A program made the translations under genes and the position numbers. Of a DNA stretch of 64,000 bases, positions 1 through 64,000 are shown piece by piece. The stretch is from NCBI GenBank assembly GCA_016235555.1, contig JACRKC010000112.1:1-64000 (forward strand), read 5' to 3'. The notes beneath the pieces are model-generated. The model was not told where the DNA came from. It saw only the letters and a list, made by a program, of their open reading frames with translations, and ran no database searches. Numbering within the stretch: the stretch's first letter is position 1; each line of letters opens with the position of its first letter. Source of the stretch: Verrucomicrobiota bacterium. GTDB taxonomy: Bacteria; Verrucomicrobiota; Verrucomicrobiia; Opitutales; Opitutaceae.

Positions 1-29
1 CCGCCGGTCGCGATTTGAATTTTTCCCGA

Positions 30-55
30 GGCGGGGTTCGGCGACCCCGCCCTAC
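30..55 (-). repeat. GTAG-type REP hairpin (half element)
   Basis: On the minus strand this reads GTAG followed by a GGCGGGGT/ACCCCGCC hairpin (arms 30-37 and 44-51, CTAC on plus at 52-55). It matches the other GTAG palindromes in the window. Any partner would lie beyond the left edge. Confidence 0.6.
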
Positions 56-67
56 AACACACCCACA

Positions 68-96
68 ACAAAAAGCCCCGCTCGCGGCGGGGCTTT
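68..96 (-). terminator. Rho-independent terminator of the Gfo/Idh gene
   Basis: A perfect 10-bp stem (72-81 with 87-96) has a 5-nt loop. On the minus strand it is followed by a T-rich run, the complement of the A-tract before position 75. It lies 27 nt after the stop codon of the minus-strand oxidoreductase gene. Confidence 0.8.
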
Positions 97-122
97 GAAA
101 ACTGCGGCGTGAGGATGCGCGC

Positions 123-1625
123 TCAGGTGGCTTTTTGCAGGTCCGGCACGATGAACGGCGCGCGGCCGACGCGCTTGCGGAGCGGGCTCTTGTTCGCGGC
201 GTCGACGATCGTCTTGTCCTTGCCGACGAACATTTCCTTCGCGCCGTCGAACTGGAGGTGGGCACCGAGCACCGTCTTGGTGGTGGTGACGTCGACGTTG
301 TTGGCCTTCAGGTGGTCGATCGTGCGCGCGAACACCTCCTTGGTGACTTCGTGGGACTTCACCGCCTCGGCGATCTGGGCGTTGGCCTTCTCGGCACCGA
401 CGAGATACGAAATGTTGCCGAGATGGCAGAGCGCCACGGAGGTGTGGGCCTCGGAGATGAGGCCATGCACGACTTTCCGCTCCTGCATCGCCTTCACGAA
501 GTTCTTGCGATGGTCGCCGATGCCGCCCTTGGCGAGCGTCTCGATCTTCTTGTTGTCGTTGTCGTAGATCGCGCCGGAGCCGTTTTCGCCGATGTGCACG
601 TAGCCGCCTTCGCATTGGACGATCACGCCGACCTGCGCCTGGCGGTAGCGGTCCATCGCGCGCATGCCCGCCTTCATCGGGAGGCCGCGCACTTCAAAGA
701 TCATCGGCGCCTTCTCGTAGTGGTAAACCGACACGAGGGTGTTGGGCGTCTCGGCCGCATCCTCGTAGCCGAAGCGACCGCCGAAGCTGAGCACCGACTT
801 CGGCAGACCCTGCTCGCCGAGAATCCAGCGGGCCACGTCGACCTGATGGATGCCTTGGTTCGAGATGTCGCCGCCGCCGTAGTTCCAGAACCAGTGCCAG
901 TCGTAGTGAATCGGGCCGCCACGCGGGCCGTTGCGGCGGGACGGCGTCAGGTCTGCCGGGCCGGTCCACAAGTCATAGTTGATGCTGTCCGGGACTTTTT
1001 GCGGCTCGGTCAGCTTGCCGATGCTGTCGCGGGTTTTGTAGCAGAGGCCGCGGGCCCACTGGATCTTGCCGAGCTTGCCGGACTTGATGTATTCGATCGC
1101 GGCGACGATGTCGTGCGAGGAGCGGTTCTGCGTGCCGGAAACGGCGACGTTCTTGGAATACTTCTTCGTCGCCTCGACGGCTTGGCGGCCTTCCCAGATG
1201 TTGTGGGAAAGGGGCTTCTCCATGTAGACGTCCTTGCCGGCTTGGAGCGCCCAGATGGTCATGAGCGAGTGCCAGTGATTCGGCGGCGCACCGACAATGG
1301 CGTCGACTTCCTTGTCCTCGAGGAGCTTTCGGAAATCCTGATAGCTCTTCACCTTGATGTTCTTCGCGGCGGCGGCCTGCACATTCTTGCGGATGGCGGC
1401 TTCGTCGGCATCGCACACGGCCACAAGGCGGGTGCCCGGCATGTCGAAATAGGTCCGGACGTGGCCGGAGCCCTGGCCGCCGACGCCGGCGACGGCGACA
1501 CGGATGTCGCCATTGGCGCTCTTGCCCGCCTGCCCGATGGCAAACGCGCGATTGCGCGTGAGGAGGGCGGCGCCACCGGCGGTGAGCGACGCCTTGAGGA
1601 AGTCTTTGCGTGTCCAGTTATTCAT
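123..1625 (-). CDS. Gfo/Idh/MocA family oxidoreductase, exported
   Basis: Predicted NAD(P)-dependent sugar or inositol-type oxidoreductase of 500 residues. The ATG at 1625 is chosen because the protein then opens with TRKDFLK and a hydrophobic stretch, a Tat-like signal typical of exported members of this family; longer upstream starts give unrelated arginine-rich sequence. A Rossmann motif (GVGGQGSGH) follows at about residues 46-54, and the characteristic EKP motif (YMEKPLS) lies in the N-terminal half. Length fits the family. It ends at a strong terminator. The neighbouring GH42 enzyme and TonB-dependent receptor suggest a role in catabolism of plant-type sugars; the substrate cannot be read from the sequence. 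Confidence 0.88.
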   Translation of the reverse strand: MNNWTRKDFLKASLTAGGAALLTRNRAFAIGQAGKSANGDIRVAVAGVGGQGSGHVRTYFDMPGTRLVAVCDADEAAIRKNVQAAAAKNIKVKSYQDFRKLLEDKEVDAIVGAPPNHWHSLMTIWALQAGKDVYMEKPLSHNIWEGRQAVEATKKYSKNVAVSGTQNRSSHDIVAAIEYIKSGKLGKIQWARGLCYKTRDSIGKLTEPQKVPDSINYDLWTGPADLTPSRRNGPRGGPIHYDWHWFWNYGGGDISNQGIHQVDVARWILGEQGLPKSVLSFGGRFGYEDAAETPNTLVSVYHYEKAPMIFEVRGLPMKAGMRAMDRYRQAQVGVIVQCEGGYVHIGENGSGAIYDNDNKKIETLAKGGIGDHRKNFVKAMQERKVVHGLISEAHTSVALCHLGNISYLVGAEKANAQIAEAVKSHEVTKEVFARTIDHLKANNVDVTTTKTVLGAHLQFDGAKEMFVGKDKTIVDAANKSPLRKRVGRAPFIVPDLQKAT

Positions 1626-1927
1626 AGAGGTGGATGGTCGGGGTGAGGGGATTCGTGCAGAGGTGCGCGCAGAATGACGCCACCGGGGTAAACAGGTTGC
1701 GCGATTACGGGGGTTTCCCCGGCCTCCGTCAACTCGTCTTCCAGCCGTCGTTTCGCATCGGGCGCCTCCCAGTTTCTTGCCGTCCGGTGAGCGCCACGGA
1801 GCGGCGGTTTGCCACCGCCGAGCTTGGGCGCGTGGAAAAGCGCCCCTCCGCAGGGCAAGAAAGTGAGACGCGCGCTTTCGCATCGGTTGCAACCGGAAGT
1901 GAGGTCATACCAATTACGAAGAATATT

Positions 1928-2037
1928 ATACCAGTTACGGCGCGCTTTGAGACTCCTGATCTTGTAGGTCCGCCCGGTGGGCGGGCTGCCCGGCCACCGG
2001 CCGGGCCTACAGTCTCAAAGCGCGCCGTAACTGGTAT
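1928..2037. repeat. Perfect 27-bp inverted repeat around a GTAG/CTAC BIME
   Basis: Arms 1928-1954 and 2011-2037 are exact reverse complements over 27 nt. Between them lies a GTAG ... CTAC unit with two GC-rich hairpins. The layout resembles a small non-autonomous element; no transposase is visible nearby. Confidence 0.75.
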
Positions 2038-2071
2038 TACTGAGTCTCGCGAAATAGGGTGACCAAGAGTT

Positions 2072-2191
2072 CGGCGGTTCGGGGAGCGCAACCGTCTCGG
2101 ATGCTGGTGTCGGCGTCTCGCCGATACCTCCGAAATCCTCGGCGAGACGCCGAGGACAGCCCGCGGGACGCGGGCGCTCCCCGAACCGCCG
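2072..2191. repeat. Nested palindrome (18-bp outer, 13-bp inner arms)
   Basis: Outer arms 2072-2089 and 2174-2191 are perfect reverse complements. Inner arms, CGGCGTCTCGCCG near 2114 and its exact complement near 2140, sit inside them. The RNA would form a long two-tier hairpin. Confidence 0.7.
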
Positions 2192-2225
2192 GGTGTCACT
2201 CAATTATGCGAGCCTCAATAGGACC

Positions 2226-2282
2226 GTAGGAGGGCTGGCCCTGGTGGCCGGGCTGCGGTCCGCCGGCGAGCGGCGGCCCTAC
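2226..2282. repeat. GTAG/CTAC BIME-like element
   Basis: Starts with GTAG and ends with CTAC, with a CCGCCG/CGGCGG hairpin in the right half. The 14 nt just after it (2286-2299, CCAAAAGTTCTTCG) recur after the degenerate element at 4731-4788, so flank and palindrome form a composite repeat. Confidence 0.65.
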
Positions 2283-2411
2283 GGGCCAAAAGTTCTTCGC
2301 AAGTGGGATGAGCTGGTCGTGACTCATCGGTGGGTGGCGCGAGGACCGCGGGCCGCGCGGCGCGGAGCAAGCGCGGGAACGGGACAGCCCTCGCAAACAA
2401 TTCCTTCCCGC

Positions 2412-4526
2412 TCATTCCTGCCACACGGTCACGCCGGCGATGGGGACGTCGCGGGTGCCGAGGATGAGCTTGGCGCCGGAGGGAATGGGGGCGGTCACGG
2501 TTTTCTCCGTGTAGTTCGTCGCGATCCAGAGGCCGTCGCGGAAATCGACGCAGAAGCCTTCGGGAAAACTCTCGGCGGTGCGGTCGCCGGTGCGGCCGAC
2601 CACTTCGCGGACGAGCTGCGCTTCCAGCGTGCCGTCCTGCGTATCGACGCCGATGTAGGTGACCGTGCCCTTGCCGAGCGTGCGCCAGTTGGCCGCGAAG
2701 CCTCCCGCATAGTAGTGGTCCGCGTAGCGGGCGGTGATCGCGGTGTTGTCTGATTCGAGCACCTCGGCCCAGGTGTTCCAGGTGTGTTCGGCGCCATCGT
2801 TCGTCTTCACCTTGCCGGTGTGGGGTGCGGGCAGGGTGTCGTAGAATTTTATCCTGGCACCGATGAGATCGAGGATGGGTTTGGCCCAAGGCCCTTCCCA
2901 CAGGAAGCCGCGGCGATCCTTGTGGCCGGTGCGGCAGGAGAGGATCAGGTGGCCGCCGGCTTCGACGAAGGTCTTCCACCGCGCCACGAGTTTGTCGTCG
3001 AGGAGCTGATAGGCGGGGGCGACGAGAATTTTGTAGGCGGAGAAATCCTTGTCCTCGGTGATGACGTCGACCGGGGCGCCGGCCCGCTTGAGCGCGCTGT
3101 GGTATTTGAGCAGGTGGCCGTAGGTGTCCCAGGCCTTGTTTTGCTTGTGGTTATCGAGGTCCCAGCGGTTGTCGTAGCTGTAAAGGATCGCGGCGCGGCG
3201 GGCGGCGAGTTTCTCCGGCAACGGGGCGCCAGGCTGGGCGACGGCGCGGAGCCGGGCGATCTCGCGGGCGGCCTGGGAGTATTGCTCGCCGCCGGTGGTG
3301 GGCGTGACGCCGTCGGGGCCGACGAGACCGTAGTGGTAGAGCTCGGCGCCGGAGAGTGGCTGGCGGTAGCGGTAGGTGCAGACGAATTTCTGGCCGGCGG
3401 CGAAGGCCCGCATGATCCAGAGGCGCACGGCTCCGGGGTAGGGTTGCGGGTTGACCTCACCCCAGTTCACCTGGCCGGGCTGGAGTTCCATGATGCCGGC
3501 CTGGCCGTTGAGCGAACGCATGAAATCAGCCGCAAAGGTGAGCGTGGCCGAGCTGCCGAGGCGGTAGCCGAGCGGGCCTTCGTTGGCGTTGCCGTGCACG
3601 GGATAGAGCGTCCACGTGACGATGTCGAAGTCGCGCGCGGTGAGCGCCGGATTCACCGACGGGAAGTTGTGGATGTGATTCGTGGTGATCCACTGGTTGT
3701 GGCCGCAGTATTTGCGCAGGATGCCGGTCTGAAAGCGCATGTAGTCGGCGATGTCCTCGGCGAACCAGCGCTGGGAATCGAGCATGTGGTGCGGGTTGAA
3801 TTGTGCGGGATATTCCGCGGGGTTGGGCAGCCGGATCTGGTCGAAGCGTTGATACATCTGCGACCAGAACGAATTGCCCCAGTCGCGATTCAGCGCGGCG
3901 ATGGTCTGGTATTTTTTCTCGAGCCACGCCTGGAACTCGCGCTGGCAGTGGTCGCAGAAACACGGTTCCTTGCCGTAGTGGGTGAGCTCGTTGTCAAGTT
4001 GCCAGCCCCAGACGCGGGCGTCCTTGCCGTAGCGGCGGCCGAGCTCGTTGACGATTTTGGTGACGCGCACGAGGTAGGCGTCGGAGTTCCAGCAGGCGTG
4101 CTGGCGGGTGCCGTGGGCCTGGCGGCGGCCGGCGGCGTCGACCATGAGCGTGTCGGGGTATTTCTGCGTGAGCCAGATCGGCGGCGTGGGGGTGGGCGTG
4201 CAGAGCACGACCTTGAGGCCCTGCTCCGCGGCGAGCGCGATGTTCTTGTCGAGCCAGGCGAAGTCGAAGTTGCCTTCGGTCGGTTCCAAAAACGCCCACG
4301 CGAACTCGCCCATGTGGACGAACTCCATGCCGAGTATCTTCATGTAGGCCATGTCGCGCCGCCACTGCGCCTCCGGCCACGCCTCCGGGTAATAATAGGC
4401 GCCGATCCGCATGAGGTCGGCGGGCGGGAAGGTGTAGTGAGCGGGGGCGGACTGGGCGGACGACATGACGGACACGAGGCAGGGGAACGCCAACGCGCCA
4501 AGGGCGCGAAGCAGTTTGTGTTTCAT
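2412..4526 (-). CDS. GH42 beta-galactosidase, exported
   Basis: Glycoside hydrolase family 42 enzyme of 704 residues, expected to release beta-linked galactose from oligosaccharides. The ATG at 4526 gives a signal peptide (MKHKLLRALGALAF... ending near SSAQS). The TIM barrel holds the acid/base Glu in WQLDNE (about E180) and the nucleophile Glu in IMELQPGQVNW (about E347). The CFCDHC cluster just after the acid/base motif corresponds to the GH42 zinc site. The C-terminal half fits the trimerisation and small beta domains. It shares strand and neighbourhood with the Gfo/Idh gene and the TonB-dependent receptor. Most GH42 enzymes are cytoplasmic, so the export signal is a mild oddity. Confidence 0.9.
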   Translation of the reverse strand: MKHKLLRALGALAFPCLVSVMSSAQSAPAHYTFPPADLMRIGAYYYPEAWPEAQWRRDMAYMKILGMEFVHMGEFAWAFLEPTEGNFDFAWLDKNIALAAEQGLKVVLCTPTPTPPIWLTQKYPDTLMVDAAGRRQAHGTRQHACWNSDAYLVRVTKIVNELGRRYGKDARVWGWQLDNELTHYGKEPCFCDHCQREFQAWLEKKYQTIAALNRDWGNSFWSQMYQRFDQIRLPNPAEYPAQFNPHHMLDSQRWFAEDIADYMRFQTGILRKYCGHNQWITTNHIHNFPSVNPALTARDFDIVTWTLYPVHGNANEGPLGYRLGSSATLTFAADFMRSLNGQAGIMELQPGQVNWGEVNPQPYPGAVRLWIMRAFAAGQKFVCTYRYRQPLSGAELYHYGLVGPDGVTPTTGGEQYSQAAREIARLRAVAQPGAPLPEKLAARRAAILYSYDNRWDLDNHKQNKAWDTYGHLLKYHSALKRAGAPVDVITEDKDFSAYKILVAPAYQLLDDKLVARWKTFVEAGGHLILSCRTGHKDRRGFLWEGPWAKPILDLIGARIKFYDTLPAPHTGKVKTNDGAEHTWNTWAEVLESDNTAITARYADHYYAGGFAANWRTLGKGTVTYIGVDTQDGTLEAQLVREVVGRTGDRTAESFPEGFCVDFRDGLWIATNYTEKTVTAPIPSGAKLILGTRDVPIAGVTVWQE

Positions 4527-4622
4527 GGGGGTGCGCAGGATGCGCCGGACACGGACGGGGGTAAACACATTCCCGCGGTGACAGTCTGGCGTGGGTGCAA
4601 CAGGAAGTGAGGTCAGCCAGCT

Positions 4623-4691
4623 GTAGCGGCGGTCTGCGACCGCCGGCGATGCGCCAAGGGTTCTCGTTCGGCGGTCACAGACCGCCGCTAC
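4623..4691. repeat. GTAG/CTAC BIME of two matching REP hairpins
   Basis: GTAG is followed by hairpin CGGCGGTC-tgc-GACCGCCG; the inverted partner CGGCGGTC-aca-GACCGCCG ends with CTAC. Outer bases (CAGCT/AGCTG) extend the symmetry. A near-identical element lies at 62525-62593. Confidence 0.85.
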
Positions 4692-4730
4692 AGCTGCCTG
4701 ATACCAGTTACGAGACGTGCTTGGACTTTG

Positions 4731-4788
4731 CAGGGCCGCCGTTGGTCGGCGGGCGGCGGCCCGGCCACAAGGGCCGGGCCCTATTGTC
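4731..4788. repeat. Degenerate BIME-like palindrome
   Basis: GC-rich hairpins of the same style as 2226-2282, but the right foot reads CTAT instead of CTAC. It is followed by the same CCAAAAGTTCTTCG flank (4789-4802). Confidence 0.5.
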
Positions 4789-4957
4789 CAAAAGTTCTTC
4801 GTGGTTGGTCTTACTGACATGAAGTGGGGCGGTGCTTCAGCTCGCGCGCTGGCGGGGAGGTGCGGGCTTATGAAGCCTCGCACGATCAAATCGACCGAAC
4901 GCAGAACATGGGATTGAGCGACGGTGGCTGGTCGCTCCCGGGCGAAGCCCTTCCCGC

Positions 4958-7900
4958 TCAGAAATCCCGCGCGTAGCTCAGCGAGTAGTTCCGGCCGATC
5001 CAGAGGCTTTGGCCGAGGCTGCCGCGGTAGCCGGTTTGGTCCTGGCTGTGCGTGGGTTCGCGGTCCTGCACGTTGTTCACGCCGAGCCGAATCGAGGTCC
5101 GCCGCAGCCACCAGCTGGCCTCGCGGCCCCAGCGGTAGCCGAGGCCGACGTTGGTCATCACCTGCGGCTCGCCGATCTCGTGGTAGGCCAGCGCGCCGTT
5201 GTTGTAGATCGCGCGCAGGTAATCGACCTGGTCTTTCAGGCGGTCCCAGCTCGCCTGCGAGGCGTTGGAGCCCGTCCAGATCGCGGTGTGGTAGACGACG
5301 TTGACGGAGGCGTTCCAGTTGTCCTTCCGCCACGTGAGCGTCGAGGTGATCTTGGTGCGCGGGAGATCCATGTTGTGCACGGCGTCGTTCTTCTCGTCGG
5401 TCGGGGTGAGCTTGGAGAATTTGTTGAGGAACTGCGCCCACTCGACCGAAAGGCGGAACTGTCCGAGGCGGGTCCGCGGGAGCGTATAGCGCAGCGAGTA
5501 GTCGAAGCCGTTGGTGAAGTTGCGGCCGGTGCTGTTCTTGAAGGTGACGACGTTGCCGATCCACACGCCGAGCGGGGCGAGCTGCCGCGAGCGGGCGAGG
5601 TTGGCATTGGCCGCGGCGAAGAGGTCGAGGTCCTGCGGCGTGACTTTCGCGCGCAGCGTGTTGGGGTCGCCCCGGTAGTTGCCCGACTCGTCGCCCGGCG
5701 TGAGACGATAGCCGACGTTGATCTGGCTGATGGGCACGCCGGCGGCGAGCTGGGCCTGGGTGTAGGCGCGCAGCAGCGCCTCGTCGCGCGACACATCGCG
5801 CGTGTCCGAGATGATGAGGTTCTTCTGTTCGATCTCCCAGTAGTCGACGGTGAGGGACAGGCCCTTGATCCCCGGCACCTCGAAGCCGAGGCCGACGCTC
5901 GTGCCTTTCGAGATCTCGGGCTGGAGGCCGGGGTTGGCGACGTTGTAGGCGAGGCGGAGCACACGGGTGTCGGCGGGGCGCCCGGCGCCGGTGAAGAAGT
6001 TGCTGCGCACCGTGTCGAGCTCGCCCGGCGGACTCGAGCGCGAATACTGCGTGGGAGCGTAGACACGGGTGAGATCCGGCGCGAGGAAGCCCTGGTTGTG
6101 GGAGGCCCGCACAAGCACGCGCGAATGCGGCCGCCAGGTGATCCCGACCTTCGGCTTGGTGGTGCTGCCGAAATCGCTGTAGTGCTCGAAGCGGGCCGAG
6201 GCGCTCAGGTCGATCGAGCGCAGGAACGGGAGCCGGTTCTTCGGCGCGACCAGGGGCACGGCGGTCTCGGCGTAGGCGCTCGCGATGCTGCGCGACGCAT
6301 CGAAGCGCTCGCGGGGCGACATGACGAGGATGTCGTTATCCGTGGGGTCGAGGCCGGAGCCCGGCGGGTTCAGTCCGATGAAGGGCGGCTTGTGATCATG
6401 CTTCACGTCGCGCCGCCACTCCGCGCCGATCGACACCGCGATCGGGCCGGCCCAGAGGTCGAACACATCGCCACCCGTGCGGGCATCGAAGCTATCGACC
6501 CGCGTCTGGCCGGTGCGTGTGGCGGGCTGCGTGTAGGCGGCGCGCACGCTCTCAGGATTGGCATAAGGCTGGTCGGCGACGACGGCGTTGCCCTGCACCT
6601 TGAACGTGAAGGGAAACGGATTCCACGCGGTGGCGTCGCGGCGGTTGGCGGCGGCGAGGAGGAGCGAGTCGCGCACGGAGTTCACCGCGCTGTCGGTCGC
6701 GCGCACGCCGCCGGTCATCGCCGCGGCCTCCCACGTCCAGGTCGATTGGCCGATCCGGCCCTGGAAGCCGGCGAGCAGGCGATGCATGCGGTTGGTCGTC
6801 TTGATGGTCTCGGGTCCGCCATCGGCGAGAATCATGTCGCCGATCGTGATCGTCTGCGGGGCGCCGGTGAGGCGCAGCGTGCCGTCGCTGTTGGGCGCGC
6901 CGTTCACGCTGTAAAAACGCGAGCCAAAGGGATTGTAGGGATTGTCGGCCGAGAGCGTGATGGCGCGGTCGGAAGAATTGAGCGTGATCGGCTGCCGCTC
7001 GGTCCGGGAGTGGGAGGTGTAGCCGGTGAACTCGCCGAAGACGCGGAGCCGGGGCGTGAGATCATATTCGACACGGCTGTTGAGCGAGTAGCGCGTGGTG
7101 GCGGGCAGGCCGATGACCCACGTGTTGTAGTCGGCGTATTGGCTGCGGGGGATCGTCGTCGTCGTAAGCGTGGGCACGCCGTTGATCGGATAGAGCCAGC
7201 GATTGGTCGTGGAGCTGCCCGTGGTGAAACGCGGCCAGAGGCCGACGGGCGTGCGGTCGTCCTGCGACCCGCCCGCGGCATTGAACGGATCGCGGGCATA
7301 GCGAGTCTTGTCCGCGGACCTGGAAATCTCGCGCTGCCGGAGATAGATCGGGTCGCGCAAGTAGGCGCTCGCGCCCACCATGGTGTAGCCGCGCCCGCCG
7401 GCGAACGGCCGGGCGTAGCCGATCTTCAACTGGTAGTCGGTGCCGCCGCCGTGCTCGGTCGTGCCATAGCGAAACGCGATGTCGCCACCCTCGGGCCGCC
7501 GGCGCGCGATATAGTTGACCACGCCGGCGACCGCATCGGAGCCATAGATGGACGACGCGCCGTCGCGCAGCACCTCGATCTGCTGCACGGCGGAGGGGAG
7601 CACGTTGACGTTGACGGGCGAAATCGCGCCGGCCGTGAACGGGTGAAACGGCATGCGCCGGCCGTTGAGGAGCACGAGGGTGTTGCCGGCGCCGAGGCCG
7701 CGCAGCGCGATGTTGGCGTTGTCGCCGCGGCCCGCGATGCCGTTGGTGGGTGTCTCGTTCTCGGGGATGTCGGTGATGAAGGCGATGCCCTCCATCTGGC
7801 CGAGTGGCGTGGCGGCGTCGCGCGCTTCGAGTTCCTCGGCGGTGATGATGGTGATGGGGAGGCTCTTTTCCTGATCGAGGCGGCGGATGTTGGTGCCGGT

Positions 7901-8026
7901 GACGGTGAACGCCTCCAGGGTGACAGTCGTGGGCGCCTTCGGATCCGGCGACGGGTTGGTCTGCGCGGGCAGGGAAGCGGCGGTGGCGAGCAGCGCCGCG
8001 GAAAGCGGACGGAAGCGCACTTGCAT
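4958..8026 (-). CDS. TonB-dependent outer-membrane receptor
   Basis: A 1022-residue TonB-dependent receptor, expected to import a carbohydrate, siderophore or similar ligand across the outer membrane using TonB/ExbBD energy. The ATG at 8026 gives a signal peptide ending near SLPAQ. A plug domain follows (LRGLGAGNTLVLLNGRRMP and VLRDGASSIYGSDAVAGVV are hallmark plug motifs, about residues 105-175), then a long beta-barrel ending in a terminal aromatic residue (YARDF). The segment VTLEAFTVTGTNIR after the signal peptide is a plausible TonB-box region. It is divergent from the pectin-lyase-fold gene and upstream of GH42 on the same strand, which points to a glycan ligand by inference only. Confidence 0.92.
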   Translation of the reverse strand: MQVRFRPLSAALLATAASLPAQTNPSPDPKAPTTVTLEAFTVTGTNIRRLDQEKSLPITIITAEELEARDAATPLGQMEGIAFITDIPENETPTNGIAGRGDNANIALRGLGAGNTLVLLNGRRMPFHPFTAGAISPVNVNVLPSAVQQIEVLRDGASSIYGSDAVAGVVNYIARRRPEGGDIAFRYGTTEHGGGTDYQLKIGYARPFAGGRGYTMVGASAYLRDPIYLRQREISRSADKTRYARDPFNAAGGSQDDRTPVGLWPRFTTGSSTTNRWLYPINGVPTLTTTTIPRSQYADYNTWVIGLPATTRYSLNSRVEYDLTPRLRVFGEFTGYTSHSRTERQPITLNSSDRAITLSADNPYNPFGSRFYSVNGAPNSDGTLRLTGAPQTITIGDMILADGGPETIKTTNRMHRLLAGFQGRIGQSTWTWEAAAMTGGVRATDSAVNSVRDSLLLAAANRRDATAWNPFPFTFKVQGNAVVADQPYANPESVRAAYTQPATRTGQTRVDSFDARTGGDVFDLWAGPIAVSIGAEWRRDVKHDHKPPFIGLNPPGSGLDPTDNDILVMSPRERFDASRSIASAYAETAVPLVAPKNRLPFLRSIDLSASARFEHYSDFGSTTKPKVGITWRPHSRVLVRASHNQGFLAPDLTRVYAPTQYSRSSPPGELDTVRSNFFTGAGRPADTRVLRLAYNVANPGLQPEISKGTSVGLGFEVPGIKGLSLTVDYWEIEQKNLIISDTRDVSRDEALLRAYTQAQLAAGVPISQINVGYRLTPGDESGNYRGDPNTLRAKVTPQDLDLFAAANANLARSRQLAPLGVWIGNVVTFKNSTGRNFTNGFDYSLRYTLPRTRLGQFRLSVEWAQFLNKFSKLTPTDEKNDAVHNMDLPRTKITSTLTWRKDNWNASVNVVYHTAIWTGSNASQASWDRLKDQVDYLRAIYNNGALAYHEIGEPQVMTNVGLGYRWGREASWWLRRTSIRLGVNNVQDREPTHSQDQTGYRGSLGQSLWIGRNYSLSYARDF

Positions 8027-8289
8027 GGATCGTGGTGTTGGGGGTGGTGGATGCCGCAAAGGGGGTGAGCATCCGGATCAGTGGGCCGATCGAGGCGCCC
8101 GCGTGGGAGCGTCGATCTAGGCAGCCGATGGGTAGAGTCCAGCGCACCGGCGGGCAAGTGCGATCCGGTCCCGTGGACGAGGCACCTCGCCTCGTTGATG
8201 ATCGCACGGCAATTCGTGCGCGGGCTGACGCCAGCCCGCGCCGCGCCTTCGAGGTGGACGCTCCGCTGCCCACGCTTCATTGCTGGCGC
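8027..8289. promoter_or_regulatory. Divergent promoter region with a hairpin
   Basis: This 263-bp gap separates the leftward receptor gene from the rightward pectin-lyase-fold gene and must hold both promoters. A perfect 10-bp stem with a 4-nt loop (8218-8241) lies 48 nt before the rightward ATG and lacks a T-tract. No operator was recognised. Confidence 0.4.
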
Positions 8290-9741
8290 ATGAAACGGCT
8301 GCCTCCCCTCGCCTTCCTGATCGCCTGCGCGTTGCTCGTGGCACCGCGCGCTATGCTGAGCGCGGCGGACGCGACAGCGGGCTTCGTCAATGCCGCGCAG
8401 TTCGGCTTTTCTCCGGCGGCGACCGGACTCGAAAACACCGCCGCGCTCCAGCGGGCCGTCGATCAGCGTGGCACGATCGTCGTGAGCCAGCCGGGCATCT
8501 ACAAGGTGGCCGGCACCGTGTTCATCGGCAGCCACACGTCGCTCGTCTTCGGACACAACGTCTTCCTCCAGAAATCCGACGAGCAGGGCGCGTTTACGCA
8601 TGTGCTGCTCAACAAGGGCGCGCTGACCAAGACCTACGACGAGCACATCTCGGTCGAGGGGCTCTCCATCATCGTCAACGGGATGGATGTGCGGAAATTC
8701 CTCGTCTACGGCCTGCACGGGCAGCTCGCGTTTTTCTACGTGAAAGACCTGCGCGTGGAGCGCTTCCGCTGCCTCGATCTCGGCAAGGCGCAATACGGCA
8801 TCCACATCTGCACCTTCGAGGATATCGTCGTGCGCGACGTCGTGATCCATGGCGACAAGGACGGTGTGCACCTCGGGCGCGGCAAGCGCTTCACGATCAG
8901 CGGCGGCGTGTTCAAGACCTTCGACGATGCCATCGCGCTCAACGCCCACGACTACGACGTCGGCAATCCCGAGCTCGGCTGGATCGAGGATGGCGTGGTG
9001 GAAAACTGCCACGATCTCACCGACGACAAGCGCAAGATCGGCTACTTCTGCCGCATTCTCGCCGGCGCGTGGATCGACTGGCGCGAGGGCATGGAGGTGC
9101 AAAAATCCGACACCGTCGTGTCCAACGGCCGGCTCTACCGCGTGTTCGCCGATCCCGACGAGAAGATCTACCGTTCGGTCACGCGGCCCACCCACGAGTC
9201 GGGCGCGCAGGTGCTCGACGGCATCAAGTGGGTCGTCGTCCAGAACGACGTCACCTACACCGCCGGCGTGCGCAACGTCGTCTTCCGCGACATTTTTCTC
9301 GAAAAGCCGCGCATCGGTTTCTCGGTGCACTTCGACGTCGGCCGGTTCAGCCGCTCCTATTACCCCGGAGCACTCGTCCCCAAACAGGAGCAACTCCTCT
9401 TCGACAACGTGCGCGTGCTGCACGATCAACCGGCCCAGTTGCTCTCGGTCGGCACGCCCATGGACGTGCTCACGATCGTCAACTCCAGCTTCCGCAACAG
9501 CCGGATCAATTTCCACGGCAACAAGGCGATGGCCGACTACCTGAAAACCAAGATCAACATCCACGGCTGCGTCTTCAACCAGCCCGGCGCGATGGACCTC
9601 GTGACGAACAGCGTCCCCGGCAAACAGATCGTGCTAAAGACCTCCGGGAATCTCGAGCTGCACGACAATTTCACCGCCCGGGTCGTCGCCGGACCGGGCA
9701 CGATCGTGGTCGATTCGGATCTCACCGGCCTGCGCAAATGA
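8290..9741 (+). CDS. Pectin-lyase-fold protein, GH28-like, exported
   Basis: A 483-residue secreted protein (signal peptide MKRLPPLAFLIACALLVAPR..., cleavage near LSAADA) with right-handed parallel beta-helix character. Motifs such as GDKDGVHLGRG and FKTFDDAIALNAH resemble polygalacturonase-type (GH28) strands with paired acidic residues. Repeated short beta-strand patterns (VRNVVFRDIFLEKPR, SSFRNSRINFHG) run through the rest. It is likely a glycosidase or lyase acting on a plant polysaccharide; the exact family and substrate are uncertain. It is divergent from the TonB-dependent receptor, a common pairing for glycan uptake. Confidence 0.75.
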   Translation: MKRLPPLAFLIACALLVAPRAMLSAADATAGFVNAAQFGFSPAATGLENTAALQRAVDQRGTIVVSQPGIYKVAGTVFIGSHTSLVFGHNVFLQKSDEQGAFTHVLLNKGALTKTYDEHISVEGLSIIVNGMDVRKFLVYGLHGQLAFFYVKDLRVERFRCLDLGKAQYGIHICTFEDIVVRDVVIHGDKDGVHLGRGKRFTISGGVFKTFDDAIALNAHDYDVGNPELGWIEDGVVENCHDLTDDKRKIGYFCRILAGAWIDWREGMEVQKSDTVVSNGRLYRVFADPDEKIYRSVTRPTHESGAQVLDGIKWVVVQNDVTYTAGVRNVVFRDIFLEKPRIGFSVHFDVGRFSRSYYPGALVPKQEQLLFDNVRVLHDQPAQLLSVGTPMDVLTIVNSSFRNSRINFHGNKAMADYLKTKINIHGCVFNQPGAMDLVTNSVPGKQIVLKTSGNLELHDNFTARVVAGPGTIVVDSDLTGLRK

Positions 9742-9765
9742 GCCGGCCATGATTCGACAGCAATG

Positions 9766-9999
9766 GTAGCGCGGTGCTTCAGCCCGCGCCAGGCCCATCC
9801 GATGAGATGCGAGTGCGGGGGCGCATCTCAGTTTTCTGCAATGTGTCCGCACCGCAGGGGTGGGCCGCGCGCTCCGCGCACGGCCAGCGCGTGGCGATGC
9901 CCGCTCGTTCCTGGCCGCCCGCGGAGCGGCCGGCCCACCTTCCGGCTTGCTGCAAGAAAGTGAAATGCGCCCCGAGTGCGGGCTGAAGCACCGCACTAC
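9766..9999. repeat. 234-bp GTAG/CTAC long palindrome (MITE-like)
   Basis: The ends 9766-9787 and 9978-9999 are near-perfect reverse complements beginning GTAG and ending CTAC. Inside, GGCGCAT... sequences and GGGTGGGCCGCGCG... pair with complementary copies, giving imperfect symmetry over most of the element. No usable reading frame was found. It fills nearly the whole 307-bp gap between the beta-helix gene and the acyltransferase. Confidence 0.75.
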
Positions 10000-10048
10000 T
10001 GCTCCGGCGCCTTGACGCTGTGGGTGCACTCGCCAGCCTCGCGGGACG

Positions 10049-11275
10049 ATGCAGAACGTCGTCATCGCGAAACCCTATCGCTTCGTGGCGCCGCATCGCG
10101 GGAAGCTGTGGTGGCGGTTGTTTCGCCCCATCCTGCCCTTCTATCTGCGCAAAACCGCCGGCATCGTGCAGGTCGAGTGCCGCCAGGTGGAACGGCTGCG
10201 CGCCTCGCTCGACGCCGGCCACGGGATCATGCTCGTGCCCAATCATTGCCGTCCGCCCGATCCGATGGTGCTCGGCATCCTCTCCGACCAGCTCGCGCAA
10301 CCGCTCTACGTCATCGCGAGCTGGCACCTTTTCATGCAGAACGCGTTTCAATCGTTCCTGCTGCCGCGGCTCGGCGTGTTTTCGATTTATCGCGAAGGCA
10401 CCGACCGCGAGGCGCTGAAGTGTGCGATGCAGGTCACGGCCGCAGCCGATCGTCCTCTCGTGATTTTTCCGGAGGGCGTGATTTCGCGACACAACGACAA
10501 GCTCAACAACCTCATGGAAGGCACCGCGCTCATGGCGCGCGGCGCGGCGAAGGAGCGCGCCAGGCTCAACCCGCCCGGCAAGGTCGTCGTGCATCCCGTG
10601 GCCATCCGCTATTTCTTCGACGGCGATGTGCGGGCCGCCGTCGAACCGGTGCTGCGCGACGTCGAACGACGGCTCACCTGGCAGCCACAGCACGATCTCT
10701 CCCTCGAAGCCCGCATCGAGAAAATCGGCAAGGCATTACTGGCGATGAAGGAGATCGAATATTTCGGCGCTGCGCAGGAAGGCGCGCTGGGCGATCGCCT
10801 GCAGAAACTGATCGACCGGCTGCTGGTCCCGCTGGAGGCCGAGTGGCTGAAGGGCCGGCGCGAAAAAGACATCGTGCAGCGGGTGAAGCTGCTCCGCATC
10901 GCGATCGTGCCGGACATGGCGGCGGGCGCGCTCGAGGAGGCGGAGTTGCAGCGTCGCTGGCGGCAGCTCGCCGACATCTACCTCGCGCAGCAGATCGCGT
11001 TCTATCCCGTGGGCTACTGGGGCGAAAACCCGACGCCGGAACGGTTGCTCGAGACCGTCGAGAAATTTGAGGAGGATCTCACGGACGCGGCCCGCGTTCA
11101 TGCGCCGATGCGCGCCGTGGTCGACGTGGGGGAAGCCATCGAGGTGTCACCCGAGCGCGCCCGCGGTGCCGACGGCGATCCGTTGATGGGCGCGATCCGG
11201 GAACAACTCGAAGCGATGCTGGCGGCGTCGCTGGCGGAACGGAGGCCGGCCTCAGCCCAAGCTCAAACTGCTTGA
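10049..11275 (+). CDS. PlsC-like phospholipid/glycerol acyltransferase
   Basis: A 408-residue member of the LPLAT/PlsC superfamily, which moves acyl chains onto lysophospholipid or related acceptors at the cytoplasmic membrane. The HX4D catalytic motif is NHCRPPD (H66, D71), and the acceptor-binding FPEG motif follows at about residues 139-142. The core family domain is about 200 residues, so the C-terminal half (helical, charged) is an extra region of unknown role. No signal peptide is visible. The next gene, 85 bp downstream, encodes a PAP2-type membrane phosphatase, which suggests shared lipid metabolism. Confidence 0.82.
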   Translation: MQNVVIAKPYRFVAPHRGKLWWRLFRPILPFYLRKTAGIVQVECRQVERLRASLDAGHGIMLVPNHCRPPDPMVLGILSDQLAQPLYVIASWHLFMQNAFQSFLLPRLGVFSIYREGTDREALKCAMQVTAAADRPLVIFPEGVISRHNDKLNNLMEGTALMARGAAKERARLNPPGKVVVHPVAIRYFFDGDVRAAVEPVLRDVERRLTWQPQHDLSLEARIEKIGKALLAMKEIEYFGAAQEGALGDRLQKLIDRLLVPLEAEWLKGRREKDIVQRVKLLRIAIVPDMAAGALEEAELQRRWRQLADIYLAQQIAFYPVGYWGENPTPERLLETVEKFEEDLTDAARVHAPMRAVVDVGEAIEVSPERARGADGDPLMGAIREQLEAMLAASLAERRPASAQAQTA

Positions 11276-11347
11276 ACAGGAAGGACGGAAAGAACGGGAA
11301 GAAAATCGGCAGAAAACTCCTTCCCGATCTTCCCGTCCTTCCTGTTC
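11274..11347. repeat. Inverted repeat built from short GGAAG-type units
   Basis: Arms 11274-11303 and 11318-11347 match at about 27 of 30 positions as reverse complements. Each arm is a run of 8-9 nt near-repeats (GGAAGGAC, GGAAAGAAC and variants). The left arm overlaps the last two bases of the acyltransferase stop codon. Confidence 0.8.
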
Positions 11348-11360
11348 CCAATTCAACTCA

Positions 11361-12008
11361 ATGACTACGCCCCAACAAATCGGCCTGCGGTTCGGCTTCG
11401 TCGCGGTGGCCATCGTGCTGTGGTTTTGGACGCAGCGACTGATCGCGGCGAAGGCGCCGGCCGGCAACCGCGTGAGCGACCGGCTGCACGACTGGACCGC
11501 GCCGCTGCACGGCTGGCTCCTCGCCCATCCGCGCGTGGCGGACTGGACGCTCATCGTGACCTCGGCGCTGATCGACGTTTTCGGTCTCTACCTGTTCGCC
11601 AGCGCGATCTTCGGGCCGACGCTGCGGCCGTTCGTCGCGATCCTCCTGCTGTTTGCGATGCGGCAATCCTGCCAGGCGGTATGCACGCTGCCGACACCAC
11701 CGGGCTGCATCTGGCGGCATCCGGGGTTTCCGTCGCTCTTCGTCACCTACGGCACCAGTAACGACTTTTTCTTTTCCGGCCACACCGCGATCTCGGTGCT
11801 CGGCGCGTTGCAATTGCTGCACGAAGCGCCGCCGTGGCTGGCGGCGATCGGCGTCGCGGTGGCGGCACTCGAGGCGGGCACGGTGATCGTGCTACGGGCG
11901 CACTACACGATGGACGTGTTTGCGGCGCCGTTTGCGGCCTATGCGGCCGATGTGCTGGCCGGCCGGCTCGCGCCGGCGGTCGACGCGTGGCTGGCCGGTT
12001 TCAAGTGA
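11361..12008 (+). CDS. PAP2-type membrane phosphatase (PAP2_C-like)
   Basis: A 215-residue polytopic membrane protein. The motifs FFFSGHTA (middle) and RAHYTMDV (near the C-terminus) match the lipid-phosphatase/sphingomyelin-synthase-like PAP2_C signature, with its SGHT and R-x-HYT-x-D catalytic elements. Several hydrophobic segments surround them. It could dephosphorylate a lipid phosphate or transfer a head group. It follows the acyltransferase on the same strand. Its last 8 bp overlap the end of the convergent receiver-domain gene. Confidence 0.75.
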   Translation: MTTPQQIGLRFGFVAVAIVLWFWTQRLIAAKAPAGNRVSDRLHDWTAPLHGWLLAHPRVADWTLIVTSALIDVFGLYLFASAIFGPTLRPFVAILLLFAMRQSCQAVCTLPTPPGCIWRHPGFPSLFVTYGTSNDFFFSGHTAISVLGALQLLHEAPPWLAAIGVAVAALEAGTVIVLRAHYTMDVFAAPFAAYAADVLAGRLAPAVDAWLAGFK

Positions 12009-12399
12009 GCCCGGCGGCGGAGCGCCTGGCCAGCGCCTGCCCGATCGCCGCGAGGAATTGATCGCGGGTGAAGGGCTTCATGATCGCGGCGTCGGCGCCG
12101 AGGCCCTGCGCAATCTTGAGGTATTCGCGGCCATCCATGTAGCGGCCGCCGCCGGAGATCGCGAGCACGCGCGCGGCGGGGCGGGTTTTGCGCAGGCCCT
12201 CCATCACCTTGAGGCCATCGCCCTCGGGCATCAGGATGTCGGTCACCACGAGATCGACCGGATGCGCAGCGATGAGTTTGAGCGCCTCGGTGCCGTTGCC
12301 GGCGGTGAGCACGGCGTGGCCGAGCGGGGCGAGCCACTGTTCGAGGAGGACGCAGATATCCTGCTCGTCGTCGGCGACGAGGATCGAGAGTTGAGGCAT
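12001..12399 (-). CDS. Single-domain response regulator (CheY-like)
   Basis: A 132-residue stand-alone receiver domain. Acidic residues DDE sit at positions 10-12, the phosphoacceptor is probably D54 in VVTDILMPE, and the conserved Lys lies in IMKPF near the C-terminus. There is no output domain. The start is the ATG at 12399, directly before the receiver fold; longer starts add unrelated sequence. No histidine kinase is adjacent, so the partner is unknown. A small zinc-ribbon membrane protein gene lies upstream on the same strand (38 bp gap). Confidence 0.88.
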   Translation of the reverse strand: MPQLSILVADDEQDICVLLEQWLAPLGHAVLTAGNGTEALKLIAAHPVDLVVTDILMPEGDGLKVMEGLRKTRPAARVLAISGGGRYMDGREYLKIAQGLGADAAIMKPFTRDQFLAAIGQALARRSAAGLT

Positions 12400-12437
12400 G
12401 GCAGGGGAAGCGGAGCAAATTTCCCCGGGACGCGCAC

Positions 12438-12665
12438 TCAGAATCTCAAGCGGGCATTCTCGTGGCCGCACTTGGGGCACTTCTCGATCTGGGCGCCGGG
12501 CGCGCCGGCAAAAAGCGCATCGCAGCGGATGCAATGGAAGGCGGCGCGCCGGCGGCCGGCTTCGAAAGTCCGGTGGTCGCGCCGGTCATACCAGAGCCAC
12601 AGCGTCAGGAACCCCGCGCCAACCAGCGCGCAGTAGATCACGGCCGCGGTGGTGAATTCGAACAT
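12438..12665 (-). CDS. Small membrane protein with a zinc ribbon
   Basis: A 75-residue protein with one N-terminal transmembrane helix (about residues 5-24) and a cytosolic C-terminal zinc ribbon formed by CIRC and CPKC, about 20 residues apart. The ATG at 12665 is chosen because it puts the helix at the N-terminus. No enzymatic motif is visible. It may form a unit with the receiver-domain gene 38 bp downstream. Function unknown. Confidence 0.65.
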   Translation of the reverse strand: MFEFTTAAVIYCALVGAGFLTLWLWYDRRDHRTFEAGRRRAAFHCIRCDALFAGAPGAQIEKCPKCGHENARLRF

Positions 12666-12788
12666 GCGATAGTTGGGAACGCGGGCGCCCCCACCCGCAA
12701 CACAAACCATGCGACCGGGGGCGGTCGCGCTCCCGGGAAAGCAAAACGCGCCGAAGGCAAACTTCGGCGCGTTGAAGAGATGGAGCAG

Positions 12789-12832
12789 GTCGGGGTTCAG
12801 CCCCGACACGCCGGGCGTGAAGCCCGACCTAC
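12789..12832 (-). repeat. GTAG-type BIME next to rplQ
   Basis: On the minus strand the element begins GTAG, then GTCGGGC-ttcac-GCCCGGC, then a second hairpin with 7-bp GTCGGGG/CCCCGAC arms. The TAG inside the GTAG foot is the rplQ stop codon, so element and gene share bases. It could act as a 3'-end stabiliser for the alpha operon. Confidence 0.7.
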
Positions 12833-13374
12833 GCTTTGGCTTCGCCTTCGGCCTTCGGGGCCTCGGCGGCGGGCGCCGCCTCGGTGGCCGGAGCAGCCTC
12901 GGCCTTCGGAGCCTTGGCCTTCTTGCCGGCGCGGCGGCCCTTCGACTTCTTGTAGCCGGGGTCGTCGGCCTTCACGAGTTCGATCAAGGCGAGCTCCGCG
13001 GCATCGCTGCCGCGCTGGGCGCCGAGTTTGTAGATGCGCGTGTAACCGCCCGGACGGTTCGCGAACTCCTTGTAAGTCTCGGTAAAGAGCTTGTGGATCG
13101 CGTCCTCGTTGCGGAGGTCGGCGTGGGCGAGGCGGAGGAGGTGCAGCGCGCGGGGGGCCAGCACCTGCTTCCCGTTCTTTTCGAGCTTGGCGATCGCGCC
13201 GGCGTTTTTGGCCTTGGTGATGATTTTCTCGATCCAGGGACGCAGGGCCTTGGCTTTGGCCAGCGTGGTCTGGATGCGGCCGTGCTCGATGAGCGAGGCG
13301 CCGAGGTTCGAGAGCATCGCCTCGCGGTGTTCGCGGGTGACGCCGAGTGAGGCGTGGTGTTTTCCGTGACGCAT
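12829..13374 (-). CDS. rplQ: 50S ribosomal protein bL17
   Basis: Large-subunit protein bL17 (181 residues), which sits near the peptide exit tunnel. The core (MRHGKHHASLGVTREHRE, then the IEHGRIQTTLAKAKALRP region) is canonical. The last 35 or so residues form an Ala/Glu/Lys-rich tail beyond the usual length. It is the last gene of the alpha operon, 181 bp after rpoA; the gap holds an inverted repeat of heptamer units. Its stop codon lies inside a REP foot. Confidence 0.97.
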   Translation of the reverse strand: MRHGKHHASLGVTREHREAMLSNLGASLIEHGRIQTTLAKAKALRPWIEKIITKAKNAGAIAKLEKNGKQVLAPRALHLLRLAHADLRNEDAIHKLFTETYKEFANRPGGYTRIYKLGAQRGSDAAELALIELVKADDPGYKKSKGRRAGKKAKAPKAEAAPATEAAPAAEAPKAEGEAKA

Positions 13375-13461
13375 GGTGGTGTTTTCTTAGGGCGGCCCCG
13401 ATCGGCAATCCGGTCGCAGCGTGGGGCGGCGCGGACGGCGCGGGAACCGGAATAGTAGCGA

Positions 13462-13547
13462 GTAGCGAGTAGTGAGTAGCGGGTAGCGAGTAGAAGGACA
13501 GCGGCGCGAACACGGATGCTCGCTGCTCGCTACCCACTACTCGCTAC
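13462..13547. repeat. Inverted repeat of GTAGCGA heptamers
   Basis: The left arm (13462-13490) and right arm (13519-13547) match at 26 of 29 positions as reverse complements. The arms are tandem 7-nt units (GTAGCGA, GTAGTGA, GTAGCGG). One extra unit precedes the left arm. It lies between rpoA and rplQ, within a co-directional operon. Confidence 0.85.
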
Positions 13548-13555
13548 TTTCCGCG

Positions 13556-14557
13556 TCAGGCTTCCTTCTTGGTGTCGAGGAGGCGCTCGTCGAACTTCAT
13601 ACCGAGCGAGAGGCCGAGGGCCTCGAGCTTCTCCTTGATTTCGTTGAGCGACTTCTTGCCGAAGTTGCGATACTTGAGCATCTCCTGCTCGGTCTTCATC
13701 GCGAGTTCGCCGACGGTGGTGATGTTGGCGTTGTTCAAGCAATTCGCCGCGCGGACGGAGAGCTCGATTTCGTTGACCGACATGTTGAGCAGCTTGCGGA
13801 GCTTGTTCTGCTCCTCGCTGACCTCGGACTGCTGGTTCTCGAATTCGTATTCCTCCTGCGAAACGCGATCGAACACATCCAGGTGGTGCTTGAGGATCGA
13901 GGCGGATTGCTTGAGCGCGTCGTCCGGCGTGATGCGGCCGTCGGTCCAGATTTCGACGTTGAGCTTGTCGTAGTCGGTGATCTGGCCGACGCGGGTGGCC
14001 TCGACCGAATACTTCACGAGCTTCACCGGGGAGAAGAGCGAGTCGATCGGGATGACGCCGATGGCCTGCTCTTCCTTCTTGTTCTGCTCGCCGGGATAGT
14101 AGCCGCGGCCGGTCTTGATCTCGATCTCGGCTTCGAAGGACTTCTTGTGATCGAGGGTGCAGACGACCTGGTCGGGATTGATGATCTGGATGTTGGCGTC
14201 GGGCTGGATGTCGGCGGCCGTGACGGCGCCCTGCTTGTTGACCTTGATGAGAAGGGTGATCGGCTCGCGCTTGGTCGAGACGATGAGGATCTTCTTCAGG
14301 TTGAGAACGATGTCGGTGACATCCTCGACGACGCCCTCGATCGACTGGAATTCGTGGTTCACGCCGTCGATCTTGATGGAGGAGATGGCGGCGCCTTCGA
14401 TGGAGCTGAGGAGGACGCGGCGGAGGGAGTTGCCGATGGTGTGACCGTAGCCGGCTTCGAAGGGCTCGGCGATGAACTTGGCGTAGGTCGGCGTGGCGCC
14501 TTCCTCGACCTTGGTGAGCTTGCTGGGGAGTTCGAACTTTCCGAGGCGTTTTGGCAT
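13556..14557 (-). CDS. rpoA: RNA polymerase alpha subunit
   Basis: Alpha subunit (333 residues), the assembly scaffold for core RNA polymerase. The N-terminal dimerisation domain includes GYGHTIGNSLRRVLLSSI. The C-terminal helix-hairpin-helix domain includes ELSVRAANCLNNANI, the surface that contacts UP-element DNA and activators. Length and domain order are normal. It lies 55 bp after rpsD in the classical rpsM-rpsK-rpsD-rpoA-rplQ order. Confidence 0.98.
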   Translation of the reverse strand: MPKRLGKFELPSKLTKVEEGATPTYAKFIAEPFEAGYGHTIGNSLRRVLLSSIEGAAISSIKIDGVNHEFQSIEGVVEDVTDIVLNLKKILIVSTKREPITLLIKVNKQGAVTAADIQPDANIQIINPDQVVCTLDHKKSFEAEIEIKTGRGYYPGEQNKKEEQAIGVIPIDSLFSPVKLVKYSVEATRVGQITDYDKLNVEIWTDGRITPDDALKQSASILKHHLDVFDRVSQEEYEFENQQSEVSEEQNKLRKLLNMSVNEIELSVRAANCLNNANITTVGELAMKTEQEMLKYRNFGKKSLNEIKEKLEALGLSLGMKFDERLLDTKKEA

Positions 14558-14612
14558 GGTGGTGAACTCTGACGGTTGAGAAAAAAGAGCGGTTGGAGGA
14601 TGAAAAGCGGGC

Positions 14613-15224
14613 TCAGAAGCGCGAGTAGAACTCGACGATGAGCTGCTCGTTGATGTCCTGCGTCATCTCCTCGCGCGTGGGGAGGCGGACGACGGTGGCT
14701 TTGAAGTTCTCGGCGTCGAGCGCGAGCCAGCCGGGGACGTTGCGGATGCGGTTCTCCTCGAGGTTGCGCGTGGCAATCTGGCGGGAGGCGGGCGTGTTCT
14801 TGACCTCGATGACCTCGCCGGGCCGCACGTTGTAGCTGGCGATGTCGACCTTGTGGCCGTTGACGCGGATGTGGCCGTGGTTGACGAGCTGGCGGGCGGC
14901 GGCGCGGCTCTTGGCGAGGCCGAGCAGGTAGACCGTGCTGTCGAGGCGGGTCTCGAGGAGCTGGAGGAAGCGTTCGCCGGTGACGCCGCGCTCCTTTTTG
15001 GCGATCTCGAACACGCGGCGGAACTGGCGCTCAAGCAGGCCGTAAACGTAGCGGAGCTTCTGCTTCTCGTTGAGGCCGGTGGCGTATTCGGAAAGCTTGC
15101 GGCGGAGTTTGGGGCCGTGCTGGCCGGGCGGATAGCCGCGGCGTTCGAGGGCCTTGCCGCTGCCCAGCAGGTGCTGGCCGAAGCGGCGGCTGATGCGGGT
15201 GGTGGGGCCGGTATAACGAGCCAT
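14613..15224 (-). CDS. rpsD: 30S ribosomal protein uS4
   Basis: Primary 16S rRNA-binding protein of 203 residues, normal length, with an S4 RNA-binding domain around LDSTVYLLGLAKSRAAARQL. The conserved C-terminus is LIVEFYSRF. The N-terminal zinc cysteines seen in some uS4 forms are absent, as in the C-minus type. It lies in the alpha operon, 115 bp downstream of rpsK; that gap holds a CTGA-unit inverted repeat. Confidence 0.98.
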   Translation of the reverse strand: MARYTGPTTRISRRFGQHLLGSGKALERRGYPPGQHGPKLRRKLSEYATGLNEKQKLRYVYGLLERQFRRVFEIAKKERGVTGERFLQLLETRLDSTVYLLGLAKSRAAARQLVNHGHIRVNGHKVDIASYNVRPGEVIEVKNTPASRQIATRNLEENRIRNVPGWLALDAENFKATVVRLPTREEMTQDINEQLIVEFYSRF

Positions 15225-15235
15225 GGTGAAGAAAG

Positions 15236-15332
15236 GGCTGAAAAACTGAAGGTCTGAAAGGCTGAGTTGGGTGGAGCGGCTGAGGTTGAAAAACTGCGGG
15301 TTTCAGCCCTTCAGTCTTTCAGCTTTTCAGCC
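15236..15332. repeat. Inverted repeat of CTGAA-type octamers
   Basis: Arms 15236-15266 and 15302-15332 match at about 26 of 31 positions as reverse complements. Each arm is a tandem of 8-nt units starting CTGA (CTGAAAAA, CTGAAGGT, CTGAAAGG). It occupies the gap between rpsK and rpsD. Confidence 0.85.
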
Positions 15333-15339
15333 TCTTGGG

Positions 15340-16020
15340 TTAGACGCGGCGGCGTTTGCGGGGGCGGCAGCCGTTGTGCGGGATCGGCGTGACGTCGACG
15401 ATCGAGGTGATTTCAAGACCGATGGCTTGAAGCGCGCGGATCGCGGAGTCGCGGCCGAGGCCGGGGCCGGAGACGCGGATCTGAATATCCTTGAGGCCAT
15501 GCGACATCGCATTGCGGGCGGCGTCCTGCGCGACGACCTGCGCGGCGTAGGCCGTGGATTTGCGGGAGCCGCGGAAGTTGCACTTGCCGGCGGAGGACCA
15601 CGCGATCACCTGCCCCTTATGGTCGGTGATGGAGACGATCGTGTTGTTGAAGGAGGCGAGGACGTTGGCGACGCCGGAAGTGACGTGCTTGGAGCCCTTG
15701 GCCTTGCGGATCTTGATCTCGCCGATCTCCTCTTTCAGGAGCTCTTCGGCGGTGGGCTGGCGGGCGACGCCGTGCACCATCTCGACGGGCTTGGCGGGAG
15801 CAGCGGGTGCGCCCTCGGCCGGAGCGGCGCCGGCCGCAGGAGCCGCGGCGGGGGCGGCGCCTTCAGCAGCGGGCTTCGCGGCCTTGTCGGCCTTCGGGGC
15901 CTTGGCTTTCTTCTCGGCCCGTTCGGCAGGCTCAGGGCGGGCGGGGGCGGCAGCGGGCGCGCCTTCAGCGGCGGGCTTCGCGGGTTTTTCCTTCTTCGGA
16001 GCGGACTTTTCTTCGGACAT
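15340..16020 (-). CDS. rpsK: 30S ribosomal protein uS11 with a long N-terminal extension
   Basis: uS11 forms part of the platform of the small subunit at the mRNA exit. The conserved core starts around residue 103 ([18 protein letters not shown]) and ends with [12 protein letters not shown]. The preceding 100 or so residues are an Ala/Pro/Lys-rich low-complexity tail; usual uS11 length is about 130 residues, against 226 here. The ATG at 16020 lies 12 bp after rpsM and no internal start is as well placed, so the tail is probably translated. It contains a 21-nt repeat (15918-15938) also present twice in the M48 peptidase gene. Confidence 0.95.
15918..15938 (-). repeat. 21-nt in-frame repeat coding RPEPAER (copy in rpsK)
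   Basis: The minus strand reads GCCCTGAGCCTGCCGAACGG plus G, identical to 53440-53460 and one mismatch from 53698-53718. All three copies are read in the same frame (PE-P/L-AER). Confidence 0.8.
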
Positions 16021-16032
16021 GTTCGTGAAAGG

Positions 16033-16422
16033 TTAGGCGGAAGCGGCTTCCTTGGCTTTGGTGACGCCGACGGTCTTGCGCGGACCTTTGCGCGTGCGGG
16101 CGTTGGTGGAGGTGCGCTGGCCGCGGACGGGGAGACCGCGACGATGGCGGACGCCGCGGTAGCAATTGATCGCCTGGAGGCGTTTCAGGTTGCCGGCGAT
16201 TTCGCGGCGGAGGTCACCCTCAAGCACCCACTTGTGCTCGGTGATGATGTGGAGAATTTTGTTGAGCTGCTCCTCGGTGAGGTCCTGCGCCCGCATGGCG
16301 GGATCGAGGCCGGCTTCTTTGACGAGCAGGTCGGCGCGGGTGGCACCGATGCCGTTGATGTAACGGAGGGAGAACGCGACTTTCTTCTTCGCGGGGATTT
16401 CGACACCGAGGAGACGAGGCAT
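16033..16422 (-). CDS. rpsM: 30S ribosomal protein uS13
   Basis: Head protein of the small subunit that contacts the P-site tRNA and the B1 bridge. At 129 residues with motif [17 protein letters not shown] and a basic C-terminal tail, it is canonical. It is the first alpha-operon gene, 99 bp after map. The bL36 (rpmJ) and IF-1 (infA) genes that commonly sit between map and rpsM are absent from this gap. Confidence 0.98.
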
Positions 16423-16521
16423 GTTGGATTTGGTTGAGAGTTAGGTTTGAGATTGGATCCTTCGCTTGCGCTCAGGACTCGGCGCCATCGAGGCGCCTCG
16501 GTTGAGAGAGTGATAAAAATT

Positions 16522-17316
16522 TCAGACGGAAACTTGAGCGGGGACCGTGCGCGGGACCGTGAGGATTTCGGGGCCGCGGTCGGTGGTGAGGACGGTGTGC
16601 TCGTAGTGTGCGGAGGGCAGACCATCGGCGGCGACGACCGTCCATCCATCGGACAGCGTTTTCGTCTTGTAGGCGCCCAGGTTGACCATCGGTTCGATCG
16701 CGAGGGTCATGCCGGGTTTGATTTTGTCGCCCGTGCCGCGCTTGCCGAAGTTCGGGATTTCGGGCGGCTCATGCATCGAAACGCCGACGCCGTGGCCGAC
16801 CATGTCGCGCACGACACTGAAGCCGTTGGCCTCGACGAAGGTCTGGATGGCTGCGGAGATGTCGCCGATCCGGTGGCCGATCTGCGCCTGCTTGATCCCG
16901 ATATCGAGGGCCTCGCGGGTGACGCGGAGGAGTTTTTCGACCGCGGGCGAAACCGGGAGAACCGGCACCGTGAAGGCGTTGTCGCCAATGTAGCCCTCGT
17001 GCCAGACCACGATGTCGAGCGAGACGATGTCGCCTTCGCGGAGGACGCGACGGAAGGACGGGATGCCATGCACCACTTCGTCGTTCACCGAGATGCAGGT
17101 GTGCGCCGGGTAGCGGCGCGAACCATGCTGGTAGCCGTAACAGGCGCTGCGGGCTCCGAGGCGGGCGATCCAATCGCGGCCCGCTTCTTCCAAGTCTTGC
17201 GTGGTGACGCCGGGCCGCACCAAGGGCTTGAGCTGGTCAAGCACCATGGCGGCGACGGCACACGCCTCGCGCATTTTGGCGATCCCATTGCGGTCTTTGA
17301 TCGGAATCGAACTCAT
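16522..17316 (-). CDS. map: Methionine aminopeptidase, type I
   Basis: Removes the initiator Met from nascent proteins using a dinuclear metal site. It has 264 residues and shows all metal ligands: the two Asp in SLDIVVWHEGYIGDNAF, the His in VGHGVG, the Glu in IEPMVN and the Glu in HYEHTV; the substrate-side His is in HTCISVNDEVVHG. The ATG at 17316 overlaps the TGA of the adenylate-kinase-like gene upstream (ATGA), which suggests translational coupling. The secY-(adk)-map order is the normal bacterial arrangement. Confidence 0.97.
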   Translation of the reverse strand: MSSIPIKDRNGIAKMREACAVAAMVLDQLKPLVRPGVTTQDLEEAGRDWIARLGARSACYGYQHGSRRYPAHTCISVNDEVVHGIPSFRRVLREGDIVSLDIVVWHEGYIGDNAFTVPVLPVSPAVEKLLRVTREALDIGIKQAQIGHRIGDISAAIQTFVEANGFSVVRDMVGHGVGVSMHEPPEIPNFGKRGTGDKIKPGMTLAIEPMVNLGAYKTKTLSDGWTVVAADGLPSAHYEHTVLTTDRGPEILTVPRTVPAQVSV

Positions 17317-17741
17317 GCGGCGAGTGCACCGGCCTCCATCAGGAGGCCAAGGGTGCGATAGTGCGAGACGACAGACTCGTCGGAGCCGGGGCCGGCGATG
17401 ACGGCGGTGAGCGCCTCGTCGCGAGCTTCGAGCCATTCGTCGAGCACCAGAGCTTGGAGCAGCGTAGCCGGGAACTCCGTGAGGAGAAATCCCGCATCGG
17501 GTTTGCGCGCGAAGAACCAGCGGCGCATCAGCGCGAGCCGGTTGGCTTCCTCCGCCGTGGCCGAAGCCGGGCGGCGCGAAATCTCCGGACCTTTCAGGGT
17601 CCGAGGAGAGACGTGCTCAAGATTCAAAGAACGACCCCGGTCCATCAGCTTTTCAGAGTGAAAATCAAGCGAACCGAGGAGTAGTAACTTGCTCCGGCCG
17701 GGTGGGCCGGAACGTGCAAAGAGGTCGGAGGTTGAACCCAT
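17313..17741 (-). CDS. Degenerate adenylate-kinase-like protein
   Basis: A 142-residue protein in the slot normally held by adk (secY-adk-map). Adk-like pattern remains: SKLLLLGSLDFHSEKL aligns by eye with the P-loop start, LNLEHVSPRTLKG with the region after it, and GFLLTEFPATLLQALVLDEWL with the Adk signature GFxLDGFPRTxxQAxxLDxxL. The P-loop lacks GxxGxGK, DGFPR has become TEFPA, and the LID and C-terminal part are missing, so AMP/ATP transfer is not expected. It keeps tight spacing (18 bp after secY, ATGA overlap with map) and an open frame, which argues for an expressed protein. Assignment is by eye and moderately certain. Confidence 0.6.
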   Translation of the reverse strand: MGSTSDLFARSGPPGRSKLLLLGSLDFHSEKLMDRGRSLNLEHVSPRTLKGPEISRRPASATAEEANRLALMRRWFFARKPDAGFLLTEFPATLLQALVLDEWLEARDEALTAVIAGPGSDESVVSHYRTLGLLMEAGALAA

Positions 17742-17759
17742 CGCGACCGGAGTAAAGAA

Positions 17760-19265
17760 CTATTTCAGAAACGCCTTGTAGGCCCAGATGGCGGTGCCCA
17801 AGAGGAGCAGGCCGAGCATCGGGAGGGCGATCTTCATGACCGCTTCCTGCGGCAGGGCCTCACCCGTCATGGCTTGCTGCGGGTTGGCGCTGCGGGCGCG
17901 GATGCGACCCTTCTTGAGGAAGCCGTCGTAGTGGCGTTGGAGCAGGAAGGTCTCGACCTGGCGCATCGTGTCGAGGATGACGCCGACGGTGATGAGCATG
18001 CCCGTGCCACCGAAGAAGTAGGCGATACGCGCCGGCACGCTGAGTTCGAAGAGCAGCACGTCGGGCATGACCGCGATCACGGTGAGGAACACCGCGCCCG
18101 CGAGGGTCAGGCGGGTCATGATGAAATCGAGGAACTGCGCGGTGGGCTCGCCCGGGCGGACGCCGGGGATGTAACCGCCGTATTTCTTCAGATCGTCGGC
18201 GATCTGGATGGGTTTGAACATGACGGACACCCAGAAATAGCTGAAGAACAGGATGAGCAACGTGTAGCCGGCGTAGTAGGTCCAGTGACCGCGCAGGAGG
18301 TTCTGCGAGATTTCGGTCAGGAACTTCAGATTATATTTCGCCCCGATCAGGGAGAAAATCTGCTGGGGGAAGAGCAGGATCGCACTCGCAAAGATCACGG
18401 GCATGACGCCGGAGTAGTTGACCTTGAGCGGGAGAAACGAGCTCTGGCCGCCCATGACCTTGTTGCCGACGACGCGCTTGGCGTATTGGACCGGGATCTT
18501 CCGCTGCCCCTGCACCACCGCAATGATGCCCATCGTGACGACGGTGAAGAGCGCGATCATGATCACGGCCTGCGGGAGACCGAGGCTCGCACCCGTGCCG
18601 ATCGGCTTGACGAACAGCCGGTAGGTCGCGACGGCCGCGCCGGGAATGTCCTGCAGGATGCCGACGGTGATGAGGAGCGAGGTGCCGTTGCCGATGCCGC
18701 GCTGCGTGATCTGCTCGCCGAGCCACATGAGGAGCATCGTGCCCGCGGTCATGAAGATCACGGAGGTGATGAGGAAGCTCCACTTGTTGATGATCACGAT
18801 CTGGCCGTAGGTGCCGATGTCGTAGCCTTGGAAGAGCCGGTCGGGATTCTCGAGCGCACCGAGGAGGAGCGTGCCTTGGATCAAGCAGATGAGCACCGTG
18901 GCGTAGCGGGTGTATTGCGTGAGCTTCTGGCGGCCGACGTCGCCTTCCTGCTGGAGGCGGCTGAGGGCCGGCACGACAGCCGTCATCAACTGGAAGATGA
19001 TCGAGGCGCTGATGTAGGGCATGATGCCCAGCGCGCAGATCGCGCCCTTGGTGAGCGCGCCGCCCGTGAACATGTTGTAGAGCCCGATGAGCGCGCTGCC
19101 GCCACCCGCCGTGGAGTCGGCGAAGAACTTCTGCAGCGGGAGCGGATCGATGCCCGGGAGCGGAATGTGTGCACCCACGCGCGACACGAAGAGCAGCGCG
19201 AGCGTGTAGAAGATGCGCGAGCGAAGCTCGGGAATCTTCAGGGAGTTGGTGAAGGCGGAAAACAC
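17760..19265 (-). CDS. secY: Protein translocase subunit SecY
   Basis: Channel subunit of the Sec translocon in the cytoplasmic membrane (501 residues, about ten transmembrane helices). Typical segments include ALGIMPYISASIIFQLM and the cytosolic-loop region IPVQYAKRVVGNKVMGGQ. It is slightly longer than many SecY proteins. Its partner SecE is encoded in the same cluster (44234-44437). It lies 122 bp after rplO; that gap contains an inverted repeat of GATNNNN heptamers. Confidence 0.98.
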   Translation of the reverse strand: MFSAFTNSLKIPELRSRIFYTLALLFVSRVGAHIPLPGIDPLPLQKFFADSTAGGGSALIGLYNMFTGGALTKGAICALGIMPYISASIIFQLMTAVVPALSRLQQEGDVGRQKLTQYTRYATVLICLIQGTLLLGALENPDRLFQGYDIGTYGQIVIINKWSFLITSVIFMTAGTMLLMWLGEQITQRGIGNGTSLLITVGILQDIPGAAVATYRLFVKPIGTGASLGLPQAVIMIALFTVVTMGIIAVVQGQRKIPVQYAKRVVGNKVMGGQSSFLPLKVNYSGVMPVIFASAILLFPQQIFSLIGAKYNLKFLTEISQNLLRGHWTYYAGYTLLILFFSYFWVSVMFKPIQIADDLKKYGGYIPGVRPGEPTAQFLDFIMTRLTLAGAVFLTVIAVMPDVLLFELSVPARIAYFFGGTGMLITVGVILDTMRQVETFLLQRHYDGFLKKGRIRARSANPQQAMTGEALPQEAVMKIALPMLGLLLLGTAIWAYKAFLK

Positions 19266-19280
19266 GGGGAGGAAATTTTT

Positions 19281-19365
19281 GATTTACGATCTATGATTGG
19301 TGATCTGGCCGCGGCCGATTGAAGCGCCGGACGGTGGCGCAGGCTTCAATCATAGATCAAAAATC
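19281..19365. repeat. Inverted repeat of GATNNNN heptamers (rplO-secY gap)
   Basis: Arms 19281-19299 and 19347-19365 match at 17 of 19 positions as reverse complements. The arms and their outer flanks are heptamers beginning GAT (GATTTAC, GATCTAT, GATTGGT, GATCTGG). Confidence 0.8.
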
Positions 19366-19387
19366 ATGATTCAAAACACCGGCGGCG

Positions 19388-19831
19388 TCAGCCGACGATG
19401 GCCTGGCCACCGGCTTTTTCGATCTTGGCCTTGGCCGACTCGGAGAACTTCGCAGCGGTGACCTTGAGGGCGCGGCCGATTTCGCCGTCACCGAGCACCT
19501 TGACCTTCTCACCGGAGCGGACGAGGCCGCGGGCGGCGAGCACCTCCGCGTTGACTTCGGTGATCGCGGCGTCGAGGCCCGTGAGGGCGCCGACATTCAC
19601 CACGGCGAACTCGATGCGGTAATTGTAGTTATTGAAGCCGCGGTGCGGGAGTTTGCGGTAAAGGGGCATCTGGCCGCCTTCGAAGCCGGGGCGGATGCTG
19701 CCGCCGCTGCGCGCGGTCTGGCCTTTGCCGCCCTTGCCGCTGGTCTTGCCGTGGCCGCCGCCTTCGCCGCAGCCAACGCGCTTTTTCCGGTGCACGGCAC
19801 CTTTAACGTTCTTGAGTTCGTGAAGTTTCAT
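19388..19831 (-). CDS. rplO: 50S ribosomal protein uL15
   Basis: Late-assembly large-subunit protein (147 residues). The ATG at 19831 gives the canonical N-terminus MKLHELKNVKGAVHRKKR, followed by the Gly-rich TSGKGGKGQ region. Upstream in-frame starts add non-homologous sequence. The rpmD gene (uL30), usually between rpsE and rplO, is absent: the 142-bp gap has no matching frame. Confidence 0.97.
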   Translation of the reverse strand: MKLHELKNVKGAVHRKKRVGCGEGGGHGKTSGKGGKGQTARSGGSIRPGFEGGQMPLYRKLPHRGFNNYNYRIEFAVVNVGALTGLDAAITEVNAEVLAARGLVRSGEKVKVLGDGEIGRALKVTAAKFSESAKAKIEKAGGQAIVG

Positions 19832-19973
19832 TTTGGTGTCCTCTGGAGGGCGCCGCCCGACAATGAGTGCCGGGCGACTCGGATGATGGTTCTTGGATGG
19901 ATTCGACGATGCTACCGCGTAGGACACCCGGCCGCCACGGACAGGGTCCGGCGGTGGATGTCCGAGGTGGAAC

Positions 19974-20591
19974 TCAGCTCGCGGCGCGAATCTTGGTGAT
20001 GTCGTCCGCGAGGCGGAGCTTGCGGAGGCCTTCGAGCGTGGCGTGGACGACGGCGATGTGGTTCTTGGAACCCATCGACTTCGTGAGCACGTTCTTCACG
20101 CCCGCGGCTTCGAGGACCGCGCGCACGCCGCCGCCGGCGATGAGGCCGGTGCCGGGCGAGGCCGGCTTGAGGAGGACTTTGCCACCGTCGTATTCGCCGA
20201 GCACGTCGTGTGGGATCGTGTCGCCCTTGAGCTTCACGTTGACCATGTGCTTGTGCGCGTTGGCGGTGCCTTTCTTGATCGCGTCGGGCACTTCGTTGGC
20301 CTTGCCGTAGCCGATGCCGAGCCGGCCCTTGCCATCGCCGACGACGGCGAGGGCGGCGAAGCTGAAACGACGGCCACCCTTCACGACCTTGGCGCAACGG
20401 TTGATGAAAACGACCTTCTCGATCATCGACGGGCCGTCGCCCTCGGGCTTCTGATCGCGGTTGTCGCGGCGCGGGCCACGACGGTCGTCGCGGCGGGGGC
20501 CGCGGCGTTCACCGCGCTCGGGGCGCTGCTCGGGGGCCGGAGTGGGCTCGTTGCCTTCGGGCGCGGGGGCGGGAGTAGAATCGGTGCTCAT
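19974..20591 (-). CDS. rpsE: 30S ribosomal protein uS5
   Basis: Small-subunit protein involved in decoding accuracy and the mRNA entry channel (205 residues). The S5 double-stranded-RNA-binding region ([19 protein letters not shown]) and the C-terminal domain ([20 protein letters not shown]) are intact. The first 50 or so residues are an Arg/Asp/Pro-rich extension ([14 protein letters not shown]) beyond the normal N-terminus. Six bp separate it from rplR. It is not followed by rpmD. Confidence 0.97.
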
Positions 20592-20597
20592 GCGTTT

Positions 20598-20960
20598 TTA
20601 GAATTGGAGCCCACCTTCGCGGGCGGCTTCGGCGAAGGCCTTGACCTTGCCGTGGAAGGGCGCGCCGGAGCGGTCGAACACGACGGCGGTGAGACCGGCG
20701 GTCTTGGCTTTGGCGGCGAAGGCGACGCCGAGGGCTTTGCCGCCGGCGATGTTGGCTTTGATCTTCTGTTTGCGGAGCTCGGGATCGAGCGAGCCGAGAA
20801 AGACGAGGGTGGCGCCCTTGTCGTCGTCGATCGCCTGGGCGTAGATGTGCTTGCCGGTGAAACGGACAGCGAGACGCGGGCGGGCGGCGGTGCCCTGCAC
20901 CTTCTTGCGAATGCGCCAGCGGCGCTTCTGCAGGAGGTCGGCTTTGCGAATGGTATTCAT
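20598..20960 (-). CDS. rplR: 50S ribosomal protein uL18
   Basis: 5S rRNA-binding protein of 120 residues with normal length and motifs (RPRLAVRFTGKHIYAQAIDD, FDRSGAPFHGKVKAFAEAAR). It sits between rplF and rpsE in standard spc order. Confidence 0.98.
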   Translation of the reverse strand: MNTIRKADLLQKRRWRIRKKVQGTAARPRLAVRFTGKHIYAQAIDDDKGATLVFLGSLDPELRKQKIKANIAGGKALGVAFAAKAKTAGLTAVVFDRSGAPFHGKVKAFAEAAREGGLQF

Positions 20961-20989
20961 GGGTATTTCCCTGAGAGTGGTGGTTAGCG

Positions 20990-21526
20990 TTAGGCGACGG
21001 TCTTGCCTTCCTTGCGGCGGACGCGCTCGCCGACGAAGCGGACGCCCTTGCCCTTGTAGGGCTCCGGCGGGTAGTAGCTGCGGATCTCGGTGGCGATGGC
21101 GCCGACGAGCTGCTTGTCCGCGCCCTCGACCTTGAGCTTGGTCTGGTCGGTGACGGTGACTTTGATCCCGGCGGGAATGTCCATCAGAATCGGGTGCGAA
21201 TAGCCCAGCGCGAGGTCGAGCTGGCTGCCCTTGAGGTTGGCCTTGAAGCCAACGCCTTGGATTTCGAGATCCTTCACATAGCCCTCGGTGACGCCTTTCA
21301 CCATGCCGGCGATGATCGAGCGGGCGGTGCCATACATGGCGTTGGCAAAGCGCGACTGCTCGGTCGGGGCGACGGTGACTTTCTGGTCAGCGACGGTGAT
21401 CTTCACGACGGGCGCGAAGAGCTTGGAGACTTTCCCTTTGGGGCCCTCGACGAGGACCGTGGTGTCGGTGACGGTGACCTTCACCTTGTCGGGAATGAGA
21501 ACGGGTTGTTTGCCGATGCGGCTCAT
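20990..21526 (-). CDS. rplF: 50S ribosomal protein uL6
   Basis: Large-subunit protein near the factor-binding site, 178 residues. N-terminus MSRIGKQPVLIPDKVKV and C-terminal PPEPYKGKGVRFVGERVRRK are canonical. It lies 17 bp after rpsH and 29 bp before rplR. Confidence 0.98.
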   Translation of the reverse strand: MSRIGKQPVLIPDKVKVTVTDTTVLVEGPKGKVSKLFAPVVKITVADQKVTVAPTEQSRFANAMYGTARSIIAGMVKGVTEGYVKDLEIQGVGFKANLKGSQLDLALGYSHPILMDIPAGIKVTVTDQTKLKVEGADKQLVGAIATEIRSYYPPEPYKGKGVRFVGERVRRKEGKTVA

Positions 21527-21543
21527 GGTGCGTGGCTCCGTGG

Positions 21544-21936
21544 TTACCAGACGGTGCAGAGAAGTTCGCCGCCGGCCTTGTTACGGCGGCAGTCGGCGTC
21601 CTTCATCAGGCCGTGCGAGGTCGAGACGATGGAGATGCCGAGGCCGTTGAGGACGCGGGGAATCTCGGTGTAGCGGTAGTAGAGGCGGCGGCCGGGCGTC
21701 GAGGCGCGGGTGAGGCCGGTGATGGCGGGCGCGCCGTCGACATATTTCATTTTCACGACGAGGGTCTTGTGGCCCGCGGCGTCGGCGCTGTCGCTGAAGT
21801 CAACGATGTAGCCCTCGGCCTTCAAAATGGCCGCGATGGCGGCCTTGAGCTTGGAGTGCGGCTGCACGCACTCGTCGAGGCGCGCCTTGCTCGCATTGCG
21901 CAGGCGCGTGAGGAAGTCACTGATCGGATCGGTCAT
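21544..21936 (-). CDS. rpsH: 30S ribosomal protein uS8
   Basis: Primary 16S-binding protein, and a translational repressor of the spc operon in E. coli. The ATG at 21936 gives the canonical MTDPISDFLTRLRNASKARL; the 20 residues upstream in frame are not homologous. At 130 residues it ends with the typical GGELLCTVW. Confidence 0.98.
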   Translation of the reverse strand: MTDPISDFLTRLRNASKARLDECVQPHSKLKAAIAAILKAEGYIVDFSDSADAAGHKTLVVKMKYVDGAPAITGLTRASTPGRRLYYRYTEIPRVLNGLGISIVSTSHGLMKDADCRRNKAGGELLCTVW

Positions 21937-22020
21937 GGATGGAGGTGGTTTCGATTTGGGGCCGCGCGGGTCATATCCGATGCGCCAGAGGCGCATTACC
22001 CCCGTGAGCCAGAAATTATT

Positions 22021-22326
22021 TTACCAGGAGGACTTGGTGACGCCGGGAATTTTGCCGGCGAGGGCGAGTTCGCGGAAAGTGAGGCGGGAGACGCCGAACT
22101 TGCGCTTGTAGCCACGGGGACGGCCGCTGAGGGAGCAGCGGTTGCGCACGCGCTCGATGGCGGAGTTCTTGGGCAGTTTTTGCAGTTTCTTCTGCGCGGC
22201 GAAAAAGTCGGCGTCGCCGGTGGCGGGGTTGGCGAGGATGGCCTTCAACTCGGCGCGTTTCTTGGAGAACTTGGCGGCGAGGCGGATGCGCTTCTGGTTG
22301 CGCTCGATGGCGGAGGTCTTCGGCAT
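22021..22326 (-). CDS. rpsN: 30S ribosomal protein uS14 (long, zinc-free form)
   Basis: Head protein of the 30S subunit. The 101-residue length and the lack of the CxxC ... CxxC zinc motif place it in the long C-minus class. The conserved core [19 protein letters not shown] is present and the protein ends TKSSW. It lies 11 bp after rplE. Confidence 0.97.
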
Positions 22327-22337
22327 GGTGAAAAGGA

Positions 22338-22931
22338 TCAGGCGGCGGCGGGCTTGGGGGCGTCGGTGGGGCGGGCCGGAGCGGCCTCGACGCGACGGAA
22401 CGGCATACCGAGGAGCTTCAGGAGCTCACGGCCCTCATCGTCGGTGCCGGCGGTGGTCACGATCGTGAGATCGAGGCCGATGTGCTTTTTGAGATTCTCG
22501 ACGGTGATTTCCGGGAAGATGGCGTGGTCGGTGATGCCGAGGTTGTAATTGCCCTGGCCGTCAAACTTGGAGGGCACGCCGCGGAAGTCGCGGATGGTGG
22601 GGAGCGCGACCGCGAGGAGGCGGTAGAGGAACTCCCACATGTTGTTACCGCGAAGGGTCACGTGGCAGCCGACGATCTGGCCCTCCTTGAGCTTGAAGTT
22701 GGCGATGGCCTTGCGGGACTTCGAGAGGACGGGCTTCTGGCCGGCGATGGCGGCGATGTCACGCTGGATGTCGGCGATCTGGTTCTTGTCCGCGTCGGCA
22801 TCGATGCCGGTGTTGATCTTGACCTTCACCACCTTGGGCACCTGGTGAAGGTTCTTGTAACCGCGGCTCTTCACGAGGGCCGCGATGACCTGCTCGGTGT
22901 AGAGTTTCTTGAGGACTGGGACGTAGCTCAT
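22338..22931 (-). CDS. rplE: 50S ribosomal protein uL5
   Basis: 5S rRNA-binding protein of the central protuberance (197 residues), with [19 protein letters not shown] and the [22 protein letters not shown] region. A short Ala/Pro-rich tail (about 18 residues) extends the usual length of about 180. It is 74 bp after rplX. Confidence 0.97.
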
Positions 22932-23005
22932 TTTTTGGGCGACCGGATTTCCGACCCGGACGCAATTAGGGAGTTTGGTGGATGAGGGTGGCGCTTAGGC
23001 GCGGC

Positions 23006-23284
23006 TCAGGCAGTCGCGGGCGCGGCCTTCTTGCGCTTGGTGCTCGCGTCGTAAACGGACTGGAGCATGAGGTTCGAGACGTGGACGGAACCCTCGCGCT
23101 CGGTGATGGCGCCCTGCGGGTTCTTCTCCGACTTTTTCTCGTGGCGCTTGACCATCGCGACGCCCTCGACGCGGGCGCGCTGCTTGGCGGCGAGGATCTC
23201 GAGGACTTTGCCGGACTTGCCTTTGTGGGAGCCGGAGATGACGACGACGAGGTCGTTGCGCTTGATATGAAATTTCTGAGCCAT
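23006..23284 (-). CDS. rplX: 50S ribosomal protein uL24
   Basis: Assembly-initiator protein with an N-terminal KOW motif (VVVISGSHKGKSGKVLEI); 92 residues, a little short but within range. Only 1 bp separates it from rplN, so coupled translation is likely. Confidence 0.97.
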   Translation of the reverse strand: MAQKFHIKRNDLVVVISGSHKGKSGKVLEILAAKQRARVEGVAMVKRHEKKSEKNPQGAITEREGSVHVSNLMLQSVYDASTKRKKAAPATA

Positions 23285-23285
23285 G

Positions 23286-23651
23286 TTAGAGGACCTCCGG
23301 GGCGAGCGAGATGATCTTCATGAAGTTCTTCGCCCGCAGTTCGCGGGCGACCGGGCCGAAGATGCGGGTGCCCTTCGGGTTGTTGGTCGCGTCGATGATG
23401 ACGATGGCGTTGCTGTCGAAACGCAGGTAGCTGCCGTCCGCGCGGCGGATGGGCGCCTTGGTGCGAACGACGACGGCCTTGGCGACCTCGCCTTTCTTCA
23501 CGGTGGCGTCGGTGGTGCTCTCCTTGATGTGGACCGTGACGATGTCGCCGACATGGGCGTAGAACGTCTGCTGGCCCATCCGTTGGATGAGAGCGGCTTT
23601 GCGGGCGCCGGTGTTATCGGCGACTTCGAGAATGGAGCGCAGTTGTAGCAT
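23286..23651 (-). CDS. rplN: 50S ribosomal protein uL14
   Basis: Large-subunit protein at an intersubunit bridge and the RsfS-binding surface (121 residues). Starts [19 protein letters not shown] and contains [13 protein letters not shown]; fully canonical. Confidence 0.98.
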
Positions 23652-23687
23652 GGCGGCCTCCGAGGGTTGGTTGTTGGTTAAAGGGAA

Positions 23688-24065
23688 TCAGGCGGACGGC
23701 GCGGCCGCGGGGGCGGCGGCTTCGTTGGCCTTGGTGGTTTTGGTGGGGACGGCGGCGGCGACATCGGTCTCGTTGACGGCGACGGCGTCGGTGGTCACGG
23801 CCTTTTCGACGATGGCGGTGACGCGCCAGCGCTTGAGCCGGCTGAGGGGGCGGGTCTCCATGACCTCGACCTTGTCGCCGACCTTGGTCTCGTTCTTCTC
23901 GTCATGGACGTGGAGGACGGTCTGGCGGTTGACGACCTTCTGGTAAAGCGGGTGCGGCTTCTTGTAGGCGACGGTGACCTTGACGGTCTTGTCACCGGAG
24001 CGGCTGCTGACGAAACCGATCTGGGTGCGGCGCGTGTTGCGCTGGCCGGGAATGGCGGTGGACAT
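23688..24065 (-). CDS. rpsQ: 30S ribosomal protein uS17
   Basis: Primary 16S-binding protein. The OB-fold core (IGFVSSRSGDKTVKVTV, VGDKVEVMETRPLSRLKRWR) spans about residues 15-88. A 35-residue Ala/Thr-rich tail follows, so the protein (125 residues) is longer than the usual 80-90. It lies in S10/spc order between rpmC and rplN. Confidence 0.96.
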   Translation of the reverse strand: MSTAIPGQRNTRRTQIGFVSSRSGDKTVKVTVAYKKPHPLYQKVVNRQTVLHVHDEKNETKVGDKVEVMETRPLSRLKRWRVTAIVEKAVTTDAVAVNETDVAAAVPTKTTKANEAAAPAAAPSA

Positions 24066-24096
24066 GATGGTGCGTGCGTTTTAGCCGGAGTCGCGC

Positions 24097-24306
24097 TCAG
24101 GCGGCGGCGGGGGCTTTGGCGTTCTTCTTTTGTGTGAGGATCGTCTCCAGACGGGCGATGTCCTTGCGGAGGACGCGCAGCAGGTGCGGCTTCTCGACCT
24201 GGCCGGTATTCTTTTTCAGACGGAGCTGGAGGAGCTCGGCGCGGACTTCGCGGAGCTTGGTGGTGATCTCATCCGGGGAGAGATCGCGAATTTCTTTCGG
24301 TGTCAT
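24097..24306 (-). CDS. rpmC: 50S ribosomal protein uL29
   Basis: Small helical protein at the tunnel exit, 69 residues ([40 protein letters not shown]). Canonical, between rplP and rpsQ. Confidence 0.97.
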
Positions 24307-24352
24307 GACGGACGTTGGTTGAAGGGTTTTCGGCGGGGGCCGGCGCGGGGGC

Positions 24353-24775
<423 letters not shown>

Positions 24776-24790
24776 GGCGTTCTAAAGGGT

Positions 24791-25423
24791 TCAGTTGTTG
24801 TCGGACTCTTTTTTGCAGATCCAGCACTTGACGCCGATCTTGCCGTAGACGGTGAGGGCTTCAGAGAAGCCGTAATCGATGTTCTCGCGGAGGGTGTGGA
24901 GCGGCACGCGGCCTTTGCGCTGCCATTCGCGGCGGGCGATGTCCGCGCCACCGAGGCGGCCGGAGCACTGGATGCGGATGCCTTCGGCGCCCAGCGTCAT
25001 GGCCATTTCGACGGCCTTTTTCATGGCGCGGCGGAACGCGATGCGGCGCTCGAGCTGCAGCGCGACGTTCTCGGCGACGAGCTGCGCCTCGATCTCGGGC
25101 TTCTTGACCTCCTGGATGTCGAGGAGGATTTCCCTGCCGGTGAGCTTGGCGAGATCGTCCTTGATCTTCTCGATCTCCTGGCCTTTGCGGCCGATGACGA
25201 TGCCGGGGCGGGCGGTGTAGATTTTGACGCGCACGCGGTTCGACGCGCGCTCGATGAAGATGCGCGGCACGCAGGCCTGCTTCAGCTTCTCCATGAGTTT
25301 TTCACGGATCACCTGATCTTCATGGAGGAGTTTGCCGAAATCTTTTTTGCCGGCATACCAGCGGGACTGCCAGTTGCGACGGACGGCGAGACGGAAACCG
25401 ATCGGATTGGTTTTTTGGCCCAT
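24791..25423 (-). CDS. rpsC: 30S ribosomal protein uS3
   Basis: mRNA-entry-site protein with a type II KH domain ([19 protein letters not shown]) and the C-terminal domain ([20 protein letters not shown]). 210 residues, normal. Starts [14 protein letters not shown], 9 bp after rplV. Confidence 0.98.
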
Positions 25424-25432
25424 GGAAGTAAA

Positions 25433-25783
25433 TCAGGAGTTGGTGTTGCCGTCGGAAAGGACGATGCGGATGTGCGCCATTTTCTTGCGGCGGGGCATCG
25501 CGGAGCCGCGGGCGCCGGCCTTGAAACGCTTGAGGACAGGGCCGTTTTCGATCACGGCGCTTTTGACGGTGAGCTTGTCGGCGGAGATGCCGCGCTTCTC
25601 GTCGTTCTCGGAGTTGGCGATCGCGCTCTTGAGGGTCTTGGCGATCAGGCGCGCGGATTTGCGCGGGATGAGGCCGAGATACTCCAGCGCCTGGTCGGCG
25701 CGGCGGCCTTGGATGATGCGGGCAACTTCGCGCACTTTCTTGGGCGACATGCGCGCGTTGCGGGTGAGGGCTTGGACTTCCAT
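25433..25783 (-). CDS. rplV: 50S ribosomal protein uL22
   Basis: Lines the exit tunnel with its beta-hairpin (116 residues). The ATG at 25783 gives MEVQALTRNARMSPKKVREV, the family start; upstream in-frame sequence is unrelated. The hairpin region (KRFKAGARGSAMPRRKKMAH) is intact. Its upstream neighbour is not rpsS directly but a small exported protein (89 bp gap containing a REP). Confidence 0.97.
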   Translation of the reverse strand: MEVQALTRNARMSPKKVREVARIIQGRRADQALEYLGLIPRKSARLIAKTLKSAIANSENDEKRGISADKLTVKSAVIENGPVLKRFKAGARGSAMPRRKKMAHIRIVLSDGNTNS

Positions 25784-25825
25784 GGTGGTGGTGAGGATTC
25801 CCAGAGCGGAGCTCTCGGCGATAGC

Positions 25826-25849
25826 GGTCCCGGCGAAGCGGGCCCCTAC
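25826..25849 (-). repeat. Single GTAG-type REP upstream of rplV
   Basis: The minus strand reads GTAG then GGGCCCG-cttcg-CCGGGACC, an imperfect hairpin. It sits in the 89-bp gap between the small exported-protein gene and rplV. Confidence 0.5.
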
Positions 25850-25872
25850 CCTTTTGGTTTGGTTCGTTGGTT

Positions 25873-26220
25873 TTAGGTTTTGAGAATCTTGACGCTGGCG
25901 GTGTCGCCAGCGCGGATGGTCTGTTTGGGCGCCACGCTGAGGATCAGGGCCGCGGCGGCGGCGTTGCGAAGGTCGACGAGAAGAACCTCCGCGACCTCCG
26001 TCTGGCCGCGGCTGACACGGCAGACCATGCCCTGGCGCAGGCCGACATCGTAGCCGTGATCGAGCAGGATCAGGTCGGCGACGCGCGTGGGTTGGATGGC
26101 GGCGACGCGCGCAGACGGCGTCGCCGCAAGACCGGGTGACGAATGACCGATGACGAAGGCAATCAGGGCCGCGGGCTTGAGACCGCGGGACCACGATTGA
26201 AATGTTGGAAGATTCGTCAT
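25873..26220 (-). CDS. Small exported protein inserted in the S10 operon
   Basis: A 115-residue protein not recognised as a ribosomal protein. The ATG at 26220 has an upstream GGAGG (about 11 nt away) and gives an N-terminus with a hydrophobic stretch (LKPAALIAFVIGHSSPGLAA) ending in a plausible signal-peptidase site. The mature part (ADLILLDHGYDVGLRQGMVC and SVAPKQTIRAGDTASVKILK) has a beta-rich pattern reminiscent of small periplasmic domains such as the FlgT C-terminal domain; this resemblance is weak. It lies between rpsS and rplV, genes that are normally adjacent, and is co-directional with 44- and 89-bp gaps. Function unknown. Confidence 0.65.
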   Translation of the reverse strand: MTNLPTFQSWSRGLKPAALIAFVIGHSSPGLAATPSARVAAIQPTRVADLILLDHGYDVGLRQGMVCRVSRGQTEVAEVLLVDLRNAAAAALILSVAPKQTIRAGDTASVKILKT

Positions 26221-26264
26221 TCGGAATTCGGCCTCCGCCATTACGCGCGAGCGAAGCGGGCGCG

Positions 26265-26540
26265 TTAGATTTCCTTGCGGGTCATGCCGCCGTGCGCCTT
26301 GAAGATACGCGTGGGCGCGAACTCGCCGAGCTTGTGGCCGACCATGTTCTCGGTGACGTAAACGGCGACGAACGCCTTGCCGTTGTGCACGTTGAACGTG
26401 TGGCCGACGAAATCAGGCGTGATCGTCGAGCGGCGGGACCAGGTTTGAATCGGTTTCTTGGCGCCGGACTTCACGGCCTTTTCGATCTTCTCGAGCAGGT
26501 GGTAGTCGACGAAGAAACCCTTTTTGATGGAACGTGCCAT
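26265..26540 (-). CDS. rpsS: 30S ribosomal protein uS19
   Basis: Head protein (91 residues) with [20 protein letters not shown] and a C-terminal [15 protein letters not shown]. Canonical. 18 bp after rplB. Confidence 0.98.
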
Positions 26541-26558
26541 GGTGCGAGAGGGGCTGGA

Positions 26559-27425
26559 TTACTTCTGGCCACGCGGCTTGCGGCCGTTGTGGTGGACGAT
26601 GATCTGAGCGTTCGAGGGCTTCGAGCGGCGGCGCGTGACGTAGCCCTTGGCGAGCTGGCCCCACGGCGACACAAGGTGCTGCCGGCCGCCACCACCCTTG
26701 GACTTGCCCTGGCCACCACCGTTCGGGTGATCGACCGGGTTCATCGCCATACCGCGGACGGTCGGGCGGATGCCGAGCCAGCGCTTGCGGCCGGCCTTCC
26801 CGAGGGACTGGAGGTTGTGATCCTCGTTGCCGATTTCGCCGATGGTGGCGCGGCACCGGGCATTGACGGTGCGAAGTTCGCCGGACGGCATCTTGAGCGT
26901 GGCCTTCTCGCCTTCGACGGCGACGAGTTCGAGACTCGCACCGGCGGCGCGGGCGACTTTGGCGCCACGACCGGGGACGAGTTCGACGCAGTGCACGAGG
27001 GTGGACGGCGGGATGAGCGACAGCGGGAAGTTGTTCCCGGTGGTGAAATCGTTCGTCGTCGCCTTGTTTGACGCAAAGATCGTGTCGCCCACCTTCAGGC
27101 CTTTCGGCGCCGGGATGTAGCGTTTCTCGCCGTTGGTGTAGGCGATGAGGGCGATGTTCGACGTGCGGTTCGGATCATACTCGAGGGCCTGCACCTTGGC
27201 GGGCAGGTCGAGGATGTCGCGCCTGAAGTCGATGATGCGGTAGAGCTGCTTATGGCCGCCACCGCGATGGCGCGAGGTCAGGCGGCCGTAGCAATTGCGG
27301 CCACCGGACTTGTGCTTGTGCTCGGTGAGCGCACGCAGGGGGCGCTCCTTCGACAGCTCCGTCTGCTTGTTCAGCGACGTAAAGCGGCCGGCGGGCGTGA
27401 GCGGGCGGAAAGAATGGATAGGCAT
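26559..27425 (-). CDS. rplB: 50S ribosomal protein uL2
   Basis: Large-subunit protein next to the peptidyl-transferase centre (288 residues). The functionally important motif reads [20 protein letters not shown]: the His after Asp is kept, but the usual HPHGGG is HPNGGG, followed by a short Gly/Lys-rich insertion. Otherwise canonical ([20 protein letters not shown] near the N-terminus). Confidence 0.97.
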
Positions 27426-27456
27426 GGTGGTGTTTCTCCGGGTGCGACGGGCGCGC

Positions 27457-27738
27457 TTAGACGAGCTCGATCTTGTCGCCGGCCTTGAGCGTCACGATGG
27501 CCTTCTTGTAATCGGAGGTCTGGGACGGCTGGCCGTTGCGGCTGCGCTTGTTCTTGCCGCGGTAGTTCTGGACGTTGACCCGCCGCACGGTGACCTTGAA
27601 GGTCTCCTCGACGGCCTGCGCGATCTGGTGCTTGTTGGCGTCCGGGTAAACCTCGAAGGTATACTGGCCGAGCTCGGCGCTCTGCTTGCTCGCCTTCTCG
27701 GTGAGACGGACGGTCTTGAGGACGCGATGGGCGATCAT
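27457..27738 (-). CDS. rplW: 50S ribosomal protein uL23
   Basis: Exit-tunnel protein that docks trigger factor and SRP (93 residues). The ATG at 27738 overlaps the rplD stop by one base (TAATG), indicating coupling, and gives the expected start (VLKTVRLTEKAS). Longer in-frame starts are rejected because they lie inside rplD. Confidence 0.96.
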   Translation of the reverse strand: MIAHRVLKTVRLTEKASKQSAELGQYTFEVYPDANKHQIAQAVEETFKVTVRRVNVQNYRGKNKRSRNGQPSQTSDYKKAIVTLKAGDKIELV

Positions 27739-28370
27739 TAGTTCTTCCCTCCGTTGACGCGGGCGAGGATGGCCTCGATCGCTTTGGTGCTGACGACGAT
27801 TTTGCGGTATTGCGCGAGGTCGACGGTATTGAGGCTCGCGGCCTCCTGGAAAGTCACGCGGTCGAGGTTGCGGATCGCCTGCTGGACCTCCGGGGCGAAG
27901 GGTGCATCGACGAGGAGCACCTTGCCCTCGGGTGCGACGCGGTTGACGATCTGGCTGGCGAACTTGGTCTTGGCCTGCGCGAATTCCCACTTTTCGATCA
28001 CGGCGATCTCGCCGGCACTCGCGCGGTCAAAGAGCTGGCGGCTGAACGCGAGCTTCTTCACCTTCTCGTTGACCTTCTTCGAATAGTCGCGCGGCTTGGG
28101 GCCGAACACGACGCCACCACCACCCCAGAGCGGCGAACGGCTGGAGCCGGCACGGGCGCGGCCAGTGCCTTTTTGCTTCCACGGCTTCTTGCCACCACCG
28201 CGAACTTCGCCGCGGGTCTTGGTGGAGTGCGTGCCCTGGCGGCGGTTGGCGTTGATGGCGACGATCACTTCCTTCACGGCCTGCAGGCCTTTGTCGCCTT
28301 CGAAGGTCGTGATGCCGAAGTCCTGCTCGGTGCTCGGCGTGCCGTCGGATTTGAAAACTTGGAGCTTCAT
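27738..28370 (-). CDS. rplD: 50S ribosomal protein uL4
   Basis: Tunnel-lining protein, autoregulator of the S10 operon in E. coli (210 residues). The extended loop (RQGTHSTKTRGEVRGGGKKP, then WKQKGTGRARAGSSRSPLWG) is present, as is SRQLFDRASAGE. Normal length. Confidence 0.97.
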   Translation of the reverse strand: MKLQVFKSDGTPSTEQDFGITTFEGDKGLQAVKEVIVAINANRRQGTHSTKTRGEVRGGGKKPWKQKGTGRARAGSSRSPLWGGGGVVFGPKPRDYSKKVNEKVKKLAFSRQLFDRASAGEIAVIEKWEFAQAKTKFASQIVNRVAPEGKVLLVDAPFAPEVQQAIRNLDRVTFQEAASLNTVDLAQYRKIVVSTKAIEAILARVNGGKN

Positions 28371-28388
28371 GTGTGCGGGTCCTCCGGA

Positions 28389-29036
28389 TTACTGCGCCTT
28401 GGGCTGGCCCTTGATGGCGGAGCGGACGATGACGTCGTCGCCGTTGGCGCCGGGAATCGCGCCCTTCACCAGCAGCAGATTCTTGTCGGCGATGATTTTG
28501 ACGAGGCGCAGGTTTTGGACCGTGCGCTTCTCACTGCCCATGTGGCCGGGCATGGACTGGTTTTTCCACGAGCGGCCGGGCGTCTGGCGCATACCGATGG
28601 AGCCGATGCGGCGGTGGAACATCGAACCGTGCGAGGCGGGACCGCCCGCGACGCGCCAGCGGCGGACGACGCCTTGGAAGCCCTTGCCCTTGGTGACGCC
28701 GATGACATCGACCAACTGGCCCTCGGTGAACGCGGTGACGTTGACGACGTCGCCGACCTTGAGCGTGGGGGCGCCAGTGAGGCGGACTTCGCTGAGCACG
28801 CGGGGCGCGACTTCGAGGCCGGCCTTCTTTGCGTGATTCAGTTCACCCTTCGCGGTGTTCTTCGGTTTCTTGGTGGAGAAACCGATCTGGACGGCATTGT
28901 AGCCGTCGGTCTCGGTGGTCTTGACTTGGACGACCGGACAGGGGCCGGCTTCGACCACGGTGACGGGGACCAGGACGTTTTGCGCGTCGTAGACCTGCGT
29001 CATTCCGATCTTCTTACCTAAAATTTCGGAGATCAT
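28389..29036 (-). CDS. rplC: 50S ribosomal protein uL3
   Basis: Early-assembly protein near the peptidyl-transferase centre (215 residues): KIGMTQVYDAQNVLVPVTVV at the N-terminus, GPASHGSMFHRRIGSIGMRQ in the loop that approaches the active site. A 149-bp gap separates it from rpsJ; no gene was seen in that gap. Confidence 0.98.
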   Translation of the reverse strand: MISEILGKKIGMTQVYDAQNVLVPVTVVEAGPCPVVQVKTTETDGYNAVQIGFSTKKPKNTAKGELNHAKKAGLEVAPRVLSEVRLTGAPTLKVGDVVNVTAFTEGQLVDVIGVTKGKGFQGVVRRWRVAGGPASHGSMFHRRIGSIGMRQTPGRSWKNQSMPGHMGSEKRTVQNLRLVKIIADKNLLLVKGAIPGANGDDVIVRSAIKGQPKAQ

Positions 29037-29185
29037 AGGCTAAGTGGTAGGTGGAGGTTAATCCGTTTGGGACGGACCTACTTTAGCGAGGCTTGGCGGT
29101 GCCCGCCGAAGGCGGATGACCCCGAAGGGCACACAAGCGAACCTGCTAACTGTAGATGCTGAAACCCGGGTGCGGAGATTGAGGG

Positions 29186-29494
29186 TTAAACGTTGATGGT
29201 GATGTCCACGCCGGACGGCAGGTTGAGCTTCTTCAGCTCGTCGACCGTCTGTGCGGTGGGTTCGATGATGTCGATGAGACGCTTGTGCGTGCGCGTCTCG
29301 AACTGCTCCATCGACTTCTTGTCGACGTGCGGAGAGCGGTTGACGGAGAGCTTGTCGATGTGCGTCGGCAGCGGGATGGGGCCGGACACGCGCGCGCCGG
29401 AGCGCTTGGCGGTCTCGACAATGTCCTGGGCCGACTGATCGATCACGCGATAGTCGAAGCCCTGGAGTTTGATGCGAATGCGTTGGCCTTTCAT
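29186..29494 (-). CDS. rpsJ: 30S ribosomal protein uS10 / NusE
   Basis: Small-subunit head protein and NusG-binding transcription factor NusE (102 residues). The ATG at 29494 gives the canonical [19 protein letters not shown]; a TTG three codons upstream is less likely. It follows fusA by 20 bp, so the str and S10 operons are fused here without an intervening tuf. Confidence 0.97.
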
Positions 29495-29514
29495 GGCGGA
29501 CAAAGAACGAAGTT

Positions 29515-31710
29515 TTAGGTGCGCGCCGGAGCCTTCGAGGAAGTCTCGACGATTTTGGTGAGGAGCGAGTTCGGAACCTGCTCAAAGTGCGACGGCGTGA
29601 TCGAAGCGGACGCGCGGCCCTTGGAGAGGGAGCGGATGTCCGTCACGTAGCCGAAGAGCGTCTCAAGCGGGATGTGGCAGTTGACGATGCAGGCGCCGGC
29701 CTTGTTCTCCATGCCCTGGATCGTGCCGCGGCGGCGGTTCACGTCGCCCATGAGATCGCCCTGGTATTCCTCGGGGGTGGTGATTTCCACGTGCATGATC
29801 GGCTCGAGGAGGATCGGATGGGCCTTCTTCATCGCTTCCTTGAGCGCGAAGATGCCGGCCATCTTGAACGCAAGCTCCGACGAGTCGACCTCGTGGAACG
29901 AGCCGTCGACGATGCGCACGATGACGTCGACCACCGGATAACCGGCAACAACGCCATTGTTGGCGCCTTCGAGAATGCCTTCGGTCGCGGGCTTGATGAA
30001 CTCCTTCGGAATGACGCCGCCGACGATTTCGTTGACGACTTCGACCCCCTTGCCCTTGACGTTCGGCTCGAGCTTGACGCACACGTGGCCGTATTGGCCC
30101 TTGCCGCCCGACTGGCGGATGAACTTGCCCTCGCCGTCCGCGTGCTTGAGCACGGTCTCGCGATAGGCGATCTGCGGCTTGCCGGCGGTGGCCTCGACCT
30201 TGAACTCGCGCTTCATGCGGTCACGGATGATGTCGAGGTGCAGTTCGCCCATGCCGGCGAGAATGGTCTGGCCGGTGTCCGGATCGGTCTTGACGCGCAG
30301 GGTTGGATCCTCCGCGACAAGGCGCTGGAGCGCGGTGCCCATCTTTTCCTGATCGCCCTTCGAGTTCGGCTCGATGGACATCGAGATGACGGGCTCGGGG
30401 AATGACGGCGGCTCGAGGCGGATGTCGAAATCCTCGTCGCACAGGGTGTCGCCGGTGATCACGTCCTTGATGCCAACGAGGGCACAGATGTCACCCGCAT
30501 AGGCGACATCGATCTCCTCCCGGTCCATCGCGCGCATGAGCACAAGGCGCGAGAGACGCTCGCTGCGGCGCGTGCGCGGATTATAGAGTGACATGCCCTT
30601 CTTGAGCTGGCCGGTGTAAACGCGGTAGAACACGATGCGGCCGACGAAGGCGTCGTTCCAGAGCTTGAAGGCGAGGCCGGCGACCTTGCTCTTGTCTTCG
30701 ACGACGGCGGCCACTTCCTGGCCGTCGCTGTCCTGCCCCTTCATCGGAGGAACGTCGATCGGGTTCGGGAGGTAGTTGACGACGCAGTCGAGCAGGCGTT
30801 GCACGCCCTTCTTCTTGAACGCCGAGCCGGGGACGACGCCGGTGAACTGGAGCGAGATGGTCGCCTTGCGGACACCGAGCATCAGCTCGTTGACGGAGAT
30901 TTCTTCGCCACCGAGGTATTTTTCCGCGATGACATCGTCGAAGTCGGAGACGGCCTCGATGAGCTTGTCCCGATATTCCTTCGACTGCTCCACCATCTCA
31001 GCCGGAATCGGCATCGTCTTCGGACTCATCCCGAGCGGATCCTTCGCGTCCTCCTCAAAGGAGTAGGCGACATTCTGCACGAGATCGATCAGGCCGGAGA
31101 AATTCTCCTCCTTGCCGATCGGCAGGAAGATCGGATGCGCGTTGGCCTTGAGCTTCTCGCGCATCTCGGAGACGGCGCGGTAGAAGTCGGCCCCCGTGCG
31201 GTCCATCTTGTTGACGAACGCGATGCGCGGCACGCGATACTTGTTGGCCTGCCGCCACACGGTCTCGGACTGCGGCTGCACGCCGGCGACCGCGCAGAAC
31301 ACCGCCACCGCCCCGTCGAGCACGCGGAGGGAGCGCTCGACCTCGGCCGTGAAGTCGACGTGTCCGGGCGTGTCGATGATGTTGATACGCTGTTTGATTC
31401 CCTTCCACGGGCCGCACGAGGCGTTCCACGCGCAGGAAATGGCGGCGGCGGTGATCGTGATGCCGCGCTCGCGTTCCTGCTCCATCCAGTCGGTCACCGT
31501 GGTGCCTTCGTGGACTTCACCCATCTTGTGGACGGCGCCGGAGTAGAAGAGAATGCGCTCGGTGGTGGTCGTCTTGCCGGCGTCGATATGCGCGGCGATG
31601 CCGATGTTGCGCGTCCATTCGAGCGGAAACGGACGATCCTTGGCGTTGACGGGCGAGATCTTCGCCTTGTCGGTGACGACAGTAATGACAGGTGCGGCGG
31701 CAGCAGACAT
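29515..31710 (-). CDS. fusA: Elongation factor G
   Basis: Translocase GTPase of 731 residues, slightly longer than usual because of an N-terminal lead of about 30 residues. G1 [19 protein letters not shown], switch [17 protein letters not shown]3 DTPGHVDFT and G4 NKMD are all canonical. Domain IV and V motifs ([25 protein letters not shown]) are intact. 20-bp gaps on both sides. Confidence 0.98.
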
Positions 31711-31730
31711 TTTACGCGGGACTGGACTGG

Positions 31731-32204
31731 TTACCAGCGGAGGTGGGCGAAGGCGCGATTGGCCTGGGCCATCTTATGGGTGTCTTCCTTCTTCTTCACG
31801 ACCGTGCCCGTGTTGTTGTAGGCGTCGATGATCTCGGCGGCGAGGGCGTCCTTCATGGGGATCCCCTTGCGACCGGTCGCGGCGGCGACCATCCAGCGCA
31901 GCGCGAGCGACTCCTGCCGCTCGAACGAAATCTCCACCGGCACCTGATAGGTGGCGCCACCGACGCGGCGGCTTTTCACCTCGAGACGCGGACGCGCATT
32001 TTCGAGCGCACCGAGCATGAGATCAACGGGATCACCCTTCTCGAGTTTTTCGGAGACTTTCTCGAACGCGCCGTAGACGATGCGCTGGGCGAGGTTCTTC
32101 TTTCCGCCTTTCATGATGACGTTGACGAGGCGCGCAACGAGCGGGCTCTTGTAACGGGCATCCGGGATAACCTGGCGTTTTTCGGCTCTGTGACGGCGTG
32201 ACAT
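31731..32204 (-). CDS. rpsG: 30S ribosomal protein uS7
   Basis: Head-assembly protein (157 residues), also the str-operon repressor in E. coli. [20 protein letters not shown] and the beta-hairpin [20 protein letters not shown] are canonical. Confidence 0.98.
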
Positions 32205-32232
32205 GGCGAGATGGTGTTAGAAAAGAACGGTA

Positions 32233-32613
32233 TTACTTGGCGGCTTTCGGGCGCTTGACACCGTATTTGGAGCGGGAGCGGCGGCGTTTCTCGACACCGG
32301 TCGCGTCGAGCGTGCCGCGGACGATGTGGTAGCGGACGCCGGGAAGGTCCTTCACCCGACCGCCGCGCACCAACACAATCGAGTGCTCCTGCAAATTGTG
32401 GCCCTCGTCGGGGATGTAGGAGATGACTTCGTTGCCATTCGTGAGACGAACCTTCGCGACTTTGCGGATGGCGGAGTTCGGCTTCTTCGGGGTGCGGGTC
32501 ATGACCTGCACACACACGCCACGACGGAAAGGATTGCCCGCCAAAGCCGGAGACTTCGACTTGATCCGCATCTTGCGGCGGCCTTTGCGCACGAGTTGGT
32601 TGATGGTTGGCAT
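32233..32613 (-). CDS. rpsL: 30S ribosomal protein uS12
   Basis: Decoding-centre protein of 126 residues. The ATG at 32613 gives [16 protein letters not shown]. The loops that determine streptomycin response read [11 protein letters not shown] and [13 protein letters not shown], so the Lys residues mutated in resistant strains are wild type. First gene of the str operon; its promoter must lie in the gap to the left of the rpoC terminators. Confidence 0.98.
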
Positions 32614-32884
32614 ACGAGAGGGTTGAAAGTTACGGAGAGAGAATTGGCGAAAAGGGGAGAACGCTACCTTGCGCCAAATGCTCGGCAAGAACTTTTTGGC
32701 GAAAACTAGCTTGTCTCGCAAAAACCGGCTTCAGGCCGGCTTCGCGGAGGGAAAAAAAGCGTTCACCGGCCGGAGCCGACAACGCGCAGGAGGTGGGAGA
32801 AAAGAGGGCCGAAATTTGCGGCAAAAAAAAAGAACTCAAGCAGAATCCCGGTCTCGGGGCAGAAAGTTGTGCACCGCTCGGGCA

Positions 32885-32916
32885 CAAAAAAAACGCCCGG
32901 TCAAAAGACCGGGCGT
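32885..32916 (-). terminator. Second terminator downstream of rpoC
   Basis: Stem ACGCCCGGTC/GACCGGGCGT (32893-32902, 32907-32916) with a 4-nt loop. On the minus strand it is followed by eight or more T residues. Confidence 0.88.
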
Positions 32917-33033
32917 AAAACTCCATGGAGCTAGGCTCTACATGGCGTTTTTGGCGGGAGGGATGCGTAACGTGGCACAGCATCACTCGATTACAAGGAG
33001 GAGTTATTCACAGGTTATTCCCTTCGCCTCCTC

Positions 33034-33071
33034 GAAAAAAAAGAAGCCGCGAACGAGAGTTCGCGGCTTCT
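33034..33071 (-). terminator. First terminator downstream of rpoC
   Basis: Perfect 13-bp stem (33042-33054, 33059-33071), 4-nt loop, and a run of eight T on the minus strand after the stem. It lies 22 bp after the rpoC stop codon. Confidence 0.92.
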
Positions 33072-33093
33072 GAAATGAAAAACAGCAGTGCGG

Positions 33094-37227
<4,134 letters not shown>

Positions 37228-37279
37228 GTTAAAGGCTCCGTGAATTTGTTCGTGAAAGGGAAACGACGCGGGCTCCGGC

Positions 37280-41059
<3,780 letters not shown>

Positions 41060-41237
41060 GAGAGTTCCCGATGGAAGGTGAAGGGCGGAGAGAACGGAGC
41101 GCGGCGCTCAACGCGCAGCGCGGGAGTCAAACGAAAGAACGATTGGAAAAAGGGCAAAGGACAGGCCGCGCATTGGCACGGCCTGCCCCGAACATAACGG
41201 AAGTTTTGCGAATGAAATCGCCAAGCTTCGCGCGGGC

Positions 41238-41624
41238 TTACTTGAGCTCGACCTTGGCGCCGGCGGCCTCGAGCTTCTTCTTGATTTCCTCGGCCTCGGC
41301 CTTGGGGGCGTTCTCCTTGACGTTCTTCGGCGCGCCCTCGACGAGATCCTTGGCTTCCTTGAGGCCCAAGCCGGTGATGGCGCGGACTTCCTTGATGACG
41401 CCGATCTTGTTCGCGCCGGCCTCCTTGAGGACGACGGTGAACTCGGTCTGCGCTTCGGCGGCCGGAGCGGCCGCGGCGGCAGCGCCACCCGCCGGGGCGG
41501 CGGCGACGGCAGCGGCGGCGGACACGCCCCACTTGGCTTCGAGATCTTTGACGAGGGCGGCGAGTTCGAGGACGGGCTGCGCGGACAGCCACTCGATGAC
41601 TTGGTCTTTGGTGATGTTGCTCAT
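41238..41624 (-). CDS. rplL: 50S ribosomal protein bL12
   Basis: Stalk protein that recruits translation GTPases (128 residues). The N-terminal dimerisation domain, an Ala/Gly-rich hinge (about residues 38-55) and the C-terminal domain ([20 protein letters not shown]) are clear. A strong AAGGAG Shine-Dalgarno lies 8 nt before the ATG, fitting the high stoichiometry of this protein. Confidence 0.98.
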
Positions 41625-41769
41625 GATGACTTCTCCTTGGGCGGGCTAGCGGTCTCGGGAGGTGAGACACGTTTAAGAGACGTATCCCCTAGCCTGCCTC
41701 GTTGGATGATTCTTCCCCGGCTTGCGCCGGAAAAACGGGTTTTCGGTTTTAAGGTGGAGGGAACGACGC

Positions 41770-42267
41770 TCAGGCCGCGGGAGCCGCGGGCTGCTCCTTT
41801 TTGACCCTGGCGTCGAGCACACGGACAAAGGCCGCGGCATTGCTCTTGAGGAGGCCGAGCAGTTGCGCGCGGAGCGCGTCGAACGACGGCAGATCGGCGA
41901 TCTTGGCGAGGTCGGCGGCGCTGATGAGCTTCTTGTCCATCACGCCTACCTTCACTTCGAGCTTCTGCTTTTCCTTGAAGAATTCCTTCAGGACTTTGGC
42001 GACGCCCGCGGAGTTCTTGCCGCCAACGACAATGGCCGTCGGGCCGGTGAGCGACGCATCGAGTTCGGGCAGGCCGAGGGCCTTGGCCGCGACGCGCAGC
42101 GAGCTGTTCTTCACGACGTGGAACTCGGCCTTCTCGGCGTCGAGTTTCTTGCGGAGGTCGGCGACGTCGGCGACGGTGACCTTCGTGAAGTTGGCGAGGA
42201 TGACGTAATCGGACTTCTTGAGGTGAGTCTCGACTTCGGAAATCAGGTATTGTTTTTCGGCTCTCAT
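41770..42267 (-). CDS. rplJ: 50S ribosomal protein uL10
   Basis: Stalk base protein that binds 23S rRNA and bL12 dimers (165 residues). The N-terminal domain includes SDYVILANFTKVTVADVADL; the C-terminal helix bears the bL12-binding region and a short Ala/Pro tail. It lies 11 bp after rplA and 145 bp before rplL. Confidence 0.96.
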   Translation of the reverse strand: MRAEKQYLISEVETHLKKSDYVILANFTKVTVADVADLRKKLDAEKAEFHVVKNSSLRVAAKALGLPELDASLTGPTAIVVGGKNSAGVAKVLKEFFKEKQKLEVKVGVMDKKLISAADLAKIADLPSFDALRAQLLGLLKSNAAAFVRVLDARVKKEQPAAPAA

Positions 42268-42278
42268 GGTCGGGCTCC

Positions 42279-42977
42279 TCAGTATTTCGAATATTCGGTG
42301 GACGCGATCTTCACTCCCGGGCTCATGCTCGACGACAGGTGCACGCTCTTGATGAACACGCCGCCCTTGAAGGTGTTGGGCTTGGCCTTGCCTACGGCTT
42401 CGAGGACCGCGGCGGCATTTTCGAGGATCTGCGCGGACGTGAACGAACGCTTGCCGACGCCGACGCCGATGTTGGCGGTCTTGTCCATCTTGAACTCCAC
42501 GCGGCCGGCCTTCACGGCCTTGATGCCGGCGGCGATGTCGTCGGTGACGGTGCCCGCCTTGGGATTGGGCATGAGGCCCTTGGGGCCGAGGATGCGGGCG
42601 AGGGTGCGGACCTGCTTCATCGCCTCGTTGGTCGCGATCGCGACATCGAAGTCGAGCCAGCCGTCCTGGATTTTCTTCATCAGGTCGGCGAGACCGGCTT
42701 CATCAGCACCGGCGTCGAGGGCCTTCTTCGCATCGTCGGTGAAGACGATCACGCGGACCTTCTTGCCGGAGCCGTTCGGGAGCGGCGTGGTGCCGCGCAC
42801 GTTCTGCTCGCCGGACGCGGCGTCGACGCCGAGGCGGAACGAGAGTTCGATGGTCTCGTCGAACTTGGTCTTCGGGAATTTCGCGAGGATTTCAACCGCG
42901 TCCTTCAACGGGTATTCCTGCGTGAGATCGGCGACCTTGAGGGCGCCGCGGTAGCGTTTGCTGTGGGTTTTTGCCAT
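42279..42977 (-). CDS. rplA: 50S ribosomal protein uL1
   Basis: L1-stalk protein that assists release of E-site tRNA, and an operon autoregulator in E. coli (232 residues). Signature region GPKGLMPNPKAGTVTDDI is present. A 140-bp gap to rplK contains a perfect GTAG/CTAC palindrome. Confidence 0.98.
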   Translation of the reverse strand: MAKTHSKRYRGALKVADLTQEYPLKDAVEILAKFPKTKFDETIELSFRLGVDAASGEQNVRGTTPLPNGSGKKVRVIVFTDDAKKALDAGADEAGLADLMKKIQDGWLDFDVAIATNEAMKQVRTLARILGPKGLMPNPKAGTVTDDIAAGIKAVKAGRVEFKMDKTANIGVGVGKRSFTSAQILENAAAVLEAVGKAKPNTFKGGVFIKSVHLSSSMSPGVKIASTEYSKY

Positions 42978-43047
42978 GTGGACTCCTTGCGGTGCGAACG
43001 CGCCGTGAAGGCGCTCCCGCGGTGAGTTTTCGTTGTTTTTGCTTTTC

Positions 43048-43095
43048 GTAGGTCGGGGTTTATCCCCGACATGTCGGGGATAAACCCCGACCTAC
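43048..43095. repeat. Perfect 48-bp GTAG/CTAC BIME between rplK and rplA
   Basis: Two 23-nt arms are exact reverse complements with a 2-nt centre (AT). Each arm is GTAG plus hairpin GTCGGGG-tttat-CCCCGAC. It lies 22 bp after the rplK stop, inside the rplKA transcript. Confidence 0.88.
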
Positions 43096-43117
43096 AAAAT
43101 TCGTTTCGTGGGGCTAG

Positions 43118-43543
43118 TTAGTCGACGACCTCGATGCCCATGTTGCGGGCGGTGCCGGCGATGATCTTGATCCCGGCGGCCTCATCCTTGGCGTTCATGT
43201 CGTTCTTCTTGATTTTCCAGATCTCGGCGCACTGCTTCTTGGTGACCTTGCCGACCTTGTCCTGGTTGGGTTTGGCGGAGCCACTGGCGATGTTGGCGGC
43301 CTTCTTGAGGAGGACGCTCGCGGGCGGCGACTTGAGGATGAACGTGAAGCTCTTGTCGGTGTAGACCGTGATGACCACCGGCAGGATCATGCCGTTCTGG
43401 TCCTTGGTGCGGGCGTTAAAGTCCTTGCAGAACGCCATGATGTTGACGCCTTGCGCGCCGAGCGCGGGGCCGACCGGGGGCGCGGGATTCGCGGCGCCGG
43501 CGGGCAACTGGAGGCGGATGTAACCTTGGATCTTCTTAGCCAT
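43118..43543 (-). CDS. rplK: 50S ribosomal protein uL11
   Basis: GTPase-centre protein (141 residues). The ATG at 43543 gives [20 protein letters not shown]; longer starts extend into repeat sequence. The Pro-rich N-terminal helix region ([19 protein letters not shown]) is canonical. It follows nusG by 102 bp. Confidence 0.98.
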
Positions 43544-43566
43544 GTGAACCTGTCTTTCGGATATGT

Positions 43567-43640
43567 GATTTATGATTTTGAGATTCTTGATTCCGATTTC
43601 GCGAGAGGCGCGGGAAACCATGAATCGCCAATCATCGATC
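43567..43640. repeat. GATNNNN-unit inverted repeat (nusG-rplK gap)
   Basis: A weaker relative of 19281-19365. The left arm 43567-43586 and right arm 43622-43640 pair imperfectly and are made of units beginning GAT (GATTTAT, GATTTTG; GATCGAT, GATTGGC, GATTCAT on the opposite strand). Confidence 0.6.
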
Positions 43641-43645
43641 GGAAA

Positions 43646-44224
43646 TTATTCGGCGGCGCGCTGGACCTGCCAGTATTCGAGTTCGACCGGGGTGAAGCGG
43701 CCGAAGATGGAGACGGAGACCTTGAGCTTGCCGCGTTCGGGATCGATTTCGTCGATGCGGCCGGTGAGGGACGCGAAGGCGCCGTCGGTGATCTTCACTT
43801 CCTCGCCGACGGAGTATTGCACCTTCGGCACTTCCTTGCCGCTGGCGGCTTCGATGCGCGAGTGAATCTCGTCGATCTCCGACTGGCGGAGCGCCGCGGG
43901 ATGGTCCCCGCCGACGAAGCCGATCACACCCGTGGTCTCCTTCATGAAATACCACGGCTTGTTGATGAGCTTCTTGTCCTCGTCGTAGAGCCGGGCGCAC
44001 ACGAACACGTAACCCGGATACAGCTTGCGCACCTTGGTGGTCTTCTTGCCGCCCTTGACCTCCGAGACGACTTCCGTGGGCAGGAGAATCTCGAAAATGG
44101 ATTCGTCGAGCTCCTCGGCCTTTTTGAACTTCTCGATGTAGGTCTTCACCTTGCTCTCCTGGCCGGAGAGCGTGTGCAGCGCGAACCATTGCGCGCCGGC
44201 GGGGGCGGTCGTTTGGGCGGACAT
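43646..44224 (-). CDS. nusG: Transcription termination/antitermination factor NusG
   Basis: Binds RNA polymerase and couples it to Rho or to ribosomal S10 (192 residues). The NGN domain (WFALHTLSGQESKVKTYIEK; YPGYVFV) is followed by a KOW domain (GEEVKITDGAFASLTGRIDE). It lies 9 bp after secE, the standard secE-nusG pair. Confidence 0.97.
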   Translation of the reverse strand: MSAQTTAPAGAQWFALHTLSGQESKVKTYIEKFKKAEELDESIFEILLPTEVVSEVKGGKKTTKVRKLYPGYVFVCARLYDEDKKLINKPWYFMKETTGVIGFVGGDHPAALRQSEIDEIHSRIEAASGKEVPKVQYSVGEEVKITDGAFASLTGRIDEIDPERGKLKVSVSIFGRFTPVELEYWQVQRAAE

Positions 44225-44233
44225 GGCGGGGCG

Positions 44234-44437
44234 TTAGCTCACCCAGGAGGTGAGCAGGTCGACGACTTGATACAGCGAGAAATCGCTGATGCTGGTGAAC
44301 ACGCCCATGATGATCGCGGCGACGATTACAATGAGAGTCGAATTGCCGAGTTCGGCCCAAGTGGGCCAGGCGCACTTGAGCAGTTCGTCCCACATTTCGC
44401 GGACGAAAACGCGGATGGCGCTGAATGGATTTTTCAT
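44234..44437 (-). CDS. secE: Protein translocase subunit SecE
   Basis: Small clamp subunit of the Sec translocon (67 residues, single-helix form). Amphipathic VREMWDELLKCAWPTWAEL precedes one transmembrane helix. The ATG at 44437 is chosen because the next upstream in-frame start lies inside tRNA-Trp. Confidence 0.95.
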   Translation of the reverse strand: MKNPFSAIRVFVREMWDELLKCAWPTWAELGNSTLIVIVAAIIMGVFTSISDFSLYQVVDLLTSWVS

Positions 44438-44455
44438 CGGACGGTTTTTGGAAAG

Positions 44456-44531
44456 TGGCAGGGGCGGAGGGACTCGAACCCCCAACCGACGGTTTTGGAG
44501 ACCGCTACTCTACCAATTGAGCTACACCCCT
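44456..44531 (-). tRNA. trnW: tRNA-Trp (CCA anticodon)
   Basis: A 76-nt cloverleaf on the minus strand: acceptor AGGGGTG/CGCCCCT (one G-U pair), D-arm with AGCTCAATTGGTAGAG, anticodon loop CTCCAAA giving CCA, T-loop GTTCGAGTC, genome-encoded 3' CCA. It lies between tuf and secE, as in many bacteria. Confidence 0.97.
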
Positions 44532-44610
44532 GTGTGTGGTCTTTTAGACGACGCAGCCGAGGCCCGGAAAAAAGCCTCGGCGTGGTCGATTTAAACGTTT
44601 GGGAGACGAC

Positions 44611-45801
44611 TTATTCGACGATCTCCGTGATGCGGCCGGCTCCGATGGTCCGACCGCCCTCGCGGATGGCGAAGCGCTGGGTCTTTTCCATGGCGATCGG
44701 CGCGATCAGCTCGATGTCGACGTTGGTGTTGTCACCGGGCATGATCATCTCGACACCCTTGGCGAGCACGACGATACCGGTCACGTCGGTGGTCCGGAAG
44801 TAGAACTGCGGCCGGTAACCGTTGAAGAACGGCGTGTGGCGGCCACCCTCGTCCTTGGTGAGGACGTAAATCTCGGCCTTGGCCTTCTTGTGGGGAGTGA
44901 TCGACTTCGGGGCGGCCAGAACCTGACCACGCTCGATGCCGTCCTTTTCCACACCGCGGAGGAGGAGGCCGACGTTGTCGCCCGCCTGGCCGCTGTCGAG
45001 GAGCTTGCGGAACATCTCGACGCCCGTGCAAACGGTCGTGGCGGTGTCGCGGAGACCGACGATTTCGAGGGTGTCGTTCACCTTGACGACGCCGCGCTCG
45101 ATACGACCGGTGGCGACGGTGCCGCGGCCGGTGATCGAGAACACGTCTTCGACCGACATGAGGAAGGGCTTGTCCATCTCGCGGACCGGCTCGGCGATTT
45201 CGCTGTCGATCGCGTCCATGAGTTCACCGATGGCCTTGTCGCCCTCGGGCTTGCCCTCGAGCGCGGCGGTGGCGGAGCCACGGACGATCTTGGCGCTGTC
45301 GCCGTCGAACTTGTATTTGTTGAGGAGTTCGCGGATTTCCATCTCGACGAGGTCGAGGAGTTCCTTGTCGTCGATGAGGTCGACCTTGTTGAGCCAGACC
45401 ACGATCTTCGGCACGCCGACCTGGCGGGCGAGGAGGATGTGCTCACGGGTCTGCGGCATCGGGCCGTCCGCGGCCGACACGACGAGGATGGCGCCGTCCA
45501 TCTGCGCGGCGCCGGTGATCATGTTCTTGACGAAGTCGGCGTGGCCGGGGCAATCGACGTGGGCGTAGTGGCGCTTGGCGGTCTCATACTCCACGTGGGC
45601 GACCGCGATGGTGACGGTCTTGGTCGCGTCACGCACGGTGCCGCCCTTGGCGATGTCGGCGTAGGCCTTGATCTGCGCAAGGCCCTTGCGCGACTGAACC
45701 GCCAGAATCGCGGCGGTCGTGGTCGTCTTACCGTGGTCAATGTGGCCGATGGTGCCGACGTTGACGTGCGGTTTGGTGCGTTCGAATGTTGCTTTAGCCA
45801 T
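44611..45801 (-). CDS. tuf: Elongation factor Tu with a divergent switch I
   Basis: Delivers aminoacyl-tRNA to the ribosome as a GTP complex (396 residues). G1 [10 protein letters not shown]3 [12 protein letters not shown] and G4 NKVD are standard. The effector/switch I region is not: the usual AxxEKARGITIN is replaced by [20 protein letters not shown], which is two residues longer and has KTVTI in place of RGITI; the Thr expected to bind Mg2+ is kept. EF-G in the same window has the normal RGITI. The ATG at 45801 matches the family start [20 protein letters not shown]. Confidence 0.97.
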
Positions 45802-45882
45802 GGAGTGGTTGGGTTTGTTGGATGAAACTTGGCCTCGGGGTTTTACGTCGGCGAAGCAACCGACGACCTTCGTGTTTTGGCA

Positions 45883-45958
45883 TGGAGCCCAGAATCGGAT
45901 TTGAACCGACGACCTCCCCCTTACCAAGGGGGTGCTCTACCAACTGAGCTATCTGGGC
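45883..45958 (-). tRNA. trnT: tRNA-Thr (GGT anticodon)
   Basis: A 76-nt cloverleaf on the minus strand: acceptor GCCCAGA/TCTGGGC, anticodon stem CCCCC/GGGGG with loop TTGGTAA (anticodon GGT), T-loop GTTCAAATC, encoded CCA. It heads the tuf transcription unit. Confidence 0.97.
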
Positions 45959-45995
45959 AGAGTAAGGCTGTGCCAAAAAACGAAAAGAGCCGGTG

Positions 45996-46024
45996 AACGT
46001 GCAGCCCGGTTTTGGCACCGTCAA
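45996..46024 (-). promoter_or_regulatory. Candidate sigma-70-type promoter for tRNA-Thr/tuf
   Basis: The minus strand has TTGACG at 46024-46019 and, 17 nt on, CACGTT (46001-45996). The -35 is good and the -10 poor. Position, about 40 bp before the tRNA, is sensible. Tentative. Confidence 0.3.
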
Positions 46025-46052
46025 CAGCAAATTCGCTTGAATTCCGAAATTT

Positions 46053-46784
46053 CTACGGCCCGACGCAAATCCGGTAAAACCCGGGGGCCAAACGCTCACC
46101 GATCCGCAGCGTCCGCGCGAGGTGGTTCTGAAAGTGGGCATCGACTTCCTCCACGCCGGAGCGGGTCGTCAGGACCAACGCCCCGACCAGCCCAGCCGGA
46201 TCGACTGCGGCGACGAACTCCAACGGCAGCCAAGCACTGCTACCGGGCGGCCGGGCAGACTCAATGAGCGTTTCGGCAATCACCGGACGGCCAGTGTCGG
46301 CAGCCTTTATCACGAGATAGCCGCCTCGCGGGGACAACGCCGGCACCGCCAGCTCAGCCCGACCAAACCCCGAGGCCAGAGGCTCGGGAGACGGGAGGGC
46401 AAGCGCCGACCCGGGCGCCGCGGCCGGAGCCGGCAAATCACCCACCGGCTTCGGCAGTGATAGCGCATCCAATTTCAGCCCATAGACTTCGAACCCGAGC
46501 TTCGGTGGGTAGTTGGGGAACGCAGCGCCAAACTCCGGCATCTCAATCCCTCGTGGGTTGGCGTTGAAACGTGTCGGCAAAAAGAGCGGCGCAGGATCGA
46601 AAATCACCGCCTCATCCCTCAGCAGCGGATTTGAGGTCATGGCCACCGACACTTTCGATGGCTTGTCAGCCGGAGCGTCCGGGTGGGGAGCCCGGAAAAG
46701 CACGGCCACCGCGCCGACCGCCACAAGAGCCCCAATCAAGGCAACGGCCCATTTCGCCCGGTCGTAGATCGGAGCCCGGCTCAT
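46053..46784 (-). CDS. TonB-like energy transducer
   Basis: A 243-residue membrane-anchored protein: one N-terminal transmembrane helix (about residues 12-30), a Pro/Ala-rich periplasmic stretch, and a C-terminal domain (VDPAGLVGALVLTTRSGVEE ... LAPGFYRICVGP) with TonB-C-like pattern. Its ATG overlaps the exbD stop (ATGA). Together with ExbB and ExbD it would transmit proton-motive force to outer-membrane receptors such as the one at 4958-8026. The family match is by pattern and gene order, not by a strong motif. Confidence 0.65.
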   Translation of the reverse strand: MSRAPIYDRAKWAVALIGALVAVGAVAVLFRAPHPDAPADKPSKVSVAMTSNPLLRDEAVIFDPAPLFLPTRFNANPRGIEMPEFGAAFPNYPPKLGFEVYGLKLDALSLPKPVGDLPAPAAAPGSALALPSPEPLASGFGRAELAVPALSPRGGYLVIKAADTGRPVIAETLIESARPPGSSAWLPLEFVAAVDPAGLVGALVLTTRSGVEEVDAHFQNHLARTLRIGERLAPGFYRICVGP

Positions 46785-47221
46785 TTTGCACGTGCGGCGT
46801 CCGCACCGGTCACCGGCTCCTCAAACGCCCAAACCACGCGGAATCCCGCTGCCGTCGCCGCGCTCACGATGGCCGCCTGTTTTTCCACGAGCACTCCTGC
46901 TCCTGCGATCACCAAAAGCGATGGGTCTTTGGTTTTCGTTCCTTCCTTGGCGAGCCAATCCCTCAAGCCCGCTTCCGAGATCGGTCCGCGGTTGGCAAAG
47001 ATCATGCCCGAGCTGGAAATGCTCACGTAATGGGTGGTCGGCGAAGCGCTGGCCCGGGCGCCGGGCATCTGCTCGATCCGCAGCCCGGGCGCCACGACGA
47101 AGCGGGAGCCGAAAACCGTGAAGAAAAAAACCAGGAGCCCGGCGTTCACGTAGAAGATCCAGTCGAGGTTCCGCGGCGCCGGCTGCAGGCGTGAGGCGAG
47201 CTCCAGTGGCCGGGTGGTCAT
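46781..47221 (-). CDS. ExbD/TolR-like biopolymer transport protein
   Basis: A 146-residue protein with one N-terminal transmembrane helix (VNAGLLVFFFTVF) followed by the typical post-helix motif FVVAPGLRIEQMPGA and a periplasmic domain. In usual ExbD proteins the helix carries an essential proton-path Asp (pattern IDVxxxLLxxF); by eye alignment this position is Val or Asn here, and the nearest Asp (NLDWIFYV) is about five residues earlier. Start and stop both overlap neighbours by ATGA, so the exbB-exbD-tonB order is translationally coupled. Confidence 0.75.
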   Translation of the reverse strand: MTTRPLELASRLQPAPRNLDWIFYVNAGLLVFFFTVFGSRFVVAPGLRIEQMPGARASASPTTHYVSISSSGMIFANRGPISEAGLRDWLAKEGTKTKDPSLLVIAGAGVLVEKQAAIVSAATAAGFRVVWAFEEPVTGADAARAK

Positions 47222-47880
47222 TTGCCCTCCTCCGGAGCGACCGCCTCGCCGGCCCCCGGCGCCTGGCGATACTCCGTCTGCAGATACTTCATGATCTCGT
47301 TCGCCGACCACTCCACGTCGCGCACGATCGCCCGCACCCGACCGGACAGGAAATGGTGCGCGAGGTGCGCGGGGATCGCGAGCATGAGGCTTCCCGCCAC
47401 ACTCAGCAACGCCTGCCAGAACCCCCGCGCCAGCGCGCTGGCCGACATGTAATCCTTCTCGAACGCCACGAAGGTCGTGATCATCCCCAGCACCGTCCCC
47501 AACAGGCCGGCGAGCGGCGCCACCTGCGCCACCGCCGCGAGCGAGCCGAGGCGCCGTTCGAGCGCGGGCAATTCGATCACCGCCGCCTCCTGCACCTGAT
47601 ACCGCATTTCCTCCGCCGGCGCGTCCGCATGCAACAACGCCGCTTTCACCACCGCCGCCACCGGGCCCGGAGTCTCCTCGCAGACGGTCAGCGCCTCGAC
47701 GAGCCGGCGCTTGGCCAGGATGTTCTTGATGCCGTCGACAAACGCCTTCGCCCGGATCTGCCCGCGGTGCAGGAAGAGGAGGCGCTCGAGAAACAGCACC
47801 AGCAGCGCCACGCCGAGCGGGGCCAGCACGAACATCATCGGGCCACCCTTGGAAAACAGACTGAAATCGAAAGCCGACAT
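47218..47880 (-). CDS. ExbB/TolQ/MotA-family proton channel protein
   Basis: A 220-residue inner-membrane protein with three predicted helices and the family core LAAVAQVAPLAGLLGTVLGM followed by a third helix (LSVAGSLMLAIPAHLAHHFL). It would form the proton channel with the downstream ExbD-like protein. It lies 50 bp after the large TPR gene. Confidence 0.88.
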   Translation of the reverse strand: MSAFDFSLFSKGGPMMFVLAPLGVALLVLFLERLLFLHRGQIRAKAFVDGIKNILAKRRLVEALTVCEETPGPVAAVVKAALLHADAPAEEMRYQVQEAAVIELPALERRLGSLAAVAQVAPLAGLLGTVLGMITTFVAFEKDYMSASALARGFWQALLSVAGSLMLAIPAHLAHHFLSGRVRAIVRDVEWSANEIMKYLQTEYRQAPGAGEAVAPEEGK

Positions 47881-47930
47881 CGGAGAAAAGTGTTACAGGC
47901 GCTTCGCCGCCCCGCGTAAACCGGAAACGT

Positions 47931-50612
47931 TCACGGCCTGGCCTCCGGGAGCTTGAAGCGCTCCAGTTTGCCCCTCGCAACCGCGTCGCCCGGGAGCTTC
48001 GCCTCGATGATCAACCGCCACGCCCGCTCTGCTTCGGCGAGCTTCGCCTGCTTCTCATACAGCGCGCCCACCTCGAACAGCGTGCGCGACATCCAGTAGC
48101 GTCCCGTGGCGCCCAGGCGGCCCGCGCGATTCGCGTCGTTGATCAGGAACGGCTCCGCCACATCGCGCCACCACACTTCGAGCGCCTTCTTCGCCTCGCC
48201 CCGCCGCGCGAGCAACGCGCCGAGATTGTAGCCCGCCTCCACCCGCACGTCGATGTGCCGCTCGTCGGCGAGATCCCGCAGCGCCTCGAACCGCGCCTGC
48301 ACGTCCGCCACCAGCGCATCGTTGCCGCGCTCCTGGTTCGGCGCGCTCAGCGCGTTGAGCGTCTCCGCCAGCGCGAGTTTCGCGTAGATCACGTCGCCGT
48401 GCTGCGGGAATCTGTTGATGAGATCCTCGTAGACGAGTTGCGCGCCGGAGAAGTCGTTCAGCTTGCGCAACAGCTCGCCCTGCTTCAGCCGCGCCGCAAA
48501 CACCAGCGGGCTTTGCGGGTAGTTCGTCACCAATCGCACGATGATGCCGTTCGCGTCGCGGTAGTTCTTTTCCTGGCCGAGCCGCTCCGACTGCAGCGCC
48601 GCCTGAAACAGCGCATACGGCGCGTAGTCGTTCTTCGGAAACTTGTCCGCCAGCTGGGTCAGCAGGCCCTGCGCTTTCGCCGTCTGATCCTGGTTGGCGT
48701 GGTAATTCGCCTCGATGATGTAGGAGTAGACCGCCGCGTCCGAGGCCGCGAAATCCGGATTGCCGCGGATCTCCTGCAGCGCTTTCAGCGCCTCCGCCTC
48801 CTCCTTGACGAGGAAATGCGCCTCGGCCCGCAACAGCACCGCCGAACTCACGATCTGGTTGCGCAAGGCCGCATCGATCTCACCCAGCGAATTCGCCAGA
48901 TTCTTCGCCAGTTCCAGTGTGCTCCGGGGCTGGCCGGCCTCCAGCGAGAGGCGCGCCCGCAGCCACTCCATCCGCGCCCGCAACTCGGGCTTCAACTGCG
49001 CCGCGCCCGCCGGCGCCGTCTCGAGCAGGCGCTGCACGCGCGCGTAGGCCGCGGCCGTCTTGCCCGCCACTTGGAGCGCCCGCGCGAGATTCCATTCCGA
49101 CTTCCAACGGTCCTCGAGATCGAAGGCCGCGTTCCGCCCGAGTTCATCGAGCACGGGCTCCGCGCCCTCGGGCGTCCCGGCCCGGATTTCGGCCATCACC
49201 CGCTGGAACATGAAGGCGCTGCGCTCCCGCGGATCAAACACCCCCGCCCGCTCGCGCAACACCGCGGCGTAGGCGTCCGCCGCCGCGCGGTAATCGCCCG
49301 CGTCGCCCTGCGCCTCGCCCGCGCGGAACCGCGCCTCGGCCTCGAGCACCCCGAGTTTCGCCCGCGCCCGCACTTCGTCGTCGCGCGTCGCATTGGCCAA
49401 TTCCGCCCGCGCCCGCGCGGCGCTGTCCGCCGCGGTCCGGTAGCGGCGCTGCTCCCACGCCGACGCGGTCAGCACGCCATACACCTGCACGCGCAACGGC
49501 GAACCGGGAAACTTGTTCAGCAACTGCCGGGCATCGTCCTCCGCCCGCGCAAACCCCTCCGTCGTCCGCTCCGCCAGCGCCACCTGCGCCCGATACAGCA
49601 GCAGACTCTCCAGGATCCGGTGCGGCGTCGGCCCGTCGATCAGCTTGTCCAGCTCCGCGCGAAACGCCACGCGGGCCGGCTCCGTGTCCGCCGCGCTGGC
49701 GAGCAGCTGCAGCGCGATGCGCTGCTTGTCCGCGTCGACGCCCCCCTCGAGTAATTGCATGAGGGCGGTGCGCCCCGCCGGCTCCCGTCCCAAGCCTGCG
49801 ATCAACCCGAGCGTGAGCCGGAATTCATCGGCCCGCGCCTTCTCCTCCGGTGGCAGCACGAGCAACACTTCCTGGAGAAACGAAACCGCCGGGCCGTGTT
49901 GCTTCAACGCTTCGCGCATGACCGCCACCTGCACGACAAACTGGTAGCCGGCCGGTCCGGAACGAAACCGGTTGTAGTTGTCCATCGCCTGCCGCAGCTG
50001 CGCCTCGTCCACCGTCGACAGGCGCTGCAAACGCGCCCGCTCGCTGGCCAGGAGGAAGCGCGCCCGCGACAACTCGGTCGACGACGCCTTCACGGCATTG
50101 TCGTAGGCCTCGTTGGCCCGCGGCGCATCGCCCGCCGCTTCCGCCACCAACCCCGACAGAAAATACCACCACGGCCGGTCCGCCCCGCCCAGTTCCTCGA
50201 GTCGTGCCGCCGCCAGCGCCGCCCGCGCCGCCTCGGTCTTCTTCAGCTGCGCCGCCGCCAGGCCTGCCCGCAACTGCCACGGCGCGCCGCGCAGCCCCAC
50301 GAAACCATTCAGCACCTTCTCCGCCTCCGCCGCTTCGCCCGCATCGAGGAGCGACGTCGCCAGCGCCAGGGTCAGCCCCGCCCGATCCGCACCGGGCGCC
50401 TCCAGCAACCTCCGGTAAAGGTCAGCCGCGAGACTCGGCAGCCCCAGCTCCTGCGCCCGTTGCGCGGCGGCCAGCGACAACGCCGCGCCACCCGGCGATC
50501 CGACCGTCGCCCCGGCCGGCCGCGTGAGCGGCGCCGGCTGGCTCAGCGGCCCCTGCGCGCGCGCGCGCGCCAGCCCGAGGAGAAACATAGAGAGGAGGAG
50601 TCGCTTGAACAC
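47931..50612 (-). CDS. Large exported TPR-repeat protein
   Basis: About 893 residues with a signal peptide (FKRLLLSMFLLGLARARAQ) and many degenerate tetratricopeptide-like helical repeats (for example LAADLYRRLLEAPGADRAGL, AYEKQ-type pairs, YPQSPLVFAARLKQGELLRK) along the whole length. The GTG at 50612 is preferred because it starts directly at the signal peptide; a TTG at 50651 and an ATG at 50588 are alternatives, and no strong Shine-Dalgarno decides. As first gene of the exbB-exbD-tonB operon it may scaffold a periplasmic Ton/Tol-type complex. Molecular function unknown. Confidence 0.75.
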   Translation of the reverse strand: MFKRLLLSMFLLGLARARAQGPLSQPAPLTRPAGATVGSPGGAALSLAAAQRAQELGLPSLAADLYRRLLEAPGADRAGLTLALATSLLDAGEAAEAEKVLNGFVGLRGAPWQLRAGLAAAQLKKTEAARAALAAARLEELGGADRPWWYFLSGLVAEAAGDAPRANEAYDNAVKASSTELSRARFLLASERARLQRLSTVDEAQLRQAMDNYNRFRSGPAGYQFVVQVAVMREALKQHGPAVSFLQEVLLVLPPEEKARADEFRLTLGLIAGLGREPAGRTALMQLLEGGVDADKQRIALQLLASAADTEPARVAFRAELDKLIDGPTPHRILESLLLYRAQVALAERTTEGFARAEDDARQLLNKFPGSPLRVQVYGVLTASAWEQRRYRTAADSAARARAELANATRDDEVRARAKLGVLEAEARFRAGEAQGDAGDYRAAADAYAAVLRERAGVFDPRERSAFMFQRVMAEIRAGTPEGAEPVLDELGRNAAFDLEDRWKSEWNLARALQVAGKTAAAYARVQRLLETAPAGAAQLKPELRARMEWLRARLSLEAGQPRSTLELAKNLANSLGEIDAALRNQIVSSAVLLRAEAHFLVKEEAEALKALQEIRGNPDFAASDAAVYSYIIEANYHANQDQTAKAQGLLTQLADKFPKNDYAPYALFQAALQSERLGQEKNYRDANGIIVRLVTNYPQSPLVFAARLKQGELLRKLNDFSGAQLVYEDLINRFPQHGDVIYAKLALAETLNALSAPNQERGNDALVADVQARFEALRDLADERHIDVRVEAGYNLGALLARRGEAKKALEVWWRDVAEPFLINDANRAGRLGATGRYWMSRTLFEVGALYEKQAKLAEAERAWRLIIEAKLPGDAVARGKLERFKLPEARP

Positions 50613-50781
50613 GATTGCGAAGGGCGAAATTGCGCCGCGGTCTGGAAACAATCAACCGCGTTGTAACTAGTTCCGCCTCGCGCCGCCCGGTTCCCTCGGC
50701 ACACTCGCCGCATTCCGTTTCACCGGCACCTCCCCCGCTCCGCCCCCTTTCTCTTCCTCCCTCAGTCCCTCCCTTAAGAAC

Positions 50782-51384
50782 ATGAGCGCCTTCGTCATCG
50801 CCCTCCTCGTCCTCCTCGTCCTCGCCATCGTGCTCGGCGCCTGGGTCGCCGGCATCTACAACAAGCTCGTCGAACTCCGCAACCGCTTCAAAAACGCCTT
50901 CAGCCAGATCGACGTGCAGCTCAAGCGCCGCTACGACCTCATCCCCAATCTCGTCGAGGTCGCCAAGGGCTACATGAAGCACGAGAGCACCACCCTCGAA
51001 GCCGTCATCAAGGCCCGCAACATCGCCGCCGCCGCCGCGCAGGCCGTCGCCGCCAATCCCGCCGACGCCAACGCGATGAAGTCCCTCGTCACCGCCGAAG
51101 CCGGCCTCGGCGGCGCCCTCTCGCGCCTCATGGTCGTCTCCGAGCAATACCCCGACCTGAAGGCCAACCAGAACATGCTCCAGCTCACCGAGGAGCTCAC
51201 CTCGACCGAGAACAAGATCTCCTTCGCCCGCCAAGCCTACAACGACTCCGTGATGACCTACAACACGACCCGCGAGATCTTTCCGAATGTGATCTTCGCC
51301 GGCATGTTCGGCTTCCTCCCCGCCGAGCTCTTCAAGATCGAAGACCCGACCGAGCGGAATGCGCCGAAGGTGAGCTTCGCCTAG
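50782..51384 (+). CDS. LemA family protein
   Basis: A 200-residue LemA protein: one N-terminal transmembrane helix, then the helical domain with the signature VQLKRRYDLIPNLVEVAKGY. Length is typical. LemA genes often accompany M48/HtpX-type membrane peptidases, and one follows two genes downstream here. Divergent from the TPR operon across a 169-bp gap that should hold both promoters. Biochemical role is not established for the family. Confidence 0.92.
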   Translation: MSAFVIALLVLLVLAIVLGAWVAGIYNKLVELRNRFKNAFSQIDVQLKRRYDLIPNLVEVAKGYMKHESTTLEAVIKARNIAAAAAQAVAANPADANAMKSLVTAEAGLGGALSRLMVVSEQYPDLKANQNMLQLTEELTSTENKISFARQAYNDSVMTYNTTREIFPNVIFAGMFGFLPAELFKIEDPTERNAPKVSFA

Positions 51385-51429
51385 GATCAATCTCCTTCTG
51401 TGCCACGGGAAAGTGGTAGCTTCTTGACG

Positions 51430-51885
51430 ATGTCGACCGATAAAGGCCAACCAGCCTTGACTCCGATCGAGCTAGATTACCGCGACGCCTTCGAACCAAT
51501 CGCGCAGGCGAGAAACCGGATTCACCGCCGCATCTCGTGGCTGATAGTTCCAGCTATAGGATTTTGGGCGCTGTTGTTTTTCAAGGCTTGGAACGAAATC
51601 GGCGCCATTGGATTCTTTGCCTGCTGGTTAGTCTTGTTCGTCGGCGCTTTCCTCACACCGAAATTGAAATGCCCTGGGTGTAGCCAAGACCCAGAAGCCG
51701 ACGGGAAATATTGTCCGGAGTGCGGCGCAGACAATTTAGAGGCTCCCAATTTCTTTAGTCTGCGATTCAGTCCAAAATGCCGCTCCTGCGAAAAGACCCT
51801 TTCTAGAGGCCGAGGGAATAGCCGGCGCTTCAAAATTCGCTTTTGCCCGCACTGCTCGGGGTATCTGCATACGGAAGGAGTCTAG
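51430..51885 (+). CDS. Membrane protein with two zinc-ribbon pairs
   Basis: A 151-residue protein. Two hydrophobic helices (about residues 37-80: LIVPAIGFWALLFF and IGFFACWLVLFVGAFL) precede four CxxC motifs: CPGC, CPEC, CRSC and CPHC, consistent with two zinc ribbons on the cytosolic side. The ATG at 51430 is preferred over a GTG at 51400, with no strong ribosome site for either. It has lower GC than its neighbours. It ends 2 bp before the peptidase ATG. Function unknown. Confidence 0.65.
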   Translation: MSTDKGQPALTPIELDYRDAFEPIAQARNRIHRRISWLIVPAIGFWALLFFKAWNEIGAIGFFACWLVLFVGAFLTPKLKCPGCSQDPEADGKYCPECGADNLEAPNFFSLRFSPKCRSCEKTLSRGRGNSRRFKIRFCPHCSGYLHTEGV

Positions 51886-51887
51886 CC

Positions 51888-53981
51888 ATGGACTTCTTCG
51901 AAGCCCAAGCTCACGCGAAGAAACGCACCTCGCGGCTGACGTGGCTCTTTGCCCTCGCTGTCGTGGGCACCGTGGCGGCTACTTACTTCGCCGCCGTCCT
52001 CGCGCTCAACTTCGTCAACCGCGACGACTCGCCACGCTACCACCGCGAAAACCGCAACGGCACCATCGTCCGCGTCCGCGACGCCGAGTCGCCCGGCCTG
52101 CGCCTCTGGCAGCCGCGTGTCTACGTCTGGACCACGCTCGGCACCCTCGCCGTCATCGGCCTCGCTTCGCTCTACAAGTGGCGCGAATACTCCGCCGGCG
52201 GCGCCGCCGTCGCCGAGAGCGTCGGCGGCCGCCGCGTCGATCCCCGCACGACCGACACGCTCGAACGCCGCCTGCTCAACGTCGTCGAAGAGATGGCCAT
52301 CGCCTCCGGCATCCCCGTGCCCGCCGTCTACGTGCTCGACGACGAAAACGCCATCAACGCCTTCGCCGCCGGTCTCACGACGAACGACGCCGTCGTGGCC
52401 GTCACCCGCGGCACCATGGAAAAACTCTCGCGCGACGAACTGCAGGGCGTCGTCGGCCATGAGTTCAGCCACATCCTCAACGGCGACATGCGCCTCAACC
52501 TTCGCATCGGCGCCATCGTGTTCGGCATCCTCGTCATCGGCCTCGCCGGCCGCGGCCTGCTCTGGTCGATGCGCAACGTGCGCGTGAGTTCGCGCGACAG
52601 CAAAGGCTCCGGCGGCCTCGTCATCGGCATGTTCTTGGTCGGCCTCGCCCTGCTGATCATCGGTTACGTCGGCTACTTTTTCGGCCGGCTCATCCAGGCC
52701 GCCGTCTCGCGCCAGCGTGAGTTCCTCGCCGATGCCTCCGCCGTCCAGTTCACCCGCAATCCCGGTGGCATCGCCGGCGCGCTGAAGAAAATCGGCGGCT
52801 ACGCCCTCGGCTCCTCCCTGCAAACCTCCAAAGCCGCCGAGATCGGCCACTTTTTCTTCGCGCAGGGCTTCACCTCGTCGCTCGCCAGCCTCTTCGCCAC
52901 GCACCCGCCGCTCGACGAACGTATCCGCGCCATCGAACCCAGCTTCGACGGCCAGATGTTCGAGCCGCCCGAGGTCGTCGACATCGAGAAGGAATCTTTC
53001 CAGACCGCCGGCTTCCAGCGCGGCCCGCGCTACACGCCCGACGAAACCGCCCAGCGCGCCTTCGCCGCGCCCGCCGCCGTCCCGCCGCCGCGACTCGCGA
53101 CGCGCATTCCCTATCAACCCGCCGCCGCCGTCGCCCGCATCGGCGCCCTCGCCGACGAACATTTCCAGCGTGCCCAGCAGCTTCTGGCCGCGATCCCCGC
53201 CGGTTTGCGCGACGCCACTCGCGATCCCGCGCTCGCCCCCGCCATCGTCTACGGCCTCCTCCTCGACGGCCCGCCCGACGTGCGGGAGAAACAACGCTCT
53301 CTCATCGAAAAAATCGCCGGCCCCGGGACCGCCGCCGCCCTCGACCGCCTCGGCCCCGCGCTCAGCCTCGTCGACCCCGCGGCACGCCTCCCCCTCCTCC
53401 AGCTCTGCACGCCCGCGCTCCGCACGCTCGACGCCGCCAGCCCTGAGCCTGCCGAACGGGGCGCGCTCGATCGCTTCGTCACCACGCTCGACGAACTGGT
53501 CCACGCCGACGGCTCCGTCTCCACCTTCGAGTTTTCGCTGCAGAAGACGCTCCAGCGTTCGCTCGACCTCAGCCGCGCGCCCGGCGCCGGCGCGACGCAG
53601 CTTCACTCCTTCCACGCCGTCGTGCGCGAAATCTCCGTCGTGCTCTCCGCGCTCGCCCACACTTCAAGCGCCGACACCGACGAGGCCGCGCGCGCCCGCC
53701 CTGAGCTTGCCGAACGGGCCTTCGCCGCCGGCGCCGCCCAGCTCAAACTCATCGAACAACGCCTCTATCTGCTCGCTCCCGAGGACTCCACCCTCGCCCA
53801 GCTCGACGCCGCGCTCGACCGTCTCGCGACCGCGAGCCTCCCGATCAAGCAACGCCTGCTCACCGCCGCCGCCCATGTCATCGGCGCCGACGGCACGATC
53901 CTCGTCGAGGAAGCCGAGCTCCTCCGCGCCATCTCCGCCACGCTCGACTGCCCGATGGCACCCATGTCAACTGCGGCTTGA
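51888..53981 (+). CDS. M48 family membrane metallopeptidase with C-terminal TerB-like region
   Basis: A 697-residue HtpX-like zinc protease. The start is fixed by GGAG 8 nt before the ATG. Transmembrane helices lie at about residues 14-36, 80-97 and two more after the catalytic motif. Zinc motif HEFSH at H191-H195, third ligand Glu in RQREFLADA (about E278). After residue 360 there is a long Ala-rich region, and the C-terminus (AAHVIGADGTILVEEAELLR) resembles a TerB-type helical domain, an extension not found in HtpX. It probably degrades misfolded membrane proteins. Two 21-nt repeats (53440, 53698) lie in frame in the extension. Confidence 0.87.
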   Translation: MDFFEAQAHAKKRTSRLTWLFALAVVGTVAATYFAAVLALNFVNRDDSPRYHRENRNGTIVRVRDAESPGLRLWQPRVYVWTTLGTLAVIGLASLYKWREYSAGGAAVAESVGGRRVDPRTTDTLERRLLNVVEEMAIASGIPVPAVYVLDDENAINAFAAGLTTNDAVVAVTRGTMEKLSRDELQGVVGHEFSHILNGDMRLNLRIGAIVFGILVIGLAGRGLLWSMRNVRVSSRDSKGSGGLVIGMFLVGLALLIIGYVGYFFGRLIQAAVSRQREFLADASAVQFTRNPGGIAGALKKIGGYALGSSLQTSKAAEIGHFFFAQGFTSSLASLFATHPPLDERIRAIEPSFDGQMFEPPEVVDIEKESFQTAGFQRGPRYTPDETAQRAFAAPAAVPPPRLATRIPYQPAAAVARIGALADEHFQRAQQLLAAIPAGLRDATRDPALAPAIVYGLLLDGPPDVREKQRSLIEKIAGPGTAAALDRLGPALSLVDPAARLPLLQLCTPALRTLDAASPEPAERGALDRFVTTLDELVHADGSVSTFEFSLQKTLQRSLDLSRAPGAGATQLHSFHAVVREISVVLSALAHTSSADTDEAARARPELAERAFAAGAAQLKLIEQRLYLLAPEDSTLAQLDAALDRLATASLPIKQRLLTAAAHVIGADGTILVEEAELLRAISATLDCPMAPMSTAA
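53440..53460 (+). repeat. 21-nt in-frame repeat coding PEPAER (M48 copy 1)
   Basis: Identical, on the opposite strand, to 15918-15938 in rpsK; read in the same frame. Confidence 0.8.
53698..53718 (+). repeat. 21-nt in-frame repeat coding PELAER (M48 copy 2)
   Basis: Differs from copy 1 by one base (C to T), turning PEPAER into PELAER. 237 bp separate the two copies. Confidence 0.8.
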
Positions 53982-54082
53982 TAGCGGTGACATGTTTTGC
54001 GGAATGAATCGCCGGCAGCGTCCATATCACCCCGAGATTTCCAGGCCGAATCGGTGACCTCGAAAACTCCACCCCATCCGCA

Positions 54083-55216
54083 ATGATCTCCCGTCGAAAT
54101 CTGCTCAAACTCGCCGCCGTCGGCGCGCTCGGAAGTGCAGCCGCTCCCGGACGGTCGTCCGCCCAGACTCCGCTCGACAAGAAAGGCACCGCTGCAAACT
54201 CCGCGACGAATTCGACCAAGCTCAAGATCATCGCACTCGAGGAGCATTATTGCCTGCCGGCGCTTTTCAACGAGTGGGGGCGACTGTCGCCCGAAATCAA
54301 GGGCGGCATCCTGTTTCACCAAAAGCCGATGGCGGAGATGCTGGAGGATTTCGCCGAAAAACGGCTGGCCCGAATGGACGCCATGGGCGTGGACGTGCAG
54401 GTGCTTTCGCTGACCACCCCCGGCGCCCAGGTCTTCGATTCTGCCACCGCGATCAGCTTTGCGCGTATGAGCAACGACGCCGGCGCCCGCGCGGTCGCGG
54501 CGCACCCGGATCGCTTTCAGTGTTTTGCCGCGCTGCCGATGACGGCGCCGGCCGCGCAATCGGTCGCCGAGCTGAAACGCTGCGTGGAGGAACTCGGCTT
54601 CAAGGGCTGGCTTGTGAACGGCCGCTCGCTCGATCGGCAGCTCGACCATCCCGACTTCTTCCCGATCTTTGAAGCGGCGGCGAAACTCCGGGTTCCCGTC
54701 TACCTTCATCCCCAATTGCCGCCCAAATCCGTCCGCGACGCGTATTACTCCGACCCTCGCTTCGGCGGTCCCGTGGCCGAGGGGATGTTGGCCGGCCCCG
54801 GTTTCGGCTGGCACGTGGAAGCCGGAATCCAAGCGGTGCGCCTGATTCTGTCGGGACTGTTTGATCGCCTGCCCGCGCTGCAGATTATCCTCGGACATTG
54901 GGGCGAGACCGTCGTGCCCTACATGGATCGCATCGAGAACGCCGCGCGCGTCCGGCCGGAAAAACTGGCGCGAAAAATCCCCGAATATTTCCGGAGCAAT
55001 TTCCACGTGACGCCCAGCGGCATGTTCACCGGCGGATTCCTGCCCCAGGCGATCGAGCTGATGGGCGTCGACCGGATCATGTTTTCCGTGGACGACCCGT
55101 TTGTCCCACTCCCACCCGGCGGCGCGCGGCGTTTCATCACGGAGCTGCCACTCTCCGAAACCGACAAGGCCAGGATCGCCCACGGCAACTGGGAGAAGTT
55201 GACGAAGCGAAGTTGA
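54083..55216 (+). CDS. Tat-exported amidohydrolase of the decarboxylase type
   Basis: A 377-residue amidohydrolase-2/ACMSD-family protein. The N-terminus MISRRNLLKLAAVGALG is a twin-arginine signal. The metal site begins with EEHY rather than HxH, as in gamma-resorcylate (2,6-dihydroxybenzoate) decarboxylases. Further motifs are VYLHPQLPP (metal His), ILGHWGETVVPYMDRIE and FSVDDPF (catalytic Asp). A non-oxidative decarboxylase or related hydrolase is likely; the substrate is not determined. Export is unusual for this family. It is convergent with the TIR gene downstream. Confidence 0.82.
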   Translation: MISRRNLLKLAAVGALGSAAAPGRSSAQTPLDKKGTAANSATNSTKLKIIALEEHYCLPALFNEWGRLSPEIKGGILFHQKPMAEMLEDFAEKRLARMDAMGVDVQVLSLTTPGAQVFDSATAISFARMSNDAGARAVAAHPDRFQCFAALPMTAPAAQSVAELKRCVEELGFKGWLVNGRSLDRQLDHPDFFPIFEAAAKLRVPVYLHPQLPPKSVRDAYYSDPRFGGPVAEGMLAGPGFGWHVEAGIQAVRLILSGLFDRLPALQIILGHWGETVVPYMDRIENAARVRPEKLARKIPEYFRSNFHVTPSGMFTGGFLPQAIELMGVDRIMFSVDDPFVPLPPGGARRFITELPLSETDKARIAHGNWEKLTKRS

Positions 55217-55255
55217 GCTGCACGGGGCCGCCGCTCATTCACGACTGTCGGCCGC

Positions 55256-57193
55256 TCACAATCCGATGCGCCTGACGAGGGCTTGGAATCGCGGATCGGA
55301 CCGCAGATCGTCGAGCACGGCAAAGTTGGTCAGCGAGTAAATCGTCCAGTAGTCACCCGCGCCGAGCGAGCGCTCCAGCAGCGCCAACGCCTCGCCCAGC
55401 TCTCCCAATCCCGCGTGAACATAGGCCCGTGCGGTCGCGGGCACGTAGTGGGTTTCGGCGCGCCGTCGCAGCTCCGCGAGTTGCTCGAGCGCCTCGTCCC
55501 GCCGCCCGGCTTTCGCGAGCGCATGGCCCAGCAAACCGATCACGTAGGGCACCTCGCCCGAAGAGCGCACCGCGCGCTCGAACTTGCCGACCGCTTCGTC
55601 CCATTGGCTCAACGCCAGGTGGGCTTGGCCCGCCAGTTGGAGCGCGAACCAGTATTCGGGCGCGACGTCCAGGGTCACCTGCGTCTGCCGCAGCGCCCCG
55701 GCCCAGTCGCGCTTGCCCAGCAGGGCCTGAATGAAGCACGCGTTCCACAGCGGACCGAGCGGATCGAGTTCGATGGCCCGCCGATACGTCGCAACCGCTT
55801 CGTCGTGCCGGCCCATCACGCTTTGCAGCACACCATGGACATTGCGGATGTGCGCGGATCGCGGATCGAGGGCCAGGGCGGTCTGGCAGCGTGACTCCGC
55901 CAGCGGCCAGTTCCATTCCAGCACGCCGTCGATGATCGCGCCGAGCACCGCGTGCGCGTCGGCCAGGTTCGGGTCGAGCCGGATCGCCGTCTCGAAAAGC
56001 GGGCGGGTCTTCGCCTTCTCGAACGGCTCCCGGCCGAGAATCGCCCGCGAGGCGTAGCAATCGCCAAGCCCGAAATGCGCGAGCGCGTAGTCGGGATCGC
56101 GTTCGAAAGCCTGATTGAACAGCGTGACCGCGGTGCGGAAGCCTTCGTCCGTCCAGCGATGCCAAGCGTGATAAGCCTTCAAGCAAAGTTGGTAGGCCTC
56201 CGGATTTTCGGTGGAGCGCTTCAGCACCAACGTCTTTTCGCGGCCGAGCAGCGTCACCTTGAGCGCCTCGACGACGGCGAGCGCGATCTCGTCCTGGATG
56301 TCGACGATGTCCTTCACCTCCCGGTCGTAGCGCTCCGACCAAAGGTGGTAACCGTCGGCGACCTTGATCAACTGCGCCGTGATTCGCAGCCGGTGGCCCG
56401 CCTTGCGCACGCTGCCTTCGAGCACCGCGCCGACATTGAGCGCGCGTCCGATCCCGCGCAGATCGCCCGTCCTGCCCTTGAAGGAAAACGCCGAGGTCCG
56501 CCCCGCCACCTGCAACTGCCCCACCTTGCTCAGCGCGCTGGTGATCTCCTCGGCGATACCATCGCAAAAATATTCGTTTTCCGCATCGGAACTCATGTTG
56601 GCAAACGGCAGCACCGCGACGGAGCGGTCGTCAGCCGTGGCATGAGTCTCCTGACCCATGATTTCAGCGCCCACGGGTCGGGAGACCCGTGCCACTTCCG
56701 AGCTGCCGAGCAATGTCTTCACCCGCGCGCAGAACGCCGCGACACTCGCACCATCGAGCCCTGGCCCAACCTGGGTCGCGTCGCCAAGGCGGGCCTGCCC
56801 TCCGTAGCCTTGGCGAAGGAGGGTCCACTGCACCTCGCGAAACTCATCCGGCACGTGCGCCTCGGCGTCGCGCGTGTCGTCGATCACGACCGGGAGCAAG
56901 AACGCCTTGGCCGTCGCCATCGCATGCGTGCGGCGCACGGCGAGCTTCCACTCGACCCGAAAATAGCCTTCAAGGCGGGACTGCGTGTTCGCCGAGACAA
57001 TTGGGATAAAGAGCGCGCATGAGGCAATCTGCCCGCGGATCTTCGCGTCCCAGGCATCGCCGCCGGCGAGCCCGCCTTCCTGATCAAGCCACACTTCCAC
57101 TCCCGCCGCGCGGAGCGATTCGCAAATACGCTTCGCCGCCTCCGCGTCCTGGGACGCATAGCTGAGGAAGACTGCTTTGCCTGTTTCGTTCAC
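55256..57193 (-). CDS. TIR / TolB-like / TPR protein, copy 1
   Basis: A 645-residue three-part protein. An N-terminal TIR domain ([20 protein letters not shown] to about residue 105) keeps a Glu in YFRVEWKLA at the position of the catalytic Glu of bacterial TIR NADases. A TolB-N/FlgO-like domain ([20 protein letters not shown]) spans about residues 190-315, and TPR repeats fill about 330-645. The GTG at 57193 is chosen because it gives exactly the length of the neighbouring paralogue and leaves a 7-bp gap; a TTG at 57211 would overlap that gene. No signal peptide. Two REP-like repeats are translated in the linker. Function unknown; signalling or NAD-depleting defence are possible. Confidence 0.85.
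   Translation of the reverse strand: MNETGKAVFLSYASQDAEAAKRICESLRAAGVEVWLDQEGGLAGGDAWDAKIRGQIASCALFIPIVSANTQSRLEGYFRVEWKLAVRRTHAMATAKAFLLPVVIDDTRDAEAHVPDEFREVQWTLLRQGYGGQARLGDATQVGPGLDGASVAAFCARVKTLLGSSEVARVSRPVGAEIMGQETHATADDRSVAVLPFANMSSDAENEYFCDGIAEEITSALSKVGQLQVAGRTSAFSFKGRTGDLRGIGRALNVGAVLEGSVRKAGHRLRITAQLIKVADGYHLWSERYDREVKDIVDIQDEIALAVVEALKVTLLGREKTLVLKRSTENPEAYQLCLKAYHAWHRWTDEGFRTAVTLFNQAFERDPDYALAHFGLGDCYASRAILGREPFEKAKTRPLFETAIRLDPNLADAHAVLGAIIDGVLEWNWPLAESRCQTALALDPRSAHIRNVHGVLQSVMGRHDEAVATYRRAIELDPLGPLWNACFIQALLGKRDWAGALRQTQVTLDVAPEYWFALQLAGQAHLALSQWDEAVGKFERAVRSSGEVPYVIGLLGHALAKAGRRDEALEQLAELRRRAETHYVPATARAYVHAGLGELGEALALLERSLGAGDYWTIYSLTNFAVLDDLRSDPRFQALVRRIGL
56637..56695 (-). 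repeat. In-frame BIME-like palindrome in TIR copy 1
   Basis: GTGG ... CCAC ends with two GACCC-type hairpins, 59 nt. It encodes the linker [20 protein letters not shown] between the TIR and TolB-like domains. Confidence 0.7.
56782..56825 (-). repeat. In-frame REP in TIR copy 1 (GYGGQA segment)
   Basis: Contains CGCCAAGG/CCTTGGCG arms and a GTAG on the plus strand. It is translated as [12 protein letters not shown]. Confidence 0.7.
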
Positions 57194-57200
57194 GGCTTCA

Positions 57201-59138
57201 TCACAACCCAATGCGCCGGACGAGAGCCTGGAAGCGCGGGTCGGGCCGCAGATCGTCGAGCACCGGCCAGTTGGTCAACGAGTGGATCGGCCAGTAGTCG
57301 GGCGTGCCGAGAGCACGTTCGAGAGACGCCAACGCCTCGTCCGTCTCGCCCAGTCCCGCATGGATGTAAGCCAAGGCGGTCGCGGGCACGTAGTGAGTTT
57401 CGGCGCGGAGTCGCAACTTCGCGAGCTGCTGGAGTGCCTCGTCCCGACGCCCGGCTTTCGCAAGGGCATGCCCCAGCAAACCGATCACGTAGGGCACCTC
57501 GCCGGAGGAGCGCACCGCCCGCTCGAATTCGTCGATCGCTACGTCCCACTGGCCCGTCGCCCCGTGGGCCTGGCCGGCGAATTGGAGTGCGAACCAGTAT
57601 TCGGGTGCCACCTGCAGCGCTGTTTCCCCCTGCCGGAGGGCCTCCGCCCAGTCGCGCTGGCCGAGGAATGCTTCGATCAAGGAAGCGTTCCAGAGTGGGT
57701 GAAATGGGTCGAGCTCGACGGCTCGCCGGAACATCGCGACGGCCTCGTCGTGTCGCCCCATCGCACACAAGGGAAATCCAAAGGCACCGTGCGCATGCGC
57801 CGAACGAGGATCCAGGGCGATCGCCTCTCGGCAGCGCGATTCGGCCAGCGGCCAATTCCATTCGAGCAGCCCGTCGACCAGCGCCCCCAACAGCGCGTGC
57901 GCAGGAGCCAGATTCGGGTCCAGGCGAATCGCGGTTTCGATCAGCGCCCGGATTTTCGGCACGTCGATTGGTTCCCGCCCAAGGCTGCCCCGCGCCAAAT
58001 GGCTATCTCCCAGACCGAAGTGCGCGAGGGCGTAACTGGGGTCCAGCGCGAGCGCTTGGTTGAAAAACGTGAACGCGATGCGGAAACCTTCGTCCGTCCA
58101 CCGCTGCCACGCGTGACGCGCTTTCAGACAGAGTTGGTAGGCCTCGGTGTTTTCGGTGGATCGCTTCAGCACCGCCGCCTTTTCCCGGCCGAGCAGCGTC
58201 ATCTTCAGCGCCTCGACGACGGCGAGCGCAATCTCGTCCTGGATGTCGAAGATGTCCTTCAGCTCCCGGTCGTAGCGTTCCGACCAGAGGTGGTAACCGT
58301 CGGCGACCTTGATCAACTGCGCCGTGATCCGCAGCCGGTGGCCCGCCTTGCGCACGCTGCCTTCGAGCACGACGCCGACGTTGAGCGTGCGCCCGATTTC
58401 GCGCAGATCGCCGGTCTTGCCCTTGAAGGAAAACGCCGAGGTCCGCCCGGCCACCTGCAACTGCCCCACTTTGCTCAGCGCATTCGTGATTTCCTCGGCG
58501 ATTCCGTCGCAAAAATATTCGTTCTCCGCATCGGAACTCATGTTGGCAAACGGCAGCACCGCGACGGAGCGGTCGTCAGCCGTGGCATGGGTCTCCTGAC
58601 CCATGATTTCAGCGCCCACGGGTCGGGAGACCCGTGCCACTTCCGAGCTGCCGAGCAACGTCTTCACCCGCGTGCAGAACGCCGCGACACTCGCACCATC
58701 GAGCCCTGGCCCAACCTGAGTCGCGTCGCCAAGGCGGGCCTGCCCTCCGTAGCCTTGGCGAAGGAGGGTCCACTGCACCTCGCGAAACTCATCCGGCACG
58801 TGCGCCTCGGCGTCGCGCGTGTCGTCGATCACGACCGGGAGCAAAAACGCCTTGGCCGTCGCCATCGCATGCGTGCGGCGCGCGGCGAGCTTCCACTCGA
58901 CCCGAAAATAGCCTTCAAGGCGGGACTGCGTGTTCGCCGAAATCACCGGCAAGAACAGCCCGCACTCCGCGATCTGTTTGCGGATCTTCGCGTCCCACGC
59001 ATCGCCGCCGACCAGTTCATTTTGATCGAACCAAACCTCGACGCCGGCCGCACGCAACGCTTCGCAGATGCGCTTCGCCGCCTCCGCGTCTTGCGACGCG
59101 TAGCTGAGGAAGACGGCTTGGCCGGAGGCAACGGACAT
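57201..59138 (-). CDS. TIR / TolB-like / TPR protein, copy 2
   Basis: A 645-residue paralogue of the adjacent gene with the same domain order: TIR (residues 7 to about 105, Glu81 in YFRVEWKLA), linker with two translated repeats (129-134 and 168-187), TolB-like domain (about 190-315), TPR (about 330-645). Residues from about 95 to 330 are almost identical to copy 1, while the TPR half is clearly more diverged, so the pair shows uneven divergence. Starts with ATG at 59138. Only 7 bp separate it from copy 1 and both run in the same direction, so they are probably co-transcribed. Confidence 0.87.
58582..58640 (-). repeat. In-frame BIME-like palindrome in TIR copy 2
   Basis: Same 59-nt element and reading frame as 56637-56695, with more perfect arms (CATGGGTC/GACCCATG and CACGGGTC/GACCCGTG). 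Confidence 0.75.
58727..58770 (-). repeat. In-frame REP in TIR copy 2 (GYGGQA segment)
   Basis: Same element as 56782-56825, with CGCCAAGG/CCTTGGCG arms and GTAG at 58749-58752 on the plus strand. Confidence 0.75.
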
Positions 59139-59343
59139 GACGAGGGGAACGCAGGCGAACTGGATGGGGCGAAGCCCATCAAAAAATGCGCCGCACGGAC
59201 TGGCGAGTGCAATTCACCCCGACGCACGGACGGGCCGGACTCGCTGCCCGGTGGTCGAAAAAATCACGCCGGCGCAACCTGCGGTTTATCAGTGTTCATT
59301 TGGTCCATCTGTGGTTAACAAAATTCGCCCAATCTTCCCCGCC

Positions 59344-59649
59344 ATGCTCGTCGTCCACGTCCACGTTCACGTCAAATCCGAGTGCATCGAAGCCTTCAAA
59401 GCTGCCACGCTCGCCAACGCCCGCGCCTCCGTGCAGGAGCCCGGCATCGCCGCCTTCGATGTCGTGCAGCAATCCGACGATCCCACGCATTTCGTCCTCG
59501 TCGAAGCCTACCGCACGCCCGCCGCCCCCGCCGCGCACAAGGAGACCGCGCACTACGCCACGTGGCGGGACACCGTCGCCCCGATGATGGCCGAGCCGCG
59601 TAGCAGCGTGAAATTCGCGAACGTGTTTCCCGAGGACGCCGCGTGGTGA
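59344..59649 (+). CDS. Antibiotic biosynthesis monooxygenase-fold protein
   Basis: A 101-residue dimeric alpha+beta barrel (ABM/YgiN-LsrG type): [20 protein letters not shown] and [20 protein letters not shown] are characteristic, with the end reading [15 protein letters not shown]. Members act as quinol or quinone monooxygenases or, as LsrG, on phospho-autoinducer-2; the sequence alone does not choose. The ATG at 59344 is chosen because homology begins there. The 205-bp gap on its left is divergent with TIR copy 2. Confidence 0.82.
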
Positions 59650-59663
59650 CCGACCAAAAACAA

Positions 59664-59775
59664 AACCGCTAATCTGCGCTAATCCTCGCTAATCACCGCG
59701 AACACTGAACCAGCCCCGGTCAGCGGCCGATCAGGCCGCGACTCCGCTCCGAAAGATTAGCGAAGATTAGCGGTT
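59664..59775. repeat. Inverted repeat of CGCTAATC 10-nt units
   Basis: Arms 59664-59684 and 59755-59775 are reverse complements with one mismatch in 21. The left arm continues as three tandem 10-nt units (CGCTAATCTG, CGCTAATCCT, CGCTAATCAC). It fills the gap between the monooxygenase-fold gene and the dehydrogenase gene. Confidence 0.85.
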
Positions 59776-59791
59776 CCATCCGCTTTCTCCC

Positions 59792-60946
59792 ATGCGCTTC
59801 GACTTCACCACCCCGCCCCGCATCATCTTCGGTCCCGGCTCGCTCCGCGAGGCGGCGCCCGCCGCGCGCACGCTCGGCGCGCATGCGTTCGTGCTCACCG
59901 GCCGCAATCCCTACCGCGCCTCGCCGCTCCTCGCGCAACTCGCCACCGCCAGGATCGCCGCCACCACCTTCGCGATCGCCGGCGAACCCACCACCGACCA
60001 CATCGCGACCGCCACGGCCCGCGCCCGCGCCACCGGTTGCGATTTCGTGATCGGATTCGGCGGAGGTAGCGTCATCGACTCTGCCAAGGCCGTCGGTGCC
60101 CTGCTCACCAACCCCGGCGAACCGCTCGACTACCTCGAAGTCGTCGGCCGCGGCGCGACCCTCGCCCACCCCGCCGCGCCCTGCCTCGCGATCCCCACCA
60201 CCGCCGGCACCGGCGCCGAGGTCACGCGCAACGCCGTGCTGCTCTCCGCCCAGCATCGCGTGAAAGCCAGCCTGCGCAGCCCGCACATGCTCCCGCGCGC
60301 CGCCATCGTCGATCCCGAGCTCACGCTCGGCGTGCCGCCGGCCATCACCGCGAGCACCGGCCTCGACGCCCTCACGCAACTCATCGAGCCCTACACCTCC
60401 TGCCGCGCCAATCCCTACACCGACGCGCTCGCGCTCGACGGCCTGCGCCGCGCCGCGCCCGCCCTGCGCCGCGCCTTTCGCGACGGCTCCGACGCCGCCG
60501 CCCGCGCCGATCTCTCGCTCGCCGCGCTCTACAGCGGACTCTGCCTCGCCAACGCCGGCCTCGGCGCCGTCCACGGTTTCGCCGGCCCGATCGGCGGCGC
60601 ATTCCCCGCGCCGCACGGCGCCGTCTGCGCCGCACTCCTCCCGCACACAATCGAAATCAACCTCCGCGCCGCCCGCACCCGCACGCCCGCCGCCGAGACC
60701 GAACGCCGCTACGCCGACGTCGCCCGTGCTCTCACCGGCCGCCCAAACGCCACGGCCGACGACGCCGCGCCGTTCTGCCGCGACCTCGTCGCCGAGCTGC
60801 AAATCCCGCCACTGCGCCGCTACGGCGTCACGAGCGAACACCTCCCCGCCCTCGTCGAACAATCCGCCAAAGCCAGCAGCATGAAAGCCAACCCGCTGCC
60901 GCTCACCACCGAGGAGCTGACGGAGATTCTCGCCCGCGCGCTCTGA
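59792..60946 (+). CDS. Iron-containing alcohol dehydrogenase family protein
   Basis: A 384-residue group III (Fe-ADH) dehydrogenase. The NAD-binding GFGGGSVIDSAKAVG motif sits at about residues 89-103; metal ligands are the Asp in TGLDALTQLIE and His residues in GAVHGFAGPIGGAF and PAPHGAVCA. Length is typical. Members include alcohol dehydrogenases, lactaldehyde reductases and maleylacetate reductases. A maleylacetate reductase role would fit the decarboxylase-like amidohydrolase 4.6 kb away, but this is speculative. Confidence 0.87.
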   Translation: MRFDFTTPPRIIFGPGSLREAAPAARTLGAHAFVLTGRNPYRASPLLAQLATARIAATTFAIAGEPTTDHIATATARARATGCDFVIGFGGGSVIDSAKAVGALLTNPGEPLDYLEVVGRGATLAHPAAPCLAIPTTAGTGAEVTRNAVLLSAQHRVKASLRSPHMLPRAAIVDPELTLGVPPAITASTGLDALTQLIEPYTSCRANPYTDALALDGLRRAAPALRRAFRDGSDAAARADLSLAALYSGLCLANAGLGAVHGFAGPIGGAFPAPHGAVCAALLPHTIEINLRAARTRTPAAETERRYADVARALTGRPNATADDAAPFCRDLVAELQIPPLRRYGVTSEHLPALVEQSAKASSMKANPLPLTTEELTEILARAL

Positions 60947-61008
60947 TCTGCGCCCGATCCGGTCGCCGGCTGGAGCGCGGCGACCCCACACCAGCAAAGC
61001 CGCCGCAG

Positions 61009-61025
61009 ATGACAGAAATGTAATC
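61009..61025 (+). promoter_or_regulatory. Heavy-metal response regulator-type box
   Basis: ATGACAGAAATGTAATC fits the TGACAnnnnTGTNAT-type palindrome recognised by CopR/CusR-family regulators. It lies 114 bp before the cytochrome-porin ATG; a regulator of that family is encoded downstream. Two further CTGTC half-like sequences follow within 25 bp. Confidence 0.55.
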
Positions 61026-61139
61026 TCCCTGTCCCGTTTCTGTCCCCCGCCCCGGCGCATGATGGCGCCACGACAACCCCGGCTTGCGGCCCACCCCGCG
61101 CGCCGCCGTCGCGAAAACCGCACTAACCAGAAAGCCATC

Positions 61140-62414
61140 ATGCACACCCTACGTCACCTGACCGTCGCCGCGCTGGCGCTCCTCGCGCCCGCGTCGCTGT
61201 TCGCCGTCCCGGCGTGGTCCCGCTCCGAGGCCACCGCCTGCTCCTCCTGCCACGCCACGCCCACCTGGCAGCTCACCGGCGTTGGACTCGACTTCCTCAA
61301 GAACGGCCACCGCAACGATCCCTTCAAATTCAACTCCAAGGCCCAGACCTGGGACAACTACTTCTCCCTCGTCTGGAAGGGCCGCTTCTTCAACGACCAG
61401 CTCGACAGCGCCCGCACCGGCAACGCCAACACCCAGAAGCCCAGCACCCAGTTCGAGCAGCACTCCTTCTCGATCTACACCGGCGGCGCGCTCGCGGAGC
61501 GGTTCTCCTACTTCACCGAACTTTACCTGAGCGAGAACACCGGCTCCACCTCCGGCGGCAACATCGTGCAGGGCGACGCCTCTCGCAAGAAACTCGCCGA
61601 GGCCTTCCTCCAATACAACCACCCGATCGAGAAGGATCTCTTCCTCTCGGTGCGCGCCGGCGAGATTCTGCCGGGCATCCTCCACACCTTCGGCGTCGGT
61701 GCCCGCAGCGCCGAACAGCGCGCCATCGTCCTCAACGAAGCCCTCGCCGGCAACAGCAACACCTACCGTCCCTTCAGCCGCCAGCAGGGCATGGACGTCA
61801 CGCTCAACGGCAAGCACTACGAGATCGCCGCCGGCATCCTCAATGGCTCCGACACCTCCACCACCAACTCCATCGACGCCGACAGCCACAAGGACCTCTT
61901 TGCCTCGGCCCTCGTGACCTTCGACGAGGAGGAGTCCGGCGTCGGCGTCTTCCACTACAACGGCCAGTTCTCCAACTACACCACGAAGCAGGATTTCACG
62001 ACCGCGCTGCTCTTCCGGAATGATTTCTACCGCACCGGACTCATGGGCCGCTACATTCACAAGAACTGGCGCGTCGTCGCCACCTACTTCCGCGGCGAGG
62101 AGACCGCCAACGCCACCGGCCTCAAAGCCAAGAACGAAGGCTACTACGGCCTCTTCGACTACAACTTCTCCGAAAAGCTCGGCGCCTTCGTCCGCTACGA
62201 CCAACTCGACCCCAACACCTCCCTCGGCCGCAACGAGGTCTCCATGTGGCTCGTCGGCGTCGACGGCCTCCTCTACAGCAATCTCCGCTCCGGCGCGCGC
62301 TGGCAGGTCGAGTATTCCAAGAAGAGCACCTACAACGGCGCCTCCTTCCTCGCCCCCGGCACCACGAAATACACCGACGGCCGCCTCTTTGTTCAGGTCA
62401 CGTGGGGGTTCTAG
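61140..62414 (+). CDS. Monoheme cytochrome c fused to an outer-membrane beta-barrel (Cyc2-like)
   Basis: A 424-residue protein. The signal peptide (MHTLRHLTVAALALLAPASL, cleavage near residue 22) is followed by one heme c motif, CSSCH at residues 34-38, and then PTWQLTGVGLDFLKNGH. That spacing (CxxCH, P-x-x-LT, G-x-x-F, G) resembles the start of Cyc2, the fused cytochrome porin of iron oxidisers. About 360 residues of alternating amphipathic strands follow, ending in aromatic LFVQVTWGF as outer-membrane barrels do. His57 is a candidate second heme ligand. No other cytochrome gene lies nearby. A metal-type regulatory box upstream, a terminator after it and a metal-type two-component system downstream frame it. 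It could be an Fe(II) or other metal oxidase, or an outer-membrane electron conduit; assignment is by pattern only. Confidence 0.7.
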   Translation: MHTLRHLTVAALALLAPASLFAVPAWSRSEATACSSCHATPTWQLTGVGLDFLKNGHRNDPFKFNSKAQTWDNYFSLVWKGRFFNDQLDSARTGNANTQKPSTQFEQHSFSIYTGGALAERFSYFTELYLSENTGSTSGGNIVQGDASRKKLAEAFLQYNHPIEKDLFLSVRAGEILPGILHTFGVGARSAEQRAIVLNEALAGNSNTYRPFSRQQGMDVTLNGKHYEIAAGILNGSDTSTTNSIDADSHKDLFASALVTFDEEESGVGVFHYNGQFSNYTTKQDFTTALLFRNDFYRTGLMGRYIHKNWRVVATYFRGEETANATGLKAKNEGYYGLFDYNFSEKLGAFVRYDQLDPNTSLGRNEVSMWLVGVDGLLYSNLRSGARWQVEYSKKSTYNGASFLAPGTTKYTDGRLFVQVTWGF

Positions 62415-62446
62415 TCCAACACCCACCTCAGTGTGGTAGCTCCTGC

Positions 62447-62481
62447 GCCGGCGCGGTCCCAGCCACCGCGCCGGCTTTTTT
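62447..62481 (+). terminator. Rho-independent terminator of the cytochrome-porin gene
   Basis: Perfect 11-bp GC-rich stem (62447-62457 with 62465-62475), 7-nt loop, then six T. It begins 32 bp after the stop codon. Confidence 0.9.
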
Positions 62482-62524
62482 CCGGCGTGCCTCAAACCGA
62501 CCTCAACCGCTGGGCGGCTCCGTT

Positions 62525-62593
62525 GTAGCGGCGGTCTATGACCGCCGAAGAACCGATCGCCACTTTGCGACGGCGGTCATAGACCGCCGCTAC
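62525..62593. repeat. GTAG/CTAC BIME flanked by 18-bp direct repeats
   Basis: GTAG plus CGGCGGTC-tat-GACCGCCG and its inverted partner ending CTAC; nearly identical to 4623-4691. The surrounding segment is bounded by an exact 18-nt direct repeat (62467-62484 and 62623-62640, CGCGCCGGCTTTTTTCCG), which includes the 3' half of the terminator. Confidence 0.85.
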
Positions 62594-62687
62594 AGCTACT
62601 GATCGCTGACATCAAATTTGGTCGCGCCGGCTTTTTTCCGCCTCCGCAAACCCTCTCGCCTCACCAGGCGTCAATCCACTCACTGCC

Positions 62688-63362
62688 ATGATGCGCATCC
62701 TGATCGTCGAGGACGAACGCAAGGCCGCCGACTACCTGCACAAGGGACTCAGCGAGTCCGGTTACGTGTGCGACACCGCCGCGCGCGGCGACGACGGCCT
62801 CCACCTCGCGCTCACCGAGCCGTTCGACCTCGTCATCCTCGACGTCATGCTCCCCGGCCGCGACGGCTGGTCGGTGCTCTCCTCCCTCCGCCGCGCCGGC
62901 CGCGAGACCCCCGTGCTCATGCTCACGGCCCGCGACGCCGTCGAGGACCGCGTGAAGGGCCTCGAAACCGGCGCCGACGACTACCTCGTCAAACCCTTCG
63001 CCTTTTCCGAACTGCTCGCGCGCGTGCGCTCCATCCTCCGCCGCGGCCCCGCCCGCCAGCCCGACGTGCTCCAGGTCGCCGACCTCGAGATCGACCTCCC
63101 CCGCCACCGCGCCAGCCGCGCCGGCCAGCGGCTCGACCTGACGCCGAAGGAATTCGCCCTCCTCACCCTGCTCGCCCGCCGCCAGGGCGAGGTCCTCACC
63201 CGCACGATTATCTCCGAACTCGTCTGGGAAATGAACTTCGACTCCGACACCAACGTCGTCGACGTCGCCGTGCGTCGCCTCCGCACCAAGGTCGACGATC
63301 CCTTCGCGCAGAAACTCATCCGCACGGTGCGCGGTGTCGGCTATGTCCTCGAAACCAGCTGA
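62688..63362 (+). CDS. Heavy-metal-type OmpR-family response regulator
   Basis: A 224-residue receiver plus winged-helix DNA-binding protein. The phosphoacceptor Asp is in VILDVMLPG (D52); [20 protein letters not shown] links to the effector domain with [20 protein letters not shown] and [20 protein letters not shown]. These phrases are characteristic of the CusR/CopR/CzcR/SilR group (TIGR01387). Two ATGs in tandem (62688, 62691) are possible starts. It overlaps the sensor kinase by 20 bp. A box of the type bound by this group lies upstream of the cytochrome-porin gene. Confidence 0.92.
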
Positions 63363-64000
63363 CTCCGATCCGCGCCTCCCCGCGCCGATCCATTTCCGCC
63401 GTTGGTCGATCGCCGCACGGCTCACGACGCTCTACGCCGGCTCCACCGCGATCGTCCTCCTGCTCGCCGCCGCATATCTTTATTGGGGCCTCGCCCAGAG
63501 CCTCGACCGCGAGGACCGCGCCCTCGTCACCGGCAAGCTCCAGGTCCTCCGCCTCATGCTCCGCGAGCACCACGACAATCCCGCCATGCTCGCCGGCGAG
63601 ATCGAACACGAAGCGTCCGCCAACGAACTGCTCAAATACTACCTCCGCATCCTCGATCTTCAGGGCAAGGTGCTGATGGAAACCGAAGGCATGAGCACGC
63701 TGCTGCCCGTGCTCGCGTTTCCTCCGCCCGCCCCCGCCGCCGCCCCGCCGGTCGTCGTGCCCCGCAGCCTCCCCGATGGCCGCACCTATCTCATGGTCGC
63801 GGCGGAAACGCCCGCCGGTGATGCCGGCGCCGAACGCCGGCTCGTTCACGTCGCCCTCGATGTCGACCACAACGCCGTCCTGCTCGCCGACTACCGGGTG
63901 AAGATCGCCATTGCCCTCGCCGCCGGCGTCGCGCTCGCCGCGCTCAGCGGCGCGTTCGTCGCCCGCACCGGCCTGCGCCCCGTGCGCGACATCGCCCACG
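63343..64000 (+). CDS. Heavy-metal-type sensor histidine kinase (partial)
   Basis: N-terminal 219 residues of a sensor kinase, cut by the window end. The ATG at 63343 overlaps the regulator gene. An N-terminal transmembrane helix ([15 protein letters not shown]) is followed by a periplasmic sensor with [20 protein letters not shown] and LPVLAFPPP, phrases typical of CusS/CopS/SilS kinases (TIGR01386), then a second helix ([20 protein letters not shown]) and the first residues of a HAMP domain ([10 protein letters not shown]). The catalytic part lies outside the window. Confidence 0.9.

Follow-up and report, generated by a model that had tools for sequence, protein, structure and literature searches.

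A dead adenylate kinase gene between secY and map of Opitutaceae whose mRNA probably carries a structured boxA element

Several described systems come close to the locus reported here. Adenylate kinase (PF00406, TIGR01351) shares with the protein that we call pseudo-Adk the fold, the gene slot and, in early-branch copies, the alignment, but pseudo-Adk is devoid of the P-loop, has nearly always lost the DGFPR motif, and has a deleted or reduced LID domain. The boxA of rRNA (rrn) operons, at which the Nus-factor complex (NusA, NusB, NusE, which is S10, NusG, and SuhB) acts, is represented in 16S-23S spacers of the family by a 10-mer identical to that in the pseudo-adk mRNA. The latter copy, however, sits inside a reading frame of a ribosomal protein operon, and whereas in the family genome G002 the rrn boxA is not followed by anything similar to the junction described below, the boxA in pseudo-adk lies in a predicted four-way junction in 92 of 98 copies. 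A study on γ-proteobacteria gives the boxA consensus GYTCTTTAANA and describes regulation of suhB by boxA and a putative boxA near rpsJ, sites being sought within 50 bp of the start codon (PMC5725501). Like these sites, the boxA reported here appears to be used outside rRNA for ribosome-tied genes, but it is located about 300 nt 5′ of map, inside a dead gene. Finally, the ribosomal protein leader RNAs of Rfam are structured cis-acting RNAs in ribosomal protein operons, as our element probably is, but they are untranslated leaders, whereas the element is embedded in a frame and matched no Rfam entry at E ≤ 5. We recognized no paper describing such an element in the literature searched.

A remnant of adk between secY and map

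The window, meaning the whole stretch of 64,000 nt that was analyzed (assembly GCA_016235555.1, contig JACRKC010000112.1, positions 1 to 64,000), stems from a Verrucomicrobiota bacterium of the family Opitutaceae. A preliminary description, made from the letters of the sequence, had placed a 142-residue Adk-like gene in the secY-map slot and regarded it as catalytically dead but tightly coupled to map. The coordinates given for the gene were right; the open reading frame is on the minus strand, and the plus-strand translation of 17313-17741 contains stops. The features of the locus are as follows.

17741..17313, minus strand: pseudo-adk open reading frame, 142 aa plus stop, ATG start, by sequence a dead descendant of the spc-operon adk
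19265..17760, minus strand: secY, upstream neighbor (translation named by eye, homologues found)
16522..17316, minus strand: map, downstream neighbor, translationally overlapped (translation named by eye, homologues found)
17313..17316, minus strand: ATGA, in which the stop of pseudo-adk overlaps the start of map, read from the sequence
17752..17759, minus strand: upstream element TTCTTTAC, ~10 nt 5′ of the pseudo-adk start codon, weakly boxA-like

The gene order 3′ of pseudo-adk is map, rpsM, rpsK, rpsD, rpoA, and rplQ (translations named by eye). The coupling to map described before is present in the window as the ATGA overlap and is common in the family: among 98 distinct pseudo-adk copies (109 copies minus 11 identical ones) a stop-start overlap with map was found in 87 (ATGA in 80, TGATG or TAATG in 7 more), and 11 had other arrangements. 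The hexamer CTTTAC is located close to the pseudo-adk start in 90 of the 98 copies. Its interpretation as a sigma-70 -10 box was rejected, with no promoter-like match in 16300-18300. TTCTTTAC varies less than the start codon itself, which, with starts as picked by scripts, is ATG in 56, GTG in 30, and TTG in 11 copies and missing in one. In a copy from G033 (L031), an assembly with 7% contamination, the aligned start position holds CAT and there is no usable start codon.

The relationship to adenylate kinase was examined with profiles. The 142-aa protein reached 13.7 bits with the Pfam ADK profile, under the cut-off of 26.8, and its matches to NCBIfam adk models were weak (best E 5.7e-4). A 234-aa relative, L033, was aligned to the adk model NF001380 over nearly the full length with 92.6 bits (model cut-off 251), L021 scored 56 bits with NF001381, under the cut-off of that model, and 28 of the 30 members of A1 matched PF00406 at E ≤ 1. 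An AlphaFold2 model of pseudo-Adk, based on 72 sequences, predicted a compact Adk-like fold with a mean pLDDT of 80 and a pTM of 0.74. When this model was compared with the PDB by Foldseek, all 50 matches listed were adenylate kinases or engineered or ancestral Adks (best E 4.9e-5, TM by query 0.42-0.65), and an unrelated fold was not seen.

The loss of the catalytic motifs that had been noted in the window extends through the family. The P-loop GxxGxGKG was present in none of the 98 copies. The DGFPR position mostly reads T-D/E/G-F-P-A; the motif is lost in nearly all copies and absent from the 20 commonest forms, and F-P-R occurs only in a few early-branch copies. The LID domain is missing from the crown copies, whereas L033 and L034 have Cys-containing remnants in its place and L033 retains Cys pairs. 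We also analyzed 46 Adk loci from relatives and from the class, with neighbors tested in flanks of up to 1.5 kb. Twelve of them lay between secY and map, and one more had map as a neighbor. All 13 slot adks belong to other orders of the class and encode GxxxxGKGT and DG[FY]PRT, indicating that a normal adk formerly occupied the slot. The pseudo-Adks formed a single clade (100/100) in a 39-row tree, with long branches and without a resolved sister among the slot Adks. A recent decay of the slot adk was rejected, since the P-loop is missing from all 98 distinct family copies; intact slot adks occurred only in other orders. Taken by their sequences, the copies identify pseudo-adk as an in-situ remnant of the spc-operon adk that has lost its catalytic residues and was retained family-wide.

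A protein search of 57 genomes, that of the window included, gave pseudo-Adk matches in 32 at E ≤ 0.01. Within the family of the window 31 of 37 genomes had a match, and at this threshold it was absent in G008, G011, G012, G014, G015, and G019; in the 20 other genomes of the order there was one weak match, in G051 (E 0.001). Wherever secY and map were found adjoining in family genomes, pseudo-adk lay between them, while map next to secY was not found in G008, G012, and G019. A scan of species genomes yielded 158 relatives, the best 80 of which were examined for their titles. These read Opitutaceae, Opitutae, Opitutia, Opitutus, Verrucomicrobia or similar, with one 'bacterium', and by the titles of the named relatives the pseudo-adk family is that of the Opitutaceae. 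In G015, listed as 100% complete, neither secY nor map nor the RNA element described below was matched.

The assumption that a true adk is present elsewhere was confirmed in the window's own genome, which encodes a 389-aa tandem Adk and a 404-aa protein. The former (G000:C124:13335-14390, L001) is the full-scoring adk of this genome and consists of two fused Adk domains, with ADK matches of 159 and 129 bits. The latter (G000:C91:62856-63131, L003) has an N-terminal ADK match with the P-loop GAPGAGKGT, DGFPRT, and a long C-terminal extension. Counted by hand as an ADK match from profile position 2-3 in a frame of 388 aa or more, the long form occurred among the matches listed in at least 32 of the 37 family genomes and at least 13 of the 20 other genomes of the order, and may represent the housekeeping Adk of the order. 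Among the matches listed, G009, G010, G014, G016, and G033 had a full ADK match in another frame. Presumably, Adk catalysis is provided by these P-loop proteins, whose P-loops were read in the window's own genome only. The second domain of the tandem Adk has an altered P-loop, GYPGSGRGSQ, with Lys changed to Arg, and may itself be dead; frames matched twice by ADK occur sporadically across the family.

Constraint on the nucleotides of the pseudo-adk frame

Divergence at 4-fold degenerate sites of conserved codons was compared between pseudo-adk, secY, and map, using one set of genome pairs for all three. For 24 pairs with a secY identity of at least 0.97 it was 0.111 in pseudo-adk, 0.345 in secY, and 0.257 in map, and for 44 pairs at 0.94-0.97 the values were 0.214, 0.477, and 0.447. 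The same order was found in 118 pairs (0.278, 0.530, and 0.529) and 495 pairs (0.300, 0.524, and 0.504), and 2179 more distant pairs showed 0.33-0.35 in pseudo-adk versus about 0.53 in the flanks. In bins of 8 codons (669 pairs), values of 0.00-0.39 were obtained for pseudo-adk codons 1-96, with the lowest at codons 89-96 (0.00) and 33-40 (0.08); from codon 97 on they were 0.35-0.48, and most secY and map bins were at about 0.5. Codon diversity at conserved residues was 0.20 versus 0.46 in the null for codons 1-97 (40 columns) and 0.39 versus 0.49 for codons 98-142 (14 columns), with 26 of 40 and 4 of 14 conserved degenerate codons, respectively, within the bottom 10% of the null from secY and map. 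The codons TCT of S38, GTC of V44, ATT of I54, AAA of K80, and GCG of A83 and the sequence CCG GCT ACG at codons 91-93 were the same in 80 of 80 genomes.

An overlapping gene in another frame was rejected, the best alternative frame being open in 45 of 80 genomes and the annotated one stop-free over codons 1-100 in all 80; the remaining copies had been picked as open frames. As the annotated frame alone is open and synonymous change is low, the region must be coding and something else at once. Constraint at the RNA level is directly observed in these comparisons, and overall the constraint on pseudo-adk seems to be strongest on the nucleotides rather than on the protein.

The same data bear on the possibility that pseudo-Adk is a functional pseudoenzyme, that is, a protein with a new role as a binding partner or regulator, for which the RNA constraint would be secondary. 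The uninterrupted frame and the predicted Adk-like fold fit this idea, as do the residues R73, W75, G84, F85, P91, and D101, which are invariant even in the early branches, and the dN/dS of codons 98-142, which are mostly outside the RNA element (0.29 for 68 pairs, 0.33 for 284 pairs). In secY and map, however, dN/dS was 0.03-0.10, corresponding to an amino acid constraint in codons 98-142 that is 3-10 times weaker than in these neighbors, and of the 29 residues invariant in A3, 24 fall at codons 23-97, within the nucleotide-constrained part. Together with the decayed copy of G251 presented below, this makes a new role of the protein an unlikely reason for the retention of the gene.

Predicted structure of the mRNA

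RNAalifold with RIBOSUM scoring, applied to a codon-based alignment of 92 crown sequences from which the six early-branch copies were left out, predicted a four-way junction on the coding strand. Its parts and the boxA have the following positions in the window.

17636..17678, minus strand: H0, predicted 5′ hairpin (RNAalifold; arm-swap test modest)
17629..17633, minus strand: P1 5′ strand, predicted to pair with 17434-17438; overlaps boxA; 98.3% of cells paired in A2 and 98.5% of crown cells
17623..17632, minus strand: boxA GTTCTTTGAA, identical to the rrn boxA of the family, in the first invariant block
17611..17618, minus strand: P2 5′ strand GAGCACGU, closing the predicted four-way junction; 8 pairs invariant in 84/84
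17582..17609, minus strand: P3 hairpin, predicted; 98.8% of cells in 5 scored pairs
17575..17581, minus strand: P4 5′ strand UUUCGCG, predicted to pair with 17502-17509; inner loop of variable length; 97.8% paired
17502..17509, minus strand: P4 3′ strand CGCGCAAA, predicted to pair with 17575-17581
17467..17495, minus strand: P5 hairpin with apical stem P6, predicted; P5 100% paired, P6 86.3% overall
17457..17465, minus strand: P2 3′ strand ACGCUGCUC, with one bulged C
17434..17438, minus strand: P1 3′ strand, predicted to pair with 17629-17633

The structure was evaluated on A2, a MAFFT alignment of 84 of the 92 crown sequences, under 93% identity. Of 2856 cells in its 34 pairs, 97.5% can pair, compared to 33-50% with the 3′ partners slid. 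Doubly changed cells numbered 18, compared to 3.1 ± 1.6 in shuffles, none of 500 of which reached this number, and 2-14 in the slid controls. Compensatory pairs were found at one pair of P3 (UA 72, UG 9, CG 3) and one of P6 (UA 70, CG 8, UG 6). Since P2 is invariant and P5 nearly so, neither of these stems proves or disproves pairing, and most of the pairs behind the junction do not vary. The P3-region hairpin formed in 16 of 16 hand-picked sequences folded alone, and single folds contained P2, the P3 hairpin, and a P4-like stem in the window, G164, and G251, and a P5-like hairpin in the window and G251.

Other tests gave weaker signals. Default RNAalifold on A2 returned a different, weak fold of 29 pairs, none of them doubly changed or covarying, and a first covariation scan found 8 stems with a covarying pair, compared to 14, 6, and 10 in secY controls and 3 and 1 in map. 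Arm-swap energies showed a modest gain (P3 -14.4 versus -12.9 swapped, P5 -4.95 versus -3.44), the fraction of swaps beaten being 0.64 for P3, 0.785 for P5, and 0.705 for one secY control. The codon-permutation z of pseudo-adk was -1.78 with its own gene and -1.02 pooled with map, and the controls were 0.11 and -0.36 for secY and -1.08 and -0.78 for map (35-36 sequences each). With regard to the strand, G·U wobbles in the structure (50 cells) outnumber A·C (17), which points to folding of the coding (sense) strand and disfavors an antisense RNA. The RNAalifold energy on the 92-sequence alignment was -101.2 for antisense and -97.5 for sense, while in another fold comparison antisense (-17.7) was less stable than sense (-23.8). 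Folding of the conserved blocks of 92 of the 98 copies into a four-way junction of P2 to P5 is supported by these models but not proven, and over the first two thirds of the pseudo-adk frame the mRNA is probably a conserved structured RNA. In the six early-branch copies all 5 pairs of P1 are formable, but only 1-6 of 8 in P2, 0-3 of 5 in P3, and 0-3 of 7 in P4.

A known RNA family was rejected: an Rfam 15 cmscan of 15200-19500 gave no leader match in pseudo-adk at E ≤ 5, and its six matches were all far below the gathering scores and outside the gene. A covariance model built from A2 was then used, with Infernal's stricter filters in both searches. Among the 57 relatives 24 scored 179 bits or more and the six early-branch genomes 30-69 bits, which could be due to shared coding sequence. 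Among 288 genomes of the phylum there were 22 strong matches, all in the family of the window, and G251 of the same family at 62 bits; the family genomes G015 and G267 had none, and nothing else exceeded 25 bits. In both sets each crown genome had one strong match, at one place. The element thus represents an RNA family without a match in Rfam 15 and, in the genomes searched, without a strong match outside one bacterial family.

The copy of G251, known from one assembly, provides a natural experiment. Its pseudo-adk has the RRWFFA stretch deleted, and the part after SPATLL is unlike that of the family, whereas boxA and the blocks GAGCACGTCTCTC, GAGATTTCGCG, CGCGCAAACCTGATGCGGG, and CCCGGCTACGCTGCTCCA are intact. 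P3 carries a 6-nt insertion predicted to form a longer hairpin in an overall similar fold, and the frame is open and ends in the ATGA overlap with map. A decayed protein with retained RNA blocks and overlap is expected if RNA and coupling outweigh the protein. The kept frame and overlap agree with the suggestion of the preliminary description that the gene might be only a translation coupler, which carries ribosomes from secY to map while nothing else matters, and so do the stop-start overlaps across the family. Coupling alone, however, leaves the near-invariant synonymous sites unexplained, and in the sister families represented by G043, G045, G050, and G049 map follows ~12-215 nt after secY with no gene between. 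We consider this explanation highly improbable. Of the earlier interpretation as a whole, the dead Adk relative stands, but the nucleotide-level constraint and the probable RNA had been missed.

boxA in the element and its possible role

In the element, GTTCTTTG is present in 96 of the 98 copies and GTTCTTTA in the remaining two; the core GTTCTTT, and likewise GTTCTTT[GA], occurs in all 98. The boxA word itself is GTTCTTTGAA in 72 copies, GTTCTTTGCA in 22 (21 of the 92 crown copies, one base off the rrn form), and GTTCTTTGAT and GTTCTTTGAC in one copy each. The comparison with rrn boxA rests on three other family genomes, with 23S 5′-end and 16S-end words serving as landmarks. In the rrn spacer GTTCTTTGAA lies 100 nt (G002) and 88 nt (G009) 5′ of the 23S 5′-end word, and G034 has two GTTCTTTGAA sites just 5′ of a masked block, after sequence that by eye resembles the G002 leader. 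In the latter, GCTCTTTGAA is located about 120 nt upstream of 16S; this leader (L186) has two boxA-like sites, GTTCTTTGAG and GCTCTTTGAA. The other GTTCTTTGAA sites fetched had no rrn landmarks, except G002:C9 (L214) with a 23S-like word on the strand opposite to GTTCTTTGAA. In eight genomes GTTCTTTGAA occurred 41 times and the reversed control 36 times, and at that density we calculate a chance of about 1e-4 for its occurrence in a given 300-nt sense stretch. An Rfam search found no 16S in the window's own genome, and a search by the 3′-end word found 16S in 2 of 38 genomes, so that variant boxAs could not be paired with their own rrn boxA.

Compared with the stretch of L186 that includes the rrn leader, 16S, spacer, and 23S start, boxA was the longest sense word shared with the element. 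Mimicry of 16S was rejected, as beyond boxA there were only 9-mers on the sense strand and two 11-mers on the opposite strand. No boxA-like site was present in any of the 13 intact slot adks from other orders, in the secY-map gaps retrieved from six further genomes of the order, or in the stretches after secY of three family genomes without pseudo-adk. Since the early branches keep the boxA core and P1 while P2 to P4 are largely not formable, boxA is probably an older part of the element than the junction. P1 could hide boxA; both P1 strands are also conserved as coding sequence.

With a probability of roughly 0.55, we propose that the adk frame has been preserved as a translated vehicle for a boxA RNA element that controls map and the genes 3′ of it in cis. 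As the boxA of the element is identical to rrn boxA, we infer recruitment of NusB-S10; NusB is encoded in the window's own genome. Bound NusB-S10 would assemble the Nus-factor complex on RNA polymerase, and the Nus-bound polymerase would transcribe map-rpsM-rpsK-rpsD-rpoA-rplQ, by which the expression of map to rplQ, including the α-operon genes, would be tied to free S10 and rRNA transcription. P1, pairing with part of boxA, and the junction might gate or add to this control, and the frame would be kept open and handed to map by the stop-start overlap. Judged by the sequence, Nus control could act either by anti-termination or by repression. Counting against the proposal, ribosomes would compete with NusB-S10 for a boxA inside a translated frame.

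The structure could instead be an autoregulatory RNA of ribosomal proteins, in which the junction binds a downstream product such as S4 and represses map to rplQ, with boxA incidental or secondary. Such a function would suit the location within the spc/α ribosomal protein operon, a conserved junction with invariant unpaired stretches, and the G·U bias favoring the coding strand. Yet the boxA core with P1 is the sole part kept in all 98 copies, P2 to P4 can hardly form in the six early-branch copies, the longest word in common with the rrn stretch of the family is precisely boxA, and known Rfam leaders gave no match. We therefore regard autoregulation as rather doubtful. Returning to the boxA carrier, a wider formulation is possible, though tentative: a new class of regulatory RNA, consisting of an rrn-type boxA and a four-way junction, would have evolved in a dying essential gene and brought ribosomal proteins of the α operon and the α subunit of RNA polymerase under the Nus-factor control of rRNA, all coordinated by one transcript signal.

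If the Nus reading is true, the element would connect rRNA transcription directly, at the genetic level, with the synthesis of ribosomal proteins and RNA polymerase in a little-studied phylum. The locus also suggests that the main reason for retaining a pseudoenzyme gene can be its RNA, and it serves as a warning that a conserved pseudoenzyme need not be a protein with a new role. A further observation concerns the S11-like protein (rpsK by eye; window 15340-16020, minus strand), which has an N-terminal extension of ~95 residues rich in Ala, Pro, and Lys.
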